A stretch of DNA of 64,000 nt, taken from Jannaschia sp. GRR-S6-38 (GTDB taxonomy: Bacteria > Pseudomonadota > Alphaproteobacteria > Rhodobacterales > Rhodobacteraceae). The notes under the pieces are model-generated. The model was not told the DNA's origin and searched no databases. It was given only the letters and a program-made list of their open reading frames with translations. The DNA is taken from the NCBI RefSeq assembly GCF_029853695.1, contig NZ_CP122537.1, forward strand, positions 2,129,501 to 2,193,500. The letters run 5' to 3'. Below are positions 1 to 64,000 of this stretch, in pieces. The position numbers were made by a program, and so were the translations under genes. Within the stretch, counting starts at the first letter, position 1. The number at the start of each line of letters is the position of its first letter.

Positions 1-871
1 CCTGCGCCCGGATCTCGTCGAAGACCGGCAGATCGGGGTTCAGCGTGTTCATGTTGAGCGACAGGTAGCCGTCGGCCGCCGCACCCGCGGGGGTCACGTC
101 ATGCTCGGCCCCGGCCCACCAGTTCCCGATGAACTGGTCCATCGGGTAGTTGATGTTCGCGGCCTCCTGGATGGCGACCTGGTTCATCACGCCCCAGCCC
201 CACATCAGCACGTAATCCGGACGCTCGCGCCGGATCTGCAGCCATTGCGACTTCTGCTCCTGGCCGGGATGGTCCACCGCGATCTCGGTCAGCGAGAAGC
301 CGTGCTTTTCGCCCAGCGCCTGCAGGGTGCGGATCGGCTCCTTGCCGTAGGCGGAGTTGTGATAGACCAGCGCGATGGTCTTGCCGTCGAGCGAGCCCTC
401 GTTCTGGTCCAGCAGGTAGTTCACCGCCACCGAGGCCGCGTCCCAGTAATTGGCCGGGTAATTGAAGACGTTGTTGAACACTTCGCCGTTGCGCGCCGAG
501 GTCCGGCCGTAGCCCATCGTGTGGAGCGGGATGCCGTCGGCCGCGGCCTTGGGGATCAGCTGGTAGGTGATGCCGGTCGAGAGTGGCTGATAGACCAGCG
601 CGCCTTCACCCTTGGTGGACTCGTAGCACTCGACACCCTTCTCGGTGTTGTAGCCCGTCTCGCATTCCAGCACCCGCACCGGCTCGCCGCCGATGCCGCC
701 GTCACGCTGGTTGAGCAGCGTGAAATAGTCCTGGTAGCCGTCCGAGAACGGGATGCCGCCGGCGGCGTAGGGGCCGGTGCGGTAGCTCAGGTCCGGGATG
801 ACCAGCTCGGCCATCGCCGGCGCGGCGGCCATCATGGCGGCCACGGTCAGGGCTCCTAGTCTCTTCATCAT
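1..871 (-). CDS. ABC transporter periplasmic substrate-binding protein (LivK/AmiC type), 3' part outside window
   Basis: This is the N-terminal ~290 residues of a periplasmic binding protein of the branched-chain amino acid (HAAT/Peripla_BP_6) family; the C-terminus lies beyond base 1. The start ATG at 871 follows GGGAGG by 7 bases; a second ATG follows at once. Residues 1-21 form a signal peptide ending in an AMA-E cleavage site. Downstream, the segments SYRTGPYAAGGIPFSDGY, a Cys-containing VLECETGYN stretch, and YHNSAYGKEPI match the two-lobed type I fold. It is the last visible gene of the minus-strand liv operon, 77 bases after livM, so it should deliver substrate to LivH/LivM. The ligand cannot be told from sequence; the acyl-CoA ligase at the head of the cluster hints at a carboxylic or aromatic acid rather than leucine (inference). 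Confidence 0.9.
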   Translation of the reverse strand, partial: MMKRLGALTVAAMMAAAPAMAELVIPDLSYRTGPYAAGGIPFSDGYQDYFTLLNQRDGGIGGEPVRVLECETGYNTEKGVECYESTKGEGALVYQPLSTGITYQLIPKAAADGIPLHTMGYGRTSARNGEVFNNVFNYPANYWDAASVAVNYLLDQNEGSLDGKTIALVYHNSAYGKEPIRTLQALGEKHGFSLTEIAVDHPGQEQKSQWLQIRRERPDYVLMWGWGVMNQVAIQEAANINYPMDQFIGNWWAGAEHDVTPAGAAADGYLSLNMNTLNPDLPVFDEIRAQ

Positions 872-948
872 CGGTATTCCTCCCTTGGTTGTCCGATGCG
901 ACCGCTTGGGCGGCCTTTATGGGCGGGCACCGGAATGCCCGCCGGAAT

Positions 949-2025
949 TCAGTGCGGGAACGGCCAGAGCCGCAGCTTCTCCTTGGTGAGCCGCCAGAGC
1001 TGCGCCAGCCCATGCGGTTCGACCACCAGGAAGAAGACGATCAATCCGCCCACGATGACAAGGTTGAGATGGGCGACGATATCCGTGGGCCAGCCCAGCA
1101 GGTCGACCCCGAAGAGCTTCAGCGCGACCGGCAGCAAGACCAGGAAGGCCGCGCCCGCGAAGCTGCCGAAGATCGAGCCCAGCCCGCCGATGATGATCAT
1201 GAAGAGCACGAGGAACGATTTCTGGATGCCGAAGGCCTCGCCCACCTCGACCGCGCCCAGATAGACGGTGAAGAAGAGCGACCCCGAGACCCCGATGAAG
1301 AAGGACGAGACCGCGAAGGCCGACAGTTTGGCGCGCAGCGGGTTCACGCCGATGATCTCGGCGGCGATGTCCATGTCGCGGATCGCCATCCATTTCCGCC
1401 CCACCGTGCCGCGCGTCAGGTTGCGCGCGACCCAGGCCAGGACCACCACGAAAAGCAGGCAGAACAAGTACTGCGCCCAGGGTTCGGTGTTGGGGCCGGT
1501 GACGAGGATGCCGAAGATCTCGCGCTCGGGCGCGCTGATCTGGCCCGAGGCGGAGTAGTTGTAGAACCACGACACCTTGTTGAACATCCACACCAGGAAG
1601 AACTGCGCCGCCAGCGTCGCCACCGCGAGGTAGAACCCTTTGATCCGCAGGCTGGGCAAGCCGAACAGCACGCCCACGGCGGCCGTGATCAGGCCCGAGA
1701 GCAGCGTGACCGTGATCATGTCCATCCACTCGAACCCGGTCATCAGCTTGTAGGCGGAGTAGGCCCCCACCGCCATGAACCCCCCGGTGCCGAGGCTGAC
1801 CTGTCCGCAATAGCCGGTGAGGATGTTCAGCCCCAGCGCCGCGATCGCGTAGATCAGGAAGGGCACCAGCACCGCGTTCGCCCAGTAATCCGTCACCAGG
1901 AAGGGCAGCGCCAGCACCGCGATGGCGAGGATCACCCAATAGCCCAGCCGGTCGAACTTGATCGGAAAGGTCTGGCTGTCGGCGGTGTAGGTCGTCTTGA
2001 AGTCGCCGGCCTCACGATAGAGCAT
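949..2025 (-). CDS. livM: Branched-chain amino acid type ABC transporter permease LivM
   Basis: Inner-membrane permease of the LivM family, 358 aa. I chose ATG 2025 because AGGAGG lies 5 bases upstream; an in-frame extension further upstream is polar and unlike the family. The N-terminal ~35 residues are a soluble extension typical of this alphaproteobacterial branch, followed by about 8-10 hydrophobic segments. The family motif around GLNILTGYCGQVSLG and the conserved cytoplasmic loop AIRDMDIAAEIIGVNPLRAKL (split here as AIRDMDIAAE and IIGVNPLRAK) are present. It pairs with LivH (2954-3952) and LivG (4630-5445). The spacing to LivH is unusually wide because a GFA gene, a livH remnant and an opposite-strand SHOCT gene lie between them. 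Confidence 0.95.
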   Translation of the reverse strand: MLYREAGDFKTTYTADSQTFPIKFDRLGYWVILAIAVLALPFLVTDYWANAVLVPFLIYAIAALGLNILTGYCGQVSLGTGGFMAVGAYSAYKLMTGFEWMDMITVTLLSGLITAAVGVLFGLPSLRIKGFYLAVATLAAQFFLVWMFNKVSWFYNYSASGQISAPEREIFGILVTGPNTEPWAQYLFCLLFVVVLAWVARNLTRGTVGRKWMAIRDMDIAAEIIGVNPLRAKLSAFAVSSFFIGVSGSLFFTVYLGAVEVGEAFGIQKSFLVLFMIIIGGLGSIFGSFAGAAFLVLLPVALKLFGVDLLGWPTDIVAHLNLVIVGGLIVFFLVVEPHGLAQLWRLTKEKLRLWPFPH

Positions 2026-2120
2026 TTCGGCCTCCTGTCTGCGTGCGGGCCGATTGCCCAATTTGTGCCATTCTCGCGTTGCAGGGTCCCGTCGGTTCGA
2101 CCGACCGAGGAGACCTGGAC

Positions 2121-2426
2121 ATGGCCACACCCGCCTCTGAGCTGCAGAAGCTGCTGGAGCTGCGCGACCGCGAGGAGATCACGGCGGAGGAATTCGCGAC
2201 GCTGAAGGCGCGGCTGCTGAGCCCGGTGCCGCAGGCCCGCCCACCCCGCCGCTCGAACACGAGGCTGGCCGGCATCCCGACCTGGATGCTGGCGCTGGGC
2301 GGATTGATCGGCGGCACGACGCTTCTCGCGATGACCGAGGTCGGCGCGCTGGCGCTGGGCGGCCTGATCGTCCTGGGCTTCGTGTTGATCGTCGTCATGG
2401 CCATCGCCGATACCGGCCTCTTCTGA
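2121..2426 (+). CDS. Small SHOCT-domain membrane protein
   Basis: 101-aa protein on the strand opposite to the liv genes. ATG 2121 is preceded by GAGGAG at 8 bases. Residues about 6-34 (ELQKLLELRDREEITAEEF and ATLKARLL) match the short SHOCT (short C-terminal domain) helix pair, normally found at the C-terminus of membrane or phage proteins. Residues about 50-100 form two hydrophobic helices. Function unknown. It lies between livM and the GFA gene and is oriented against the operon, so it is likely a later addition to the locus. Confidence 0.75.
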   Translation: MATPASELQKLLELRDREEITAEEFATLKARLLSPVPQARPPRRSNTRLAGIPTWMLALGGLIGGTTLLAMTEVGALALGGLIVLGFVLIVVMAIADTGLF

Positions 2427-2436
2427 GCCGCCTCAC

Positions 2437-2497
2437 ACCCGTTCAATGATCTTCTCCCCGAGGCGCCCCTGCGGGCGGGACCACGAAGAAGACCCGA
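2437..2497 (-). pseudogene. Decayed duplicate of the livH 3' end
   Basis: About 60 bases resemble the last codons of livH at 2958-3017. Bases 2437-2461 and 2958-2982 are identical over 25 bases (the codons for GEKIIERV and flanks); beyond this the two copies are alignable with scattered substitutions and a one-base indel that breaks the frame. No gene uses this copy. It and the intact livH end flank the GFA gene as imperfect direct repeats, consistent with a duplication or insertion event at the livH terminus. Confidence 0.7.
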
Positions 2498-2583
2498 ATC
2501 CCGGTTTCCGTCTTTCCCGGTGATCGCGGCCAACGGATCGGCGGCCGGGCAGAACACCCCGCGTCCGGATGCGACAGGCCCGC

Positions 2584-2967
2584 TCATCGGGCCGCCCCCG
2601 ACAATTCGTCCGCGTCGGCGCCGTCCACCCAGGGCATCGGCTCGGACGCGCGCGGGTTCACACCGTCGAGGCCCGCCACGTTGACGCCCATGACGGACGG
2701 GTCCGACAGGCGTCGATGATGGGTGTAGCAGCCGCAGACGCTGCAGAAGTAATGCTCGGCCGTGTGCGTTCCGAACTGGTAGAGGGTCAGCGTCTCGCCG
2801 CGAACCACCTCCATATCACCGTCGCGGACATCCACGTTCCCCGCCTGCCTGCGACGGCAGAACGAGCAGTCGCAGCGCCGCGCCGCGCTGGCGGGCTCGG
2901 CCAAGGTCACCCGCAGCTCGGCCCTGCCGCAATGGCAGGTGAGGCGCCGGGGCTCAGACCCGTTCAA
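2584..2967 (-). CDS. GFA (CENP-V/GFA) domain protein
   Basis: 127-aa protein of the glutathione-dependent formaldehyde-activating enzyme-like family, a zinc-binding beta fold. Visible zinc ligands: CHCG near residues 11-14, CDCSFCRR near 33-40 and CSVCGCY near 75-81. Most members have no demonstrated formaldehyde activity, so I name only the domain. The only suitable start is TTG 2967, which overlaps the livH stop by 14 bases and has GGAGAA about 8 bases upstream inside livH, implying translational coupling. It sits within the liv operon between two copies of the livH 3' end, which suggests it arrived by a local duplication or insertion. Confidence 0.8.
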   Translation of the reverse strand: MNGSEPRRLTCHCGRAELRVTLAEPASAARRCDCSFCRRRQAGNVDVRDGDMEVVRGETLTLYQFGTHTAEHYFCSVCGCYTHHRRLSDPSVMGVNVAGLDGVNPRASEPMPWVDGADADELSGAAR

Positions 2968-3952
2968 TGATCTTCTCCCCGAACAGGCCCTGCGGGCGGA
3001 ACACGAGGAAGACCAGCGCCAGAACGTAGGCGAACCAGTTCTCGGTCGCGCCGCCCAGATAGGGCGCGCCGATCAGGAACTCGAAGAGCTTCTCGCCCAC
3101 GCCGATGATCAGCCCGCCGACGATGGCGCCCGGGATCGAGGTGAAGCCGCCCAGCATCAGCACCGGCAGCGCCTTAAGCGCGATCAGCGAGAGCGAGAAC
3201 TGCACCCCCGATTTCGCGCCCCACATGATGCCCGCGACCAGCGCCACGAAGCCCGCGATCGACCAGACTAGCACCCAGATGAAGTTGAGCGAGATGCCCA
3301 CCGACAGCGCCGCCTGGTGGTCGTCGGCCACCGCGCGCAGCGCCCGGCCCTGCTTGGTGTATTGGCTGAAGATCACCAGTCCCGCGACCAGCAGCGCGGC
3401 GATCACCGTGGCCACGATGTCGAGCTTGTCGATGAAGAAGCCGTAGAAGCCCTCGCCGCCCAGGAAGGAGGTATTCTCCTCCAGCCAGAGGCTCGCGCCC
3501 TGCGGCAGGCCCACGTCCAGCGTCTTGATCTCGGAGCCCCACATCAGGTCGGCCACACCTTCGAGGAAATAGGCCAGCCCGATGGTCGCCATGAACAGGA
3601 TGATCGGCTCCTGGTTCACCAGATGCTTGAAGATGAAGGCGTTCACCGCCCAGGCGAAGCCGATCATCACCACCACCGTCAGCAGGATCGCGGCCAGCGC
3701 CGGCACCTCCCAGCCGAAATGGTGGATCTCGGTCCCGAAGGTGGCGTTGATGAGATGCGCGAAGGGCACCTGGCCCGACTGGATGCCCACCAGCGTCATC
3801 GCCGCGAAGAGCGCCATCACGCCCTGCGCGTAGTTGAAGATGCCGCTGGCCTTGAAGATCAGCACGAAGCCCAGCGCGACGAGCGAATACATCACCCCCG
3901 CCATCAGGCCGTTCAGCGCGACCTCCACGCCGTAGAGAAACTGGTCAGGCAC
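2954..3952 (-). CDS. livH: Branched-chain amino acid type ABC transporter permease LivH
   Basis: Inner-membrane permease of the LivH family, 332 aa. A GTG at 3958 overlaps the Shine-Dalgarno GGAGG (3962-3958), so GTG 3952, five bases after it, is the better start. The sequence opens with a hydrophobic helix, then the family hallmark MYSLVALGFVLIFKASGIFN and YAQGVMAL. The EAA-like cytoplasmic loop GRALRAVADDHQAALSVGI is present near residue 210, and the C-terminus reads VFRPQGLFGEKIIERV. It acts with LivM, LivG and the binding protein. The gene is followed by, and overlaps, the GFA gene. Confidence 0.95.
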   Translation of the reverse strand: MPDQFLYGVEVALNGLMAGVMYSLVALGFVLIFKASGIFNYAQGVMALFAAMTLVGIQSGQVPFAHLINATFGTEIHHFGWEVPALAAILLTVVVMIGFAWAVNAFIFKHLVNQEPIILFMATIGLAYFLEGVADLMWGSEIKTLDVGLPQGASLWLEENTSFLGGEGFYGFFIDKLDIVATVIAALLVAGLVIFSQYTKQGRALRAVADDHQAALSVGISLNFIWVLVWSIAGFVALVAGIMWGAKSGVQFSLSLIALKALPVLMLGGFTSIPGAIVGGLIIGVGEKLFEFLIGAPYLGGATENWFAYVLALVFLVFRPQGLFGEKIIERV

Positions 3953-4045
3953 GGGCACCTCCGAACGTGAAACGGCCCGCCGCCCGGCAGGTGCCGGGGG
4001 ACGGGCCGCGGATGATGGGACGCGCCGCCGGAGCGGCGGGGCGGG

Positions 4046-4504
4046 TCAGTTGGGCAGGGGCTTTTCCGACGAGCCGATATTGCGGTCGAGCGCCGGTGCC
4101 GGGTCGCGATGCGCCGAGCTGCCGCCGTCGATCCCCGGATTGGGACCGGTCGCCGCGGGGCAAGTGCAGGCGGCCAGCAGCTCGTTGGCCTTCTCCGACC
4201 GCTTGCCGGCGGGGATCGCCTCCAGCGCGGATTTCGCCGCGCGCAGCCCCCAGTCGATATCCCCGTCCACCAGCGGCGGCCGGGTCTGCCCGTCCTCGGC
4301 CGTGGTCGCGCCGCGGGCATCGCGCGAGGAATGCGCGGCCTGCTTCATCGCGTCGAACACGGCCTGTTTCTCGTTGATCCTGAGCGCGTCCAGATCCTCG
4401 GGCCGGAAGCCCTCCAGCCGCTGGATGGTGTAATCCGGCAGCCCCCGGTCCTCGCCCAGGATGTCGGCCAGCGTCTTCTTGATCCAGTCGTGGTGATTGC
4501 TCAT
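4046..4504 (-). CDS. Conserved-looking hypothetical protein in the liv operon
   Basis: 152 aa, mostly helical and charged, without signal peptide or membrane segment. ATG 4504 has AAGGAG 8 bases upstream. The N-terminal half (SNHHDWIKKTLADILGEDRG then LPDYTIQRLEGF) looks folded; the C-terminal third is Pro/Gly/Ser-rich with a CTCP motif and is probably disordered. I do not recognise the family. It lies between livG and livH in the same orientation, so it is probably co-transcribed, but nothing links it to transport beyond position. Confidence 0.65.
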   Translation of the reverse strand: MSNHHDWIKKTLADILGEDRGLPDYTIQRLEGFRPEDLDALRINEKQAVFDAMKQAAHSSRDARGATTAEDGQTRPPLVDGDIDWGLRAAKSALEAIPAGKRSEKANELLAACTCPAATGPNPGIDGGSSAHRDPAPALDRNIGSSEKPLPN

Positions 4505-4590
4505 GTGCAGGTCTCCTTTGTATCGGAAACCCAACCGGACGGACGGGCGCGATGTTCCGAACCGTCCTCTGGCCGGAACTACCTCGGCAT

Positions 4591-4607
4591 CCGGGGCAGA
4601 GCCCCGG
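4591..4607. repeat. Short GC hairpin, possible truncated member of the palindromic repeat family
   Basis: CCGGGGC and GCCCCGG form a perfect 7-bp stem with a 3-base loop, 22 bases past the livG stop on the minus strand. The stem and the following GGA (minus strand) resemble the left part of the repeats at 23265 and 43541, but the ACCCCCGGAGTATT tail is absent. It could equally act as a weak intercistronic attenuator. Confidence 0.4.
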
Positions 4608-4629
4608 CGCCTTCGGGCGGCGCGCGGCC

Positions 4630-5445
4630 TCAGTCATGGGCGACCCCCAGATAGGCGTCGATCACGTCCTGGTTCTTGCGCACCTCGTCGGGGGTGCCGT
4701 CGCCGATCTTGCGGCCGTAATCCATCACGACCACGCGGTCGGACAGGTCCATGACGACCCCCATGTCATGCTCGATCAGGGCGATGGTGGTCCCGAACTC
4801 GTCGTTCACGTCGAGGATGAAGCGGGACATGTCCTCCTTCTCCTCGACATTCATGCCAGCCATCGGCTCGTCGAGCAGCAGCAAGCTCGGGTCGGCGGCC
4901 AGCGCGCGGGCCAGCTCGACCCGCTTCTTCAGGCCGTAGGGCAGGCGGCCCACCGGCGTCTTGCGGATATGCTGGATCTCCAGGAAGTCGATGACGCGCT
5001 CGACGGCGGCGCGGTTCTCGACCTCCTCGCGCTGGGCGCGCCCCCACCAGATGGCCTGGCTCAGCATGTTGGTCTTCATGTAGCCCAGCCGCCCGGTCAT
5101 CACGTTGTCCAGAACGCTCATCCCCTCGAAGAGCGCGATGTTTTGGAAGGTGCGCGCGATGCCCTGCTGCGCGACCTGGTAGGGCTTCATCTGCGGGCGC
5201 CGCTTGCCGCGGAACCAGACCTCGCCCTCCTGGGGCACGTAAAAGCCCGAGATGACGTTGAGCATCGAGGACTTGCCCGCGCCGTTCGGCCCGATGATCG
5301 CCCGGATCTCGCCCTCGCGGATGTCGAAGGAGATGTCCTTGATCGCCTCCACGCCGCCGAAGCGCAGCGTGATGTTGCGCAGGTCGAGGACCGTGCCGCC
5401 GATCGTGCGGCCGTCGGCGGTGGTGGTGGGGTTTGCGTCTAGCAT
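4630..5445 (-). CDS. livG: ABC transporter ATP-binding protein LivG
   Basis: 271-aa nucleotide-binding subunit. ATG 5445 follows GGAGG by 5 bases. Walker A is GPNGAGKS (residues 52-59); the signature is the LivG-type variant LPYGLKKRVELARALA rather than LSGGQ; Walker B is LLLLDEPMAGMN; the switch histidine lies in ALIEHDMGVVM. The NPTTTADGRTIGG leader is an extra N-terminal tail. It would energise LivH/LivM. The usual second ATPase, LivF, is not in view and is expected beyond base 1, after the binding protein. Confidence 0.95.
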   Translation of the reverse strand: MLDANPTTTADGRTIGGTVLDLRNITLRFGGVEAIKDISFDIREGEIRAIIGPNGAGKSSMLNVISGFYVPQEGEVWFRGKRRPQMKPYQVAQQGIARTFQNIALFEGMSVLDNVMTGRLGYMKTNMLSQAIWWGRAQREEVENRAAVERVIDFLEIQHIRKTPVGRLPYGLKKRVELARALAADPSLLLLDEPMAGMNVEEKEDMSRFILDVNDEFGTTIALIEHDMGVVMDLSDRVVVMDYGRKIGDGTPDEVRKNQDVIDAYLGVAHD

Positions 5446-5533
5446 GGGAGCCTCCGCGTCGGGCGCGATGCGAATTCCCGCGCCCATCTGATGGATGCAG
5501 TAGGGGCCTCGAATACAGGCTTGGATCGTCTGA

Positions 5534-5905
5534 TCAGATTGGTGGAAGAAGATCCGTGCCGGAGGTCAAAGAAGGCGCCATTACGCCACTCGCTTCCCAT
5601 CTTGCCACAATAATACCGATTAGTCCGGCAAGGAACGGGAGGCTCATCCGCTGAAATTGAAAGACTTCGGCCTCGGTTGGCATATAGAAGCCTCCATTTC
5701 GGATCAGCCGCCCCATTATCGCGAGTGTCGGAACGGCCACCCAAACGTATTGGGCAGTGATACCTAAGCCTGGAGATGACGCGAACATCGGGATGATGAC
5801 CGCCAACGCTGCGGTCGGGAGTGAGACCCGCCACCGCGCCATCACGTCTCCGATGCGCTCGAAAGCGTCGAGAACTCGGCCCAAAATCCAAGAAAATTCC
5901 CACAT
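5534..5905 (-). CDS. Small membrane protein in a low-GC islet
   Basis: 123 aa with about three hydrophobic segments (roughly residues 27-45, 50-66 and 85-103). I do not recognise the family. ATG 5905 has no clear ribosome-binding site. The stretch 5500-5940 is visibly poorer in GC (by eye near 50-55%) than its neighbours and breaks the otherwise tight acyl-CoA ligase - livG pair, suggesting acquisition from elsewhere. Coding status rests on an intact frame with sensible membrane topology. Confidence 0.5.
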   Translation of the reverse strand: MWEFSWILGRVLDAFERIGDVMARWRVSLPTAALAVIIPMFASSPGLGITAQYVWVAVPTLAIMGRLIRNGGFYMPTEAEVFQFQRMSLPFLAGLIGIIVARWEASGVMAPSLTSGTDLLPPI

Positions 5906-5944
5906 TGCGGAGATATCTGGCCGAAGAGGGGTAGGTGAGCAACC

Positions 5945-7909
5945 TCACTCCGCCGCCTCCACCTGAACCGTCACCGGCTTGGCCTTGACCGGCACCACCT
6001 CGGCGTCGATCAGCTTGACCGTGGCGCGGATCTTCCCCTTGCGGCCGTCCTCGTAGGTGACCTCGGTCTCGGTGTAGACCTCGTCCTCGCCGGCATAGAG
6101 CCCCTCGATCAGATCGGCGTATTTCTCCTCGATCGTGCGGCGCTTGACCTTCTGGGTGCGCGTCATCTCCTCGTCGTCGGCATCCAGCTGCTTGTGCAGC
6201 ACGAGGAAGCGATGGACCTGGCAGCCGGCCAGCATCTCGTCCTCGGCCACCGACCTGTTCACGCTGTTCACGTGGCCGCGTATGATCTCGATCACGCGGG
6301 GGTGCTGCGCCAGTTCCTGGTAGGAGCCGTAGGCGAGGTTGTTGCGCTCCGCCCAGTTGCCGACCGCCGTTAGGTCGATGTTCAGGAAGGCCACGCATTT
6401 CTCGCGCCCGTTGCCGAAGACCACGGCCTCGTAGATCTCGGGGAAGAACTTGAGCTTGTTCTCGACGAATTTGGGCGCGAACAGCGCGCCGTCGGCCATC
6501 TTGCCCACGTCCTTGGCCCGGTCGATGATCCGCAGATGCCCGGTCTCGGGCTCGATGAAGCCCGCGTCGCCGGTCGCGACCCAGCCCTCGGGATCCTTGG
6601 TCGAGGCGGTGCTCTCGGGGTTCTGGTAATACTCCTGGAAGCTGCCGGGCGAGCGGTAGAAGACCTCGCCCGTCTCGGCGATCTTCAGCTCCACCCCCGG
6701 CGTGGGCGTGCCCACCGTGTCGGCGCGGACCTCGTCATCCTTCTGCTGGGTGATGAAGACCGAGGCCTCGGTCTGGCCGTAGAGCTGCTTCAGGTTGATC
6801 CCGATCGAGCGGTAGAAATCGAAGAGCTCCGGCCCGATCGCCTCGCCCGCGGTATAGCCCACGCGCACCCGGCTCAGACCCAGCGTGTTCTTCAGCGGAC
6901 CGAAGACGAGGATCTCGTTGAGGCGGTATTTCACGCGGTCGAGAAACGGCACGTCCTTGCCGTCGAGGATCTTCGGCCCCACCGTCTTGGCATGGGCCAT
7001 CGCGCTGTCGAAGAGTTTCTTCTTCAGCGGGCTTGCATCCTCCATCCGGATCATCACGTTGGTCAGCTGCGTCTCGAACACCCGCGGCGGTGCGAAGTAA
7101 TAGGTCGGCCCGATCTCGCGCAGGTCCTGCATCACCGTGTCGGCGCTCTCGGGGCAGTTGACGCAGAAGCCGGTGACCATCGCCTGGCCGATCGAGAAGA
7201 TGAAATCGCCGACCCAGGCCATCGGCAGGTAGGCCAGCACCTCGTCGTCGCGGCGCAGATGGTCGAACTCCGCCGAGGCCTTCGAGGTCGCGACGATGTT
7301 GTCGTGGCTCAGCACCACGCCCTTGGGCTTGCCGGTGGTGCCCGAGGTATAGAGCATCACGCAGGTGGTGGCCCCGGTCTGCTGGGCGCGGCGGCGCTCC
7401 ATCTCGGCACGGTCAGCGCCGCGCCCCGTCTCGCGCAGGTCGGCCATCGAGGACATTTCGGAATGGTCGTATTTCCGCAGCCCCCGTCCGTCGAGATAGA
7501 CGATGTGGCGCAGCCCCTCGATGCGGTCGCGCACCTCCTGCACCTTGTCCACCTGCTCCTGGTCGCCCGCGATGACGAACTTGGCCGAGCAGTGCTGCAG
7601 CACGTAGGCGATCTCCTCGCCCACGGCATCCTGGTAGAGCGGCACCGGGATCGCGCCCGCGCATTGGGCGGCGACCATCGACATGTAGAGCTGCGGGCGG
7701 TTTCGGCCGATCACCGCGACATGCTCGCCGATCTCGATGCCGCGGGCGATCAGGCCCAGCGCCATCTCCTCGATCTCGGTGCGGGCCTTGGCCCAGCTCC
7801 ATTCCTGCCAGATCCCGAATTCCTTCTCGCGATAGGCGGGGGCCGTGCCGAATTCCTCGGCATTGCGGTCCATGAAATCCGGAATCGTCCGCAGGGCGGT
7901 CTGGCGCAT
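5945..7909 (-). CDS. AMP-binding long-chain acyl-CoA synthetase-like ligase
   Basis: 654-aa adenylate-forming enzyme that would activate a carboxylic acid with ATP and then load CoA. ATG 7909 has GGGAGA 7-8 bases upstream. The P-loop YTSGTTGKPKG is at residues 187-197, the A5-type motif YGQTEAS follows, TGDAGFIE and DRAKDVGK mark the hinge region, and the C-terminal domain carries RTQKVKRRTI. Length and sequence resemble the FadD15/long-chain acyl-CoA synthetase branch. It heads the minus-strand liv cluster. Pairing of this ligase with a Liv-type transporter is common in alphaproteobacteria and suggests import followed by CoA activation of an organic acid (inference). Confidence 0.9.
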   Translation of the reverse strand: MRQTALRTIPDFMDRNAEEFGTAPAYREKEFGIWQEWSWAKARTEIEEMALGLIARGIEIGEHVAVIGRNRPQLYMSMVAAQCAGAIPVPLYQDAVGEEIAYVLQHCSAKFVIAGDQEQVDKVQEVRDRIEGLRHIVYLDGRGLRKYDHSEMSSMADLRETGRGADRAEMERRRAQQTGATTCVMLYTSGTTGKPKGVVLSHDNIVATSKASAEFDHLRRDDEVLAYLPMAWVGDFIFSIGQAMVTGFCVNCPESADTVMQDLREIGPTYYFAPPRVFETQLTNVMIRMEDASPLKKKLFDSAMAHAKTVGPKILDGKDVPFLDRVKYRLNEILVFGPLKNTLGLSRVRVGYTAGEAIGPELFDFYRSIGINLKQLYGQTEASVFITQQKDDEVRADTVGTPTPGVELKIAETGEVFYRSPGSFQEYYQNPESTASTKDPEGWVATGDAGFIEPETGHLRIIDRAKDVGKMADGALFAPKFVENKLKFFPEIYEAVVFGNGREKCVAFLNIDLTAVGNWAERNNLAYGSYQELAQHPRVIEIIRGHVNSVNRSVAEDEMLAGCQVHRFLVLHKQLDADDEEMTRTQKVKRRTIEEKYADLIEGLYAGEDEVYTETEVTYEDGRKGKIRATVKLIDAEVVPVKAKPVTVQVEAAE

Positions 7910-8028
7910 CGCTCTCTCCCCTCCGCGCGGCCCTCCCCGGCCGCACGGCTCCGCCCGGAAAGCTGCGCCGTGATTCTCTCAGGGATGTTTCCGAAATCTT
8001 ACGAACTGTAACGGCGGCGCCCGGCAGT

Positions 8029-9297
8029 TCAGGGCGCACCCGTCCCGGCCTCGCCCTCGTGCTCGGCCTGCTCGGCCGTCCAGCTTCCCGCCGCCTCGAC
8101 CGCCATGGGCGTCGCCGTGGGCAGCACGCCGATATAGCTCTCGGTCTCCTCCGGCGGCAGCACGGCGCGTTGCGTCATCCGGTAGAGCGCGTAGAGCGCG
8201 ATCGCCGCGAAGGTGCCGCCCAGCACCAGCCAGAAGGAAAACGGACCGGCGCTTTCCATGGCCCAGCCGGTGGCGAGCGGCCCGAGGATCGCGCCGATCC
8301 CGAAGCTCAGCACCAGCCCGCCCGAGGCGGCGGGCATCTCTTCGGTCGAAAGCGCGTCGTTGGTATAGGCCAGCATCAGCGCGTAGAGCGGCGTCGTCAT
8401 CCCGCCCGTCAGGAAGGCCGCGCCCATCAGCGGCCAGCGCGCCGCGCCGCCCAGCCAGCCCGCAAGGCAAAAGAGCGCCCCCAGCGCGGCGACCCCGCAG
8501 ATCACCTGCCGCCGGTCGATCCGGTCCGACAGCCATCCGATCGGGTATTGCAGCACCAGGGCTCCGGCGAAGAGCATCGCGATGAAGAGCGAGATCTCGG
8601 CTGCCGAGAGGTCGATCAGCGTTCCGAAGACGGCGCCCATGCTGGTTTGCGTGGCGTAGATCGTGCCCAGCAGGAAAATGCCCACCGTCCCCAGCGGCGA
8701 GGCGCGGAAGAGCCCGCGCAGCGGCATGGCGCGCGTGATCTCGGCCGGCGGGGTGGGGGTGACCGACAGCAGGATCGGCCCGAAGGAGATCGAGACCAGG
8801 ATCGAGGCGCCAATGAACAGCGCTGCCCCCGCCGCGTCACCCAGGTTCAAGAGCGCCTGCGCCCCGATGATGCCCAGCGTCTGCGCGATCATGTAGGCCG
8901 ACAGCACCTTGCCGCGCGTCTCGTTCGTCGAGGCCGCGTTGAGCCAGCTTTCCGCGGTGACATAAATTCCGGACATGCAGAAGCCGATCAGGATGCGCAG
9001 AAGCGTCCAGGTGAAGGGCAGGGCGAGCAGGGGAAAGGCGATCAGCCCCGCCGACATGAAGCTGCCGAGCGCGGCGAAGACGCGGACATGGCCCACACGC
9101 TGGATCAGGCCGGGCGTCAGCTTCGCCCCCGACAGGAAGCCCACGAAATAGCCCGACGAGACGACCGCCAGTTCCGCCGCGGAAAAGCCCTCGATCCCGC
9201 CGCGCAGGCCGATCAGCGTGAAATGCATGCCGTTGCCCAGCATCAGGAAGACGATGCCCAGAAGCAGCGCCCAGACCCCGGCGAGCACGTTGAACAT
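8029..9297 (-). CDS. MFS transporter (YcaD-like)
   Basis: 422-aa major facilitator with about 12 hydrophobic helices. ATG 9297 follows AAGGAG by 7 bases; upstream in-frame sequence is not hydrophobic and overlaps the opposite promoter region. The first helix begins WALLLGIVFLMLGNG. The loop between helices 2 and 3 has GAKLTPGLIQRVGHVRVF, a variant of MFS motif A. A 55-residue hydrophilic C-terminal tail ends the protein. Substrate unknown. It is transcribed away from the kinase gene at 9461, sharing a 163-base divergent region. Confidence 0.85.
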   Translation of the reverse strand: MFNVLAGVWALLLGIVFLMLGNGMHFTLIGLRGGIEGFSAAELAVVSSGYFVGFLSGAKLTPGLIQRVGHVRVFAALGSFMSAGLIAFPLLALPFTWTLLRILIGFCMSGIYVTAESWLNAASTNETRGKVLSAYMIAQTLGIIGAQALLNLGDAAGAALFIGASILVSISFGPILLSVTPTPPAEITRAMPLRGLFRASPLGTVGIFLLGTIYATQTSMGAVFGTLIDLSAAEISLFIAMLFAGALVLQYPIGWLSDRIDRRQVICGVAALGALFCLAGWLGGAARWPLMGAAFLTGGMTTPLYALMLAYTNDALSTEEMPAASGGLVLSFGIGAILGPLATGWAMESAGPFSFWLVLGGTFAAIALYALYRMTQRAVLPPEETESYIGVLPTATPMAVEAAGSWTAEQAEHEGEAGTGAP

Positions 9298-9374
9298 GCC
9301 GTCTCCTTCTCTGCGGGCGCTCGGCGCCCCCCCGACCCCTAGCTGGACGGCGACCGGGCCCGATCCCGCCGCAG

Positions 9375-9401
9375 CGCCGCATGCGGCGTCGTTTGCGACG
9401 C
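9375..9401. promoter_or_regulatory. Two adjacent palindromes in a divergent promoter region
   Basis: Bases 9375-9388 are a perfect 14-bp palindrome (CGCCGCATGCGGCG). Bases 9386-9401 form a second inverted repeat (GCGTCG, four-base loop, CGACGC). Both lie between the divergent MFS gene and the hybrid kinase gene and could bind a dimeric regulator, for example the OmpR-type regulator encoded next door. Function inferred from position and symmetry only; symmetric GC words are not rare in such DNA. Confidence 0.35.
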
Positions 9402-9460
9402 GGCCGCGCTTGCCGCCATCCGCCCACCTGCTAACGTCGCCTCCCCGGAGGACCCGCCCC

Positions 9461-11368
9461 GTGCCCGAGCGCAGCGCCGCAACCACCGCCCGCATGACCC
9501 AAGCCGGGCTGAACCTGATCGGCCAGGCCCTGTCGATATACGACGCGGAACTTCGGCTGGCGGTCAGCAACCGGATGTACGCCACGCTCTTCGACCTGCC
9601 CGAGCGGCTGACCCGCCCGGGCGTCAGCTTCGAGGAGACGATCCGCTTTCTCGTCGAGCGCGGCGAATACGGGCCCGTCGAGGATGTCGAGGCCACGGTC
9701 GCCGCCCGCGTGGCGCAGGCCCGCGCCTTCGAGCCGCATTACCTGGAGCGGACCCGCCCCGACGGCCGGGTCGTCGCGGTGGAGGGTTCGCCCCTGCCGC
9801 AGGGGGGCTGGGTCACCGTCTATACCGACATCACGGCGATGAAGTCGCAGGAGCGCCTCTTGCGCGCGCGCTCCGAGGTGCTGTCCGAACAGCTCCTGGC
9901 CCGGGCCGAGGAGCTGGCGCAGGCCAACCGCAAGCTCGCCGCCGCCAATACCGCGCTGGAGGAGGCGCGGGTCGAGGCCACCGAGATGGCCGCGCGCATC
10001 CGCCTGACCACCGAGATGCTGCCCGCCCATATCGCCCGGCTGGACCACGACCGGCGCTACACCTTCTCGAACCGCAAGCTGGGCACCGTCATGCCGGGCG
10101 CCGATGCCGAGATCCTGGGCCTGACCATGGAGGAGGCGCTGGGCGCGCCGACCTATGCCAAGATCGCCCCGCATCTCGACCGCGCGCTGGGCGGCGAGGC
10201 CGACGCGTTCGAGATCACGCATGATCCGTCCGGCCGCCGTATCCGCGTCAGCTTCACCCCTGACCGCGACGGTGGCGAAGTCGTCGGCGTCTACGCCCTG
10301 TCGATGGACATCACCGAGGAGGCGCAGGCCCGCTCGGCGCTGGCGCAATCGGCGGGGCGGCAAGTGGCGGCGCAGCTGACCTCCGGCATGGCGCATGATT
10401 TCGCCAACCTGCTGACGGTCATCCTGGGGTTGAAGGACAAGCTGGGCGGCATGGCGCTGGCCCCCGAGGCCCGCGCCGCGGTCGAGGCGATCGGCGTGGC
10501 CGCGACGCGGGGCGGGATGCTGATCGACCAGATCTCGGGCCTGTCGGGACCGCGCGACCTGGCGCCGCGGGCCACCGAGCTGCGGGCCTTTCTGGGCGAG
10601 GTGGCGGTGCTGGGCGGCGCCTCCCTGCCGGAGCGGGTCACGCTGGACTGGACGGTCGAGGGGCTGGAGGCGCCGGTCCTCCTCGACCCCGACGCGCTGC
10701 GCGACGCCGCGCTGAACCTCATCCTGAACGCCCGCGACGCGATCGGCGACGCGGCGGGCCGCATCACCCTGATCGCCCGGCCGCTCCGCGACACCTGGCT
10801 CGAGATCGAAGTCGCCGATACCGGGCCCGGCTTCAGCAAGCAGGCGCTGGAACGCGGGCTCGAGCCGTTCTTCACCGAAAAGGGCGAGGAGGGGACGGGC
10901 CTCGGCCTGTCGATGGTCTACGACGTGGTCAAGCTGGCGGGCGGGCGCACCCGGCTGGGCCGCGCGCCGGGCGGGGGAGCGCTCGTCACCCTGCGCCTGC
11001 CGCTGCGCCAGCCGCCGCCCGGCCCGGCGCCGATGCTGGTCCTTCTGGTCGAGGACGCCGCCCATATCCGCGAGGCGGTGCGCGACAGGCTGGTGGCCGC
11101 GGGCCATTCCGTGCTGGAAGCGGCGGGCGTGGCCGAGGCGCGCAACCTGCTGGATATCGAGGGGATCGGCCTGGTGCTGACCGACATCATGCTGAAGACC
11201 GACGAGACCGGGCTCGACCTCGCGCGCGACGCGGCGGCGCGGGGGCTGGCGGTGGCGCTGATGACCTCGCTGCAGGCCGACGCCCCGCTCTACCGCGATG
11301 CCGCCGCGCATTGGCCGGTGCTGCGCAAGCCCTTCTCGGTCGAGAAGCTGGCCGCGGTGCTGGCGTGA
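9461..11368 (+). CDS. PAS-domain hybrid sensor histidine kinase
   Basis: 635-aa cytoplasmic-looking sensor with no membrane segment. GTG 9461 has GGAGGA 8 bases upstream. Order: PAS-7 domain (about 12-125, GLNLIGQALSIYD start), coiled coil (about 126-180), second PAS (about 180-285), HisKA with phospho-acceptor His312 in SGMAHDFANLL, HATPase with N-box LNLILNARDAI and GTGLGLSMVY, and a C-terminal receiver (525-635) with Asp575 in LTDIML. The H-box has AHDFANLL where many kinases have HDFNN. It overlaps the next gene by GTGA, so kinase and regulator are translationally coupled. The signal is unknown; soluble PAS kinases of this group usually sense redox or metabolic state (inference). Confidence 0.9.
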   Translation: MPERSAATTARMTQAGLNLIGQALSIYDAELRLAVSNRMYATLFDLPERLTRPGVSFEETIRFLVERGEYGPVEDVEATVAARVAQARAFEPHYLERTRPDGRVVAVEGSPLPQGGWVTVYTDITAMKSQERLLRARSEVLSEQLLARAEELAQANRKLAAANTALEEARVEATEMAARIRLTTEMLPAHIARLDHDRRYTFSNRKLGTVMPGADAEILGLTMEEALGAPTYAKIAPHLDRALGGEADAFEITHDPSGRRIRVSFTPDRDGGEVVGVYALSMDITEEAQARSALAQSAGRQVAAQLTSGMAHDFANLLTVILGLKDKLGGMALAPEARAAVEAIGVAATRGGMLIDQISGLSGPRDLAPRATELRAFLGEVAVLGGASLPERVTLDWTVEGLEAPVLLDPDALRDAALNLILNARDAIGDAAGRITLIARPLRDTWLEIEVADTGPGFSKQALERGLEPFFTEKGEEGTGLGLSMVYDVVKLAGGRTRLGRAPGGGALVTLRLPLRQPPPGPAPMLVLLVEDAAHIREAVRDRLVAAGHSVLEAAGVAEARNLLDIEGIGLVLTDIMLKTDETGLDLARDAAARGLAVALMTSLQADAPLYRDAAAHWPVLRKPFSVEKLAAVLA

Positions 11369-12063
11369 CCGTGGCCGCGCCGCGCGTCGCGGTCCTCGAC
11401 GACGATCCGGCGATCCGCGCGCTCTTGTCCGATGCCATCGCCGCCGCGGGGATGGAGGTGCAGGCCTATGCCCGCGCCGACGCGTTCGAGGCCGCGCTGC
11501 GCACCGCAATGCCCGATATCTGCCTCGTCGATCTGGGCCTGCCCGACCGCGACGGGCTGGCCGTGGTCTCGCGGTTGGCGCTGGAGGGCGGCGCGGCGAT
11601 CATCATCATCTCGGGGCGTGGCGGGGTGCAGGACCGGGTGACGGGGCTGGAGCTCGGCGCCGACGATTACGTCGTCAAACCCTTCGAGCCCGCCGAGATC
11701 GTCGCTCGCATCCGCGCCCGGCTGCGCAAGACCGCGCCGCCGCAACGCGCCCGCGCCAGCTTCGGCCCCTTCACCGCCGATTTCGACCGCTTCCTGCTGA
11801 CGGGTCCGCAAGGCGAGACGCCATTCAGCCAGGCCGAGGCCGAGGTGCTGCGGCTCTTCCTCGAACGCCCCCGCCGCCTGCTCACCCGCGCCGAGATGCA
11901 GGAGGCGCTGGGCGGTGCGGCGGGCGAGAGCTTCGACCGCGCGATGGATGTCCGCATCAGCCGGCTGCGCGCCAAGCTGGGCGAGGACCCGAAGAACCCG
12001 GCGCTGATCAAGACGATCTACGGCGCGGGCTACATCTTCCTGGGCGAGGTGCGCTGGGCCTGA
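11365..12063 (+). CDS. OmpR/PhoB-family response regulator
   Basis: 232-aa regulator: receiver domain (acidic DDD at 12-14, phospho-acceptor Asp56 in CLVDLGLP, Lys in VVKPFEP) followed by a winged-helix trans_reg_C domain (about 130-230) ending in LIKTIYGAGYIF. GTG 11365 overlaps the kinase stop TGA. It is the presumed output partner of the hybrid kinase; the kinase's own receiver makes a phosphorelay or a phosphate-sink arrangement likely. Confidence 0.92.
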   Translation: MTVAAPRVAVLDDDPAIRALLSDAIAAAGMEVQAYARADAFEAALRTAMPDICLVDLGLPDRDGLAVVSRLALEGGAAIIIISGRGGVQDRVTGLELGADDYVVKPFEPAEIVARIRARLRKTAPPQRARASFGPFTADFDRFLLTGPQGETPFSQAEAEVLRLFLERPRRLLTRAEMQEALGGAAGESFDRAMDVRISRLRAKLGEDPKNPALIKTIYGAGYIFLGEVRWA

Positions 12064-12077
12064 CGGGCCGCCGGTCG

Positions 12078-12296
12078 TCAGTGCCGGGCGATGAGACGCG
12101 CATGCAGGCGCTTGACGATCCGGCTCGCGGTCGTCTCGAAGAGCGGCGGGACGAAGGCGTGAACCAGCGCCGCGCCGCCCGCCAGCAGGAGCGCCCCGGC
12201 GAAGCCCAGCGCGAACCGCATATGGCCGAAATAGCTCTCGTCGACGCTGGCGGGATGGTCGTGGAAGGCGCGGACGAATTGGGCGATCTGGGTCAT
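12078..12296 (-). CDS. DUF6356 family small protein
   Basis: 72-aa protein with the family's start pattern (FHDHPASVDESYFGHM), one hydrophobic helix (about residues 30-50) and a basic tail with LHARLIARH. ATG 12296 follows AGGAGC by 5 bases. Function unknown; a small inner-membrane protein common in alphaproteobacteria. It converges with the response regulator and diverges from the Lrp gene. Confidence 0.75.
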   Translation of the reverse strand: MTQIAQFVRAFHDHPASVDESYFGHMRFALGFAGALLLAGGAALVHAFVPPLFETTASRIVKRLHARLIARH

Positions 12297-12378
12297 GGGA
12301 GCTCCTGTTGCTTTGCGCCAGACTGCGCCCCCGGATGGGGTGACGGGCTCCCATTCTTCGCTCGCGTGCACGTTAGGT

Positions 12379-12395
12379 GTGGGATAACGTCCCAC
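12379..12395. promoter_or_regulatory. Putative Lrp-family operator
   Basis: GTGGGA, five-base spacer TAACG, TCCCAC: a perfect inverted repeat ending two bases before the Lrp gene's ATG at 12398. Lrp/AsnC regulators commonly bind such sites and repress their own genes. It also lies in the divergent region with the DUF6356 gene, so it may control both. Confidence 0.5.
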
Positions 12396-12397
12396 GA

Positions 12398-12859
12398 ATG
12401 AGCGGATCCATCGACGAAATTGACCGCCGCATCCTGCGCCAGCTGCAATGCGACACCACGCTGTCGCTCGATGCGCTGGCCGAACGGGTCAGCCTGTCGC
12501 GCAATGCCTGTTGGCGGCGCATCCGGCGGATGGAAGCCGACGGCATCATCCGCGAGCGCGTGGCCCATCTGGACGCGGCCCGGCTGGGGCTGGGCCTGTC
12601 GGTGCTGGTGCTGATCCGCGTCGGCGCGCATGAGCCGGCCTGGCTGGCGAAGTTCCAGGCGGTCGTGGCGGCCATGCCCGAGATCCAGGGCGCGCATCGG
12701 ATGACCGGGGACCTCGATTACGTCCTGCGGGTGCGGGTGCGCGACATGGCGGATTACGACCGGTTCTACAAGGCGCTGATCGGCCGGGTCGGGGTGGCCG
12801 ATATCTCGGCCAGCTTCGTGATGGAGGATATCAAGGACACCACGGCGCTGCCGATCTGA
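12398..12859 (+). CDS. Lrp/AsnC family transcriptional regulator
   Basis: 153 aa. N-terminal winged helix (IDEIDRRILRQLQCDTTLSL then LAERVSLSRNACWRRIRRM, residues about 5-45) and C-terminal RAM/AsnC ligand domain (about 65-145, with LVLIRVGAHE and DLDYVLRVRVRDMADYDRF). ATG 12398 is preferred over a GTG seven codons upstream because that GTG lies in the palindrome. No strong ribosome-binding site is visible. The convergent downstream gene is an amidohydrolase of nitrogen metabolism, a plausible but unproven target. Confidence 0.92.
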   Translation: MSGSIDEIDRRILRQLQCDTTLSLDALAERVSLSRNACWRRIRRMEADGIIRERVAHLDAARLGLGLSVLVLIRVGAHEPAWLAKFQAVVAAMPEIQGAHRMTGDLDYVLRVRVRDMADYDRFYKALIGRVGVADISASFVMEDIKDTTALPI

Positions 12860-12862
12860 CCC

Positions 12863-14026
12863 TCAGGTCAGGCGCGCGGCCGCCTCGGCCAGCACCGCGA
12901 GGCAGATGGCCAAGTCGTCGCGGCCCGTGTCTTCGGCGAAATCGTGGCTGATCCCGCCGATCGACGGCGCGAAGAGCATCCCCGCGGGCATCAGCCGCGC
13001 CACGTTGGTCGCGTCGTGCAGCGCGCCCGACGGCATTTCGCGCCAGCGGTCCGGGGCGTGGGCCGCGGCGGCGTCGCGCAGCACCGCGCGCAGGCCCGGG
13101 TCCATCGCAGTCGGGGGCAGGGCGGTGGTGGCGGAGATCTCGAGCCCCAGCCCGGCGGTGCGCGTCACGTCCTCCAGCGCCGCCCGGATCGCCGCTTCCA
13201 TCGCGTCCAGGCGGGCCGTCTCGGCGTCGCGCCACTGGACGGTGAACCGCGCGCGCCCGGGCACCGCCGAGGGCGCGTTGGGATGCAGCGCGACATGGCC
13301 GATGGTCCAGACCGAGGCGGGCGTGACCAGCGGGGCCAGCGCAGCGCGGATCGCGTGATCGGCATCCGACAGGCCGCGCAGCGCGTCGCGGCGCAGATGC
13401 ATCGGCGTCGTGCCCGCGTGGTTCTGCGCGCCCGTCAGCGTGACGGTGACCTGCCGCAGCCCGACGATGGCGGTGACCACGCCCACGGCCTCGCCCGCCG
13501 CGTCGAGCACCGGGCCCTGCTCGATATGCGGCTCGAGATAGGCGCTGAAGCGGGACGGATCGGGCATCGCGCCGGTCGCGGGCAGGGCCGCGCGAGCGGC
13601 GCCGAAGGTCAGGCCGTCGAGATCGGTCAGCGCGTCGGCCTCTGCCAAGGTCAGCGTGCCGGACCAGATCTCGGAGCCGGTGGTCGCGCCGAAGCGGCCT
13701 TCCTCGTCCTGGAACGCCACGACCGAGACGCCCGGATTGCCGCGCGCCACCTCCAGCCCCGCGATCACGCCGAGCGCCCCGTCGAGCCATCCGCCCTCGG
13801 GCTGGGTGTCGATATGGCTGCCGATCAGCAGCCGCCCACGTAGGCCCCAGACATTGCCCGCCGGATCGATCCGCGCTTCCAGCCCGGCATCGGCGAAGCG
13901 GTCGGCCAGCCAGCGGCGGGCGTGGATGTCGGCCTCGTCGAAGGCGCGGCGGACGACGCCCGTGCCCCGCGCGCCGATGGCGCGCAGCGCGTCCAGATCG
14001 GCGAGGAAGCGGGCGGCATCGGGCAT
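12863..14026 (-). CDS. M20-type Zn-dependent amidohydrolase (allantoate/N-carbamoyl amino acid hydrolase family)
   Basis: 387-aa enzyme of the hydantoinase/carbamoylase branch of M20, which cleaves ureido (carbamoyl) or allantoate-like amides. Metal-site motifs are present: GSHIDTQPEGGWLDGALG (His and Asp ligands), FQDEEGRFG (tandem Glu), an HIEQGP motif and the dimerisation-domain NHAGTTPM. The C-terminus has GGISHDFAEDT. Start ATG 14026. Given xdhABC 7 kb away, a role in purine (ureide) breakdown is possible, but N-carbamoyl-L-amino acid hydrolysis fits equally well. Confidence 0.85.
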   Translation of the reverse strand: MPDAARFLADLDALRAIGARGTGVVRRAFDEADIHARRWLADRFADAGLEARIDPAGNVWGLRGRLLIGSHIDTQPEGGWLDGALGVIAGLEVARGNPGVSVVAFQDEEGRFGATTGSEIWSGTLTLAEADALTDLDGLTFGAARAALPATGAMPDPSRFSAYLEPHIEQGPVLDAAGEAVGVVTAIVGLRQVTVTLTGAQNHAGTTPMHLRRDALRGLSDADHAIRAALAPLVTPASVWTIGHVALHPNAPSAVPGRARFTVQWRDAETARLDAMEAAIRAALEDVTRTAGLGLEISATTALPPTAMDPGLRAVLRDAAAAHAPDRWREMPSGALHDATNVARLMPAGMLFAPSIGGISHDFAEDTGRDDLAICLAVLAEAAARLT

Positions 14027-14050
14027 GGCCGCAAGGGACCGGATCGCCCG

Positions 14051-14067
14051 CCGCGCGTCAAGCGCGG
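14051..14067 (-). terminator. Hairpin after the RTX protease gene
   Basis: CCGCGC, five-base loop, GCGCGG, just past the RTX gene stop (14069) on the minus strand and before the M20 start. There is no T-run, so it is at best a weak terminator. Confidence 0.3.
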
Positions 14068-14068
14068 C

Positions 14069-15922
14069 TCAGATCAGGAAGACGTCGTCCATGAAGGCCG
14101 CGAGCCCCGCGCCCGTCGTCACCTCGAGACTGTCGCCCGGGGCGAAATCGATGCGCCAGCCTCCGGCGGTGACCGTCGCGGCGCCCTGCAGCGCGGGGAG
14201 GCCCAACTGCGCCAGCGCCAGCTCGGCGCTGCGGATCATCACCCGCTCGCCATCGACCCAGTCGAGGATGCGGTCCCGGCCGCCGGAATAGACGAAGCGG
14301 TCGAGATCCAGCCCGCCGGCCATGATGTCGTCGCCCGTGCCGTCGATCAGCAGGTCGCGGCCCGGCCCGCCCATCAGCATGTCGCCGCCGCCCCAGGCCT
14401 GCAGTGTGTCGTTGCCCGCGCCGCCCTCCTGCCGGTCGGCGCCGTTCCCGCCCACCAGAAGGTCGTTGCCGTCGCCGCCCAGCAGGTAGTCGTCGCCCTC
14501 GCCGCCTCCCAGCGTGTCGTTGAAGCTGCCGCCCGCCAGCGTGTCGTTGCCGTCATCGCCCATGAGGCGGTCATGGTCGCTGCCGCCCGAGAGCCAGTCG
14601 TCGCCCGCGCCGCCCGACAGCGTGTCGCGCGCGCCGTTGCCCTCCAGCCGGTCGGCCCCGGACCCGCCCTCCAGGACATCGGCCCCGAAGCTGCCCACCA
14701 GGATGTCGTTCCCGTCCAGCCCCTGAAGGCGGTCGTCGCCCGCCCCGCCGCGCAGCGTGTCGTCGCCCGGCCCCCCGCCCAGCAGGTCCGCCCCGTCGCC
14801 GCCTTCGAGCGAGTCCCGCCCGATGCCGCCCGACAGCGTGTCGGCGCCCGCGCCGCCCTGCAGGTGGTCGTCGCCATCCCAGCCGGCGAGGCTGTCATCG
14901 CCCGTGCCGCCATCGGCCCAGTCGTTCCCCGCGCCGGTGTTCAGCAGGTCCGCGCCGTCCCCGCCCAGCAGGCTGTCGGCGCCGTCGCCGCCCAGGAGCC
15001 TGTCGTTCCCGGCCCCGCCTTCCAGCACGTCATCCGCGCCGTCGCCCCAGATGAAATCGTCGCCCGCCTCGCCCAGCAGGAGATCCGCATCCGCGCCGCC
15101 GCGCAGGAGGTCGGCGCCCCCCGCGCCCGCCAGCGTATCGGCGCCGGACCCGCCCGCGAGCGTGTCGTCCCCGTCGCCGCCCGTCATGTCGTCGGCCCCC
15201 GCGCCGCCATTCGCGCGCTGGGCGTTGAGCGGCATGTGCAGCACGTCATCGCTCGCGCTGCCGGTCAGCGCGTGCAGCCCGCCCGCGTCCGGCGGCCCGG
15301 CGGTCCAGCCCGCCAGCGAGGCGCCGTAGAGATAGTCCAGCGCGCCGCGGTCCAGCTCCTGCAGACTTTGCGGCTTCGGGCCGGTGAAGGTGTAGGTCAT
15401 CACCGTGTGATCGTCGTCATCCAGCGGATCGGCCAGCACGTCCGGCCCCTCGAAGCTGTGCTTCAGGCCGGTGGCATGGCCCAGCTCGTGCAGAAGGACA
15501 GTGAAGCCCCAACTGCCCGGCCGCCAGTCGCCCGCGACGTTCATCACCAGATCGACATCGGCCGCGCCGCGCTTCGTCACGTTGGGATAGAAGGCGTAGC
15601 CCGAGACCGTGCCGCCGCCGGAGCTGAGCCCCGAGGCCGAATAGGCGGTGATCATCGCGTCGGTCTCGACCTCGACGAAGATCAGGCCCGCCGCCGCCTC
15701 GTATTCCGCCAGCGCCAGGCGAAAGGCGTCGGCCTGCGCGTCGGTGAAGGCCGCGACGCTATCGGCGCCGTAATATGTCTGCGACAGCGGCGGCAGCTCG
15801 GTCGCATCGGGGAGGGTATAGGTCAGCACGACCGCCGTGCCCGGATCGTGCAGCGCGTTCCAGCGCGCGGCCGGGTCCGAGGTGGAGGCGAGCAGGGCGG
15901 TGTAGTCGGAGACGACGGGCAT
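14069..15922 (-). CDS. Secreted RTX metalloprotease (serralysin-like, metzincin)
   Basis: 617 aa. ATG 15922 follows GAGGTCG. The N-terminal catalytic domain has the metzincin zinc motif HELGHATGLKH (residues 145-155) and Met-turn VMTY (Met175), as in peptidase family M10B. Residues 239-544 are about 34 consecutive RTX nonapeptides of the GGxGxDxLx type, which fold as a calcium-binding beta-roll. The 73-residue tail ends in DDVFLI, an acidic-hydrophobic terminus typical of uncleaved type I secretion signals; no N-terminal signal peptide is present. Export should use an ABC-type type I system, but no HlyB/HlyD-like genes lie in the window. Flanks are unrelated genes. Confidence 0.88.
   Translation of the reverse strand: MPVVSDYTALLASTSDPAARWNALHDPGTAVVLTYTLPDATELPPLSQTYYGADSVAAFTDAQADAFRLALAEYEAAAGLIFVEVETDAMITAYSASGLSSGGGTVSGYAFYPNVTKRGAADVDLVMNVAGDWRPGSWGFTVLLHELGHATGLKHSFEGPDVLADPLDDDDHTVMTYTFTGPKPQSLQELDRGALDYLYGASLAGWTAGPPDAGGLHALTGSASDDVLHMPLNAQRANGGAGADDMTGGDGDDTLAGGSGADTLAGAGGADLLRGGADADLLLGEAGDDFIWGDGADDVLEGGAGNDRLLGGDGADSLLGGDGADLLNTGAGNDWADGGTGDDSLAGWDGDDHLQGGAGADTLSGGIGRDSLEGGDGADLLGGGPGDDTLRGGAGDDRLQGLDGNDILVGSFGADVLEGGSGADRLEGNGARDTLSGGAGDDWLSGGSDHDRLMGDDGNDTLAGGSFNDTLGGGEGDDYLLGGDGNDLLVGGNGADRQEGGAGNDTLQAWGGGDMLMGGPGRDLLIDGTGDDIMAGGLDLDRFVYSGGRDRILDWVDGERVMIRSAELALAQLGLPALQGAATVTAGGWRIDFAPGDSLEVTTGAGLAAFMDDVFLI
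14291..15208 (-). repeat. Tandem 27-bp degenerate repeats encoding RTX nonapeptides
   Basis: About 34 contiguous 9-residue units without an intervening spacer. The consensus is GG-x-G-x-D-x-L-x; a minority have lost a Gly or Asp (for example AWGGGDMLM). At DNA level this is a 918-base degenerate tandem array, prone to copy-number change. Confidence 0.85.
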
Positions 15923-16026
15923 GGGACGACCTCGGGCGGCGGGCCCCGCGGGCGGGACCGGGTTCACGCCACCGGGAATGCCCTCCCGATCCTCGCCAAA
16001 TCCTTAATCCGGCCGCGCGATCCGCC

Positions 16027-16046
16027 ACCGCGGTTAACGCCGCGGT
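16027..16046 (-). terminator. Hairpin at the dnaE stop
   Basis: ACCGCGG, six-base loop TTAACG, CCGCGGT, abutting the dnaE stop codon. No T-run follows; it may mark the end of the dnaE transcript or protect its 3' end. Confidence 0.3.
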
Positions 16047-19000
16047 CAGACTTCCTCGACCATCGCCACGCCGGGCAGCGAGCGCAGCGCGCCCTTCACC
16101 TTCGGGTTGACCGGGTAGAGGTCGGGCAGACGCAGTTCGACCTCGCCGGGCAGGTCGTCGCCCAGAAGGCACAGATGCATCGGCCCGCGCCCGCGTGCGC
16201 CGCTCTCGCCCGACAGTCGCGCCAGCAGGCCCTGCAGCGGCGGCACGGCGTCCGGCGCGTCGAGGAAGATGCGCAGGCCCACCTGCGGCGCGGCGTCGAC
16301 CGCGTCGTCCATCGGCGTCACCGCGCGGGCCAGCAGCTTCAGCTGGTCGGCCTCCTGCGTGGCCTCGACCTGCAGGATGACGCGGCAGCCGGGCTCAAGG
16401 TCGTCGCGATGCGCGTCCAGCGTGTCCGAGAAGACCATCGCCTCGTAGGCGCCCGACGGGTCGGAGGCCTGCAGGAAGGCAAAGCGGTTGCCGCGCGCCG
16501 ATTTGCGCTCCTGCCGGGCCGAGACGATGCCCGCCAGCTTCGCGATCATCGGGCCGTTCACGGTGCGGGCCTGCACCTCGGCCAGGGTCAGCACGTCCTG
16601 GCGGCGCAGCGCGGTCATGTAGTCGTCGAGCGGATGCCCCGAGAGGTAGAAGCCGATCGCCTTGAACTCCTCGCCCAGCCGTTCGGCCGGCAGCCAATCG
16701 TCGCGCCAGGGCAGGCGCGGTTCGGGCAGGTCGTCGCCCGCCTCGCCGAACAGGCTGACCTGATTGGAGGCGCGCTGCTCGTGGATCGCCGCCGAATAGG
16801 CCACCAGCCCGTCGAGCGCGTCCAGCACGCGGGCGCGGTTGCCGTCGATCTCGTCGAAGGCGCCGGCGCGGCCCAGCATCTCCAGCGGGCGCTTTCCGAT
16901 CCGCTTCAGGTCCACGCGCCGCGCGAAATCGTAGAGCGTCGAGAAGGGCTGCGCCCCGCGGCCCTCGACGACCATCCGCATCGCTTCCACGCCCACGTTC
17001 TTGAGCGCGCCCAGCGCATAGACCAGCTTGCCGTCCCGCGTCGTGAAGGTCGCCTCCGAGCGGTTGACGCAGGGCGGCACGATCTCCAGCCCCAGCCCGC
17101 CGCGATCGGCGGATTTGCGGACCTCCTCGGCATAGACGGCGAGCTTGTCGGTCAGGTGGATGTCGGAATTCATGATCCCGGCCATGAACTCGACCGGGTG
17201 GTTCGCCTTCAGCCAGGCCGTCTGGTAGCTGACGACCGCGTAGGCGGCCGCGTGGGACTTGTTGAAGCCGTAATTGGCGAACTTGTCGAGCAGCGCCCAG
17301 ACCTCGTCGGCCTTGCGCTCGTCCACGCCGTTCTTCGCCGCGCCCTCCAGGAAGATGGGCTTCTGGGCGTCCATCTCGGCCTGGATCTTCTTGCCCATGG
17401 CCCGGCGCAGAAGGTCGGCGCCGCCAAGCGAATAGCCCGCCATCTCCTGCGCGATCTGCATCACCTGTTCCTGGTAGACGATGATGCCCTGCGTCTCGTC
17501 GAGGATGTGGTCGATCGAGGGGTGCAGCCGGTCGCGCTGGCTGAGGCCGTTTTTGACCTCGCAATATTTCGGAATGTTCTCCATCGGGCCGGGCCGGTAG
17601 AGCGCCACCAGCGCCACGATATCCTCGATGCAGGTGGGCTTCATCCGGCGCAGCGCGTCCATCATGCCCGTCGATTCCACCTGGAACACCGCCACGGTGC
17701 GCGCCGCGGAGTAGAGCTTGTAGGCCGCCTCGTCATCCAGCGGGATCAGGTTGATGTCGTTCTCGGTCCCCGGCGCGGGATCGTAGAGGCGGCGGCCGTC
17801 GGCGGCGACATGCAGGTCGCGGCCTTGTGCGCGGATCAGCTCCACCGCGTTCTGCACCTGGGTCAGCGTCTTCAGCCCCAGGAAGTCGAACTTCACGAGG
17901 CCCGCTTTCTCGACCCATTTCATGTTGAACTGCGTCGCCGGCATGTCCGAGCGCGGGTCCTTGTAGAGCGGCACCAGCTCGTCCAGCGGACGGTCCCCGA
18001 TGACCACGCCCGCGGCATGGGTCGAGGCGTTCCGGAGCAGGCCCTCCAGCTTCTCGGCATAGTCCAGCAGCCGTTTGACCGGGTTGGTGCGCCCGTCGCG
18101 GCGGTCCTGCTCGCTTTCGCGCGCGGCCTCGCGCAAGCGCGGCTCATCGGTCAGGGCCTTGGTGATCGAGACGGGCTTCACCCCCTCGACCGGGATCATC
18201 TTCGAGATCTGGTCGCATTGCCCGTAGGGCATGCCCAGCACGCGGCCCACGTCGCGCACCGCGGCCTTGGACAAGAGCGCGCCGAAGGTGATGATCTGCC
18301 CCACCTTGTCGCGGCCGTATTTCTCTTGGACGTAGGCGATCACCTCCTCGCGGCGGTCCATGCAGAAGTCGATGTCGAAATCGGGCATGCTGACCCGCTC
18401 GGGGTTCAGGAACCGCTCGAAGAGCAGGGCGTAGCGCAGCGGATCGAGATCGGTGATCGTCAGCGCATAGGCCACCAGCGAGCCCGCGCCCGACCCGCGC
18501 CCGGGCCCGACCGGAATGTCGTGATCCTTCGCCCATTTGATGAAATCGGCGACGATCAGGAAATAGCCCGGGAAGCCCATCCCCTCGATGATGCCCAGCT
18601 CGTATTCGAGACGCTTGCGATAATCTTCGACCGGGGCGGCATGCGGGATGACGTCCAGCCGGGCCTTCAGCCCCGCCTCGGCCTGGCGCCGCAGCTCGGC
18701 CACCTCGTCATCGGCGAATTTCGGCAGGATCGGGTCGCGGCCATGCGCCTTGAAGGCGCAGCGGCGCGCAATCTCGATCGTGTTCTCCAGCGCCTCGGGC
18801 AGGTCGGCGAACAGCGCGGCCATCTCGGATTGCGAGGCGAAGTGGTGGCGCGGCGTCACCCGGCGGCGCGGGGCCTGCTGGTCGACATAGGCGCCCTCGG
18901 CGATGCACAGGAAGGCGTCATGCGCCTCGTGCATCGACGGGTCGGGGAAATAAACGTCGTTCGTGGCCACCAGCGGCAAGCCGCGGGCATAAGCCTGTTC

Positions 19001-19564
19001 GACATGGAAGCGCTCGGTCGGCTCGGGCGACCGGTGGCGCTGCAGCTCGACATAGAGCCGGTCGCCATAGATCGCGTGCAGCCGGCCCAGCACCGCCTCG
19101 GCCTTGGCCTCTTGCCCGTCGGCCACCAGCCGGCCCACCGCGCCGTCGGGCCCCCCGGTCAGGCAGATCAGCCCCTCGGAATGCTGCGCCAGCTCCTCCA
19201 GCGTCACCTGCGGCACCATGTCGGGCCGCGCGAGATAGAGGCACGAATTCAGCTTCATCAGCGCTTCGTAGCCCGCCTCGGACTGCGCCAGCAGGACCAC
19301 CGGCGCGGGGCGGCGCGGCTTGTCACCCGGCTGCGCGGGGTCGTGCATCACGTCGATCTGGCAGCCCATGATCGGCTGGATGCCCCGACCCGCCAGCGCC
19401 GTCGCCGCCTCGAGCGCGGCGAACATGTTGTTGGTGTCGGTGACGGCCACCGCCGGCATCTCCGCCCGGGCGACGAGGTCGGGCAGCGTCTTGAGCCGCA
19501 CCGCGCCCTCCAGGAGGGAATATTCGGTGTGCAGGCGCAGATGGATGAATCGTGGATCGGGCAT
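16046..19564 (-). CDS. dnaE: DNA polymerase III subunit alpha
   Basis: 1172 aa, normal length for DnaE1. It replicates the chromosome as the catalytic subunit of the Pol III holoenzyme. The N-terminal PHP domain starts FIHLRLHTEYSLLEGA; the Pol C-family catalytic motif PDFDIDF is at residues 394-400; the palm/finger region contains GPGRGSGAGSLVAYAL and GFNKSHAAAYAVVSYQTAWL; tandem HhH, an OB fold (AGIVSARQERKSARGNRFAF) and a C-terminal domain follow. ATG 19564 is the natural N-terminus. It is monocistronic here, divergent from a hypothetical at 19667 across an unusually AT-rich spacer. Confidence 0.98.
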   Translation of the reverse strand: MPDPRFIHLRLHTEYSLLEGAVRLKTLPDLVARAEMPAVAVTDTNNMFAALEAATALAGRGIQPIMGCQIDVMHDPAQPGDKPRRPAPVVLLAQSEAGYEALMKLNSCLYLARPDMVPQVTLEELAQHSEGLICLTGGPDGAVGRLVADGQEAKAEAVLGRLHAIYGDRLYVELQRHRSPEPTERFHVEQAYARGLPLVATNDVYFPDPSMHEAHDAFLCIAEGAYVDQQAPRRRVTPRHHFASQSEMAALFADLPEALENTIEIARRCAFKAHGRDPILPKFADDEVAELRRQAEAGLKARLDVIPHAAPVEDYRKRLEYELGIIEGMGFPGYFLIVADFIKWAKDHDIPVGPGRGSGAGSLVAYALTITDLDPLRYALLFERFLNPERVSMPDFDIDFCMDRREEVIAYVQEKYGRDKVGQIITFGALLSKAAVRDVGRVLGMPYGQCDQISKMIPVEGVKPVSITKALTDEPRLREAARESEQDRRDGRTNPVKRLLDYAEKLEGLLRNASTHAAGVVIGDRPLDELVPLYKDPRSDMPATQFNMKWVEKAGLVKFDFLGLKTLTQVQNAVELIRAQGRDLHVAADGRRLYDPAPGTENDINLIPLDDEAAYKLYSAARTVAVFQVESTGMMDALRRMKPTCIEDIVALVALYRPGPMENIPKYCEVKNGLSQRDRLHPSIDHILDETQGIIVYQEQVMQIAQEMAGYSLGGADLLRRAMGKKIQAEMDAQKPIFLEGAAKNGVDERKADEVWALLDKFANYGFNKSHAAAYAVVSYQTAWLKANHPVEFMAGIMNSDIHLTDKLAVYAEEVRKSADRGGLGLEIVPPCVNRSEATFTTRDGKLVYALGALKNVGVEAMRMVVEGRGAQPFSTLYDFARRVDLKRIGKRPLEMLGRAGAFDEIDGNRARVLDALDGLVAYSAAIHEQRASNQVSLFGEAGDDLPEPRLPWRDDWLPAERLGEEFKAIGFYLSGHPLDDYMTALRRQDVLTLAEVQARTVNGPMIAKLAGIVSARQERKSARGNRFAFLQASDPSGAYEAMVFSDTLDAHRDDLEPGCRVILQVEATQEADQLKLLARAVTPMDDAVDAAPQVGLRIFLDAPDAVPPLQGLLARLSGESGARGRGPMHLCLLGDDLPGEVELRLPDLYPVNPKVKGALRSLPGVAMVEEV

Positions 19565-19603
19565 GCCCCGGATCTAGCCGCCGAATGCGGCCGGCGAAAG
19601 GGA

Positions 19604-19632
19604 TTGCCAAACCTGACAAAAATAATAAAGAT
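19604..19632 (+). promoter_or_regulatory. Possible promoter in AT-rich dnaE spacer
   Basis: TTGCCA at 19604-19609 and TAAAGA at 19626-19631 are separated by 16 bases and lie ahead of the gene at 19667. The block ACAAAAATAATAAAGATTA is by far the most AT-rich in this neighbourhood and probably also holds the dnaE promoter on the other strand. Confidence 0.3.
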
Positions 19633-19666
19633 TACCGCGAAGCCGCCCGACGCCCGAGGTCCCGCC

Positions 19667-20137
19667 ATGTCCGCCGCCTTCCGCGCCCCCCGCCGCAGTC
19701 AACCGCCCGGTGCCGCGCCGCTCGGCGATCTGCGCGACATGGACGGGGTGCAGGCGCTCTGCGTCCTGCTCTGGCGCGACTGGGCCGACGGCACGGACGG
19801 CCGGGACCGGGTGCGCCGCGTCTTCGATACCGCGCTGGGCCCGGCGGCGCCGGCGGCCCTGCGCCATTGGTCCGACTTCGCCACGGCGCTGACCCGCGGC
19901 GCGCGGCGACCGCTCTTGTGTCGGGCGACGGGCTGCCCCTGCGTCGGCGCCGACGAGGCGGCGGTGGCGCAGGTCCTGACGCTCGCCGCGCTGACCGAGC
20001 GCGAGGATGCGATGCTGACGCTGTCCCTGCTGGTGCCCGCCGACCGGCTCCTGCCCGCGCTCCACAGCGCCGAGCAGGCCGGCCTCGCGATCATCCGGGC
20101 GACGCTGCGGATGGAGCGGATGGACCTGCCGCGGTGA
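19667..20137 (+). CDS. Conserved hypothetical protein (Rhodobacteraceae type)
   Basis: 156 aa, soluble, no signal peptide. After a basic Pro-rich leader (residues 1-24) come helices and a central CRATGCPCVGADEAAVAQVL stretch, whose C-x-C-x-GADE pattern I recall from Rhodobacteraceae hypotheticals; metal binding by the cysteines is possible. ATG 19667 follows a weak GAGG. Divergent from dnaE, upstream of a convergent membrane-protein gene. Function unknown. Confidence 0.7.
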   Translation: MSAAFRAPRRSQPPGAAPLGDLRDMDGVQALCVLLWRDWADGTDGRDRVRRVFDTALGPAAPAALRHWSDFATALTRGARRPLLCRATGCPCVGADEAAVAQVLTLAALTEREDAMLTLSLLVPADRLLPALHSAEQAGLAIIRATLRMERMDLPR

Positions 20138-20168
20138 CGCCTCGCCCCCGGGGGGCGGGCGCGCGCCG

Positions 20169-20570
20169 TCAGCGCACCAGGGCCAGATAGACGGCGTTGA
20201 CCGAGGCGCCGATGGCGAGGCTGCCCAGCACGTAGAGGAAGGCCGCGCTCCAGCCGCAGGCCTGCAGCACGACGCCCCGGTTCTCGAAGCGGAAGCGGTA
20301 GTCGCGCAGCGCGCGGAACCCGCACCACATGTTGGCGGCGTAAAGCGCCAGCCCCATCACCAGAAGCGCCACGCCCACGCCGCGCAACAGAAGCGCCAGC
20401 GGTCCCGGTACCGACAGCGCGGCCATCATGTCGACCCCGGCCATCGCCCCGCCCATCGAGCTCTCGACGTTGTTCACCACGTCGAGCCCCACCGCCGCCA
20501 GCGTGCCCGCGACAAGGTAGGTCTTGATGTGCTCGGTCACGTCATGGACGAAGGCGCGGGTCAGCTGCAT
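20169..20570 (-). CDS. Hypothetical membrane protein
   Basis: 133 aa with three likely transmembrane helices (about residues 17-33, 52-82 and 103-130). I do not recognise the family. ATG 20570 has only a weak upstream site. It converges with the 19667 gene and diverges from xdhA across a 187-base spacer that holds no other gene. Confidence 0.65.
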   Translation of the reverse strand: MQLTRAFVHDVTEHIKTYLVAGTLAAVGLDVVNNVESSMGGAMAGVDMMAALSVPGPLALLLRGVGVALLVMGLALYAANMWCGFRALRDYRFRFENRGVVLQACGWSAAFLYVLGSLAIGASVNAVYLALVR

Positions 20571-20757
20571 GCGCCGGAGTCTGGCCCGGACCCGCAGGCC
20601 CGATCAAGCCACGGCTTCGTGACGGGCCGCGCCCGGCGGCGCCAACCCCTTGCCAAGCGCCGCCGCGTTCTTTCTAATTTCAAGGCACCCCGCCCCTCCT
20701 ACGCCGCATCGGAGGGGACGGACCGGGGCGGACCGGTATCGCGGCGGATCCGACGAC

Positions 20758-22116
20758 ATGGAGATCAGCTTCCGCCTGAATGGCGAGGACGTGACGGCTA
20801 CGACCGACGACCCGACCACCACGCTTCTGGACTGGCTGCGCGACCGCGGCCTGACCGGCACCAAGGAGGGCTGCAACGAGGGCGATTGCGGGGCCTGCTC
20901 GGTGGTCGTCACCGGCGCCGATGGGCCAAAGGCGCTGAATGCCTGCATCCTGTTCCTGCCCCAGCTTCAGGGCCGCGCGATCCGCACCGTCGAGGGCATC
21001 GCCGCCCCCGACGGCACGCTGCATCCCGTGCAAGAGGCGATGATCGACCTGCACGGCTCGCAATGCGGCTTCTGCACGCCGGGCTTCGTCACCACCATGG
21101 CCGCCGCCCATGCCAATGGCTGCACCGACCATGCCGACCAGATCGCGGGCAACCTCTGCCGCTGCACCGGCTACGCCCCGATCCTGCGCGCCGCGAAGGC
21201 GGTCGAGACGGCGCCGGTTCCCGACCACATGCGCGAAACGCCCCCCATCACGGGTCCGCAAATACTCAATTCGAACGCCTTCCACCCGCGCGACGCCGAC
21301 GAACTTGCCGCTTGGTATGCCGACCATCCCGACGCCACGCTGATCGCGGGGGCCACCGATGTGGGGCTCTGGGTCACCAAGCAGTTCCGCGACCTGGGGC
21401 AGGTGGCCTTCCTCGTCGGCTGCGACGATCTGAAGGGCGTCGAGATCGGCGCGGACGAGATCGCCATCGGCGCGATGTGCGACATGGAAACCCTCCGTCA
21501 CGCCATTGCGCCGCATTTCGCGGGCTTCGCCGAATTGCTGCGCCGCTACGGCAGCGTGCAGGTCCGCAACGCGGCCACCATCGGCGGCAATATCGCTAAC
21601 GGATCGCCCATCGGGGACAGCCCGCCGCCGCTGATCGCGCTGGGCGCGCGGCTGCACCTGCGGCGCGGCGACGCGCGGCGGGAGATGGCGCTCGAGGATT
21701 ACTTCCTCGATTACGGCAGGCAGGACCGCCGCCCCGGCGAATTCGTCGAACGCATCACCATCCCGCGCCAGCCCGACGACCTGCGCTGCCACAAGCTGTC
21801 GAAGCGCTTCGACCAGGATATCTCGGCGGTCTGCGGGGCCTTCCGGCTGCCCGTCGCGGGCGGCGTGATCCGGGGCGCGCGCGTGGCCTTCGGCGGCATG
21901 GCCGGCATCCCGAAGCGCGCGGCGTCGGTCGAGGCCGCGCTCGAGGGCGCGGCCCTGACGCACGCGACGCTGGACGCGGCCGCCGCGCGGCTGGGCGCGG
22001 ATTTCACGCCGCTGTCGGACATGCGCGCCAGCGCCGCCTACCGGCTGGCGGCGGCGGAGGGGATGATCCGCGGACTCGTCCATGACGGCCCGGACCTTCT
22101 GGCGGTGACGCCATGA
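20758..22116 (+). CDS. xdhA: Xanthine dehydrogenase small subunit XdhA
   Basis: 452 aa. It carries electrons from the molybdenum centre to NAD. The N-terminal plant-type [2Fe-2S] domain has [11 protein letters not shown] plus a distal Cys in NACILF; the second [2Fe-2S] domain has CGFCTPGF and CRCTGY; the C-terminal part is an FAD domain ([18 protein letters not shown]) and CO_deh_flav_C. ATG 20758 gives the standard N-terminus; only a weak GGCGGA is upstream. First gene of an operon with xdhB and xdhC, each overlapping by ATGA. Confidence 0.96.
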
Positions 22117-24440
22117 GCGTCGCGAAGCCCCTGCCGCACGAGAGCGCGCGCCTGCATGTCACGGGGGCCGCGCGCTATACCGACGACATCCCCTCGCCCG
22201 CGGGTTGTCTGCACCTGGCCTTCGGGCTTGCGGAGGTGGCGCATGGCACGCTCGACGCGCTGGAGCTCGACGCGGTGCGCGCCGCGCCGGGCGTCGTCGC
22301 GGTGCTGATGGCCGACGATTTCGACCCGATGCCCGATTGCTCGCCCTCGCTGCATGACGAGCCGCTGCTCTGCACCGGCACGATCCATTACGCGGGCCAG
22401 CCGCTCTACCTCGTGATCGCCGACAGCCACCTTGCCGCCCGCCGCGCCGCCCGGCTGCACCAGGCGCACGTGACGGAAGCCCCGGCGCTCCTGACCATCG
22501 AGGACGCGCTGGCCGCCGAAAGCTGGTTCGACGACGGCCCCCGCATCTGGCGCGACGGCGATGTCGACGCCGCGCTGGCGGCGGCCCCCGAGAGGCTGGA
22601 GGGCGTGATCGAGATCGGCGGGCAGGAGCATTTCTACCTCGAGGGCCAGGCCGCGCTGGCGCTGCCGTCCGAGGCGGGCGAGATGCATGTCCTGACCTCG
22701 ACCCAGCACCCGACCGAGATCCAGCACAAGGTGGCCGATGCGCTGGGCCTGCCAATGCATGCCGTCCGCTCCGAAGTGCGGCGCATGGGCGGCGGCTTCG
22801 GCGGCAAGGAGAGCCAGGGCAATGCGCTGGCCATCGCCTGCGCCGTCGCCGCGCGGCATACCGGGCGCGCGTGTCGCATGCGTTACGACCGCGACGACGA
22901 TTTCGTTGTCACCGGCAAGCGCCACGATTTCCGCATCGCCTACGAGGTCGGCCATGACGACGCGGGCCGGGTCCACGCCGTGCGTTTCCGGCACTGGACG
23001 CGCTGCGGCTGGGCGCAGGACCTGTCGCTGCCCGTGGCCGACCGCGCCATGCTGCATGCCGACAACGCCTATGACATCCCGGCGATGGAGATCACCTCCT
23101 GGCGGCTGCGGACGAACACGCAGAGCGCCACCGCCTTCCGCGGCTTCGGCGGTCCGCAGGGGATGCTGGGGATCGAGCGGGTGATGGATCATGTTGCCCA
23201 CAAGCTGGGCCGCGACCCCCTGGAAGTGCGGCGCCTCAATTTCTACGCCGATGCGGGCGGGGCGGCCGGGGGCCAGCCCCCGGACCCCCGGAGTATTTCG
23301 GGACCCGTGAGGACGGGACGGACGCATTACGGCCAGGCGGTCGAGGATTTCTGCCTGAACGCGCTGGTCGACCGGCTGGCGGCGCGCTGCGACTATGCGG
23401 GCCGGCGGGCGCGGGTGGCGGAATGGAACGCCGCGAACGACCGGCTGAAGCGCGGCATCGCGCTCACGCCGGTCAAGTTCGGCATCTCCTTTACGCTCAC
23501 CCACCTGAACCAGGCGGGCGCGCTGGTCCATGTCTATGCCGACGGCTCGATCCACCTGAACCATGGCGGGACCGAAATGGGGCAGGGGCTGCATTCCAAG
23601 GTCCGGCAGGTGGCGGCCGACCGCTTCGGCTGCGACATCGCCCGGGTGAAGGTGACGGCGACCGATACCGGCAAGGTGCCCAACACCTCGGCCACCGCGG
23701 CCTCGTCCGGGGCGGATCTGAACGGGATGGCGGTGAAGGTCGCCTGCGACACGATCCGCGATCGCATGGCCGCGGCGCTGGCCGAAGCGCATCAGGCCGA
23801 TCCGGCCGCGGTCGTCTTCGAAGGCGACACCGTGCGCGTCGGCGGCGCCGAATACCCGTTCCACGAGGCGGCGGCCAAATCCTATGCCGCGCGCGTGCCG
23901 CTATCGGCGACCGGCTTCTACGCCACGCCCGAAATCAGCTGGGACCGCGCGGCGGGCAGGGGCCGGCCCTTCTACTACTTCGCCTATGGCGCCTCCTGCT
24001 CGGAGGTGGTGATTGACACGCTGACCGGCGAGAACCGCATCCTGCGCACCGATATCCTGCATGATGCCGGCGCCTCGCTGAACCCGGCGCTGGACCTGGG
24101 CCAGGTCGAGGGCGGCTTCGTGCAGGGCGCGGGCTGGCTGACCACGGAGGAGCTGGTCTGGGACGATGCCGGGCGGCTGCGCACCCACGCGCCCTCGACC
24201 TACAAGATCCCCTGCGCCTCGGACCTGCCGCCGGTCTTCAACGTGGAGCTTCACGAGAACCGGAACCGCGAGGATACGATCTACCGCTCCAAGGCGGTGG
24301 GCGAGCCGCCCTTCATGCACGGCATCGGCGTGTTCCTGGCGCTGTCGGACGCGGTGGCGGCCTGCGGGCCCGCCTATCCCGCCCTCGACGCGCCCGCGAC
24401 GGCCGAGCGCGTCCTAGGAGCCGTGCGGCGCGTGCGATGA
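22113..24440 (+). CDS. xdhB: Xanthine dehydrogenase large (molybdopterin-binding) subunit XdhB
   Basis: 775 aa; binds the molybdenum cofactor and hydroxylates hypoxanthine/xanthine to urate. Family motifs include [30 protein letters not shown] and the [11 protein letters not shown] segment holding the catalytic Glu. ATG 22113 overlaps the xdhA stop. Oddity: residues about 385-402 ([18 protein letters not shown]), sitting between LNFYAD and THYGQ, are encoded by a palindromic repeat related to one at 43541; homologues as I recall them have only a few residues here. The frame is kept, so the enzyme is probably functional with an extra surface loop. Confidence 0.96.
23265..23312 (+). repeat. Palindromic repeat copy inside xdhB (in frame)
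   Basis: Begins GCCGGGGGC, contains CCCGGACCCCCGGAGTATT at 23279-23297, then four variable bases and GACCCGTGA. The 19-base core and the GACCCGTGA block are identical and equally spaced in the intergenic copy at 43541-43590 (30 of 32 bases). The left part can form a stem GGGGGC / GCCCCC. Confidence 0.8.
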
Positions 24441-25312
24441 CCGTCGACGCCCGGGCCATCCACGACGCGCTCGCCGCCCACGGGCCCTTCGCGCGTATCC
24501 TCGTGGCGGGCACCCGGGGCTCGGCCCCGCGCGAGGCCGGGACGGCGATGTATGTCTGGGCGGACCGGATCCAGGGCACGATCGGCGGCGGCGCGCTGGA
24601 ATGGCGCGCGATGGAGATCGCGCGCGAGGTGCTCGCCGACGGCCGGCCCCGGGTCGAGCGCATGCCGCTCGGCCCCGCGCTCGGCCAATGCTGCGGCGGG
24701 GCGGTCACGCTGGTGATCGAGCGCATCGCGGCGGTGCCGCCCGATCCCTGGATCCGGCGCGTGGAGGGAGACGCCCCCGCGCCGCGCCTGACCGGCTTCG
24801 GCCTGAAATCCGGCTGGATGCGCGAAGACGCGGCCGGTCCGGCGCGGCGGATCCACATCTGGGGCGCGGGCCATGTCGGCCGCGCGCTGGTGGACGTGCT
24901 CGCGCCCCTCGCGCCGCAGATCCGCGTGGCTTGGCACGATATCGCACCGGATCGCTTTCCCACCGACGTGGCGGTGGCGCATGACGCCGCCGCCGACCTT
25001 CCCGCGCGCCTTGCCACCTGCGCGCGATCCGACGCGCATCTGATCGTCACCCATTCCCACGATCTGGACCTCGCGCTCTGCCACGCGGCGCTGACGCGCG
25101 GCTTCGAATTCTGCGGGCTGATCGGGTCGGCGACGAAATGGGCGCGCTTCCGGTCGCGGCTCGCCGCGTTGGGCCACCCGCCCGAGGCCATCGCGCGGAT
25201 CACCTGCCCGATCGGGGATCCGGCGCTCGGAAAGCATCCCCAGGCCATTGCGATCGGCGTCGCGCACGGGCTACTGATGGCACCGTCGGCGAATGTGCAA
25301 AACCGGGTTTGA
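24437..25312 (+). CDS. xdhC: Xanthine dehydrogenase accessory protein XdhC
   Basis: 291 aa. XdhC binds molybdenum cofactor, promotes its sulfuration and hands it to XdhB. The XdhC_CoxI N-terminal motif GTRGSAPREAGTAMYV is followed by GTIGGGALEW and GQCCGG (Cys likely Moco-contacting), and the C-terminal Rossmann-like domain has IWGAGHVGRAL and FCGLIGSATKWARF. ATG 24437 overlaps the xdhB stop. It is 13 bases upstream of the likely start of the transporter ATPase, consistent with one long operon. Confidence 0.95.
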   Translation: MTVDARAIHDALAAHGPFARILVAGTRGSAPREAGTAMYVWADRIQGTIGGGALEWRAMEIAREVLADGRPRVERMPLGPALGQCCGGAVTLVIERIAAVPPDPWIRRVEGDAPAPRLTGFGLKSGWMREDAAGPARRIHIWGAGHVGRALVDVLAPLAPQIRVAWHDIAPDRFPTDVAVAHDAAADLPARLATCARSDAHLIVTHSHDLDLALCHAALTRGFEFCGLIGSATKWARFRSRLAALGHPPEAIARITCPIGDPALGKHPQAIAIGVAHGLLMAPSANVQNRV

Positions 25313-25325
25313 GAAAGGGTAAGGC

Positions 25326-26840
25326 CTGTCCGATCTGCTGGAATTGAACGGGCTGACCAAGGCCTATCCCGGGGTCGTCGCCAATGACGACGTCTCGTTC
25401 CGGGTCGCGCGCGGCGGGGTGCATGCGCTGCTTGGCGAGAACGGGGCGGGCAAGTCCACGCTCGTCAAGACGATCTACGGGCTGGTGAAACCCGACCGCG
25501 GCACGATGCGGCTTGACGGCCGGCCCTTCGCCCCGGCCGAGCCGCGCGCCGCCCGGGCCGCGGGCGTGGCGATGGTGTTCCAGCATTTCAGCCTCTTCGA
25601 GGCGCTTTCGGTGGCCGAGAACGTCGCGCTGGGGATGGAGGACCCGCCCCGGTCCCGCGACCTCGCGCGGCGCATCCGCGAGGTGTCGGAAACCTACGGC
25701 CTGCCGCTCGACCCGCATGCGCGCGTGGGCGATCTTTCGGCGGGGGAGCGTCAGCGGGTCGAGATCGTGCGCTGCCTGTTGCAGGATCCGCGCCTTCTGA
25801 TCATGGACGAGCCGACCTCCGTGCTGACGCCGCAGGAGGTCGAGATCCTGTTCGAGACCCTGCGCAAGCTCGCGGGCGAGGGGACGTCGATCCTCTACAT
25901 CTCCCACAAGCTCGAGGAGATCCGCACGCTCTGCGATGCCGCGACCATCCTGCGCGGCGGCCGCGTGGTGGGCGAATGCGACCCGCGCGAAGCCTCGGCC
26001 GCCGAACTGGCCGAGCGCATGGTGGGCGCGAAGCTGACCGCGCCCCGCGCCCGCGGCGCGGCGCAGGGCGGGGCGGTGCTGACCGTCTCGGGCCTGTCGC
26101 TGAAGCCGGTCTCGCAATTCGGCACGCCCTTGCGCGACATCGCGCTGGAATTGCGCGCGGGCGAGGTGCTGGGCATCGGCGGCGTGGCGGGCAATGGACA
26201 GGACGAGCTTCTGGGCGCGCTCTCGGGCGAGCGGCGGACGGGCCCGGGCACCATCATGATGGCGGGGCGCGACCTGTCGCGCTTGGGCCCGACCGAGCGG
26301 CGCGCCGCCGGGCTGCTGACCGCGCCCGAGGAACGGCTGGGCCACGCCGCCGCGCCCGACATGACGCTGACCGAGAACGCCGCGCTGACCGGCGCGGCGC
26401 GGCGCGGGATGCTGCGGCACGGCTTCCTGAACTGGCACCGCGCGCGCAGCTTCGCCGAGACGGTGATCGAGGCCTTCGACGTGCGCACCCCCGGCGCGCA
26501 TGTCGCGGCGCGCGCGCTGTCGGGTGGCAACCTGCAGAAATTCGTCATCGGCCGCGAGGTGATGCAGGATCCGCGCGTCCTCGTCGTCAACCAGCCGACC
26601 TGGGGCGTCGACGCCTCCGCCGCCGCGGCGATCCGCCAGGCGCTGCTGGACCTCGCCGCGGGCGGCGCGGGCGTGATCGTGATCAGCCAGGATCTCGACG
26701 AGATCCTCGCCATCTCCGACCGCTTCGCGGCGCTCAACGAGGGCCGCCTCGGGGCCTCGGTCCCCACCTCCGAGCTGACGATGGAGCGGATCGGCCTGAT
26801 GCTGGGCGGGGCGCATGACATGGAGGCGGCGCATGTCTGA
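25326..26840 (+). CDS. Purine/nucleoside-type ABC transporter ATP-binding protein (two ATPase domains)
   Basis: 504 aa, tandem ABC domains as in sugar/nucleoside importers (RbsA, NupO/YufO). Domain 1: Walker A GENGAGKST, signature LSAGERQRVEI, Walker B LLIMDEPTSVL. Domain 2: degenerate P-loop GVAGNGQDE, signature LSGGNLQKFVIGRE, Walker B with NQPTWGVD, Asn replacing the usual acidic context as in this family. No ATG precedes the first domain. The codons from 25326 read (CTG) S-D-L-L-E-L-N-G-L, the normal N-terminus with CTG in place of ATG, after AGGGTAAGG. TTG 25344 is the next alternative but lacks a ribosome-binding site. Confidence 0.92.
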   Translation: MSDLLELNGLTKAYPGVVANDDVSFRVARGGVHALLGENGAGKSTLVKTIYGLVKPDRGTMRLDGRPFAPAEPRAARAAGVAMVFQHFSLFEALSVAENVALGMEDPPRSRDLARRIREVSETYGLPLDPHARVGDLSAGERQRVEIVRCLLQDPRLLIMDEPTSVLTPQEVEILFETLRKLAGEGTSILYISHKLEEIRTLCDAATILRGGRVVGECDPREASAAELAERMVGAKLTAPRARGAAQGGAVLTVSGLSLKPVSQFGTPLRDIALELRAGEVLGIGGVAGNGQDELLGALSGERRTGPGTIMMAGRDLSRLGPTERRAAGLLTAPEERLGHAAAPDMTLTENAALTGAARRGMLRHGFLNWHRARSFAETVIEAFDVRTPGAHVAARALSGGNLQKFVIGREVMQDPRVLVVNQPTWGVDASAAAAIRQALLDLAAGGAGVIVISQDLDEILAISDRFAALNEGRLGASVPTSELTMERIGLMLGGAHDMEAAHV

Positions 26841-26856
26841 CCGCGACCGACCGTGA
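26833..26856 (+). other. Seven-codon leader ORF or frameshifted N-terminus before the permease
   Basis: ATG 26833 has a strong GGAGG seven bases upstream but reads only MSDRDRP before TGA (26854-26856). That stop overlaps the GTG (26853) that opens the permease frame. Either the peptide drives termination-reinitiation, or a one-base deletion has cut the original start off from the permease. Confidence 0.5.
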
Positions 26857-27956
26857 TCCGGCTGGAACGCCGCCCCACGCCCAGCCGCATCTGGGGCGCG
26901 GCTTCGCCGCTGCTGGCGGTGCTGCTGACGATGGCGGCGGGCGGGCTGATGTTCGCGGGGCTCGGCACCGATCCGTTCGAGGCGATCCGCACGATCTTCT
27001 GGGACCCGGTCTTCGGCGAATTCGCCTGGTATTTCCGCGGCCAGCTTTTGGTGAAGGCGGGGCCGCTGATCCTGATCGCCGTGGGTCTCGCGCTGGGCTT
27101 CCGCGCGGGCGTTTGGAACATCGGGGCCGAGGGGCAGTACATCATCGGCGCGATCTGCGGCGCCGCCGCCGGTCTGGCCTTCTACCCCTCCGACAGCGTG
27201 CTGATCTTCCCGCTGATGGTCGCCGCGGGCGCGCTGGGCGGCTGGGCCTGGGCGATGATCCCGGCGCTGCTGCGCGTGCGCCTCGGCACCAACGAGATCC
27301 TCGTGTCGCTGATGCTGGTCTACGTGGCCGAGAACATCCTCGCCTCGGCCGCCGTCTCCTGGCTGCGCAACCCCGAGGCGGTGGGCTTTCCCGGCTCGCG
27401 CAACCTCAGCCGCTGGGACGCCGCCGCCAACCCGGAGCTGATCGCCGGGACCGGCGCACATTGGGGCGTGGTCGCGGCGATCATCGCGGTGATCTTCGCC
27501 CATATCGTGCTGACGCGGCACCTCCTGGGCTTCCAGATCCGCCTGACCGGCGCGGCGCCGCGCGCGGCGCGCTTCGCGGGCGTGCGGCCGGGGCAGCTCG
27601 TGCTGATCTGCTTCGGGCTGGCCGGCGCGCTGGCCGGGCTCGCGGGCCTCTTCGAGGTGACGGGCCCCGCGGGCCAGATCTCCATCGATTTCGCCTCCGG
27701 CTACGGCTTCACCGCGATCATCGTGGCCTTTCTCGGGCGGCTGAACCCGCTCGGGATCGTGGCGGCGGGCCTCCTGATGGCGCTGACCTATGTGGGCGGC
27801 GACAACGCGGCGACCAATCTGGGCCTGCCGGTGGCGGCGATCTCGGCCTTCCAGGGGATGCTTCTGTTCTTCCTGCTGGCGGTGGACGTGCTCAGCAATT
27901 TCCGCATCCGCATCGGGCGCGTCCTGCCGGTGCAAGCGGTGAAGGAGGCGACATGA
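26853..27956 (+). CDS. Purine/nucleoside-type ABC transporter permease 1
   Basis: 367 aa, BPD_transp_2 family (as YufP/NupP), about 9-10 transmembrane helices. Conserved segments: GFRAGVWNIGAEGQYIIGA and GTNEILVSLMLVYVAENIL, plus the coupling loop PRAARFAGVRP. GTG 26853 lacks its own ribosome-binding site (see the leader ORF). It ends by ATGA overlap with the 94-aa gene. Works with the dual ATPase, the second permease (28365-29294) and the BMP binding protein. Confidence 0.92.
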   Translation: MIRLERRPTPSRIWGAASPLLAVLLTMAAGGLMFAGLGTDPFEAIRTIFWDPVFGEFAWYFRGQLLVKAGPLILIAVGLALGFRAGVWNIGAEGQYIIGAICGAAAGLAFYPSDSVLIFPLMVAAGALGGWAWAMIPALLRVRLGTNEILVSLMLVYVAENILASAAVSWLRNPEAVGFPGSRNLSRWDAAANPELIAGTGAHWGVVAAIIAVIFAHIVLTRHLLGFQIRLTGAAPRAARFAGVRPGQLVLICFGLAGALAGLAGLFEVTGPAGQISIDFASGYGFTAIIVAFLGRLNPLGIVAAGLLMALTYVGGDNAATNLGLPVAAISAFQGMLLFFLLAVDVLSNFRIRIGRVLPVQAVKEAT

Positions 27957-28237
27957 CCCACGCACGGATGGCCCTGCCGATGGGCGCGATGATGGGGGCG
28001 ATGGTCCCGCTGATGGCGCATGGCGTGATCGGCGGCGCGGGGTTCGCCTTCGCGGCGCTGCACGGGTTGGCGCTCCTCGCGCTGGCCGCGCTGCTGCTCT
28101 TCGTCCCCGCGCTCCGCGCGCGGCTGCACCGGCCCACGCCGCGGATGCTGGGCCGCATGGCGCTGGGCGCCGGGGCGGGCGCGGCGATCGTCTGCTTGCA
28201 CTGCCTTGCGACCTGGCACGGCGCGGGCTGGGCATGA
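27953..28237 (+). CDS. Small membrane protein inside the purine transporter operon
   Basis: 94 aa, almost entirely hydrophobic, with about three helices (roughly residues 10-30, 32-52 and 68-90), separated by a basic loop RARLHRPTPRM. ATG 27953 overlaps the permease stop by ATGA and has GAAGGAGG 6 bases upstream, so expression with the transporter is certain if the operon is transcribed. I do not recognise the family. Canonical BMP transporters have two permeases, one ATPase and one binding protein; an extra small subunit would be new (inference). Confidence 0.65.
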   Translation: MTHARMALPMGAMMGAMVPLMAHGVIGGAGFAFAALHGLALLALAALLLFVPALRARLHRPTPRMLGRMALGAGAGAAIVCLHCLATWHGAGWA

Positions 28238-28239
28238 GC

Positions 28240-28324
28240 GCGGCAAGGCCTCCGTCCCGCCCGGCGGGCCCGACCGGACGGCGCCCGACCGCCTCCACCG
28301 CCGGGCGGGCGTGGCCTTTGCCGC
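28240..28324. repeat. 85-base two-armed inverted repeat between transporter genes
   Basis: Outer arms GCGGCAAGGCC (28240-28250) and GGCCTTTGCCGC (28313-28324) pair except for one extra A; inner arms CCCGCCCGGCGG (28256-28267) and CCGCCGGGCGGG (28298-28309) pair perfectly over 12 bases around a 30-base loop. It fills most of the 127-base gap between the 94-aa gene and permease 2. It would form a very stable mRNA hairpin that could tune relative expression; as DNA it also resembles a short terminal-inverted-repeat element. Confidence 0.7.
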
Positions 28325-28364
28325 AAAGCCGTCACGTCCCCGACAGCGCGTCAGGAACCCGCTC

Positions 28365-29294
28365 ATGGACCTGACGGCGATCTCCCCCACCCTCCTCGTC
28401 GCCTCGCTGATGGTGGCCGCGACCCCGATCCTGCTGGCCGCGCTGGGCGAGATGGTGGTCGAGAAATCGGGCGTGCTGAACCTCGGCGTCGAAGGCATGA
28501 TGATCATGGGCGCCATCACCGGCTTCATCGCCGCGGTCGAGACCGGCTCGCCCTGGCTGGGCTTCGGCGCGGCCGTAATCGGCGGGGCGGCGGTGGCGCT
28601 GCTCTTCGGGGTGCTGACGCAGGTCCTTCTGTCGAACCAGGTGGCGACGGGGCTGGCGCTGACGCTCTTCGGGCTCGGTCTCTCCAGCCTGCTCGGGCAG
28701 GGCTATGTGGGCATCAAGGCCACCTCGCTGGGCCGGCTCGATTTCGGACCGCTCTCGGACATCCCGTTCTTCGGGCGCGTGCTCTTCGGGCACGATCCCA
28801 TCGTCTACATCTCGCTCCTCGTCGTCGTCGCGGTCTGGGCCTTCCTCCGCTTCACCCGCGCCGGGCTGATCCTGCGGGCGGTGGGCGAGAGCCACGAGGC
28901 GGCGCATGCGCTGGGCTATCACGTGCGCCGCGTGCGGCTGATGGCCATCGCCTTCGGCGGCGCCTGCGCAGGGCTGGGCGGCGCCTATCTGAGCCTCGTG
29001 CGCGTGCCGCAATGGACGGAAGGGATGACCGCGGGGGCGGGCTGGATCGCGCTTGCGATCGTGGTCTTCGCCTCCTGGCGGGCGCCGCGGGTTCTGCTCG
29101 GCGCCTACCTTTTCGGCGGCATCACGGTGCTGCAGCTCAATCTGCAGACGGCCGGCGCGCAGGTCCCGGTCGAGCTGCTCTCGGCGGCGCCCTACCTTGT
29201 CACCATCCTCGTGCTCGTGCTTATTTCGCTGCGCGCCGGGCGCAGCGGGGACGCCCCCGCCGATCTCGGCAAACCGTTCCACGCGTCCAGCTAG
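28365..29294 (+). CDS. Purine/nucleoside-type ABC transporter permease 2
   Basis: 309 aa, BPD_transp_2 family (as YufQ/NupQ). ATG 28365 follows AGGAA by 8 bases; the N-terminus MDLTAISPTLLVASL is typical. Hallmark GEMVVEKSGVLNLGVEGMM and the coupling loop SHEAAHALGYHVRRVRL are present, with about 8 membrane helices. Heterodimer partner of permease 1. Confidence 0.93.
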   Translation: MDLTAISPTLLVASLMVAATPILLAALGEMVVEKSGVLNLGVEGMMIMGAITGFIAAVETGSPWLGFGAAVIGGAAVALLFGVLTQVLLSNQVATGLALTLFGLGLSSLLGQGYVGIKATSLGRLDFGPLSDIPFFGRVLFGHDPIVYISLLVVVAVWAFLRFTRAGLILRAVGESHEAAHALGYHVRRVRLMAIAFGGACAGLGGAYLSLVRVPQWTEGMTAGAGWIALAIVVFASWRAPRVLLGAYLFGGITVLQLNLQTAGAQVPVELLSAAPYLVTILVLVLISLRAGRSGDAPADLGKPFHASS

Positions 29295-29323
29295 AGAGAC
29301 GCGCAATCCCTGGGGAGACACTC

Positions 29324-30415
29324 ATGAAATTCACCACCATGCTTGCGGGCGCGCTGTCGCTCGGCCTGACGGGCGCGGCCTTCGCCGATGCGCACGAGCC
29401 GCTGAAGGTCGGCTTCGTCTATGTCGGCCCGGTCGGCGATGGCGGCTGGACCTACCAGCACGACCAGGGCCGCCTCGCCGTCGAGGAGGAATTCGGCGAC
29501 CGCGTCGAGACCGTCTACCAGGAAAGCGTCCCCGAGGGCGCCGATGCCGAGCGCGTCATCACCCAGATGGCGCTGGGCGGGGCGGACATCATCTTCACCA
29601 CCTCCTTCGGCTACATGGACCCGACCAACAACGTCGCCGCCAAGTTCCCGGACGTGAAGTTCGAACATGCCACCGGCTTCAAGCGCGAGCATCCCAACGT
29701 CTCCACCTATGACGCGCGCTTCTACGAGGGCCGCGCCGTGCTGGGCACCATCGCGGGCCACCTGACCGAGACCGACAAGATCGGCTACATCGCCTCCTTC
29801 CCGATCCCCGAGGTGATCCAGGGCATCAACTCGACCTATCTGCACGCCAAGAAGGTGAACCCGGATGTCGAGATCGTCGTCACCTGGGCCTATACCTGGT
29901 TCGATCCCGCCAAGGAGGCCGATGCCGCCCGCGCGATGATTGACCAGGGCGTCGACGTGATCCTGCAGCACACCGACTCCACCGCGCCGCAGGCCGCCGC
30001 GCAGGAGGCCAACGCCAACGGCGCGCGGATCTTCACCTTCGGCCAGGCCTCGGACATGTCGGCATTCGCGCCGACGCCGCGCGTGGCCTCAATCATCGAC
30101 AACTGGGCGCCCTATTACATCGAGCGCGTCGGCGCGCTGATGGACGGCACCTACGAGCAGACGGCGAGCTGGGGCGGCATGCCCGAGGGCGAGGTCGTCA
30201 TCGGCGAGATCACCGACGCGGTCCCCGCCGAGGTGAAGGCCGAGGCCGAGGCGATGATCGCCGCGATCACCGCGGGCGAGTACCACCCCTTCACCGGCCC
30301 CATCAACAAGGCCGACGGCTCGGTCTGGCTCGAGGACGGCCAGGTCGCCGAGGACGGCGACCTCCTGTCGATGGATTTCTACGTCGAAGGCATCGAGGCC
30401 GAAATCCCCAACTGA
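29324..30415 (+). CDS. BMP-family (basic membrane protein) substrate-binding protein
   Basis: 363 aa. Signal peptide, cleavage after AAFADA or nearby (residues ~20-24); no lipobox Cys, so periplasmic and soluble. Family motif KVGFVYVGPVGDGGWTYQHD at the mature N-terminus, with a conserved Asp/Trp ligand region; GFKREHPNVSTYDARFYEGR and FTFGQASDMSAFAP follow. BMP proteins characterised to date bind purine nucleosides or related compounds. ATG 29324 has GGGGAGA 6-7 bases upstream. Last gene of the xdh-transporter operon; a strong hairpin follows. Confidence 0.93.
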   Translation: MKFTTMLAGALSLGLTGAAFADAHEPLKVGFVYVGPVGDGGWTYQHDQGRLAVEEEFGDRVETVYQESVPEGADAERVITQMALGGADIIFTTSFGYMDPTNNVAAKFPDVKFEHATGFKREHPNVSTYDARFYEGRAVLGTIAGHLTETDKIGYIASFPIPEVIQGINSTYLHAKKVNPDVEIVVTWAYTWFDPAKEADAARAMIDQGVDVILQHTDSTAPQAAAQEANANGARIFTFGQASDMSAFAPTPRVASIIDNWAPYYIERVGALMDGTYEQTASWGGMPEGEVVIGEITDAVPAEVKAEAEAMIAAITAGEYHPFTGPINKADGSVWLEDGQVAEDGDLLSMDFYVEGIEAEIPN

Positions 30416-30440
30416 TCGGGGCCCAAGAGCCGACACCCGG

Positions 30441-30468
30441 GCGCCCGGCGGAGCGATCCGCCGGGCGC
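30441..30468 (+). terminator. Terminator hairpin after the BMP gene
   Basis: GCGCCCGGCGGA, loop GCGA, TCCGCCGGGCGC: perfect 12-bp stem with a GNRA-type loop, then TTCGCGTTCT. The T-run is poor but position after the operon's last gene supports termination. Confidence 0.7.
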
Positions 30469-30544
30469 TTCGCGTTCTGGCGCCATGGAATCGCCGCAAG
30501 TCGTTGCTTCTCTGTCGAAATTCGCAACGGCGGAGGCTGGACAG

Positions 30545-31084
30545 ATGAAGATACTCGGACCCGACAACGCGTTCTGGTGCGACGGGGAATGGATCGACTG
30601 GGACGACATAATCGACCCGGACGAGGTCGATCCTTCCGTGCTGCGAAGGCTGGAACGCGAGGACCGGATGCGACAGGCGTTTCCGAAAAGTGATATCCGG
30701 CTCGTCCCCTACTTCCAGAATCTCCTGCTGATCGCGCGCTCATTCCACGAGACGACCGGACGTCATCTCGCCGTCTATGGCGATATCGGCGAGCTCTTCG
30801 GCGCCATCGTCTACGGCATCAAGCTGAACCGGACATACGCGCAGGGCTCGGACGGTCGGCTGGGCCCCGATCATGTCGAGATCAAGACCATCGCCCCGCA
30901 TAACGGGACCGGCCAAGTGGCGGTTCGCCCGACGGGGAATTTCAACAAGCTGCTCGTCGTCCGGATCGACCGGGATTTCGAGGTGCGGGGCAAGATGGTC
31001 GACCGCAAGGCGCTTCGCTTGACCGGGAAGGGGCCCGCGCGGCGATCGTGGGACGCGATCGATGCGCCCACGCAGAAAGCCTGA
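30545..31084 (+). CDS. Hypothetical protein with possible PD-(D/E)xK nuclease-like core
   Basis: 179 aa from ATG 30545, which has GGAGG 8 bases upstream; an in-frame ATG 20 codons earlier lacks one. The pattern YGDIGELFGAIVYGIKL, then GSDGRLGPDHVEIKT, resembles the G-E ... D ... V-x-[IV]-K core of DUF6998-like and other PD-(D/E)xK-fold proteins, with Asp and Glu-x-Lys as candidate metal-site residues. No methyltransferase or partner gene is adjacent. GC content is lower than its neighbours, suggesting an acquired single-gene islet. Assignment is tentative. Confidence 0.55.
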   Translation: MKILGPDNAFWCDGEWIDWDDIIDPDEVDPSVLRRLEREDRMRQAFPKSDIRLVPYFQNLLLIARSFHETTGRHLAVYGDIGELFGAIVYGIKLNRTYAQGSDGRLGPDHVEIKTIAPHNGTGQVAVRPTGNFNKLLVVRIDRDFEVRGKMVDRKALRLTGKGPARRSWDAIDAPTQKA

Positions 31085-31120
31085 GGCGCGCCGCCGGTCG
31101 GGACGGCGCGCCCCCGCCCG

Positions 31121-32266
31121 TCAAGCCGCGTCGGCGGGCGGTTCGGTCTTTTCGAGGCTCGGGTAGTCGACATAGCCCTCGGCCCCGCCGCCGTAGAAGG
31201 TGTCCGGGTCGGGCTCGTTATAGGGGCCGCCCGCCGCGATCCGGGCGGGCAGGTCGGGATTGGCGAGGAACTTGCGCCCGAAGCAGATCGCGTCGGCGCG
31301 GCCCGCCTCCAGCCAGCGCGCGCCTTCCTCGATTTCGAAGCCGCCATTGACGATGAACACGCCGTCGAAGGCGCCGCGCATCGCGGGCACGATCTCCTCG
31401 GCCGTGGCATCGTCGCCGCCGCCATGGCTGTTCGGCCGCACCACGTGCAGATAGGCCAGCCCGCGCCCGGCGCATAGCTGCGCCGCCGCGGTGTAGGTCG
31501 TCAGCGGGTCGTCGTCATGGCTTCCGCCGGCCCCGCCCGAGGGCGACAGCCGCACGCCGATCCGGCCCGGTGCGATGTCCTGCGCGATCGCGTCGAGGAT
31601 CTCGCCCACGATGCGGATGCGGTTCTCGACCGAGTCGCCGTAACGGTCGTCCCGTCTGTTCGAGGAGGAGCGGATGAACTGGTCCAGCAGGTAGCCGTTC
31701 GCCGCGTGCAGCTCGACCCCGTCGAAGCCCGCGGCGACGGCCTGGCGCGTGGCGTGGCGGAAATCCTCGATCAGGCGCGGGATCTCGTCGAGGCGCAGCC
31801 CGCGCGCCTTCGGATGCGGCACGGTCGGCCCGTCGGGATGATAGTCGCCCACGAAGGCGTCGCCCTCGGGCTGCCAGTCCGAGGCCGAGACCGGCGCGCC
31901 GCCATCCGGCTGGAACACGTTGTGGCTGATCGCGCCGACATGCCAGAGCTGGCAGAAGATGCGCCCGCCCGCATTGTGCACGGCATCGGTCACCAGCTTC
32001 CAGCGCTCGACCTGTTCGTCGCTGTGGATGCCCGGCGTCCAGGCATAGCCCTGGCCCTCCTGGCTGATCTGCGTCGCCTCGCTGACGATCAGCCCCGCGC
32101 CCGCGCGCTGCGAATAGTAGAGCGCGTGGAGCGGCGTCTGCAGGTTGCCCGGCACTTCCGAGCGCGAGCGGGTCAGCGGCGCCATGACCACGCGGTTCTC
32201 AAGCGTGATCGGTCCCATGGGCAGCGACGCGGCATAGGCGGGGTGGGCGTGGTTGTCGTCGGTCAT
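31121..32266 (-). CDS. Old Yellow Enzyme family NADH:flavin oxidoreductase (alkene reductase)
   Basis: 381-aa FMN TIM-barrel enzyme that reduces activated C=C or nitro groups with NAD(P)H. Features: ENRVVMAPLTRSRSE at the N-terminus, HAANGYLLDQFIRSSSNRR with the substrate-binding His-x-x-Asn pair and Tyr, DRYGDSVENRIRIVGEILDA, and the FMN-phosphate region IVNGGF with ICFGRKFLANPDLP. ATG 32266 follows GAGGCCATC. Resembles NemA/GTN reductases. It is downstream of an MFS gene on the same strand. Confidence 0.92.
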   Translation of the reverse strand: MTDDNHAHPAYAASLPMGPITLENRVVMAPLTRSRSEVPGNLQTPLHALYYSQRAGAGLIVSEATQISQEGQGYAWTPGIHSDEQVERWKLVTDAVHNAGGRIFCQLWHVGAISHNVFQPDGGAPVSASDWQPEGDAFVGDYHPDGPTVPHPKARGLRLDEIPRLIEDFRHATRQAVAAGFDGVELHAANGYLLDQFIRSSSNRRDDRYGDSVENRIRIVGEILDAIAQDIAPGRIGVRLSPSGGAGGSHDDDPLTTYTAAAQLCAGRGLAYLHVVRPNSHGGGDDATAEEIVPAMRGAFDGVFIVNGGFEIEEGARWLEAGRADAICFGRKFLANPDLPARIAAGGPYNEPDPDTFYGGGAEGYVDYPSLEKTEPPADAA

Positions 32267-32345
32267 GATGGCCTCAGCTTCGGGAATGGGGCGCGGCGGG
32301 CGCGCATGTCTCGGCACGGCAATTCGCAGCCCCGCGCTTTCGTTC

Positions 32346-32370
32346 CGCGCCGGGTCCCGCGTCCGGCGCG
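32346..32370 (-). terminator. Hairpin between MFS and OYE genes
   Basis: CGCGCCGG, nine-base loop, CCGGCGCG, located 14 bases past the MFS stop and about 80 bases ahead of the OYE start. No T-run. Confidence 0.35.
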
Positions 32371-32383
32371 ATCCGGCCGGCGG

Positions 32384-33574
32384 TCAGGCTCGCGCGGTCC
32401 TTGCGCTGCGCCCGCCAGCGCCCCCGACGAGGCCGCCGCGGATCGACAGCGCCGCCAGCCCCGGCAGCAGGGCCGCCGCCAGGAACATCGCCCGCCCCCC
32501 GAAGGCGTCGCTGGCCAGCCCCGCCAGCGCCGGCCCCGCCACGCTGCCCGCCGCCATCGCCAGGATCGCGGCGGTGAAGCCCAGCGAGGGCCGCTCGGGG
32601 AAGAGCCGGTCCGACCAGAAGGCGAGGATCGCGGAGGTCATCATCACGAAGATCCCCTGCAGCCCGGCCGAGGCGACCAGCCCGACCCAGCTGCCGGGCA
32701 GCAGCGCGATCGACAGGAGCGACCCGCTCCCGGCGGCGAAGACCAGCCGCAGGAGCATCGGCAGGCCCAGCGCATCCCGGAGCCGGCCGGTCATGAGCCC
32801 GCTCAACCCGAAGAGGCCGTAGCACAGGTAGACGAGGCCCGGCACCGCGGCGCCGGGCAGGCCCGGCAGGCCGCTTTGCGCCATGACATCCGCGGCGAAG
32901 GCCAGGTAGACCGCCGAGGCCGTGCCGAAGACGAAGGCCAGCACGTAGAGCGGCAGCGCCGCGCGCCGCAGCATGATGCGCCAGCTCGGCCCGTCGCCGC
33001 CCCGCGCGCCCGGCCCGACGCGGCGCAGCGCGACCGCGTTGCCCGCGAGCACCGCCACGGCGGCCAGCGCGAAGCCCGCCCAGCAGATCCGCCAGTCGAA
33101 GCCGGTGAAGACCGTGCCGAGCGCCGCCAGGCCCGCGACGGCGACGCCAACGCTGGTGCCGGTGCTGATCTCCGACAGCGCGGCGGGCCGCCAGTCCGCG
33201 GCGATCCGGCGCTGCACGAAGGTGCTGAAGGGCGTCCAGGTGAAGCCCGCGCTGGCCGCGGCGATGCCCACGCCCAGCGCCAGGCTGACCCGGTCCGGCG
33301 CCGCCGCGATCGTCGCCAGCCCCACCACCGCGAAGGCCAGCCCCGTCAGGACGGGCCGCTTCGGCCCGCGCAGCAGCAGAAGGCGCTGCGCGGCCAGCAA
33401 CGCCACGAAGAAACAGCCGAAGCCGAGGCTCGAGATCGTGCCGACCGCCGTGTCCGACAGGCCGAATTCCGCCCGGAAGGACGGCACGAACAGCCCGAAC
33501 CCCATCCGCGCGGGACCGAAGGTGATGGCCGTGGCGATGAAGCCCGCGGCGGAGATGCGATGGAATTCGGTGAT
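32384..33574 (-). CDS. MFS transporter with unusual start
   Basis: 396 aa if translation begins at ATC 33574. About 12 hydrophobic helices; ARMGFGLFVPSFRAEFGLS and the loop RRIAADWRPAALSEISTGTS are typical of a small MFS group. No ATG, GTG or TTG lies close before the first helix. The codon where Met is expected (xTEFHRISAAGF) is ATC, with GGGAG seven bases upstream. A TTG further upstream (about 33637) has no ribosome-binding site; the first in-frame ATG would remove half of helix 1. Divergent from the aldo/keto reductase gene. Substrate unknown. Confidence 0.8.
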   Translation of the reverse strand: MTEFHRISAAGFIATAITFGPARMGFGLFVPSFRAEFGLSDTAVGTISSLGFGCFFVALLAAQRLLLLRGPKRPVLTGLAFAVVGLATIAAAPDRVSLALGVGIAAASAGFTWTPFSTFVQRRIAADWRPAALSEISTGTSVGVAVAGLAALGTVFTGFDWRICWAGFALAAVAVLAGNAVALRRVGPGARGGDGPSWRIMLRRAALPLYVLAFVFGTASAVYLAFAADVMAQSGLPGLPGAAVPGLVYLCYGLFGLSGLMTGRLRDALGLPMLLRLVFAAGSGSLLSIALLPGSWVGLVASAGLQGIFVMMTSAILAFWSDRLFPERPSLGFTAAILAMAAGSVAGPALAGLASDAFGGRAMFLAAALLPGLAALSIRGGLVGGAGGRSARTARA

Positions 33575-33709
33575 GGCGCGGCTCCCGGTTGCAGCCCCGG
33601 AAATGCGCGCCCGCCCGCAGCCGTTCCATCCCCGCCGCAAGTGTCGCAGCCGCGGTCCCGGCAAAATCGCCCCGTGCCAGCGCCGTCCGACCGCGCTAGC
33701 TTGGGCGGC

Positions 33710-34642
33710 ATGACCCAGATCACCGCCCTCGACGGCTCCGCCCTCGCGCCGCTCTGCTTCGGCACCATGCAATTCGGCGGCACGGCCGACGAGGCCGCGA
33801 GCCGCGCCATGTATGACGATTGCCGCGCGGCGGGGGTCAATTTCTTCGACACCGCCCATGTCTATACCGACGGCGCGTCCGAGACGCTGCTGGGCCGGTT
33901 CACGGGGCCCGAGCGCGAGGCGGTGGTGATCGCCACCAAGGCCAATTACCCGGGCGGCGCGGGGCGCAAGAACATCCTCTCCAGCCTCGACGACAGCCGC
34001 AAGCGGCTGGGCACCGACGTGATCGACATCCTCTACCTGCATCGCTGGGACCCGGACACGCCGCTCGAGGAAAGCTTCGAGACGCTGGCCAAGCTGCAAT
34101 CGGAGGGCACGGTGCGCCATCTCGCCGTGTCGAACTTCGCCGCCTGGCAGGTGATGAAGGCGCAGGCCGTCGCCGCCTCGCTCGGCACGCGGATCGCGAT
34201 GATCCAGCCGATGTACAACCTCGTGAAGCGGCAGGCCGAGGTCGAGATCCTGCCGATGGCCGCCGACCAGGGCATCGCCGTCGCGCCCTATTCGCCGCTG
34301 GGCGGCGGGCTTCTGTCGGGCAAATACGCCGAAGGCGGCAGCGGGCGGCTGACCGAGAACGAGATGTATGCCAAGCGCTACGCCCCCGACTGGATGCACC
34401 AGGCCGCGCGCGGCCTGTCGCGGATCGCGGCCGAGGCGGGCCAGCATCCCGCGACGCTGGCCGTGGCCTGGGTCGCTTCGCACCCGGCGGTGACCGCGCC
34501 GATCATCAGCGCGCGCGACAGCGCCCAGCTCGCGCCCTCGCTCGCGGCGATGGATCTGCGGCTCGATCCCGCGCTGCGCGACCGGCTCTCGGCGCTCGCG
34601 CCGACGCCCGCCCCCGCGACCGACCGGCTGGAGGAGGCCTGA
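33710..34642 (+). CDS. Aldo/keto reductase
   Basis: 310-aa NADPH-dependent TIM-barrel reductase. Catalytic tetrad visible: Asp and Tyr in FFDTAHVYTDGASE, Lys in ATKANYP, His in LYLHRWDPDTP. The cofactor segment PYSPLGGGLLSGKY and the late SARDSAQLAPSLAAM fit AKR family members related to Tas/YajO. ATG 33710; upstream site weak. It diverges from the MFS gene and precedes a FAD oxidoreductase. Natural substrate unknown. Confidence 0.92.
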   Translation: MTQITALDGSALAPLCFGTMQFGGTADEAASRAMYDDCRAAGVNFFDTAHVYTDGASETLLGRFTGPEREAVVIATKANYPGGAGRKNILSSLDDSRKRLGTDVIDILYLHRWDPDTPLEESFETLAKLQSEGTVRHLAVSNFAAWQVMKAQAVAASLGTRIAMIQPMYNLVKRQAEVEILPMAADQGIAVAPYSPLGGGLLSGKYAEGGSGRLTENEMYAKRYAPDWMHQAARGLSRIAAEAGQHPATLAVAWVASHPAVTAPIISARDSAQLAPSLAAMDLRLDPALRDRLSALAPTPAPATDRLEEA

Positions 34643-34728
34643 AGGCCATAGCCGCGCCGTTTTCCGCCGCTCCGCGGGCCTGCGAGGCTTGAGCGTGGGC
34701 CGCCCGTCATGTGATCGTCCGCCGCATT

Positions 34729-35811
34729 ATGGATGACTTTCTCATCATCGGCGGCGGCATCGCCGGCATGTCGGCGGGGGCCGCGCTCTCGGGGCTGGGC
34801 CGCGTGACGCTCTGGGAGGCGGAGGACGCGACCGGCTATCACGCGTCGGGCCGCTCGGCCGCGATGTTCGAGCAGTCCTACGGCGCCCCCGAGGTGATCG
34901 AGCTCAACCGCGCCTCCCACGCCGCGCATCGCGACGCGGGGCATCTGAGCCCCCGCGGCCTGATGCTGGTCGGCCTCGCCGGCGAGGAGGCGATCTTCGC
35001 CGAAAGCCTCGCCCAGATGGGGCTGGAGCCCATCGACCCCGACGCGGCCCGCGCCGCCGTCCCCATCCTGTCGTCCCGGGTCACCCGCACCGCGCGCGAC
35101 ACCGAGGCCGCGGATCTCGACACCCACGCCATGCTGGAGGGCGCGCGGCGCGCCATCCGCGCGGGCGGCGGGCGGGTCGAGACCGGGCGCCGCGTCGACG
35201 CGGTCGAGCGCGTCCCCGGCGGCTGGCGCGCAAGGGCCGGGACGGCTGCGGCCGAGGCGGCGATCCTGGTCAACGCTGCCGGCGCCTGGGCCGATGCGGT
35301 CGCCGCGCTGGCCGGGGTCGCGCCGCTGGGGCTGATCCCGATGCGCCGCTCGATGGCGCGGCTGGCCGCGCCCGGCGGACATGACGTCTCGGGATGGCCC
35401 ATGCTGCTCGGCGCGGGCGAGACCTGGTACGCCAAGCCCGATGCCGGCGCGCTCCTCGTCTCGCCCGCCGAGGAGGAACCCTGCGCGGCGATGGACGCCT
35501 GGGCCGACGACATGGTGCTGGCGGAGGGGCTGGCGCGCTACGAGGCGGCGGTTTCCGTCCCGGTCACGCGGCCCATCGCGACATGGGCCGGGCTGCGCAC
35601 CTTCGCGCCCGACCGCTTGCTGGCGATCGGGCCCGGCGAGGCGCCGGGCTTCTTCTGGTGCGCGGGGCAGGGCGGCTACGGCTTCCAGACGGCGCCCGCC
35701 GCGGCGCGGCTCCTGGCCGATCGCGTCGCCGGCCGCCCGCCCGAGATCGGCGCCCGCCTCGCCGCCGCGCTGGATCCGGGGCGTTTCGTTCCGGCCCGCA
35801 GCCCGGCGTGA
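34729..35811 (+). CDS. FAD-dependent oxidoreductase of the D-amino acid/glycine oxidase (DAO) family
   Basis: 360 aa. N-terminal dinucleotide-binding GGGIAGMSAGAALSG, then HASGRSAAMFEQSYG, a conserved FAD-contact region, and the C-terminal GQGGYGFQTAPAAARLL, which closes the FAD site. ATG 34729 gives the usual MDDFLIIGGG start; a GTG six codons earlier is possible. It overlaps DUF938 by GTGA. Probably oxidises an amine or amino acid; the acceptor and substrate are not evident. Confidence 0.9.
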   Translation: MDDFLIIGGGIAGMSAGAALSGLGRVTLWEAEDATGYHASGRSAAMFEQSYGAPEVIELNRASHAAHRDAGHLSPRGLMLVGLAGEEAIFAESLAQMGLEPIDPDAARAAVPILSSRVTRTARDTEAADLDTHAMLEGARRAIRAGGGRVETGRRVDAVERVPGGWRARAGTAAAEAAILVNAAGAWADAVAALAGVAPLGLIPMRRSMARLAAPGGHDVSGWPMLLGAGETWYAKPDAGALLVSPAEEEPCAAMDAWADDMVLAEGLARYEAAVSVPVTRPIATWAGLRTFAPDRLLAIGPGEAPGFFWCAGQGGYGFQTAPAAARLLADRVAGRPPEIGARLAAALDPGRFVPARSPA

Positions 35812-36458
35812 TCCGCCGCCTCGATCTTCCCGACGCCGCGGGGGTGCCGGACGCGGCCGGGCGGCTCTTCGCCCCTTCGGCGGAGCGCAATCGCGACGCG
35901 ATCCTCTCGGTCCTGCTTCCGCGCCTGCCCGCCCGCGGTACGGTCGTCGAGCTCGCCTCGGGCACCGGGCAGCACGTCGCCGCGCTGGCCGCGCATCGCG
36001 CCGATCTCGCCTTCCATCCGACCGAGCCCGACGCCGCCCGCCGCGCCAGCATCGACGCGCGCTGCGCCGGGCTCGCCAATGTGGCGCCCGCGCGCGACCT
36101 CGACGCCTGCGCGCCCGGCTGGGGCGCGGGGTTGCGGGCGGATGCGCTCCTTGTCGTCAACCTGCTGCACCTGATCTCGGAGGCGGAGCTGTCGGTCCTG
36201 CTGGACGAGGCCGCGCGGGCGCTGGCGCCGGGCGGCCTCCTGGCGATCTACGGCCCGTTCCTGCGCGGCGGCGCCGCGACCAGCAGCGGCGACGCCGAAT
36301 TCGACGCGCGGCTCAGGGCGCAGGACGCGGCCATCGGCTATAAGGACGCCGCGGTGCTGACGACCGTGCTGCGGGTGCTGGGCCTCGCCGTCGAGACGCG
36401 CGAGATGCCGGCCAACAACCTGATGATCCTGGCGCAGGCGGGCCCTGCCAGGCTCTAG
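35808..36458 (+). CDS. DUF938 SAM-dependent methyltransferase-like protein
   Basis: 216 aa. The start region FAPSAERNRDAILSVL and SAM-binding loop VVELASGTGQHVAALA are characteristic of DUF938, followed by LLVVNLLHLISEAE and a closing MPANNLMI. GTG 35808 overlaps the upstream stop by four bases, so it is co-translated with the DAO gene. Substrate unknown for the whole family. Confidence 0.9.
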   Translation: MIRRLDLPDAAGVPDAAGRLFAPSAERNRDAILSVLLPRLPARGTVVELASGTGQHVAALAAHRADLAFHPTEPDAARRASIDARCAGLANVAPARDLDACAPGWGAGLRADALLVVNLLHLISEAELSVLLDEAARALAPGGLLAIYGPFLRGGAATSSGDAEFDARLRAQDAAIGYKDAAVLTTVLRVLGLAVETREMPANNLMILAQAGPARL

Positions 36459-36470
36459 GCGCGGCGCCTA
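36456..36470. terminator. Shared palindrome spanning both stop codons of DUF938 and hisG
   Basis: TAGGCGC-G-GCGCCTA is a perfect palindrome whose two TAG ends are the stop codons of the convergent genes. It could form a short hairpin in either transcript, but the stem is only seven pairs and no T-run follows. Confidence 0.4.
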
Positions 36471-37157
36471 TTCGCCCCCCAGAACGCCCCGCAGCCGGTC
36501 CAGCTCCGCCGTCTCCTGCGCCGACCAGTCCGCCGCCAGCGAGCGGAACAGCGTCGCCTGGCTCGCGTGGATCAGCCCGTCGGACAGGATCTTCAGGTGG
36601 TTCGCCCGCAACGTATCGCCGGTCGAGGTGATATCGGCGATGGCCTCGGCCGTCTCGTTCAGCACGGTGCCCTCGGTCGCGCCCTGGCTGTCGACGATGG
36701 CGTAATCGGCAACGCCGTGGCCGCGCAGGAACTCGCGCACCAGCCGGTGATACTTGGTCGCGATCCGCAGCCGGTGGCCATGCGTCGCGCGGAATTGCGC
36801 GGCCGCCGCGTCGAGATCGTCCAGCGTCTCGACATCGACCCAGACCTTCGGCACCGCCAGCACCAGGTCGGCATGGCCGAAGCCCATCGGCGCCATCGCC
36901 TCGACCCGGGCCTCCCAGCCCACCAGCTTCTCGCGCACGAGGTCGCTGCCGGTCACGCCTAGATGGATGCGCCCGGCGGCCAGCTCGCGCGGGATCTCGC
37001 CCGCGCTCAGCAGCACCAGCGCCATCTCGGCCCCGTCCACCCGGCCCGCATATTCGCGGTCCGATCCCGTCCGCTCCAGCACCAGGCCACGGGCGCCGAA
37101 CCAGTCGAAGGTCTTCTCCATCAGCCGCCCCTTGGACGGCACGCCCAGCCGCATCAT
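36468..37157 (-). CDS. hisG: ATP phosphoribosyltransferase catalytic subunit (short form)
   Basis: 229 aa. Catalyses the first step of histidine synthesis (ATP + PRPP). This is the short HisG that lacks the C-terminal regulatory domain and needs HisZ. Motifs: GVPSKGRLMEKTF, the phosphoribosyl region SDREYAGRVDG, GVTGSDLVREKL, VDSQGATEGTVLNE and the PRPP loop EAIADITSTGDTLRAN. ATGATG at 37157 overlaps the hisZ stop by four bases, ensuring matched expression with its regulatory partner. Confidence 0.97.
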   Translation of the reverse strand: MMRLGVPSKGRLMEKTFDWFGARGLVLERTGSDREYAGRVDGAEMALVLLSAGEIPRELAAGRIHLGVTGSDLVREKLVGWEARVEAMAPMGFGHADLVLAVPKVWVDVETLDDLDAAAAQFRATHGHRLRIATKYHRLVREFLRGHGVADYAIVDSQGATEGTVLNETAEAIADITSTGDTLRANHLKILSDGLIHASQATLFRSLAADWSAQETAELDRLRGVLGGE

Positions 37158-38239
37158 GGCGCATCCTCCAGAAGGCCCGGCCGGATCACTCCGCCCACGG
37201 CCGGCACCGCGCGCCCGTCGCCCAGCCGCGCGGTCAGCGCGTCGTAGCGCCCGCCGCTCGCGATCGCCGGGCCGCCCGCGCCGGGCCGCGCGAAGCTGAA
37301 GGTGAAGCCGTCGTAATATTCCATCGCCGTGCGGCCCCGCGCCGGCGCGAAAGGCAGCGCGTCCACGTCCACGCCGCGCGCGGCCAGCGCCTCGGCCCGC
37401 GCCGCGAGCCGGTCGCAGGCCGGGCCGAGCGCGGGCAGGTCGACGGCCAGGTCGCGCACCCGCTCGACCGCCGCGGCCATCGGCGCGTCGAGGTCCAGCA
37501 GCGCGTCGATCGCCTGCGCCTCGATGGCCGAAACGGGCGGCAGGCCTGCGTCTTCCTGCAAGGCCACCAGCCGCGCGGCGATCTCGTCGGGGCCGCGCTT
37601 GCCCACCGCCGTCCCGGCCTCCGCGATCAGCGCCTCGGGCGTGGCACGTTCCAGCCGCGCCAGGAGGGCTGCGCGCTCCGGCGCGGGCACGGCACCTCCG
37701 AAGCGCTCCATCAGCCGGCGGAAGCGCGCGGGCCGCCAGATGTGCCGGCGCAGCGCGGCGCGGCGGCGCTCGCTCGTGGTCAGCCCGTCCACCGCCGCCG
37801 TCAGCAGCCCCAGATCGCCCGTCGCGGCGATCGGCGCCCAGGGCGCCAGCACCTCGGCGAAAAGCGCGAAGACCTCGGCATCCGCTGCCGCCGCATCCGC
37901 GCCGTCGAAGATCTCGAAGCCCACCTGCAGGTATTCGCGCGGCCGGCCGTCATCGTCCTCCTGCCGCCGGAACACCTCGCCCGCATAGGCGTAGCGCGCG
38001 GGAGCGGCCCCGCCCGACATATGCGCCTGCGCCACCGGCACGGTGAAATCCGGACGCAGCATCATCTCGCCCGCGAGCGGGTCGGTCGTGGTGAAGGCGC
38101 GGGCGCGGATGTCTTCGCCGTAAAGCTCCAGCAGCGTGCCCGCGGGCTGCAGGATCGCCGTCTCCACCGGCCGGGCCCCGGCCGCGCGGAAGCGCGCCAG
38201 CAGGTCCGCGGCGCGGGCGCGTGCGGCGGCGTCGATCAT
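37154..38239 (-). CDS. hisZ: ATP phosphoribosyltransferase regulatory subunit
   Basis: 361-aa HisRS-like protein that forms an octamer with short HisG and mediates histidine feedback. Class II aaRS-type segments: [16 protein letters not shown] (motif 2-like), the [15 protein letters not shown] stretch, [13 protein letters not shown] and [13 protein letters not shown] (motif 3-like). ATG 38239 overlaps the hisS stop by ATGA. Gene order hisS-hisZ-hisG in one operon is typical of Rhodobacteraceae. Confidence 0.96.
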
Positions 38240-39819
38240 CCCAGGAGCTTGCGGATATGGGCGACCAGCCCGTCGAGCGGCACCTCGGCCTGCGAGGGGT
38301 TCTCCTTCCACTCCTCGAGGCTCGCCTCCGCGGCCAGCTTCGCGCCCAGCACCAGGTCCTTGACCTGCACCACGCCGCGCGCCGCCTCGTCCGAGCCCTG
38401 GATGATTGCCGCCGGGCTGCCGCGCTTGTCGGCATATTTGAGCTGGTTGCCGAAATTCTTCGGGTTGCCGAGATAGACCTCGGCCCGGATGCCGGCCTGC
38501 CGCAGCGTGGCGCAGATCGCCTGGTAATCGGCCATCCGGTCGCGATCCATGACCGTGACGACCACCGGCCCCCGGGCCTCGTCGCCCAGCCGCCCCTTCG
38601 CGTCCAGCGCCGCCAGAAGCCGGTCGACGCCGATCGAGACGCCGGTCGCGGGAACCTGCTGGCCGGTGAAGCGCGTCACCAGGTCGTCGTAGCGCCCCCC
38701 GCCCGCGACCGAGCCGAACTGCCGCGGGCGGCCCTTCTCGTCGGTGATCTCGAAGGTCAGCTCCGCCTCGTAGACGGGCCCGGTGTAATAGCCCAAGCCG
38801 CGGACGACCGAGGGGTCGATGACGATGCGGTCGGGGCCGTAGCCCTGCGCGTCGAGGAGAGCGGCGATCTTCTCCAACTCGTCGACGCCCTCGGCGCCCA
38901 GGGCGGATGCGCCCACCACGTCTCGCAGCGCCTGCAGGGTCGCCGCACTGCCCGAAGGGCGGTCCCCGACCTGGGTGGGGGCGGAAGCCCCCTCCCGGGG
39001 GGAGGTCGGGGGCTGCCCGGCGGTGCCGCCGGGCGTGTCCTTGCCGCCGACTGCCAGCCCGATCTCGAGAAAGCGCAAGAGCGGCGCGGCCTGCGCCTCA
39101 CCCAACCCCGCGCCTTCGGTGAAATCCCCGCTCTCGTCCTTGCGTCCCTCGCCCAGCAGAGCGCGGACCCCCTCGACCCCCAACCGGTCCAGCTTGTCGA
39201 TGGCGCGCAGCACGATCCCCCGCGTGCGCTCGTCATCCTCGGCGATGCCCGCCGCCTCCATCACCCCGTTCAGAACCTTGCGGTTGTTTACCCGCACCAC
39301 GTAATCGCCGCGCGCGATCCCCACCGCCTCCAGCACATCCGCCAGCATCGCGCAGATCTCGGCATCGGCGGCCACGCTGGCCGTCCCGACCGTGTCGGCG
39401 TCGCATTGGTAGAACTGCCGGAACCGCCCCGGGCCCGGCTTCTCGTTGCGCCAGACCGGGCCCATCGCATAGCGGCGATAGGGCGTGGGCAACTCGTTGC
39501 GGTGCTCGGCATATACGCGGGCCAGCGGCGCGGTCAGGTCGTAGCGCAGCGCCAGCCAGTCGCCCGGATCGTCGGCCGCCTCGCCCTCTTGCCAGGCGAA
39601 GACGCCGTCGTTCGGGCGGTCCACGTCGGGCAGGAACTTGCCCAGCGCCTCGACCGTCTCCACGGCCGAGGATTCCAGCGGGTCGAAGCCGTAGAGCGCG
39701 TAGACTTCGGCGATCCGGTCCAGCATGGCCTTGCGCGCCGTCACCTCCGCGCCGAAATAGTCGCGGAACCCGCGCGGCGGGCGGGCCTGGGGGCGGCGGG
39801 GCTTCTTGGTCTTGGCCAT
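38236..39819 (-). CDS. hisS: Histidyl-tRNA synthetase with an in-frame repeat-encoded insertion
   Basis: 527 aa, class II aminoacyl-tRNA synthetase that charges tRNA-His. ATG 39819 follows AGGAC. Motif 1 region near [11 protein letters not shown], motif 2 [21 protein letters not shown], HisA motif [15 protein letters not shown], and motif 3 [13 protein letters not shown] are intact. Residues about 261-292 (Gly/Pro/Ser-rich, starting [12 protein letters not shown]) are coded by a palindromic repeat (38944-39039) and look like an insertion between FLEIG and [11 protein letters not shown]; family members I recall are about 30-38 residues shorter here. As hisS is essential, the loop must be tolerated. 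Confidence 0.96.
38944..39039 (-). repeat. Palindromic repeat copy inside hisS (in frame)
   Basis: Contains GCCCGGCGG/CCGCCGGGC (9-bp stem, 2-base loop, 39014-39033), a GGGGGC/GCCCCC pair, and a CGACC/GGTCG pair. The core GGTCGGGGGCTGCCCGGC (39004-39021) is identical to 42437-42454 in the intergenic copy, and the flanking blocks of about 60 bases are alignable. It adds about 32 residues without breaking the frame. Confidence 0.8.
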
Positions 39820-39906
39820 GGGGTCCTGTCCCTCGGATCGTCGGGCCGTCATCTACGGGGCGCGCGGGTGCCCCGCAACCCGAGGCCCGCTTGCAGGGAG
39901 AGCATC

Positions 39907-40101
39907 ATGGACGCCATCGAGGAACGCATCGCCCACCTGATCCGGCAGGTCGAGGACCTGTCCGACGTGGTCGCCCGCCAGTCGGGCGAGATCGACCGGC
40001 TGGAGCGCCGCGTCGCGCTGCTCATGGAACGCGCCGCCGAGGCGGAATCCGAAGGCCAGGGCTCCGTGCCGCTCGCCGACCAGCGCCCGCCGCATTGGTG
40101 A
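39907..40101 (+). CDS. slyX: SlyX family protein
   Basis: 64 aa. Single heptad-rich coiled coil (IEERIAHLIRQVEDLSDVVA then EIDRLERRVALLMERAAE), ending PPHW as in SlyX proteins. ATG 39907 follows GGGAG by 6 bases. Function poorly defined in the family. Divergent from hisS. Confidence 0.88.
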   Translation: MDAIEERIAHLIRQVEDLSDVVARQSGEIDRLERRVALLMERAAEAESEGQGSVPLADQRPPHW

Positions 40102-40171
40102 GCGCGCGGTCGGGGCGGCCTCCGCCGCGCCCCCATTGACCCGCCTTCGCCGCCCGGCGACGCTTCCGCGC

Positions 40172-41317
40172 ATGATCCTGACCGACCTGCCGCCCGGCTT
40201 CCACGACGACCCGTTCCCGCATTACGCCGCCGTCCGCGAAGCCGGCGCGATCCGGCAGCCGGACGGCTCGGTCCTGCTCGGGCGCCACGCCGATCTGTCG
40301 GCCATCTACCGCGACACCGCCACCTTCCGCTCCGACAGGCGCGAGGTCTTCGCGCCGAAATTCGGTGACGGCCCGCTCTACGCGCATCACACCACCTCGC
40401 TCGTCTTCAACGACCCGCCCCTGCATACCCGCGTGCGCCGGGTGCTGACCGGCGCGCTGACGCCCCGCGCGCTGGACCGGCTGCGGCCCCGGCTCGAAGC
40501 GCTTGTGGACACCCTGCTCGAACAACTGGGACCCGAGGCCGATCTCATCGTCGAATTCGCCGCTGCCATCCCGGTCGAGGTGATCGGCGACCTGCTCGAC
40601 GTGCCCCGGCCCGAACGCGGCCCCCTGCGCGGCTGGTCGCTCGCCATCCTCGGCGCGCTGGAACCCGCGCTGAGCCCCGAGGCGCGGGCCCGCGGCGACC
40701 GCGCGGTGACCGAATTCCTGGCCTATCTGCAGGACCTCGTCGCCCGCCGCCGCGCCCGTCCGGGCGATCCCGACACCGATGTGCTGACCCGGCTCATCGC
40801 CGATGGCGACCTGTCCGAGGCCGAGCTTCTGCACAATTGCATCTTCATCCTGAACGCGGGCCACGAGACGACGACCAACCTGATCGGCAACGCGCTCTGG
40901 CTGCTCGACCGCCATCCGGGTGCGCGCGGCTCCGACCCGGCGGGCCTCGTCGAGGAGACGCTGCGGATGGAGAGCCCGAACCAGTTCGGCAACCGCCAGA
41001 CCACCGCGCCCAGCCGCTTCCACGGGCTCGACATCGCGCCGGGCACGGACCTGCACCTCTGCATCGGTGCGGCGAACCGCGACCCGGACCAGTTCGCGGC
41101 GCCCAACCGCTTCGACCCGGCGCGCAGCCCCAACCGCCATCTCGCCTTCGCCGCCGGGCCGCATGTCTGCATCGGCCTGACGCTCGCGCGGATGGAGGGC
41201 ACGGTCGCGTTGGCGCGCTTTCTTGCGCGCTTCCCCGATTACCGCGTCACCGAGGCCCGCCGCGGCGGGCGCGTGCGGTTCCGGGGCTTCGAGCGGCTGG
41301 ACGCGCGGCTGGCCTAG
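40172..41317 (+). CDS. Cytochrome P450
   Basis: 381-aa soluble class I P450. I-helix oxygen-binding motif AGHETT (229-234), K-helix ExxR (Glu262-Arg265) and heme loop FAAGPHVCIG with the thiolate Cys333. The J-J' to K segment (RHPGARGSDPAGLVEE) is shorter than in many relatives. ATG 40172 gives MILTDLPPGFHDDPFPHY, a normal N-terminus. It needs a ferredoxin and reductase, neither of which is adjacent. Substrate unknown. Confidence 0.93.
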   Translation: MILTDLPPGFHDDPFPHYAAVREAGAIRQPDGSVLLGRHADLSAIYRDTATFRSDRREVFAPKFGDGPLYAHHTTSLVFNDPPLHTRVRRVLTGALTPRALDRLRPRLEALVDTLLEQLGPEADLIVEFAAAIPVEVIGDLLDVPRPERGPLRGWSLAILGALEPALSPEARARGDRAVTEFLAYLQDLVARRRARPGDPDTDVLTRLIADGDLSEAELLHNCIFILNAGHETTTNLIGNALWLLDRHPGARGSDPAGLVEETLRMESPNQFGNRQTTAPSRFHGLDIAPGTDLHLCIGAANRDPDQFAAPNRFDPARSPNRHLAFAAGPHVCIGLTLARMEGTVALARFLARFPDYRVTEARRGGRVRFRGFERLDARLA

Positions 41318-41320
41318 GGG

Positions 41321-42307
41321 TCAGCCCTGCTCGGCCACCGGGATGCGTCCGCCCAGCTCGTCCTCGACATGCGCGCGGATGATCGTGTCCATGTCGGGCT
41401 CGGCCTCGAAGCCCAGCGCGCGGGCCCGGGCGGGGTCGAACCCCCGGGGCCAGGTGTCGATGATCGCCTGGACCGCCGCGTCGGGCTCGCGCCGGATCAG
41501 GCCCGCGGCCTTCGCGCCCGCCACCCGCTCCAGCGCGGCGATCTCCTCGGCCACGGACGCGCCGACGCCCGGCAGGTTCAGCGACCGGTCCTGTCCCAGC
41601 GCGCCGGTCTCCATCTCGGCGGCGCGCAGCAGGAAGCCCACGGCGGCGCGCGGGCTGGCGAACCAGTGCCGCACCGTGTCGGGCACGGGCAGCACGGCGG
41701 GCTGCCCGATCAGCGGCTCGCGCAGGATCGAGCTGTAGAAGCCCGAGGCCGCCGCGTTGGGCGCGCCCGGCCGGATGCAGATCGTCGGCAGGCGCAGCGA
41801 CACGCCGTCGAGCGCGCCCTTGCGGCTCAGGTCGTCGATCATCAGCTCGCCCATGCGCTTCTGCGTGCCGTAGCTCGTCAGCGGGCGGGGCGGCTGGTCG
41901 TCGGGGATCACGTCGGGCAGGGGCGCGCCGAACACCGCGATGGAGGAGGTGAAGACGAGCCGCGGGCAGTAGTCCGGTTGCGCCGCGATCGCCTCGCATA
42001 GCGCCACCGTGCCGTGCAGGTTGACGGCATAGCCCTTGGCGGTGTCCGCCTCCGCCTCGCCCGAGACCACGGCGGCGAGGTGGAAGATGACGTCGGGCCG
42101 CGCCTCGGCCAGGGCGGGGGCGGCGGCCGGGTCCGACAGGTCGGCGGCCAGCGCCGCGCCGGGGATGCCATCGGGCAGGACGGGCGCATCCCGATCCACC
42201 AGCGTCAGCCCGGTGATCGGGTCCCCGCGCAATTCGCCGCGCGCGACCAGCGCCGCGACCAGCTTGCGCCCGATCATGCCCGCCGCGCCGGTGATGAGGA
42301 TCTGCAT
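41321..42307 (-). CDS. denD: NAD-dependent epimerase/dehydratase, D-erythronate dehydrogenase-like
   Basis: 328-aa extended SDR. Nucleotide motif TGAAGMIG, active-site Ser in FTSSIAVFG and YxxxK in SYGTQK. The stretches IPDDQPPRPLTSYGTQK and LRLPTICIRPG, plus VLPVPDTVRHWFASPRAAVG, match the DenD group (D-erythronate to 2-keto-D-erythronate, NAD-linked) as I recall it. The partner genes of four-carbon acid catabolism (kinase, aldolase, isomerase) are not adjacent, so the exact substrate is uncertain. GGGAGA lies about 6 bases before ATG 42307. Converges with the P450 gene. Confidence 0.75.
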   Translation of the reverse strand: MQILITGAAGMIGRKLVAALVARGELRGDPITGLTLVDRDAPVLPDGIPGAALAADLSDPAAAPALAEARPDVIFHLAAVVSGEAEADTAKGYAVNLHGTVALCEAIAAQPDYCPRLVFTSSIAVFGAPLPDVIPDDQPPRPLTSYGTQKRMGELMIDDLSRKGALDGVSLRLPTICIRPGAPNAAASGFYSSILREPLIGQPAVLPVPDTVRHWFASPRAAVGFLLRAAEMETGALGQDRSLNLPGVGASVAEEIAALERVAGAKAAGLIRREPDAAVQAIIDTWPRGFDPARARALGFEAEPDMDTIIRAHVEDELGGRIPVAEQG

Positions 42308-42407
42308 GGCCCGTCTCCCGTGATTGAGCCCCGAAGGCTAGGGCAGCGGGCCCGGGGGGACCAGAGCCCGCGCGGCGCGATCCGCCAAGGAGAGCCCCCG
42401 GCCGCGG

Positions 42408-42470
42408 GCGGGGGAGGAGCCCCCGCCCATGGGGGCGGTCGGGGGCTGCCCGGCCTATGGCCGGGCGGGT
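42408..42470 (-). repeat. Palindromic repeat copy between denD-like and PfkB genes
   Basis: GGGGGAGG-AGCCCCC, then GGTCGGGGGCTGCCCGGC (42437-42454) and GGCCGGGCGGGTC. Inverted pairs: CCCGGCC/GGCCGGG and GGGGGC/GCCCCC. It aligns along its length with the copy inside hisS. It lies in the 203-base gap after the PfkB gene stop (minus strand) and could also act as a transcriptional punctuation hairpin. Confidence 0.75.
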
Positions 42471-42510
42471 CAGCGGCGAACCACGGCGCGTCGCACCGGG
42501 GGCGCCCGAC

Positions 42511-43491
42511 CTAGAGCAGCCCCTCGGCGCGGAACTGCGCCGCCATGTCCGTGGCGGGGCGGGGGCCCATATGGCCGATCACCTCGCGCGCGCAGATCAC
42601 GCCCATCCGGGCCGCCGTTTCCAGGTCGCGGCCCGTCGACAGCCCGTAGAGGAAGCCCGCCGCGAACTGGTCGCCCGCCCCGGTCGCGTCGACCACCGGC
42701 ACCTTCTGGACCGGCGAGACGACATGCGCGTCGCCGTTGCGCACCCAGACATCCGCGCCCGAGCGGGTGCAGACCACGGTCTCACAGACCTCGGAGGCGA
42801 GACCCACCGCGCGCTCGAGGTCCTCGGTTTCGTAGAGCGTCGTCCATTCGGCGGCATTGCCGATCGCGATATCCATGTCCTCGGCGATCAGGCGCTGGAA
42901 ATCGGCGCGGTGGCGGTCGGCGCAGAACGGGTCCGAGATGGTGATGGCCGAGCGCCCGCCCGCGGCCTGCATCTTCCCCGCTGCCTCCTGGAAGGCGGTC
43001 TTCCCCTCGTCCTTGTCGAAGAGATAGCCCTCGAGGAACAGGAGCCCCCCGCCGCCGAACACGTCCGGCACGTCGGCCCGGCCCAGATCGGCGCCCGCGC
43101 CCAGATAGGTGTTCATCGAGCGCTCGCCATCGGGCGAGACGAAGATCATCGAGCGCGAGGTCGGCAGGTCCGCCGCCCGCGGCGGGTTCGGGAAGGCCGT
43201 GCCCGCGCCCTCCATCGTGCGCGCGTAGAATTGGCCCAGCGCGTCGTCGCGCACCTTGCCGATGAAGGCGGTCGCCAGGCCCAGCGCGCCGATCCCCGCC
43301 AGCGTGTTCGCGACCGAGCCGCCGGGCGCCTCGACCCGCTCGGACATCGCGGCATAGAGCAGCTCCGCGCGCTCGCGTTCGATGAGCTGCATGATCCCCT
43401 TCTCGATGCCCATCTGGTCCAGGAAGGTGTCGCTCGAGGGCGAGATCACGTCGACGATCGCGTTGCCGATGCCGATCACGTCGTAGCTCAT
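42511..43491 (-). CDS. PfkB-family sugar/nucleoside kinase, adenosine kinase-like
   Basis: 326 aa. PfkB signature 1 region GGSVANTLAGIGALG and signature 2 VVDATGAGDQFAAGFLYG (catalytic Asp in GAGD) are present; the N-terminus YDVIGIGNAIVDVI and the context GDERSMNTYLGA-like stretch (GERSMNTYLGAGADL) resemble bacterial adenosine kinases/PfkB kinases of Rhodobacteraceae. ATG 43491 follows AGGACA. It would phosphorylate a nucleoside or sugar; a purine role suits the purine operon elsewhere in the window but is not proven. Confidence 0.85.
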   Translation of the reverse strand: MSYDVIGIGNAIVDVISPSSDTFLDQMGIEKGIMQLIERERAELLYAAMSERVEAPGGSVANTLAGIGALGLATAFIGKVRDDALGQFYARTMEGAGTAFPNPPRAADLPTSRSMIFVSPDGERSMNTYLGAGADLGRADVPDVFGGGGLLFLEGYLFDKDEGKTAFQEAAGKMQAAGGRSAITISDPFCADRHRADFQRLIAEDMDIAIGNAAEWTTLYETEDLERAVGLASEVCETVVCTRSGADVWVRNGDAHVVSPVQKVPVVDATGAGDQFAAGFLYGLSTGRDLETAARMGVICAREVIGHMGPRPATDMAAQFRAEGLL

Positions 43492-43540
43492 GGATGTGTC
43501 CTTTCATGTCGGGATCGGATCGGCTGCGCCGCTGCGATCC

Positions 43541-43590
43541 GCCGGGGGCGCCGCTCCCGGACCCCCGGAGTATTGCGCGACCCGTGATGG
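43541..43590. repeat. Palindromic repeat copy between PfkB and nth genes
   Basis: GCCGGGGGC, then CCCGGACCCCCGGAGTATT (43556-43574), four variable bases and GACCCGTGA; matches the copy within xdhB at 30 of 32 bases of this block. It ends 10 bases beyond the nth stop (minus strand). Confidence 0.8.
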
Positions 43591-43600
43591 GGAGGCGGGG

Positions 43601-44251
43601 TCAGGGCGCGGGCGTCTTGTCCTCGTAGGGGCAGAGATCGGCGATCGGGCAGGCGGGGCATTTCGGCTTGCGCGCCGTGCAGATGTAGCGGCCGTGCAGG
43701 ATCAGCCAGTGATGCGCGTGGCGCTGGTATTCGGCGGGGACGTGGTCCTCGATGGCGCGCTCGACGGCGTCGACATCCTTGCCGGGCGCGATCCGCGTGC
43801 GGTTGCCGACGCGGAAGATATGCGTGTCCACCGCCTGGGCCGGATGCGCCCACCACATGTTCAGCACCACGTTCGCGGTCTTGCGCCCCACCCCCGGCAG
43901 CGCCTGCAGCGCGGCGCGCGACGACGGCACCTCGCCGCCATGCTCCTCCTCGAGGATGCGGCTGAGCGCGATGACGTTCTTGGCCTTGTTGCGGTAGAGC
44001 CCGATCGACTTGATGTGCTCGGTCACGCCCTCGAGCCCCAGCTCCAGCATCTTGCGTGGCGTGTCGGCCACCGCGAAGAGCTTGCGCGTCGCCTTGTTCA
44101 CGCCCGCATCCGTGGCCTGCGCCGACAGCGCCACCGCCACGACCAGCGTGTAGGCGTTGACATGCTCCAGCTCGCCCTTGGGCTCCGGCTCGGCGGCCTG
44201 GAAGCGGGCGAAGATCTCGCGCTGGACGGGGTAGGGCAGGGCTCTCGACAT
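43601..44251 (-). CDS. nth: Endonuclease III
   Basis: 216-aa DNA glycosylase/AP lyase for oxidised pyrimidines. Helix-hairpin-helix LPGVGRKTANVV with catalytic Lys124, catalytic Asp142 in VDTHIFRV, and a C-terminal [4Fe-4S] cluster loop C-x6-C-x2-C-x5-C (CTARKPKCPACPIADLC). ATG 44251. Divergent from an Ada-like gene, giving a small DNA-repair pair. Confidence 0.97.
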   Translation of the reverse strand: MSRALPYPVQREIFARFQAAEPEPKGELEHVNAYTLVVAVALSAQATDAGVNKATRKLFAVADTPRKMLELGLEGVTEHIKSIGLYRNKAKNVIALSRILEEEHGGEVPSSRAALQALPGVGRKTANVVLNMWWAHPAQAVDTHIFRVGNRTRIAPGKDVDAVERAIEDHVPAEYQRHAHHWLILHGRYICTARKPKCPACPIADLCPYEDKTPAP

Positions 44252-44354
44252 CGCCCGCGTTGTGGCGGGCCGGGGCGGCGCCCGCAACCCGCATGTTCCG
44301 GGTCGCGCGCCCGCGCCGGGCTGCGATATCGTCGCAGGGAAAGGAGCCCGCGCC

Positions 44355-45254
44355 ATGACCCGCCACGACCCCGTCACCGAGAGCGATCACGGCTATCACT
44401 GGGCCGTCATGCGCCGCGCCATCGACCTGATCGACGCGCGCGCGGACGATCCGCCCTCGCTCGAGGATCTGGCCGCCGAGATGCGGATGAGCCCCGCGCA
44501 TTTCCAGCGCCTGTTCTCGGCCTGGGCGGGCGTTAGCCCAAAGCGCTTCCAGCAATACCTGACGCTGGGCCATGCCCGCGCGCTGCTGCGCGAACGGGCG
44601 ACGATGCTCGAGACGGCGCATGCGACGGGCCTGTCGGGCACGGGCCGGCTGCACGACCTGTTCCTGCGCTGGGAGGCGATGTCGCCCGGCGATTACGCGC
44701 GGGGTGGCGCGGGGCTGGTGATCCGGCACGGCTGGGTCGACGGCCCGTTCGGCGACACGCTGGTCATGGCCACCGATCGCGGCATCTGCGGGCTGGCCTT
44801 CGCGGCTGAGACGGGGCGCGACGCGGCGCTGGCGGATATGGCCGCGCGCTGGCCCGTGGCCGAACACCGTCCGGACCCGTCCGTGGCCGATCTGGCAGGC
44901 GGTCTCTGGGGCGGCGGCGGCGAGGCGCGGCTGCACCTGATCGGCGCGCCCTTCCAGATCAAGGTCTGGGAGGCGCTGATGCAGGTCCCCTCGGGCCATG
45001 TGACCACCTACGGCGCCATCGCCGCACGCATCGGCAATCCCCGGGCCGTGCGCGCGGTGGGCACCGCGGTGGGCCGCAACCCGGTCTCCTGGCTGATTCC
45101 CTGCCACCGGGCGCTGCGCAAGTCGGGCGGGATCGGCGGCTATCACTGGGGCCTGCCGGTCAAGCGCGCCATGCTGGCCTGGGAGGGCGCGCGCGCCGAT
45201 GCGGCCGGCGAGGCGGGCGGCGACGCCGGGGCAGGGGCCGCGGCCCGGGCCTGA
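44355..45254 (+). CDS. AraC-type regulator fused to O6-methylguanine-DNA methyltransferase (Ada-like, no Zn-Cys domain)
   Basis: 299 aa. Residues about 15-115 form an AraC/XylS double helix-turn-helix (SLEDLAAEMRMSPAHFQRLF); residues about 120-290 are the methyltransferase domain with the DNA-recognition segment VPSGHVTTYGAIA and active-site PCHR (Cys250). The N-terminal AdaA phosphotriester domain of E. coli Ada is absent, so the adaptive switch, if any, must differ. ATG 44355 has AAGGAG 10 bases upstream. A 103-base divergent region is shared with nth. Confidence 0.92.
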   Translation: MTRHDPVTESDHGYHWAVMRRAIDLIDARADDPPSLEDLAAEMRMSPAHFQRLFSAWAGVSPKRFQQYLTLGHARALLRERATMLETAHATGLSGTGRLHDLFLRWEAMSPGDYARGGAGLVIRHGWVDGPFGDTLVMATDRGICGLAFAAETGRDAALADMAARWPVAEHRPDPSVADLAGGLWGGGGEARLHLIGAPFQIKVWEALMQVPSGHVTTYGAIAARIGNPRAVRAVGTAVGRNPVSWLIPCHRALRKSGGIGGYHWGLPVKRAMLAWEGARADAAGEAGGDAGAGAAARA

Positions 45255-45289
45255 CGTCGCCCGATGACCGCGCCGCGTTATTGCCTAGC

Positions 45290-45305
45290 GCGGGCCCGGG
45301 CCCGC
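45290..45305. other. 16-bp perfect GC palindrome
   Basis: GCGGGCCCGGGCCCGC lies 36 bases after the Ada-like gene, in the 172-base gap before the OmpA gene. Without a T-run or known consensus it may be an inefficient terminator or nothing. Confidence 0.3.
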
Positions 45306-45426
45306 ATGTGACCGGCGGAGCGCCGCGCATGGCCGGTCCGATCCGGCTTTCCGCTGGAACGGGCCGCGTCGGCCATGCGTTGAAGCGCCGCACAACTGGA
45401 ATTCCTCATTTGCGGAAGAACTCGAC

Positions 45427-46077
45427 ATGACCACCCTCAAGCTTCCCTTCGCCATCGCCGTCTCCGGCGTTCTGGGCCTCACCGCCTGCGTCGACACCAC
45501 CACGGGCGAGCCCAACCGCACCCGCAGCGGCGCGCTGATCGGCGCGGGCATCGGCGCCGCGGCCGGCGCGATCGCGGGCGACGGCAGCCGCGCCGACGAG
45601 ATCGCGGCCGGCGCCATCGCGGGCGGCCTGATCGGCGGCGCCATCGGTGCCAACCTGGACCGCCAGGCCGCCGACCTGCGCCGGCAGCTGGGCGACGACC
45701 GCATCACCATCGTCAACACCGGCTCCGAGCTCATCGTGACGATGCCGCAGGACATCCTCTTCGCCACCGATTCGGCGACGCTGCGCCCCGACCTGCAAAG
45801 CGACATCCGCGCGCTGGCGGGCAACCTGCAGCAATATCCCAACACGACGGTCCAGGTGATCGGCCATACCGACAACACCGGCGCCGCCGCCTACAACCAG
45901 GACCTGTCCGAGCGCCGCGCCCGCTCGGTCGCCAGCGTCCTGATCAATCAGGGCGTCTCGTCGCGCCGCGTCGTCTCGATCGGCCGCGGCGAAAGCCAGC
46001 CCATCGCGTCGAACCAGACGCCGGCCGGCCGCCAGCAGAACCGCCGCGTCGAGATCGTGATCACGCCCAACGTCTGA
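45427..46077 (+). CDS. OmpA-family outer-membrane lipoprotein with glycine zipper (YiaD-like)
   Basis: 216 aa. Lipoprotein signal peptide with lipobox LTAC (Cys at about residue 21). Residues about 35-80 are a Gly/Ala-rich glycine-zipper (GALIGAGIGAAAGAIAGD); residues about 95-213 form the OmpA C-terminal peptidoglycan-binding domain with ATDSATLRPDLQ, VQVIGHTDNTGAAAYNQDLS and the NRRVEIVI terminus. GGAAG is 9 bases before ATG 45427. Anchors the outer membrane to the wall. Followed by a strong terminator. Confidence 0.93.
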   Translation: MTTLKLPFAIAVSGVLGLTACVDTTTGEPNRTRSGALIGAGIGAAAGAIAGDGSRADEIAAGAIAGGLIGGAIGANLDRQAADLRRQLGDDRITIVNTGSELIVTMPQDILFATDSATLRPDLQSDIRALAGNLQQYPNTTVQVIGHTDNTGAAAYNQDLSERRARSVASVLINQGVSSRRVVSIGRGESQPIASNQTPAGRQQNRRVEIVITPNV

Positions 46078-46100
46078 CCCCGATTACAGGCAGGACCGCG

Positions 46101-46131
46101 CGGCCCCCGGAGCGATCCGGGGGCCGTTTTT
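46101..46131 (+). terminator. Rho-independent terminator of the OmpA-family gene
   Basis: CGGCCCCCGGA, loop GCGA, TCCGGGGGCCG, then TTTTT: perfect 11-bp stem and U-tract. The clearest intrinsic terminator in the window. Confidence 0.92.
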
Positions 46132-46150
46132 CATTGGCATCCCCGCGAAG

Positions 46151-46169
46151 TGGTCATATCTCTTTACCA
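46151..46169. promoter_or_regulatory. Possible FadR/PdhR-type operator upstream of the GntR gene
   Basis: TGGT (46151-46154) and ACCA (46166-46169) form an inverted pair with 11 bases between, 16 bases before the ATG. TGGT/ACCA half-sites are the core of FadR-subfamily operators, though usual spacing is shorter. Autoregulation inferred. Confidence 0.4.
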
Positions 46170-46184
46170 ATCGGGGGATCGTGG

Positions 46185-46952
46185 ATGCCTTTTCAGAAGA
46201 TCGAGGCCGAGAAGCTCGCGGCGGCCGTCGTGCGCCAGATCGAGGGGCTGATCCTGCACGGCATCCTGCGCCCGGGCGACCGGCTACCGCCCGAGCGCGA
46301 ACTCTCCGAACGGCTGGGCGTGTCGCGCCCCTCGCTGCGCGAGGCGGTGGCCGAACTGCAGGCGCGCGGCCTGCTGGCCAGCCGCGCCGGGGCCGGTGTC
46401 TACGTGGCCGACGTGCTGGGCAACGCCTTCTCGCCCGCGCTGACCCGGCTCTTCGCCAGCCACCAGGACGCGCTGTTCGACTACATCGCCTTCCGCCGCG
46501 ACATGGAGGGGATCGCCGCCGCCCGCGCCGCGCGGCAGGGCTCGGACACCGATCTCGCCGTGGTGGACGCCGTGTTCCGCAAGATGGAGGCCGCCCATTC
46601 CAAGCGCGACCCGTCCGAGGAAGCGGCGCTCGACGCCGATTTCCACATGGCCATCGTCGAGGCGTCGCATAACGTCGTGCTGCTGCACATGATGCGCTCG
46701 ATGATGGATCTGCTGCGGCAGGGCGTGTTCTACAACCGCTCGGTCATGTTCAAGCAGCGCACCACGCGCGACACGCTCCTGGACCAGCACCGCGCCATCA
46801 ACGAGGCGCTGCAGGCCCGCGACCCCGAGGCCGCGCGCGCCGCCGCCGAGGCGCATCTGACCTTCGTGCGCGGCTGCATGCGCGACCAGCGCGAGGCCGA
46901 CCGCCACGAGGACGTGGCCCGCCTGCGGCTGGAGCAGGAGGTCGGGCGCTGA
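46185..46952 (+). CDS. GntR family (FadR subfamily) transcriptional regulator
   Basis: 255 aa. N-terminal GntR winged helix (GLILHGILRPGDRLPPEREL and LGVSRPSLREAVAELQARGLL, residues about 20-75), C-terminal FCD all-helical effector domain (about 95-235) with metal-site residues likely in DADFHMAIVEASHN and LDQHRAINEAL. Close in style to PdhR/LldR, which respond to pyruvate or lactate. ATG 46185 follows GGGGGA. Converges with ptsP. Confidence 0.92.
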   Translation: MPFQKIEAEKLAAAVVRQIEGLILHGILRPGDRLPPERELSERLGVSRPSLREAVAELQARGLLASRAGAGVYVADVLGNAFSPALTRLFASHQDALFDYIAFRRDMEGIAAARAARQGSDTDLAVVDAVFRKMEAAHSKRDPSEEAALDADFHMAIVEASHNVVLLHMMRSMMDLLRQGVFYNRSVMFKQRTTRDTLLDQHRAINEALQARDPEAARAAAEAHLTFVRGCMRDQREADRHEDVARLRLEQEVGR

Positions 46953-46965
46953 GCCGCCCCCGCGC

Positions 46966-49197
46966 TCACCGCGTCCGCAGATACTCCATCACCGCCGGGC
47001 GCACCGTCTGCTCGCCCTCGTCGCGCGCATCCTCGATCACGCGCCGCACCTCGCCCAGGTTTGCGCGCAGCAGCAGGTGCTTTACCGGTCCGATCGAGGC
47101 CGGGCGCATCGACAGGCAGCGCAGCCCCATCGCCGCGAAGCACAGCGCCTCGACCGGCCGGCCCGCATCCTCGCCGCAGAAGCTGACCGGCGTGCCGGCC
47201 TCCTCGCAGCGGGCGACGATCTTCTCGATCAGCGACAGGAAGCTGACGTTCAGCGTGTCGTAGCGCTTGCGCACGCGCTCGTTCTCGCGATCGGCGGCGA
47301 AGAAGAACTGCTTGAGGTCGTTGCCGCCGATCGAGATGAAATCGGCCTCCTCGAAGAAGCGCCGCGGCGCGAAGGCCAGGCTCGGGGTCTCCAGCATCGC
47401 GCCGACGCGGATCGCTTCGGGCAGGGGGTGGCCCATCACGCGCTCGCGTTCGATCTCGCGGTGCAGATGCTCGCGGGCGGCGAGATACTCCTCCATCTGC
47501 GCGATAAAGGGGAACATCACCTGCAGCGGGCGGCCATTCGCGGCGCGCAGCAGCGCCTGGAGCTGCATCCGCATCACCCCGCGCTTGTCGAGACCCACGC
47601 GGATCGCGCGCCAGCCCAGCGCCGGGTTCGGCTCGTCCTGGCGCTTCATGTAGGGCAGCACCTTGTCGGACCCGATATCGAGCGTCCGGAAGGTCACCGG
47701 CTTCCCCTTCGCCGCGTCCATCACATGCGCATAGAGCCGCGCCAGCTCGCCGCGCTGGGGCACCTTGTTGCGGGTCAGGAACTGCAGCTCGGTGCGGAAC
47801 AGCCCCACGCCTTCGGCGCCCGACCCCGCCAGCGACGGCAGGTCCGCGATCAGCCCGGCATTCATCATCATCTCGATGCGCGCGCCGTCCTCGGTCACGC
47901 AGGGCGTGTCGCGGATCGTGGCGTAGCGCTCCTGCGCCTTCGCGGCCATCGCCAGCTTCTCGCCGAAGGCCGAGCGGACCATCTCGTCGGGCCGCAGATG
48001 CACCACCCCCTGGTCGCCATCCACCAGGATCGGATCGCCCGACAGCGCCTCGGTCGTGATGCCCTCCGCCTGCAACACCAGCGGCACCGCCCAGGCGCGC
48101 GCCACGATCGCGGCGTGACTGCCGACCGAGCCGCCCTCCAGCACCACGCCCTTCAGCCCCCGCCCGTATTCCAGAAGCTCGCCCGGCCCGATATTCTTCG
48201 CCACCAGCACCGCGTTCTCGGGCAGGTCGCCGCGGTCGCGGCCCTGTCCGGTCAGCATCCGCAGCAGCCGGTTCGACAGATCGTCCAGGTCGGCCAGCCG
48301 GTCGCGAAGGTAGGGATCGGCATTCTTCATCCGCGTCCGCGCCGCGGTCTGCTCCTTCTCGACGGCCGCCTCGGCGGTCAGGCCCGCGTCGATATCCTCC
48401 TCCATCCGGCGCAGCCAGGAGCGCGAATAGGCGAACATCCGGAACGCCTCCAGCACCTCGGTCTGCTCGCCGCCATGGTTCGGATCGTTGAGCATCTTGT
48501 CCACCGAAAGGCGCAGCGCATCCACCGCGCCGCGCAAGCGGGCCAGCTCGCGCTCCGGGTCGTCCGACACGAGGTTCGAGATCACCACCCGCGGATCGTG
48601 CAGATAGACCACCCCCTCGGCCGAGCCCTCCTGCCCGGTGATGCCGCGGATCAGAACCTGCTGGGCATGGCGCGGGCGCAGCGCCTCGCCCTCGCCGGTG
48701 AAGACGCCCAGCTCGGTCATCTCGGCCAGGACCATCGCCACGACTTCCAGCGCGTAGACCTCGTCCTCGGAATATTCCCGCGCGTCCTTCGACTGCACCA
48801 CCAGCACGCCCAGCCGCTCGCCCAGCCGCTGCACCGGCACGCCCAGGAACGAGGAAAACACCTCCTCGCCGGTCTCGGGCATGTAGCGGAAGCCCTTGGT
48901 CGCGGGCGCGTCGGCGGTGTTGATCGCCCGCCGCTTGCGCGCGACGCGGCCCACCAGGCCCTCGCCCAGCCGCATCCGGGTGACGTGCACGGCGGCCGGG
49001 TTCAGGCCGTGCGTGGCGCAGAGCTCCAGCGTCTCGCTGTCGCGGTTGAGATAGATCGAGCAGACCTCGGTCTGCATCGAATCCGCGACCAGATCGACGA
49101 TCCGGTCGAGGCGCGCCTGTCCCTGCGCCTCCTCGGCCATGACGGCCTGAAGCCGCCGCAGCAGCTTGCGGCTCTCGCTTTCCCGGGGTGCTCGCAT
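46966..49197 (-). CDS. ptsP: Phosphoenolpyruvate-protein phosphotransferase PtsP (nitrogen PTS EI)
   Basis: 743 aa. N-terminal GAF domain (about 15-165) that in EI-Ntr senses glutamine, followed by the EI domains: helical HPr-binding part, phospho-histidine in GSVGSHAAIVARA, and the PEP-binding barrel with EGVGLFRTELQFL, RTLDIGSDK, GWRAIRVGLD and the catalytic Cys in VSFCGEDAGRP. It passes phosphate from PEP to NPr and EIIA-Ntr. ATG 49197 follows GGAGG by 5 bases. In related genomes, as I recall, ptsP follows lysC directly; here a glucosidase gene lies between them. Confidence 0.95.
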   Translation of the reverse strand: MRAPRESESRKLLRRLQAVMAEEAQGQARLDRIVDLVADSMQTEVCSIYLNRDSETLELCATHGLNPAAVHVTRMRLGEGLVGRVARKRRAINTADAPATKGFRYMPETGEEVFSSFLGVPVQRLGERLGVLVVQSKDAREYSEDEVYALEVVAMVLAEMTELGVFTGEGEALRPRHAQQVLIRGITGQEGSAEGVVYLHDPRVVISNLVSDDPERELARLRGAVDALRLSVDKMLNDPNHGGEQTEVLEAFRMFAYSRSWLRRMEEDIDAGLTAEAAVEKEQTAARTRMKNADPYLRDRLADLDDLSNRLLRMLTGQGRDRGDLPENAVLVAKNIGPGELLEYGRGLKGVVLEGGSVGSHAAIVARAWAVPLVLQAEGITTEALSGDPILVDGDQGVVHLRPDEMVRSAFGEKLAMAAKAQERYATIRDTPCVTEDGARIEMMMNAGLIADLPSLAGSGAEGVGLFRTELQFLTRNKVPQRGELARLYAHVMDAAKGKPVTFRTLDIGSDKVLPYMKRQDEPNPALGWRAIRVGLDKRGVMRMQLQALLRAANGRPLQVMFPFIAQMEEYLAAREHLHREIERERVMGHPLPEAIRVGAMLETPSLAFAPRRFFEEADFISIGGNDLKQFFFAADRENERVRKRYDTLNVSFLSLIEKIVARCEEAGTPVSFCGEDAGRPVEALCFAAMGLRCLSMRPASIGPVKHLLLRANLGEVRRVIEDARDEGEQTVRPAVMEYLRTR

Positions 49198-49365
49198 CCG
49201 GCCCTCCTGCGTCCCGCCCCATCCTTAGCGGGCACGGACGGCGAAGGGGAGACCCGGCGAAGCCGCGCCGCGGCCTCGCCCGGCCGGCCCGCCCGGGCCC
49301 GCCGCGGCGCTTGCGCCACGCGCCCCGATCGGCCTAGCCCGGAAGGAGCGCAGCGGAGGCTCGCC

Positions 49366-50958
49366 ATGACCGACCCGCCCTGGTGGCGAAACGCCGTCAT
49401 CTACCAGATCTACCCGCGGTCCTTCCAGGACAGCGACGGCGACGGGGTGGGCGACCTGGCGGGGATCGTCCGGCGGCTTGATCACGTGGCGGGGCTGGGC
49501 GTCGATGCCGTCGCGCTCGCCCCGGTCTTCCCCTCGCCGATGGCCGACACCGGCTACGACGTCTCCGACCATCGCGGGATCGACCCGGTCTTCGGGTCGC
49601 TGTCCGGGTTCGACGCCCTGCTGGACCGCGCCCACGGGCTGGGCCTGAAGGTGGTGATCGACCAGGTGCTGTCGCGCAGCTCCGACAAGCACCCCTTCTT
49701 CGCGACCAGCCGCGCCAGCCGCGACAACCCCAAGGCCGATTGGTACGTCTGGGCCGAGCCCAAGCTCGACGGCACCCCGCCCAACAACTGGCAGGCCGTG
49801 TTCGGCGGCCCCGCCTGGCGGTGGGAGCCGCGGCGGCGCCAATACTATCTCGCCAATTTCCGACCCTCGCAGCCCGCGCTAAACTTCCACCACCCCGCGG
49901 TGCGGGACTGGGTGCTCGACACGCTGTGCTTCTGGCTCGATCGCGGCGTCGACGGGTTCCGGCTGGATTCCTGGAATTTCACTTTCCACGACGTCCAGCT
50001 GCGCGACAATCCCGCCGAGTCCCGCTCCGTGCCCTGGCCCGCCGGGCAGCCCTTCCAGATGCAGCACCAGCTCTTCCAGAAGAACCAGCCCGAGGCGCTG
50101 GCCTTCTCCGAGACGGTGCGCGCCATGCTCGACGGCTACCCGGGCGAGCGGGCGCTGGTGGCCGAGATCAACGAGTTTCACCATCCCGTCGCGCGGCTGG
50201 CCGAATACATCGCGCCCGGGCGGCTGCACATGGGCTTCCATCCGGGCTTCCTCGGCCCGACCTTCACCCCTGCCTTCGTCCGCGATCAGATCCGGACCTT
50301 CCGCGATGCCGCCCCCGGGGCCTGCGCCTGCTGGGCCTTCTCGAACCACGATGTCGACCGCCACCTGACCCGCTGGGCGGGCCACGCCATCGATGACGAC
50401 CGCTTCGCCATTCTCTGCGCCGCGCTCCTGCTGTCGCTCGAAGGCACGGTCTCGCTCTACCAGGGCGAGGAGCTGGGCCTGCGCTCCGCCGTCTTGACCC
50501 GCGAGGAGCTGCGCGACCCCGACGGTCTCGGCCACTGGCCGCAAGGGGCGGGCCGCGATGGTGCCCGCACGCCGATGCCGTGGGAGGCGCACGCCCCCCA
50601 TGCGGGCTTCACCGAGGGCACGCCCTGGCTTCCCGTCAAGCCGCCCGAGGCCGCGCGGGCCGTCGATACGCAGGCGGGCGTGCCCGGCTCGGTGCTGGAG
50701 CGCTATCGCCGCCTGATCGCCCTGCGCCGCGACCTCCCGGCGCTGCGCCACGGCGCGACGCGCGTCCTCGCCGCGCCCGCGCCGATCCTTGTCCTCGGCC
50801 GCGGCGAGGACGTGCTCTGCGTCTTCAACCTCGGGCCGAAGCCCGCCGCGGCGCCGCTGCCCGACGGCGACTGGACGCCGCGCGACGGCACCGTCGCGGG
50901 GGCGCAGGCCGGGCGCATCGCGCTCGACGGCAACGGCTGGGCGATCCTGTCGCGCTGA
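49366..50958 (+). CDS. GH13 alpha-glucosidase-like enzyme with altered region I
   Basis: 530 aa, catalytic (beta/alpha)8 barrel of the oligo-1,6-glucosidase/alpha-glucosidase subfamily. Nucleophile Asp201 in GFRLDSWNF, acid/base Glu268 in LVAEINEF, transition-state Asp329 in FSNHDVDR; calcium-site style DSDGDGVGDLAGI near residue 22. Region I normally reads D-x-V-x-(N/S)-H; here it is DQVLSRSSDKHP, with Arg104 (CGC) where His (CAC) is expected. That His contacts subsite -1, so activity or specificity may be changed. GGAGG lies 6 bases before ATG 49366. No transporter or regulator of sugar use is next to it. Confidence 0.9.
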   Translation: MTDPPWWRNAVIYQIYPRSFQDSDGDGVGDLAGIVRRLDHVAGLGVDAVALAPVFPSPMADTGYDVSDHRGIDPVFGSLSGFDALLDRAHGLGLKVVIDQVLSRSSDKHPFFATSRASRDNPKADWYVWAEPKLDGTPPNNWQAVFGGPAWRWEPRRRQYYLANFRPSQPALNFHHPAVRDWVLDTLCFWLDRGVDGFRLDSWNFTFHDVQLRDNPAESRSVPWPAGQPFQMQHQLFQKNQPEALAFSETVRAMLDGYPGERALVAEINEFHHPVARLAEYIAPGRLHMGFHPGFLGPTFTPAFVRDQIRTFRDAAPGACACWAFSNHDVDRHLTRWAGHAIDDDRFAILCAALLLSLEGTVSLYQGEELGLRSAVLTREELRDPDGLGHWPQGAGRDGARTPMPWEAHAPHAGFTEGTPWLPVKPPEAARAVDTQAGVPGSVLERYRRLIALRRDLPALRHGATRVLAAPAPILVLGRGEDVLCVFNLGPKPAAAPLPDGDWTPRDGTVAGAQAGRIALDGNGWAILSR

Positions 50959-50967
50959 GCGCCCGCG

Positions 50968-51078
50968 CTACTGCGCGGCGATCATCGGCGTCGGATCGGC
51001 GCCGAAGGCCGGCAGGATCAGGGCCATCGCCACGAAGACGAGCAACCAGAAAGGGGCGGATTGGGGAAGCTGGGTCAT
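50968..51078 (-). CDS. Putative 36-aa single-helix membrane microprotein
   Basis: ATG 51078 to TAG: short polar start MTQLPQSAP, one hydrophobic helix (FWLLVFVAMALILPAFG), and a short Pro-rich tail. The ribosome-binding site is weak. It lies in the 189-base gap between lysC and the glucosidase on the lysC strand. Membrane-helix composition argues for coding, but chance cannot be excluded. Confidence 0.4.
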   Translation of the reverse strand: MTQLPQSAPFWLLVFVAMALILPAFGADPTPMIAAQ

Positions 51079-51147
51079 GGCGCGAATTTGCCGCGCGACC
51101 CCTGAAGAACGCGATAACGCGCGGCTGTTATCCGATGCGCGCCCGGC

Positions 51148-52383
51148 TCAGGCCTTCTCCAGCCCGAACTCGTCATGCAGCGCCTGCACGGCCAGCTCCA
51201 TGTACTTGCGGTCGATCAGCACGCTGATCTTGATCTCCGAGGTGGTGATGACCTTGATGTTGATCCCCTCGGCCGACAGCGCCTCGAACATCCGCGCGGC
51301 CACGCCGGCATGGCTGCGCATCCCGATGCCCACCACCGAGACCTTGCTTACGTCCTTGTCGGCGATCAGGTCGTGGAACTCGATCGAGCCCGTCTCCATC
51401 GCCTGGCGCACCGCCTTCTCGGCCCGCGCGATCTGGTCGACCGGCAGCGAGAAGGTCATGTCGGTGCGCCCGTCCTCGGCGATGTTCTGCACGATCATGT
51501 CCACGTTGACGCCCGCCTCGGCGAGCGGTCCGAAGATCGCCGCCGACACGCCCGGCCGGTCGGCGACCGAGACCAGCGTCATCTTCGCCTCGTCGCGCAC
51601 GAAGGCGACCCCCGCGACCACGTTGCTTTCCATGATGTCCTCCTCGTCGCAGACCAGCGTCCCGGCCTCGTCCGACTGTTCCTCGAAGCTCGACAGCACC
51701 CGCAGCTTCACCTTGTAGCGCATCGCCAGCTCGACCGACCGCGTCTGCAGCACCTTCGCGCCCAGCGATGCCAGCTCCAGCATCTCCTCGAAGGCGATGC
51801 GGTCCAGCTTGCGCGCCTTCGAGGTGATCCGCGGATCGGTCGTGTAGACCCCGTCCACGTCGGTATAGATGTCGCAGCGCTCCGCCGCGAAGGCCGCCGC
51901 GAAGGCGACCGCCGTGGTGTCCGAGCCGCCGCGCCCCAGCGTGGTGATCCGGCCCTCCGGGCTGATCCCCTGGAAGCCCGCGACCACCGCGACCTGCATG
52001 CCCCCCGCGAAGCGCGCGTTGAAATTCTCGGTCCCGATCTCCTCGATCCGCGCCGAGCTATGCGCCGAGCTCGTCCGCACCGGCACCTGCCAGCCCTGCC
52101 AGGACCGTGCGTCGATGCCGTTCTCCTGCAGCACCAGCGCCAAGAGCCCCGCGGTCACGTTCTCGCCCGAGGACACCACCGCGTCGTATTCCCGCGCGTC
52201 GTAGAACGGCCCCGTCTGGTCCACCCAGCCCACCAGCTCGTTGGTCTTGCCGGCCATGGCCGAGACCACCACGATCACCTCGTAGCCCTTGGCCACCTCG
52301 ACGCCCACGCGCTTGGCGACGCGGCGAATGCGGTCGAGATTGGCGACGGAGGTGCCGCCGAACTTCATCACGAGGCGGGGCAT
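51148..52383 (-). CDS. lysC: Aspartate kinase
   Basis: 411 aa. Phosphorylates aspartate, the first step to lysine, threonine, methionine and diaminopimelate. N-terminal [41 protein letters not shown]; two C-terminal ACT domains (about 265-405) for feedback, with [20 protein letters not shown] and [23 protein letters not shown] 52383 gives [14 protein letters not shown] is 6-7 bases upstream. Confidence 0.97.
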
Positions 52384-52520
52384 GGCGCGCTCCGGCTGTC
52401 TCAAGGGTCGCGCGCCGGTTAGCGGAGGGGCGCCGCGGGGGCAAGGTGGGGTGGACAGGCCTCGCCTTCACCATCAGCCATGTTGATAGAAGAGGGAGAG
52501 AGAGACGAAGGGGTAGCCAA

Positions 52521-53021
52521 ATGGCGAAATGCGCGGAGTGCGGTGAGGAGATCGGGTTCTTGAATTCCTACGGACCCTCCGGGTCATTGTGCAAACGCTG
52601 CAATGCAAGTCGGTTGAAGGCGGAACAAGATCCAGTTCAGCATATCTCGCGGCAAAAGCAGGACGCCGACATCGCAGCGATTATGGTCACGACAGAGACC
52701 TGCCTAAACGGCTTGGTTGCCGAACGTCTGGGGGTCGTTGGCGCTGAATGCGCCTATGGAATGAACATCTTCAAGGACCTCTTCGCTGGTGTCCGAAACA
52801 TCGTTGGAGGCCGATCATCCGCGATCCAGGACACGATGCGGGAAGCGCGCGCAACAGTGGTAGAGGAATTGCGTCGCGAGGCCCATAGCCTTGGCGCCGA
52901 CGCCGTCGTCGGTTTGGACCTCGACTACACGCAGATAGGCGACAGCGGGTGGAATATGGTATTGGTCGTTGCGACGGGCACCGCTGTAACTTTGAAAACC
53001 GGTGCGCGTCTGGAGAAGTGA
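52521..53021 (+). CDS. YbjQ/DUF74 heavy-metal-binding-like protein with zinc ribbon
   Basis: 166 aa. N-terminal four-cysteine knuckle (Cys4, Cys7, Cys24, Cys27), then a YbjQ domain (about 55-160: MVTTETCLNGLVAERLGVV, MREARATVVEELRREAHSLG, ADAVVGLDLDY). YbjQ proteins form pentamers; their role is not established. AAGGGG precedes ATG 52521. Base composition is clearly less GC-rich than its neighbours, so it is probably a recent acquisition between lysC and the DUF2189 gene. Confidence 0.85.
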   Translation: MAKCAECGEEIGFLNSYGPSGSLCKRCNASRLKAEQDPVQHISRQKQDADIAAIMVTTETCLNGLVAERLGVVGAECAYGMNIFKDLFAGVRNIVGGRSSAIQDTMREARATVVEELRREAHSLGADAVVGLDLDYTQIGDSGWNMVLVVATGTAVTLKTGARLEK

Positions 53022-53047
53022 TAAGCATCTTCTGGGATCGCGTCCCG

Positions 53048-53809
53048 ATGGCCCTGCAGACCGAACCCCATGACGACGCCCATGGCCACCTGGCCTTCGC
53101 CGACCTGCGCGCCGCGCTGGCGGCGGGCTGGCGCGACTTCCGCGCCGCGCCGCAATACGGGCTGTTCTTCGCCGGCATCTACGTGATCGCCGGGCTGGTC
53201 CTGACGCAGCTCGGCGCCGGGCTCTTCACCTGGACGCTGACCATGTCGCTGGGCTTCCCGCTGGTCGCTCCCTTCCTCGCCGTCGGGCTCTACGAGGTCA
53301 GCCGGCGGCGGCAATCGGGCGAGCCGCTCACCTTCTCCAACGTGCTCGGCGTGGTCTGGCAGGAACGCACCCGCCAGATCCCCTGGGCGGGGGCGGTGAT
53401 CGTCATCTACTTCCTGTTCTGGAGCTTCTTCGCCCATATGCTCTTCGCGCTCATCATGGGTCCCTCGGTCCTGTCGGGCCCGCCGGGCGACCTGGCGAGC
53501 TACCTCTCCGGTCGCGGCCTGACCGCACTGCTGGTCGAGCTCGGGGTGGGCGCGCTCTGGGCCTTCCTGCTCTTCGCGCTGACCGTGGTCAGCCTGCCGA
53601 TGCTCCTGGAGCGCGAGATCGATTTCGTCACCGCCATGCTGCGCAGCCTCGCGCTCGTGCGCGACAACCCGGTGGTGATGCTGGCCTGGGCCGCGCTGAT
53701 CGGCACCTCGCTCTTCCTCGCCATGCTGCCCTGGTTCCTGGGGCTTCTGGTGGTCCTGCCCGTGCTGGGCCATGCGAGCTGGCATCTCTACCGCCGCTCG
53801 GGGGTGTAG
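53048..53809 (+). CDS. DUF2189 integral membrane protein
   Basis: 253 aa with about six transmembrane helices. The start LRAALAAGWRDFRAAPQYGLFFAGIY and the core GFPLVAPFLAVGLYEVSRR are hallmarks of DUF2189. ATG 53048; a GTG nine codons earlier overlaps the YbjQ stop and is less likely. Function unknown; found widely in alphaproteobacteria. Confidence 0.88.
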   Translation: MALQTEPHDDAHGHLAFADLRAALAAGWRDFRAAPQYGLFFAGIYVIAGLVLTQLGAGLFTWTLTMSLGFPLVAPFLAVGLYEVSRRRQSGEPLTFSNVLGVVWQERTRQIPWAGAVIVIYFLFWSFFAHMLFALIMGPSVLSGPPGDLASYLSGRGLTALLVELGVGALWAFLLFALTVVSLPMLLEREIDFVTAMLRSLALVRDNPVVMLAWAALIGTSLFLAMLPWFLGLLVVLPVLGHASWHLYRRSGV

Positions 53810-53840
53810 CAGCCCAATCCAGTCTCCGTGGCGCGAAACA

Positions 53841-53895
53841 GCATCGGCCTCCGGCCGATGCCGCGCATCGCCGGGCCGCCCCCCGGCCCGGCGAT
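53841..53895. terminator. Tandem hairpins between convergent genes
   Basis: Hairpin 1: GCATCGGCC, TCC, GGCCGATGC (53841-53861). Hairpin 2: ATCGCCGGGCCG, five C, CGGCCCGGCGAT (53867-53895). Both stems are perfect. They lie in the 200-base gap between the DUF2189 and HI0933-type genes, which converge, so they probably terminate both. Nothing else is seen in this gap. Confidence 0.55.
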
Positions 53896-54009
53896 CTGGC
53901 TGGCCATGGCGCGCCGCAGCAGGGTCATCCGGATGTGGCGACCATAAAGCGCGCCGCCCCACCGCGGATCGCCGAACCGCGGCCCGCCGACGCGCGCCCC
54001 GCCCGGACG

Positions 54010-55179
54010 CTAGCGCGCAGCCCGCTCCGCCAGCGCGACCCCCGCGGCCCAGCCCGACGACCAGGCCCATTGGAAATTGTAGCCGCCCAGCCAGCCGGTG
54101 ACGTCCACCGCCTCGCCAATGGCGTAGAGCCCCGACACCGCCCGCGCCTCCATCGTCTTCGACGACAGCGCGTCGGTGGCGATGCCGCCCGCCGTGACCT
54201 CGGCCTTGGCATAGCCCTCGGTCCCCGTCGGGTGGAAGGTCAGCGCGCCCAGCATCCCGGCGGCGCGGTCCAGCTCCGCATCGGGCGTGTTGCCCAGCTC
54301 GCGGGCGATGCCGATCCGTGCGGCCAGCGCCTCGGCCAGCCGGTTGGGCAGATGCTCGGCCAGCGCGGCCTTCAGCCCCGCGCGCGGCATCCGGGCCCGC
54401 GCCTCGCGCAGAAGCCGGCCCGCATCGGCCAGAAGCTCCAGCACCACCGCCTCGCCCGGCCGCCAATAGGACGACACCTGCAGCACCGCCGGCCCGGACA
54501 GCCCGCGATGGGTGAAGAGCGCGGCCTCCGCGAAGCGCGCCCCGCCCGCCTCCGCCACCGCGGGCACGGCGACGCCCGACAGCTCCAGCCGCTCGGTCTC
54601 GGACAGGGTCAGCGGCACCAGCGCCGGGCGCGGCGGCACGACCGCCAGCCCGAAGCGGCGCGCGATGTCATAGGCCACGCCCGTCGCGCCCATCTTCGGG
54701 ATCGACGGCCCGCCGGTCGCGATCACCAGCGCCGGCGCCACGGCGCCCGCCACGCGGAACAGCCCGTCGCCATGCCCGATCTCGCCGATCGCCGTCTCCA
54801 GCCGGATCTCGACGCCGCCCTTGGCGCATTCCTCCAGCAGCATCGCCACCACGGCCCGGGCCGAGCCGTCGCAGAACAGCTGCCCCAGCGTCTTCTCGTG
54901 CCAGGCGATGCCGTGCGCCTCGATCAGCGCCAGGAAATCCCATTGCGTGTAGCGGTTGAGCGCCGACTTCGCGAAATGCGGGTTCTCGGACAGGAAATTC
55001 GCGGGCTCGCAGCCGGTATTGGTGAAGTTGCAGCGCCCGCCGCCCGAGATCAGGATCTTCTTGCCGGGCTTCGGCGCATGGTCGATCACCAGCACCCGCG
55101 CGCCGCCTTGGCCCGCGATGGCGGCGGCCATCAGCCCGGCGCCACCGGCGCCCAGCACGATCGCGTCATGGGTCGTCAC
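54010..55179 (-). CDS. HI0933-family NAD(P)/FAD-dependent oxidoreductase
   Basis: 389 aa. N-terminal FAD-binding [13 protein letters not shown], family motif [16 protein letters not shown], central [20 protein letters not shown], and C-terminal [27 protein letters not shown]. Biochemical function of the YhiN/HI0933 family is not settled. GTG 55179 overlaps the alkD stop by four bases, coupling the two. Confidence 0.92.
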
Positions 55180-55823
55180 GCGGCGCGGAAGGCGGCCGCC
55201 CGCTCCGGGTCGTGGCGCGCCAGATCGCGCAGCCAGCTCGCGACGGCCTGCGCGATGACCGGGCGCTTGTCGTCCCGCATCGCCGCCGCCCAGCCCAGCA
55301 CCCGCTCGCGGATCGCGAGATCGGCCTCGGAGGGATGGTTCATCTTGGCCCAGGGCGCGGTCGCGGCCAGCGCCGTGCGCCGGGTCCAGACATTCGCCGC
55401 GCCGGTCCAGTCCGCGACCACCTCCAGCCGCGCCGGATCGGCCTGCAGCCGCCGCGCGATGGCCGCCGCGCCGGCATCGGCGATGGCGCGGCAATCGAAC
55501 CCGTGCACCCAGCGCTCCAGCAGCGCCCAGGGCCCGTGATCGGGCCGGATCCGCGCCTGGGTCAGCAGCCGCAGCGCCAGCATCCGCGCGTCGAACAGCT
55601 CCGACCGCCACAGCGCATCCGCCAGCAGCACGCGTCGGTCCACATCCGTCCTCGCGCGGATCTCGTCCGACAGCGCGCGGAGCGTCTCGGGGGCGACGCC
55701 CAGCGTCTCGCGCGCGGTCCGGTTGGCGGCGCGATCGCGGGCCGCGCGGGCCGGGTCGCCCGCTTCGCGCAGCCGGTCCAGCACATCCTCGGGTCGCGGG
55801 GTCGCGTCAATCACGTCCGACAT
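55176..55823 (-). CDS. DNA alkylation repair protein (AlkD-like)
   Basis: 215 aa, all-helical HEAT-like repeat protein of the AlkD family, which excises bulky or charged alkylated bases. Recognisable segments: [48 protein letters not shown] and [23 protein letters not shown] 55823 lies directly after a short tandem repeat that leaves no normal ribosome-binding site beyond GGGTGATCC. Downstream of glmS on the same strand. Confidence 0.85.
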
Positions 55824-55824
55824 G

Positions 55825-55857
55825 GATCACCCGTAGATCACCCGTGGATCACCCACG
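55825..55857. repeat. Three tandem 11-bp repeats before alkD
   Basis: GATCACCCGTA, GATCACCCGTG and GATCACCCACG follow one another without a gap in the 47-base space between glmS and alkD, immediately ahead of the alkD ATG. The unit could be a slippage product or a tandem regulator site that also replaces the ribosome-binding region. Confidence 0.7.
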
Positions 55858-55870
55858 AAATTCCGGCCCC

Positions 55871-57676
55871 TCATTCGACCGTCACCGACTTCGCCAGGTT
55901 GCGCGGCTGGTCGACGTCCGTGCCCTTCGCGACGGCCACGTGATAGGCCAGGAGCTGCGCCGGGACGGCATAGAGGATCGGCGTGAAGACCGGCGCGACC
56001 GCGGGCATCGAGAGCACCTGCCAGACCCCGTCTGACGCGGTCTCCGCGCCCCGCGCATCGGTCACCAGGAGCACCTTCCCCTCGCGGGCCATGACCTCCT
56101 GCATATTCGAGACGGCCTTGTCGAACAGCCCGTCCTTCGGCGCGAAGACGATGATCGGCATCGACTGGTCGACCAGCGCGATCGGCCCGTGCTTGAGTTC
56201 GCCCGCCGCGTAGCCTTCTGCGTGGATATAGCTGATTTCCTTGAGTTTCAGCGCGCCTTCCAGCGCCAGCGGATACATCGGCCCGCGCCCCAGGAACAGG
56301 ATGTCCGAGGCCTCCGCCAGCTCGTGCGCCAGCGCCTCGCAGCGGTCCTCGATCCCGAGCGCCGTGCTGACGAGGCCGGGCAGGGCGCGCAGCCCCGCGA
56401 CGAGCTCCGCCTCGCGTGCGGCATCCACGAGGCCCCGGTCGACGCCCGCGCGGATGGCAAGCGCCAGCAGGACGGCCAGCTGGTTGACGAAGGCCTTGGT
56501 CGAAGCCACCCCCACCTCTACCCCGGCGAGGATCGGCAGCGCGACGTCGCTTTCCCGCGCGATGCTGCTCTCGGCCACGTTGACCACCGAGACGATGGCC
56601 CGGGCCTTGCCGCGGGCATAGCGCAACGCGGCCAGCGTGTCGGCCGTCTCGCCCGACTGGCTGACGAAGAGCGCGGTGTTGTCGGTGCCGACGGGGCCCT
56701 CGCGGTAGCGGTATTCCGAGGCGATATCGACATCGACCGGCAGCCGCGCGAGGCTCTCGAACCAGTATTTCGCCACGATGCAGGCGATATGCGCCGTGCC
56801 GCAGGCCACCATCTGGACGCGGTCCGTGGCCGCCCAGTCATAGGCGACGGGCGGGACGATGCGGTCGCCCTCCGTATAGGCGTCGATCACCTGCGCCAGG
56901 GTTTGCGGCTGCTCGTGGATCTCCTTGGCCATGAAGTGCCGGTGGCCCGCCTTCTCCATCTGCCGCGCCTCGACCGAGACGCGACGGATCTCGCGGCCGA
57001 CCTGGTGGCCCGCGGCGTCGAAGATCTGCGCGCCCGCCCGCGTCACCACGGCCCGGTCGCCATCCTCGAGATAGGTGACCCGGTCGGTCAGGCCCGAGAG
57101 CGCGATGGCGTCCGAGCCGACATACATCTCGCCCTGCCCGTGCCCGATCGCCAGCGGCGGCCCCTGGCGGCCGCAGATCAGCAGGTCCGGCTCGCCCTCG
57201 AACAGGAAGCACAGCGCATAGGCCCCGCGCAGACGATCAATGGTGGCGAAGGCGGCCTCGCGCGGGGACTTGCCCGCCGCGAGGTAGTGCTCGCAGAGGC
57301 GCACGATGGTCTCGGTGTCGGTCTGGCTCTCCCACGGGCCGTCGAGCTCGGCGCGCAGCTCCTGGAAGTTCTCGATGATGCCGTTATGGACGACGGCCAC
57401 GCGGCCGGAGCGGTGGGGGTGGGCGTTGCCCTCGGTCACGGCGCCATGGGTGGCCCAGCGCGTGTGCCCGATGCCCGCGCGCCCCGCGAGCGGCTCGGAG
57501 ACCAGAAGATCGGCGAGGTTCACGAGCTTGCCCACGGCGCGGCGGCGCTCCAGCCGGTCGTCGTGGACGGTGGCGATGCCCGCGCTGTCATAACCGCGAT
57601 ATTCCAGCCGTTTCAGCGCATCGACCATGATCGGCGCGGCCTGGTGGTTGCCCAGTATCCCGATGATCCCGCACAT
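55871..57676 (-). CDS. glmS: Glutamine-fructose-6-phosphate aminotransferase (isomerizing)
   Basis: 601 aa. Makes glucosamine-6-phosphate for cell-wall and LPS synthesis. N-terminal class II glutaminase with Cys2 (MCGIIGILG) and RWATHGAVTEGNAHPH; two SIS domains with SQSGETADTLAALRYA and STKAFVNQL; C-terminal GTDVDQPRNLAKSVTVE. ATG 57676 shares its A with the glmU stop (TGATG), so the two are coupled. Confidence 0.98.
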   Translation of the reverse strand: MCGIIGILGNHQAAPIMVDALKRLEYRGYDSAGIATVHDDRLERRRAVGKLVNLADLLVSEPLAGRAGIGHTRWATHGAVTEGNAHPHRSGRVAVVHNGIIENFQELRAELDGPWESQTDTETIVRLCEHYLAAGKSPREAAFATIDRLRGAYALCFLFEGEPDLLICGRQGPPLAIGHGQGEMYVGSDAIALSGLTDRVTYLEDGDRAVVTRAGAQIFDAAGHQVGREIRRVSVEARQMEKAGHRHFMAKEIHEQPQTLAQVIDAYTEGDRIVPPVAYDWAATDRVQMVACGTAHIACIVAKYWFESLARLPVDVDIASEYRYREGPVGTDNTALFVSQSGETADTLAALRYARGKARAIVSVVNVAESSIARESDVALPILAGVEVGVASTKAFVNQLAVLLALAIRAGVDRGLVDAAREAELVAGLRALPGLVSTALGIEDRCEALAHELAEASDILFLGRGPMYPLALEGALKLKEISYIHAEGYAAGELKHGPIALVDQSMPIIVFAPKDGLFDKAVSNMQEVMAREGKVLLVTDARGAETASDGVWQVLSMPAVAPVFTPILYAVPAQLLAYHVAVAKGTDVDQPRNLAKSVTVE

Positions 57677-59019
57677 CAGCCTGCCTCCTTCGCCGCCCGG
57701 AGCCGCGCCATCATGCGGCGCGCCAGCCCGGGCTTGTTGACCTGTTTCGACCGGCCCAGCGCCAGGTCGCCATCGGGCACGTCGCCGGTGACCACGCTGC
57801 CCGACCCGGTCATCGCGGCCTCGCCCACGCGCACCGGCGCGACCAGCGCGCTGTTCGAGCCGATGAAGGCATCCGCGCCGATCACGGTGCGATGCTTGAA
57901 GACGCCGTCGTAATTGCAGGTGATGGTGCCCGCGCCGATATTGGCCCGCGCGCCCACCTCGGCATCTCCGATATAGGAGAGGTGGTTGATCTTCGCACCC
58001 TCATGCACCTGCGCGGCCTTCACCTCGACGAAATTGCCGACCCGCACGCCGCGGTCCAGCTCGGCCCCGGTGCGCAGCCGCGCGTAGGGCCCGATCACGC
58101 AGCCATCCGAGACGTGGCAGCCCTCGAGATGGCTGAAGGCGCGGATCGTGGCGCCGGATTCGACGGTGACCTCGGGGCCGAAGACGACATGCGGCTCGAC
58201 CGTCACGTCGCGGCCCAGGACCGTGTCATGGGCCAGGAAGACGGTTTCGGGCGCGGTCATGGTCACGCCGTCCGCCAGCGCCGCGGTCCGGGCCCGGGCC
58301 TGGAAGGCGGCCTCGGCGGCGGCGAGGTCGGCGCGGGTGTTTACGCCCATCGTCTCGGCCTCGGGGCAGGTGACGACGCGGGCGGAGAGGCGCGCCGCCC
58401 GCGCGAGGCCCACGATATCGGTGAGGTAGTATTCGCCCGCGGCGTTGTCGTTGCCGACCTGGTCGATCAGGTCGAACAGCACGCCCGCATCGGCGGCGAT
58501 GACGCCGGAATTGCACAGCCGGATGGCCAGCTCCGCTTCGGTGGCGTCCTTGGCCTCGACGATGCGCTCCAGCCGGTCGCCATCGGTGACGAGCCGCCCG
58601 TAGCGCCCGGGCACGGCCGCCTCGAAGCCCAGCACGACGATATCGGCGCCCGCAGCGCGGGCCGCCAGCATGTCCTGCAACGTCCCGGGGCGGATGAAGG
58701 GCGTGTCGCCGTAGAGCACGACCGCGTCGCCCGCGAAGCCGTCGAGCGCGGGGCGGGCCTGCGCGACGGCTTGGGCGGTGCCATTCTGCGCCTCCTGGCG
58801 GACGACCCGGATACCCGGGTCGTGATCCGTCGCGGCGGCCTCGACCGCGTCGCCGCCATGGCCGGCGACGATGATCGTGCGCGCGGGCGACAGGCTCGCC
58901 CCGGCGCGCAGGGCATGGACCAGAAGCGGCGCGTGGGCCACGCGGTGCAGGACCTTGGGCAGGTCCGATTGCATGCGGCTGCCCTGTCCGGCGGCCAAAA
59001 CGATCAACGCGACGGCCAT
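57676..59019 (-). CDS. glmU: Bifunctional UDP-GlcNAc pyrophosphorylase/GlcN-1-P acetyltransferase
   Basis: 447 aa. N-terminal uridyltransferase (VLAAGQGSRMQSDLPKVLH; GYGDTP-like LYGDTPFI), C-terminal left-handed beta-helix acetyltransferase with hexapeptide repeats (about 245-430) and INHLSYIGDAEVGARANIGA, NYDGVFKHRT. Makes UDP-GlcNAc from GlcN-1-P. ATG 59019. Divergent from the HAD phosphatase gene. Confidence 0.98.
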   Translation of the reverse strand: MAVALIVLAAGQGSRMQSDLPKVLHRVAHAPLLVHALRAGASLSPARTIIVAGHGGDAVEAAATDHDPGIRVVRQEAQNGTAQAVAQARPALDGFAGDAVVLYGDTPFIRPGTLQDMLAARAAGADIVVLGFEAAVPGRYGRLVTDGDRLERIVEAKDATEAELAIRLCNSGVIAADAGVLFDLIDQVGNDNAAGEYYLTDIVGLARAARLSARVVTCPEAETMGVNTRADLAAAEAAFQARARTAALADGVTMTAPETVFLAHDTVLGRDVTVEPHVVFGPEVTVESGATIRAFSHLEGCHVSDGCVIGPYARLRTGAELDRGVRVGNFVEVKAAQVHEGAKINHLSYIGDAEVGARANIGAGTITCNYDGVFKHRTVIGADAFIGSNSALVAPVRVGEAAMTGSGSVVTGDVPDGDLALGRSKQVNKPGLARRMMARLRAAKEAG

Positions 59020-59103
59020 GATGCACCTTTCCCCGGGATGGTCGTCGTTCTACCTCCCCGGTGATCTGCCACAAGCCCGGCCTCGGCGAAAGGACACCCG
59101 CGG

Positions 59104-59775
59104 ATGAAACGAAGTGTCATATTCGATCTCGACGGAACGCTCTGCGACACGTCGGGCGACCTGCTGGCGGCGGCGAACGCGGCCTTCGCGCATCTCGGCC
59201 GCGCGGTGCGGCTGGATCCCTCGGCGACCGAGGACCGGGCCACCGCGTTGCGCGGCGGGCGGGCGATGCTGCGGCTCGGGCTGGGCCGGCTGGGCGAGGT
59301 CGACGAGGCGGAGGTCGATGCCGGCTACCAGCCGCTCCTCGATGCCTACGCGCGCGACATCTGTTCGCAGACCGTGTTCTATCCCGGCGCGCTTGAGGCG
59401 GTGGAGCGGCTGCGCGACCGCGGCGACGCGGTGGGCATCTGCACCAACAAGCCCGAGGGGCTGGCGGTCAGCCTGATGCGCGCGCTGGGCGCGCTGGAGC
59501 GGTTCGACAGCCTGGTCGGGGCCGACACGCTGGAGGTCCGCAAGCCGCATCCCGAGCATTTCGTGCAGGCCGTGACCCGCGCCGGTGGTGATCCGGGCCG
59601 CTCGGTCTTGATCGGTGACACCCAGACCGACCGCGAGACGGCGCGGCGCGCGGGCGTGCCGTCGGTGCTCGTCACCTTCGGGCCCGGCGCCGACCGGGTG
59701 CGCGCGCTGGAGCCCGAGGCGCTGCTCGACGATTACGCCGAGCTGGAAGCGGTGCTGGAGGGGCTGGGGCTGTGA
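59104..59775 (+). CDS. HAD-superfamily phosphatase (phosphoglycolate phosphatase-like)
   Basis: 223 aa. HAD motif I FDLDGTLCDTSGD with nucleophile Asp, motif II CTNKPEG, motif III Lys in VRKPHPEHF, and motif IV IGDTQTDRETARRAG. Sequence and place beside glmU fit the Gph-like group common in Rhodobacteraceae; specificity for 2-phosphoglycolate is not shown. AAGGACA precedes ATG 59104. Its 3' end overlaps the convergent PrpD gene by 43 bases. Confidence 0.88.
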   Translation: MKRSVIFDLDGTLCDTSGDLLAAANAAFAHLGRAVRLDPSATEDRATALRGGRAMLRLGLGRLGEVDEAEVDAGYQPLLDAYARDICSQTVFYPGALEAVERLRDRGDAVGICTNKPEGLAVSLMRALGALERFDSLVGADTLEVRKPHPEHFVQAVTRAGGDPGRSVLIGDTQTDRETARRAGVPSVLVTFGPGADRVRALEPEALLDDYAELEAVLEGLGL

Positions 59776-61061
59776 TCGCCCCGATCCGAGGCTGATAGAG
59801 CGGGGCGCAGCGCGTCCCGGACCGCGCGCGCATCCGCCGGATCCCAGAGCGTCGCGGCGACCGCGCGCTGCCGGGCGGGCGGCAGGATGCCGTCGGTGAA
59901 CGCGTCGAACTTGGCCCGCAGCTCGGCATCCGAGGGCGGGGCCTCGGCGTCCCAGCGGGGGCGGTGCCAGTCGCTGACATGGTTGCGGCCGCCGGCGGTG
60001 ATGCGGGCGCGGGCGATGCGCGTGCCGGGAAAGAGCGCGTTGGCCTCGGCGCTTTCCTCGAAGCGCAGGCAGGCGGCGAGGCGCCGCACCTCCGGGTCGT
60101 GGAGCGCCGCGCCGTGCAGGTCCGCCGGGCCGATGCCGCCGCGGGCGAGCGCGATGGCCACGGGAAAGGCCGTGGAATACTGCGCCTCCTCCGGCGTGGC
60201 GGGATGGCAGGTCGCGAGCCGGGTGCTTTCGTGGAAGGTCTCGATCACGATCTCGGTGACGGGGCCCCGCAGATCGGCGCGCAGCGACAGCACGGCCTCG
60301 ACCGGCGGCTGCGCCCAGCGGCAGACCGGGTAGGGCTTGAAATACTGCTCGGCGATCATCCAGCGGCGGCCCAGATCGGCCCAGGCCGCGCCGGTCAGCG
60401 TCCGCGCGGGCGCGCCGGTGAACCCGCGGGCGGCCAGCAGCGCAGCCTGCACGCCGACCATCGCGCCCTGGCCCGAGCCGTCCTTCACCATCGTCGGGTG
60501 GTCGATGCAGCGCATCATCTGGCTGCGGGGCCCGTGATATTCGGCGATGCCCGCCGCATGGGCCATCGCGTCCCGGTCCAGCCCCGCGATCCGCCCGGCG
60601 AGCAGCGCCAGGGCCGGTGCGACCCAGGACCCGGAGGTGTGATAATCGGGGCAGCTCGCGTGCTGGACGATGGCGAGGCGGCTGGCCAGTTCGTAGCCGC
60701 GCGCCAGCAGGTCCAGAAGCGCCGCGCCGGGCAAGTCGTCCGGCGCCACCGCGATGAGCCCCGCCAGAAGGCCGCAGCCGCAATGTCCCTTCGCGGGGTT
60801 GAACCCGTCATGCCCGTCCAGCGCGTCGATGGTCATGCCCGCCGCCAGCGCGGCGCCCATGGGCGAGGCCATGCGCGTGTCGAAGGCCAGCGGTACGGCA
60901 CCCGGCAGGTCCCCGGCGGCGTGGTCCCGCGCGATCCGTGCCATGGGCAGGCCCGCGCCCCCCCAGCCCACGCCGCCCAGGTCCAGCAGGCAGCGCCGGG
61001 CCTGGTGCAGCGCGGCGGCGGGCAGGGGGGTGGTGTCGCGGGCGAAGGCGATCGGGTCCAT
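59733..61061 (-). CDS. MmgE/PrpD family protein
   Basis: 442 aa, fold of 2-methylcitrate dehydratase/cis-aconitate decarboxylase. Typical segments: HQARRCLLDLGGVGWGG, DALDGHDGFNPAKGHCGCGL, CPDYHTSGSWVAP, KDGSGQGAMVGVQAALLA, QYFKPYPVCRWAQPPVEA and STAFPVAIALARG. The C-terminus is a Ser/Pro-rich tail overlapping the HAD gene. Start at ATG 61061; an upstream in-frame ATG (61112) is possible. Not accompanied by prpBC, so a methylcitrate role is unlikely. Lies just after mnhG on the same strand. Confidence 0.85.
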   Translation of the reverse strand: MDPIAFARDTTPLPAAALHQARRCLLDLGGVGWGGAGLPMARIARDHAAGDLPGAVPLAFDTRMASPMGAALAAGMTIDALDGHDGFNPAKGHCGCGLLAGLIAVAPDDLPGAALLDLLARGYELASRLAIVQHASCPDYHTSGSWVAPALALLAGRIAGLDRDAMAHAAGIAEYHGPRSQMMRCIDHPTMVKDGSGQGAMVGVQAALLAARGFTGAPARTLTGAAWADLGRRWMIAEQYFKPYPVCRWAQPPVEAVLSLRADLRGPVTEIVIETFHESTRLATCHPATPEEAQYSTAFPVAIALARGGIGPADLHGAALHDPEVRRLAACLRFEESAEANALFPGTRIARARITAGGRNHVSDWHRPRWDAEAPPSDAELRAKFDAFTDGILPPARQRAVAATLWDPADARAVRDALRPALSASDRGDHSPSPSSTASSSA

Positions 61062-61135
61062 GGCCCGCAGGCTCGCGCCCCGCTTCGCGCCGTGCTGTCC
61101 CATCCGCGACATCGCGCGCCAGGCGCGCGCCCGCC

Positions 61136-61492
61136 TCAGCCGTCGGGGTCGCGGTCGGGGACGCCCAATTTGCGCGCGGCGGTCGGGTCCACCTTGGTCG
61201 GCGGCCAGAGCGGCACGCCCGCGCGGAAGGCCGCGCGCCCGATCATATGCGCGCCCACCGGCGCGGTCAGCAGCAGGAACAGCATGATCGCCACGCCGCG
61301 CGCCACGGTCGGCACGTCGCCGAAGCCCACGACCACCGCCAGCATGATCAGCCCCGAGCCCAGCGTGCCCGCCTTCGTCGTCGCGTGCATCCGGATCAGC
61401 ACGTCGGGCAGGCGCAGGATGCCCAGCCCGGCGATGAAGGAAAAGAAGCCGCCAAGGATCACCGCGACCGACAGGAAGATCTCGAGGATCAT
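61136..61492 (-). CDS. mnhG: Na+/H+ (Mrp-type) antiporter subunit G
   Basis: 118 aa, three transmembrane helices. Family sequence GGFFSFIAGLGILRLPDVLIRMHATTK (split as GGFFSFIAGLGILRLPDVL and IRMHATTKAGTLG). ATG 61492 overlaps the mnhF stop by ATGA. Last gene of the mrp operon. Confidence 0.95.
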   Translation of the reverse strand: MILEIFLSVAVILGGFFSFIAGLGILRLPDVLIRMHATTKAGTLGSGLIMLAVVVGFGDVPTVARGVAIMLFLLLTAPVGAHMIGRAAFRAGVPLWPPTKVDPTAARKLGVPDRDPDG

Positions 61493-61824
61493 GGATCGTC
61501 CCCCAGGCTGCGCAGCTCCGCCTCGGGGGCGCGGCGGGCGGCCCGCTCGACGAAACGGGCCAGCGCGACGGTGGCGAGGAAGCCGATCAGCGCCAGCACC
61601 ACCGCCACGTCGAGAAAGGCGGTCGAGCCGGTCTGAATGGCGAAGAGGCCGCAGAAGGCGACGATCAGCACGGTCATGGTGTCCAGCGCCACGACCCGGT
61701 CGGACAGGGACGGGCCCTTCACCAGCCGGAACATCGCCAGGATCACCCCCAGCATCACCAGAACGAAGCCCGCCTGCACGGAGAAGGCGAGGATTGGCAT
61801 CTGCTCGGTCAGCGTGGGCGTCAC
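61489..61824 (-). CDS. mnhF: Na+/H+ (Mrp-type) antiporter subunit F
   Basis: 111 aa, three helices, with RLVKGPSLSDRVVALDTMTV and a conserved Asp in TAFLDVAVVLALIGFLATVA. GTG 61824 follows GGGAGG by 8 bases; a later ATG (61800) would remove a short polar leader. 13 bases after mnhE. Confidence 0.94.
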   Translation of the reverse strand: MTPTLTEQMPILAFSVQAGFVLVMLGVILAMFRLVKGPSLSDRVVALDTMTVLIVAFCGLFAIQTGSTAFLDVAVVLALIGFLATVALARFVERAARRAPEAELRSLGDDP

Positions 61825-61837
61825 GGTCGGGCCTCCC

Positions 61838-62317
61838 TCATGACAGGGCCTCGCGGACCCAGCGTTCCATCCCGTTCTCGATGTCGCTGACGATCTTCTC
61901 GGGATCGTCGGAGAACATGGCGTGGACGAAGAGCGTGTTGCAATCCTCGGTCACGTCGAGGCTGAGCGTGCCCGGCGTGAGCGAGATCAGGTTGGTGACC
62001 AGCAGCACCTCGGCCTCGCCCTTGGCCTTCAGCGGCACGGCGATGATGCCCGGCCGGGCGCGGTGGCGCGGCGTCAGCACGTCCCAGGCAACCGAGAGCG
62101 AGGAGACGATGAGCTCCCAGTGGAAGAGCACGATCAGCTTCAGCCAGCGCCAGACCCGCAGGAAATAGCCGCCGCCGCGATTGGCGAAAAGCGGCTGGAT
62201 GATCCAGAGCGCGAAGAAGCCCACGACCAGCCCGACCCCGAGGCCCGGCAGGGTGAATTGCCCGGTCAGGGCGGCCCAGGCAACGGCCAGCAGCAGGTTG
62301 AGCAGAAACAGGTTCAC
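61838..62317 (-). CDS. mnhE: Na+/H+ (Mrp-type) antiporter subunit E
   Basis: 159 aa, N-terminal hydrophobic helices then a cytoplasmic domain with VLLVTNLISLTPGTLSLDVT. GTG 62317 overlaps the mnhD stop by GTGA. Required for complex assembly in characterised Mrp systems. Confidence 0.94.
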   Translation of the reverse strand: MNLFLLNLLLAVAWAALTGQFTLPGLGVGLVVGFFALWIIQPLFANRGGGYFLRVWRWLKLIVLFHWELIVSSLSVAWDVLTPRHRARPGIIAVPLKAKGEAEVLLVTNLISLTPGTLSLDVTEDCNTLFVHAMFSDDPEKIVSDIENGMERWVREALS

Positions 62318-63816
62318 GAGCGGTCCCCCAGAACGGCGGCGATATAGGCGGTCGGGTCCAGCAGCTCGTCCGCCGCACGGGTCGCGACCTGGACGAAGGG
62401 CTCCGGGAAGAGGCCGATCACCACGGTCAGCGTCGCCATCGCCGCGATCGGCAGGAGCAGCGCCATCCGGTCGCCCAGGGGCAGGCTGGACAGGCGCGGC
62501 AGGGCCCCGGTTGGATGCGGCGCCCAGAAGGCCCGGCCCCAGATCTTGGTCATGGAATAGATGGTCATCAGCCCCACGGCCAGCGCGGCGGCGGCCACCC
62601 ACCAGAGCTGCAGGTCGAGCGAGGCCTTCACCAGCACGTATTTCGCCCAGAACCCTGAGAGCGGCGGGAAGCCCGCGAGGCTGAAGGCCGGAATCAGGAA
62701 CAGAAGCGACAGGAGGGGCGCGCCCTTGTAGAGCCCGCCGATCCGCTCGATATCGGTGCCCCCCGCGATCCGGTTGGCCACGCCCGAGACGAGGAACAGG
62801 TTAGCCTTCACGATGATGTGGTGGACGAGGTAGAACACCGCCCCCATCAGCGCCAGCGGCGTCAGGAGCGCGAGGCCCAGCACCATGTAGCCGATCTGGC
62901 TGACGATGTGGAACGACAGGATCCGGCGGAAATCGCTCTGCGCCGCGGCGCCGAGAACTCCGGTGATCATGGTCAGCACCGCGATCCAGAGCAGCAGCCC
63001 GTGGGTGAAGGCCACGTCCTGCGTGAAGACCAGCGTGAACATCCGCATCAACGCGTAGACGCCCACCTTGGTCAGAAGCCCCGCGAAGACCGCCGAGACC
63101 GAAAAGGACGGCGCGTGGTAGGCGGCGGGCAGCCAGAAGAAGAGCGGGAAGACCGCGGCCTTCACCCCGAATCCCACGAGGAACATCGCCGCGATCACCG
63201 TGACGAGGCCCGGATCGGCGTCCTGCACGGCGAAATGCAGGTCGGCGAGGTTCAGCGTGCCGGTCACCCCGTAAAGCAGGCCGATCCCCGACAGGAACAG
63301 GATCGTCGAGATCAGGTTCAGCGTGACGTATTTGATGCCCGCATCGAGCTGGATGCGCTTGCCGCCCATGACCAGCAGCCCGAAGGACGAGATCAGCATG
63401 ACCTCGAACCAGACATAGAGGTTGAACAGATCGCCCGTCAGGAAGGCGCCGCAGACGCCCGCGATCAGGACCTGGAACAGGGCGTGGTAGCCCTGCTCCT
63501 CCATCTCGGCGGTGATGTCGGCGGCGGCGTAGACGGCGACGGCCAGCGCGGTGATGCCGGTGATGACCACCATCACCGCCGACAGCGTGTCGGCGACCAG
63601 CGTGATGCCGAAGGGGGCGGGCCAGTCGCCCATCTGCGCGGCGATCGGCCCCTCGGCCAGCACGCGGGCCAGCAGCGCGATACCGGCCAGCAGCATCAGC
63701 GCCGCGCCGGTCACGCTGATCCAGCGCCCCTCGCGGTTGCGGCGAAACAGGAAGGCCAGGACCGCGGTGGCGAAGGGCAGGATCAGGGGCAGGGGCAGCA
63801 GGATCGCGGGGGTCAC
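62314..63816 (-). CDS. mnhD: Na+/H+ (Mrp-type) antiporter subunit D
   Basis: 500 aa, about 14 helices, NuoN/NuoM-like proton-translocating subunit. Conserved Glu in NLYVWFEVMLISSFGLL and Lys in GFGVKAAVFPLFFWLPAAY; HHIIVKANLFLVSG and GFPPLSGFWAKYVLV follow. GTG 63816 overlaps the mnhC stop by four bases. Distinguished from subunit A by length and lack of the MnhB-like fusion. Confidence 0.95.
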   Translation of the reverse strand: MTPAILLPLPLILPFATAVLAFLFRRNREGRWISVTGAALMLLAGIALLARVLAEGPIAAQMGDWPAPFGITLVADTLSAVMVVITGITALAVAVYAAADITAEMEEQGYHALFQVLIAGVCGAFLTGDLFNLYVWFEVMLISSFGLLVMGGKRIQLDAGIKYVTLNLISTILFLSGIGLLYGVTGTLNLADLHFAVQDADPGLVTVIAAMFLVGFGVKAAVFPLFFWLPAAYHAPSFSVSAVFAGLLTKVGVYALMRMFTLVFTQDVAFTHGLLLWIAVLTMITGVLGAAAQSDFRRILSFHIVSQIGYMVLGLALLTPLALMGAVFYLVHHIIVKANLFLVSGVANRIAGGTDIERIGGLYKGAPLLSLLFLIPAFSLAGFPPLSGFWAKYVLVKASLDLQLWWVAAAALAVGLMTIYSMTKIWGRAFWAPHPTGALPRLSSLPLGDRMALLLPIAAMATLTVVIGLFPEPFVQVATRAADELLDPTAYIAAVLGDRS

Positions 63817-64000
63817 GCGCGCTCCTCCGGCTCGGCCAGCCGCATCTCGTCCGAGTCGAGCGTGCCGAGGTTCTGGTAGCCGCGATAGACCAGAACCAGC
63901 GCGAAGGCGAAGAGGCCGAAGCCGATCACGATGGCCGTCAGGACCAGCGCCTGCGGCAGCGCGTTGGCCACGCCTTCGGGCGGGGCGGCGGCGCCGTATT
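63813..64000 (-). CDS. mnhC: Na+/H+ (Mrp-type) antiporter subunit C, C-terminal part
   Basis: The last ~62 residues, running off the right edge. The helix NALPQALVLTAIVIGFGLFA matches the NuoK-like MnhC C-terminus, followed by a charged tail. The upstream subunits A and B are expected beyond 64000. Confidence 0.92.
   Translation of the reverse strand, partial: YGAAAPPEGVANALPQALVLTAIVIGFGLFAFALVLVYRGYQNLGTLDSDEMRLAEPEERA

Follow-up and report, generated by a model that had tools for sequence, protein, structure and literature searches.

How a piece of repeat DNA became part of an essential protein is the question raised by hisS, the histidyl-tRNA synthetase gene, of Jannaschia sp. GRR-S6-38, in which inverted repeats lie within the reading frame. 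Palindromes translated in frame are best known from Rickettsia, where their targets are scattered, whereas here a free-living lineage, one essential gene and several genera are concerned. The gene was analyzed within a stretch of 64,000 nucleotides (hereafter the window), taken from a genome that consists of a single contig of 3.32 Mb.

The palindromic element within hisS

The features concerned, with their positions in the window, are these:

38236..39852, minus strand: hisS, histidyl-tRNA synthetase (open reading frame list; homologues with PF13393, PF03129 and PF00587)
38958..39035, plus strand: in-frame copy of the palindromic element, 78 nt (covariance model R1, 55.0 bits, E 3.9e-4 over the whole genome)
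38958..39014, plus strand: nested main hairpin of the hisS element (fold; family consensus and covariation)
39015..39034, plus strand: second hairpin, GCCCGGC..GCCGGGC, equal to helix 3 (fold)
42390..42467, plus strand: intergenic copy of the hisS element (covariance model, 80.4 bits, E 1.2e-7)

The hisS product is 538 amino acids long when read from the ATG at 39852 and 527 from the likelier ATG at 39819, and the best of its matches in the PDB (23 sequences at E 0.001) are histidyl-tRNA synthetases. The initial annotation had described about 96 bases of nested inverted repeats (38944..39039) that align with an intergenic repeat at 42408-42470, and both the repeats and the alignment are borne out. 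As DNA, the hisS element folds with a z score of -3.6 and the intergenic copy with one of -5.5, and the mRNA strand of hisS across the element with one of -3.1, none of 200 shuffles being equally stable in any of these cases. Exact copies of the 18-base core GGTCGGGGGCTGCCCGGC lie at 39004-39021 and 42437-42454, and a repeat search within the window pairs 38964-39021 with 42397-42454 at 78%; a third window match to the core has three mismatches, for which the chance expectation is about one. The limits are better placed at 38958-39035 (78 nt) and, for the intergenic copy, at 42390-42467. This latter copy lies between two minus-strand genes, 41321-42307 and 42511-43491, which we take to be an epimerase-like and a sugar-kinase-like gene, respectively. 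As had been stated of this essential synthetase, the reading frame stays open across the whole element, which encodes residues 262-288 of the 527-residue protein.

Outside hisS, the best genome match of the stretch found by BLAST is C1:1166357 (88% over 78 nt, E 4.4e-18), other copies being C1:2704259 (82%, E 7.8e-15), C1:251561 (80%, E 4.4e-5) and the intergenic copy of the window (C1:2171896; 79%, E 7.1e-9); 19 further short matches (E 0.003-0.55) were left out of the copy count. The stretch 38958-39035 is thus confirmed as a member of a dispersed palindromic family, made up of two hairpins and lying in frame in the gene of an essential enzyme. In an AlphaFold2 model of the protein (55 sequences, mean pLDDT 72), residues 260-287 have a pLDDT below 50 and lie between helices 241-258 and 291-302. 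The prediction is suggestive of an unstructured element loop and stays at that level because stretches 1-20, 50-99 and 124-133 of HisS are also poorly predicted.

A dispersed family of repeats

The covariance model was built from 11 copies of three genomes, and its training set includes both the hisS copy 38958-39035 and the intergenic copy 42390-42467. In the window genome it has eight matches at E <=1, of which five reach E <=0.01 and three are weaker (0.07, 0.31 and 1.0); of these three, the ones at 893461 and 251544 are detected by BLAST as well (E 2.7e-10). The search for further copies that the initial annotation had proposed has therefore returned seven model matches besides that in hisS. 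Among congeners, 15 matches at E <=0.01 were found in genome G017 and one in G016, and a BLAST match at E 0.001 is present in 10 of the 20 genus genomes, own included (30 in G017, 12 in G016). All these copy numbers are lower bounds, as the model scored 150 of 10355 first-look candidates and BLAST 40 of 86 in the own genome. With a simple gene caller trained on the window, seven of the eight window-genome matches are placed between genes and one in hisS. With a simple gene caller, none of the 15 in G017 is clearly inside a gene: three overlap predicted gene starts (by 78, 79 and 3 nt), the first two of these genes apparently being predicted too long, and one reaches 28 nt into the end of a gene.

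Across 33 aligned matches (31 distinct rows, in an alignment fitted to the covariance model), 94.9% of the cells pair, and both partners have changed in 15 of the 31 pairs, including five of the eight pairs of helix 3, the second hairpin. The observed covariation was reached by 0 of 500 shuffles and is lost on sliding the partners. Because of this pairing and covariation, the hairpins can be regarded as a property of the repeat family. Stop codons are absent from all six frames in 15 of the same 33 matches and from five frames in another 14, and the length is a multiple of three in 14, which makes it easy for the repeat to insert in frame.

The mobility that the initial annotation attributed to the repeat is inferred from its dispersed and patchy distribution; for example, no model match at E 0.1 is found near the orthologue of the kinase gene adjoining the 42390 copy in any of 19 congeners, gene order being left aside. 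Mobilization by a RAYT was considered and set aside, as the family PF01797 (Y1_Tnp) has no match in the window genome at E 0.001, with 5 of 14 control genomes matched. In the genus, PF01797 was found in three of 20 genomes, two of these over the cut-off. No match to a curated Rfam family was found up to E 1 in window positions 38000-43000. Near the ends of the 33 matches (up to 10 nt beyond an end or 4 nt within it; the 33 include two rows that repeat a copy already counted), GTAG occurs once, CTAC not at all, CGTC twice and GACG, the reverse of CGTC, 13 times, and the flank consensus holds no uniform tag. Upstream of many copies (e.g. L177, L179, L182, L059 and L189) a loose CG.GA.GCGG.GAG is seen, several then having GGACG downstream; these flanks may represent a target preference or the end of a longer, unrecognized element. 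This loose upstream pattern is all that the copy flanks show (duplications being judged by eye), and the element itself is an inverted repeat. Some copies appear to be shared by descent: in G016 and G017 a seemingly orthologous copy (the pair L177 and L182) lies just upstream of the same gene, presumably that of a von Willebrand A-like protein. Copies L245 and L247, of a related subtype and from two congeners of Salipiger sp. IMCC34102 (G414 and G415), have flanks conserved at 0.84-0.97.

The hisS loop and its carriers

In the 20 genus genomes, the loop interval measures 101 residues in seven, 99 in one and 123-149 in 11, with 134 in that of the window. The window protein has 33 extra residues compared with the seven congeners of 101-residue interval. 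Compared with P0142, a metagenomic protein with 92 residues where the window protein has 118, it has 26 more, that is, 78 nt. The addition of about 32 residues (261-292) proposed by the initial annotation is thereby upheld as an expansion and narrowed in extent to 262-288. The repeat model has no match in the hisS loci of the 19 congeners. A clean gap opposite the insert, as had been expected of relatives, exists in the eight with a shorter loop, which serve as a natural control, and is absent from the 11 whose inserts are unlike the repeat. An insertion shared by relatives in repeat-unlike form, which would have spoken for ordinary divergence, was not found, the sequences of these 11 longer loops having no match to the repeat model. 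By its sequence, P0142 seems to have the loop allele of the window protein in a state without the element.

Wider searches point to a rare insert. In 80 named hisS loci, all readable, none of the longer loops shows the repeat. When the insert-bearing segment was compared with 394 family genomes (393 genera), 375 matched, with 163.9 bits for the window's own and 97.1 for the next, and of the next 29 loci, 28 were readable and none carries the insert. This unselected sample suggests that the AGQPPTSPR form is rare (1 of 375, the window's own); for other forms the exclusion is less firm, because the rest of the listed matches were judged by score alone.

The loop is hypervariable in Rhodobacterales more generally, being at least 45 residues long in 58 of 133 distinct genes (L025-L044, L049, L085-L164, L193-L238), and the loop types need 70 changes on a HisS tree of 286 proteins. 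The GC content of the 58 long loops is 0.53 and that of the remainder of the gene 0.64, the loop having the lower value in 55 of 58 cases, and the two loops highest in GC relative to their own gene are the element carriers. A closely similar non-element loop peptide, with diverged codons, is found in Jannaschia (L032) and Sedimentitalea (L148); identical codons are used at 0.13-0.41 of the shared residues in the loop windows of the pair, which suggests a loop allele conserved at the protein level across genera. Another metagenomic HisS, P0002, is 686 residues long and contains a large, seemingly duplicated internal stretch, either a real duplication or a misassembly.

Two protein searches with insert-bearing queries, the best 120 of each being kept, yielded 204 HisS proteins, and the loop could be read in every one. 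A Pro/Gly/Ala-rich insert is found at the same site in ten of them, a frequency inflated by the use of queries that bore the insert, the unselected sample giving 1 of 375. The carriers are:

P0001 (window), P0005 (Salipiger sp. IMCC34102), P0006 and P0017
P0009, P0010, P0022, P0027 and P0033, with PPPRAGA
P0014 (a Shimia MAG), with GGTPGSPRP

When aligned to six-frame translations of repeat copies from outside hisS, each of the ten inserts outscores all of its 100 shuffles, and all match the repeat in one and the same orientation, whereas four other long inserts fail this alignment, 49-93 of 100 shuffles being as good. The margin is small for two of the PPPRAGA carriers, P0009 (70 compared with 65 for the best shuffle) and P0033 (71 compared with 66). 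These comparisons show that the ten inserts derive from the repeat and share one site and one orientation, the derivation of eight (the five with PPPRAGA, P0006, P0014 and P0017) being read from the protein and hence putative at the level of DNA. The motif F[LV]x[IV]G precedes the insert in 10 of 10 carriers compared with 5 of 194 others (Fisher 1.1e-13), and P0142 has it without the element. On the HisS tree, built with FastTree from the 286 proteins with the loop left out, the ten carriers need ten state changes. Judging from the peptides, P0014 and the AGQPPTSPR group seem to translate the GGGCAGCCCC part in different frames, a hint of more than one insertion.

For one further carrier the DNA could be compared. 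The genome of Salipiger sp. IMCC34102 (G416, with an identical HisS) has a model match in hisS at the same site (E 1.9e-4), and this copy lies outside the training set of the model. Eight congeners of this strain have no match to the repeat model in hisS, four having a short loop and four long loops of other sequence. The hisS copies of the window and of IMCC34102 are identical at 71 of 78 nt (91%) and group together with a FastTree support of 0.985, while the other aligned copies, including five from the window genome and one from IMCC34102, are at most 80% identical to the two. Of the 26 element codons, 19 encode shared residues, and all 19 of these are identical codons, compared with a mean identical-codon fraction of 0.65 and a maximum of 0.89 in the 444 remaining, mutually overlapping 26-codon windows along these two genes. 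By nucleotide identity alone, the element window, at 0.91, is high, yet below the maximum of 0.94. The seven differences all fall at first or second codon positions and all change the residue, with no synonymous difference. Beside the element, identity over 60 nt falls to 57% on one side and 52% on the other (75% and 40% for the nearest 20 nt), and flanks measured by codon windows are 53-57% identical. Because of the identical codons, the residue-changing differences and the flanks at 52-57%, what is shared between the two genera is DNA. Transfer of a longer segment is not visible, since the adjacent 60 nt are so diverged. The RNA fold of the IMCC34102 element is also stable. Ordinary transfer of loop cassettes, with L032 and L148 as the example, was rejected as a model, as that loop is alike as protein only, unlike the element.

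Three intergenic pairs that look orthologous bear on whether the element evolves slowly wherever it lies. In L245/L247 the element is identical at 0.90 and the flanks at 0.84-0.97, without excess; in L177/L182 the element (0.89) compares with 0.80-0.90 upstream and 0.35-0.36 downstream; and in L058/L062 it reaches 0.69, with 0.50 and 0.43 for the nearest 60 nt. The evidence for general slow evolution as the cause of the conservation between the hisS copies is therefore mixed, two of the three pairs exceeding at least one flank. A private insertion from the genome's own repeats is weakened, as the two hisS copies group apart from the others. Dispersal and patchiness agree with the mobile repeat put forward by the initial annotation, but the hisS copy is not simply a fresh jump within this genome, being nearer to the hisS copy of another genus than to any other aligned copy.

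Origin of the insert and comparison with known systems

The reading we prefer, to which we give a probability of about 0.48, is that a REP-like insert landed in an allele of the hisS loop, then passed laterally among Rhodobacterales and was kept as DNA. A two-hairpin element would have landed in frame in a HisS loop that was already very variable in length and sequence, through a single insertion or a small number of them, into the loop allele that has F[LV]x[IV]G ahead of the insert. Either this allele with its element or the element by itself would then have passed between Rhodobacterales, and the insert may have been kept as DNA, having no function of its own in the protein. It would be tolerated because a GC-rich palindrome has few stops and 78 nt make 26 codons. 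The shared motif together with P0142 points either to one ancestral element-bearing allele that spread from lineage to lineage or to an element with a preference for inserting into this allele; the motif and the hisS subtype favor the former, the diverged flanks the latter. Entry of an active element into one preferred loop site, in fixed orientation, with independent and recent copies in the different genera, is thus the rival to which we give most attention, although it remains rather unlikely. The contrast between a 91% identical element and adjacent 60 nt at 52-57%, the ten tree changes for ten carriers, the apparent difference of frame between P0014 and the AGQPPTSPR group, and the loose CG.GA.GCGG.GAG upstream of copies all fit such targeting. 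The hisS-copy subtype is nevertheless absent among the other aligned copies (five from the window genome and one from IMCC34102 included), sharing of an allele accounts better for the F[LV]x[IV]G flank common to the carriers, and no mobilizing enzyme was identified when the RAYT family was sought. A bolder version, in which a hisS-specific subtype homes to one codon region, always in one orientation, passes from genus to genus within Rhodobacterales, and persists because, being translated in frame, it is hard to lose from an essential gene, appears doubtful, a little more so than targeting as such.

Selection on the DNA or mRNA of hisS, for example through translation or mRNA stability, would make the palindrome, and not the peptide, the functional part. 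The lack of synonymous differences with seven of seven differences changing the residue, the stable RNA folds in both species and the opposite, protein-only pattern of the L032/L148 loop agree with it, and slightly more weight is due to it because two intergenic pairs, L177/L182 and L058/L062, exceed at least one flank. However, the pair L245/L247 shows no excess, most HisS proteins do without the element, and selection on structure alone would leave room for compensatory changes such as those in the rest of the family, whereas between the hisS copies the sequence itself is kept; we regard this explanation as distinctly unlikely. Very unlikely is a part in a functional HisRS insertion domain, for instance one serving the unusual tRNA-His of these bacteria, which in Rhodobacterales is described as having no G-1 (PMC4284800). 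HisS does vary between species at this loop, but all seven substitutions in the element are non-synonymous, the region is predicted to be disordered and most relatives have no insert. Ordinary loop divergence with chance symmetry, which a GC-rich genome and a hypervariable loop might invite, is extremely improbable: chance GC-rich symmetry is ruled out by the match to a distant copy at E 4.4e-18, the copies in the genome, the covariation of the family and the shuffles of the inserts (0 of 100 as good). Lateral passage of an element-bearing allele, or of the element alone, remains our preferred reading, and, as DNA rather than peptide is shared, the locus offers a tractable case of how repeats move and of whether they are selfish, tolerated or used.

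Among known systems, the Rickettsia palindromic elements (RPEs; Ogata/Claverie) are described as palindromes of about 150 bp that are translated in frame in protein genes and have entered many unrelated genes, with 44 insertions in R. conorii (PMC3733652; PMC10969869). The hisS copy is like them in being a translated palindrome in frame inside a protein gene, and to this extent the counterpart of RPEs suggested in the initial annotation holds. Habitual invasion of genes is not supported: one of eight Jannaschia matches is intragenic (by a simple gene caller, with copies possibly missing), none of the 15 in G017 is clearly internal, and many unrelated genes are not involved. Compared with RPEs as described, the unit is also shorter (78 nt), the host belongs to Rhodobacterales, and one site in one gene is occupied repeatedly across several genera. 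The GTAG/CGTC REPs are described as short and mostly intergenic palindromes, stem-loops of 20-40 bp with a terminal tag; intragenic examples are reported, among them copies in tRNA synthetase genes (X. oryzae, E. lithoralis and S. alaskensis) and copies in recB that occupy nearly the same position in two Xanthomonas (PMC3733652). The Jannaschia repeat resembles them in being mostly intergenic with one copy in a tRNA synthetase gene. It differs in its 78-position unit of a nested hairpin and a second hairpin rather than a single 20-40 bp stem-loop, and it appears to have no uniform tag, although GACG lies near 13 of 33 matches. With REPIN/RAYT systems and MITEs, as described, it shares the character of a small, dispersed and non-autonomous element, but the window genome is without a Y1_Tnp match (three of 20 in the genus), and, as regards MITEs, the element is itself an inverted repeat, with flanks that show, by eye, only the loose upstream pattern.

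The titles and abstract openings of the literature found on palindromes in Rhodobacter, Rhodobacteraceae and Jannaschia, and on inserts in HisS or synthetases, describe no such repeat family; in the accessible text of the RepRanger paper, 'rhodobacter' is absent and the sole match to 'jannaschia' is Hyphomonas jannaschiana. Altogether, the kind of element is already known, since RPEs and intragenic REPs have been described, and what is new is the one fixed site in hisS in several genera, together with sharing at the level of DNA where the DNA is at hand.
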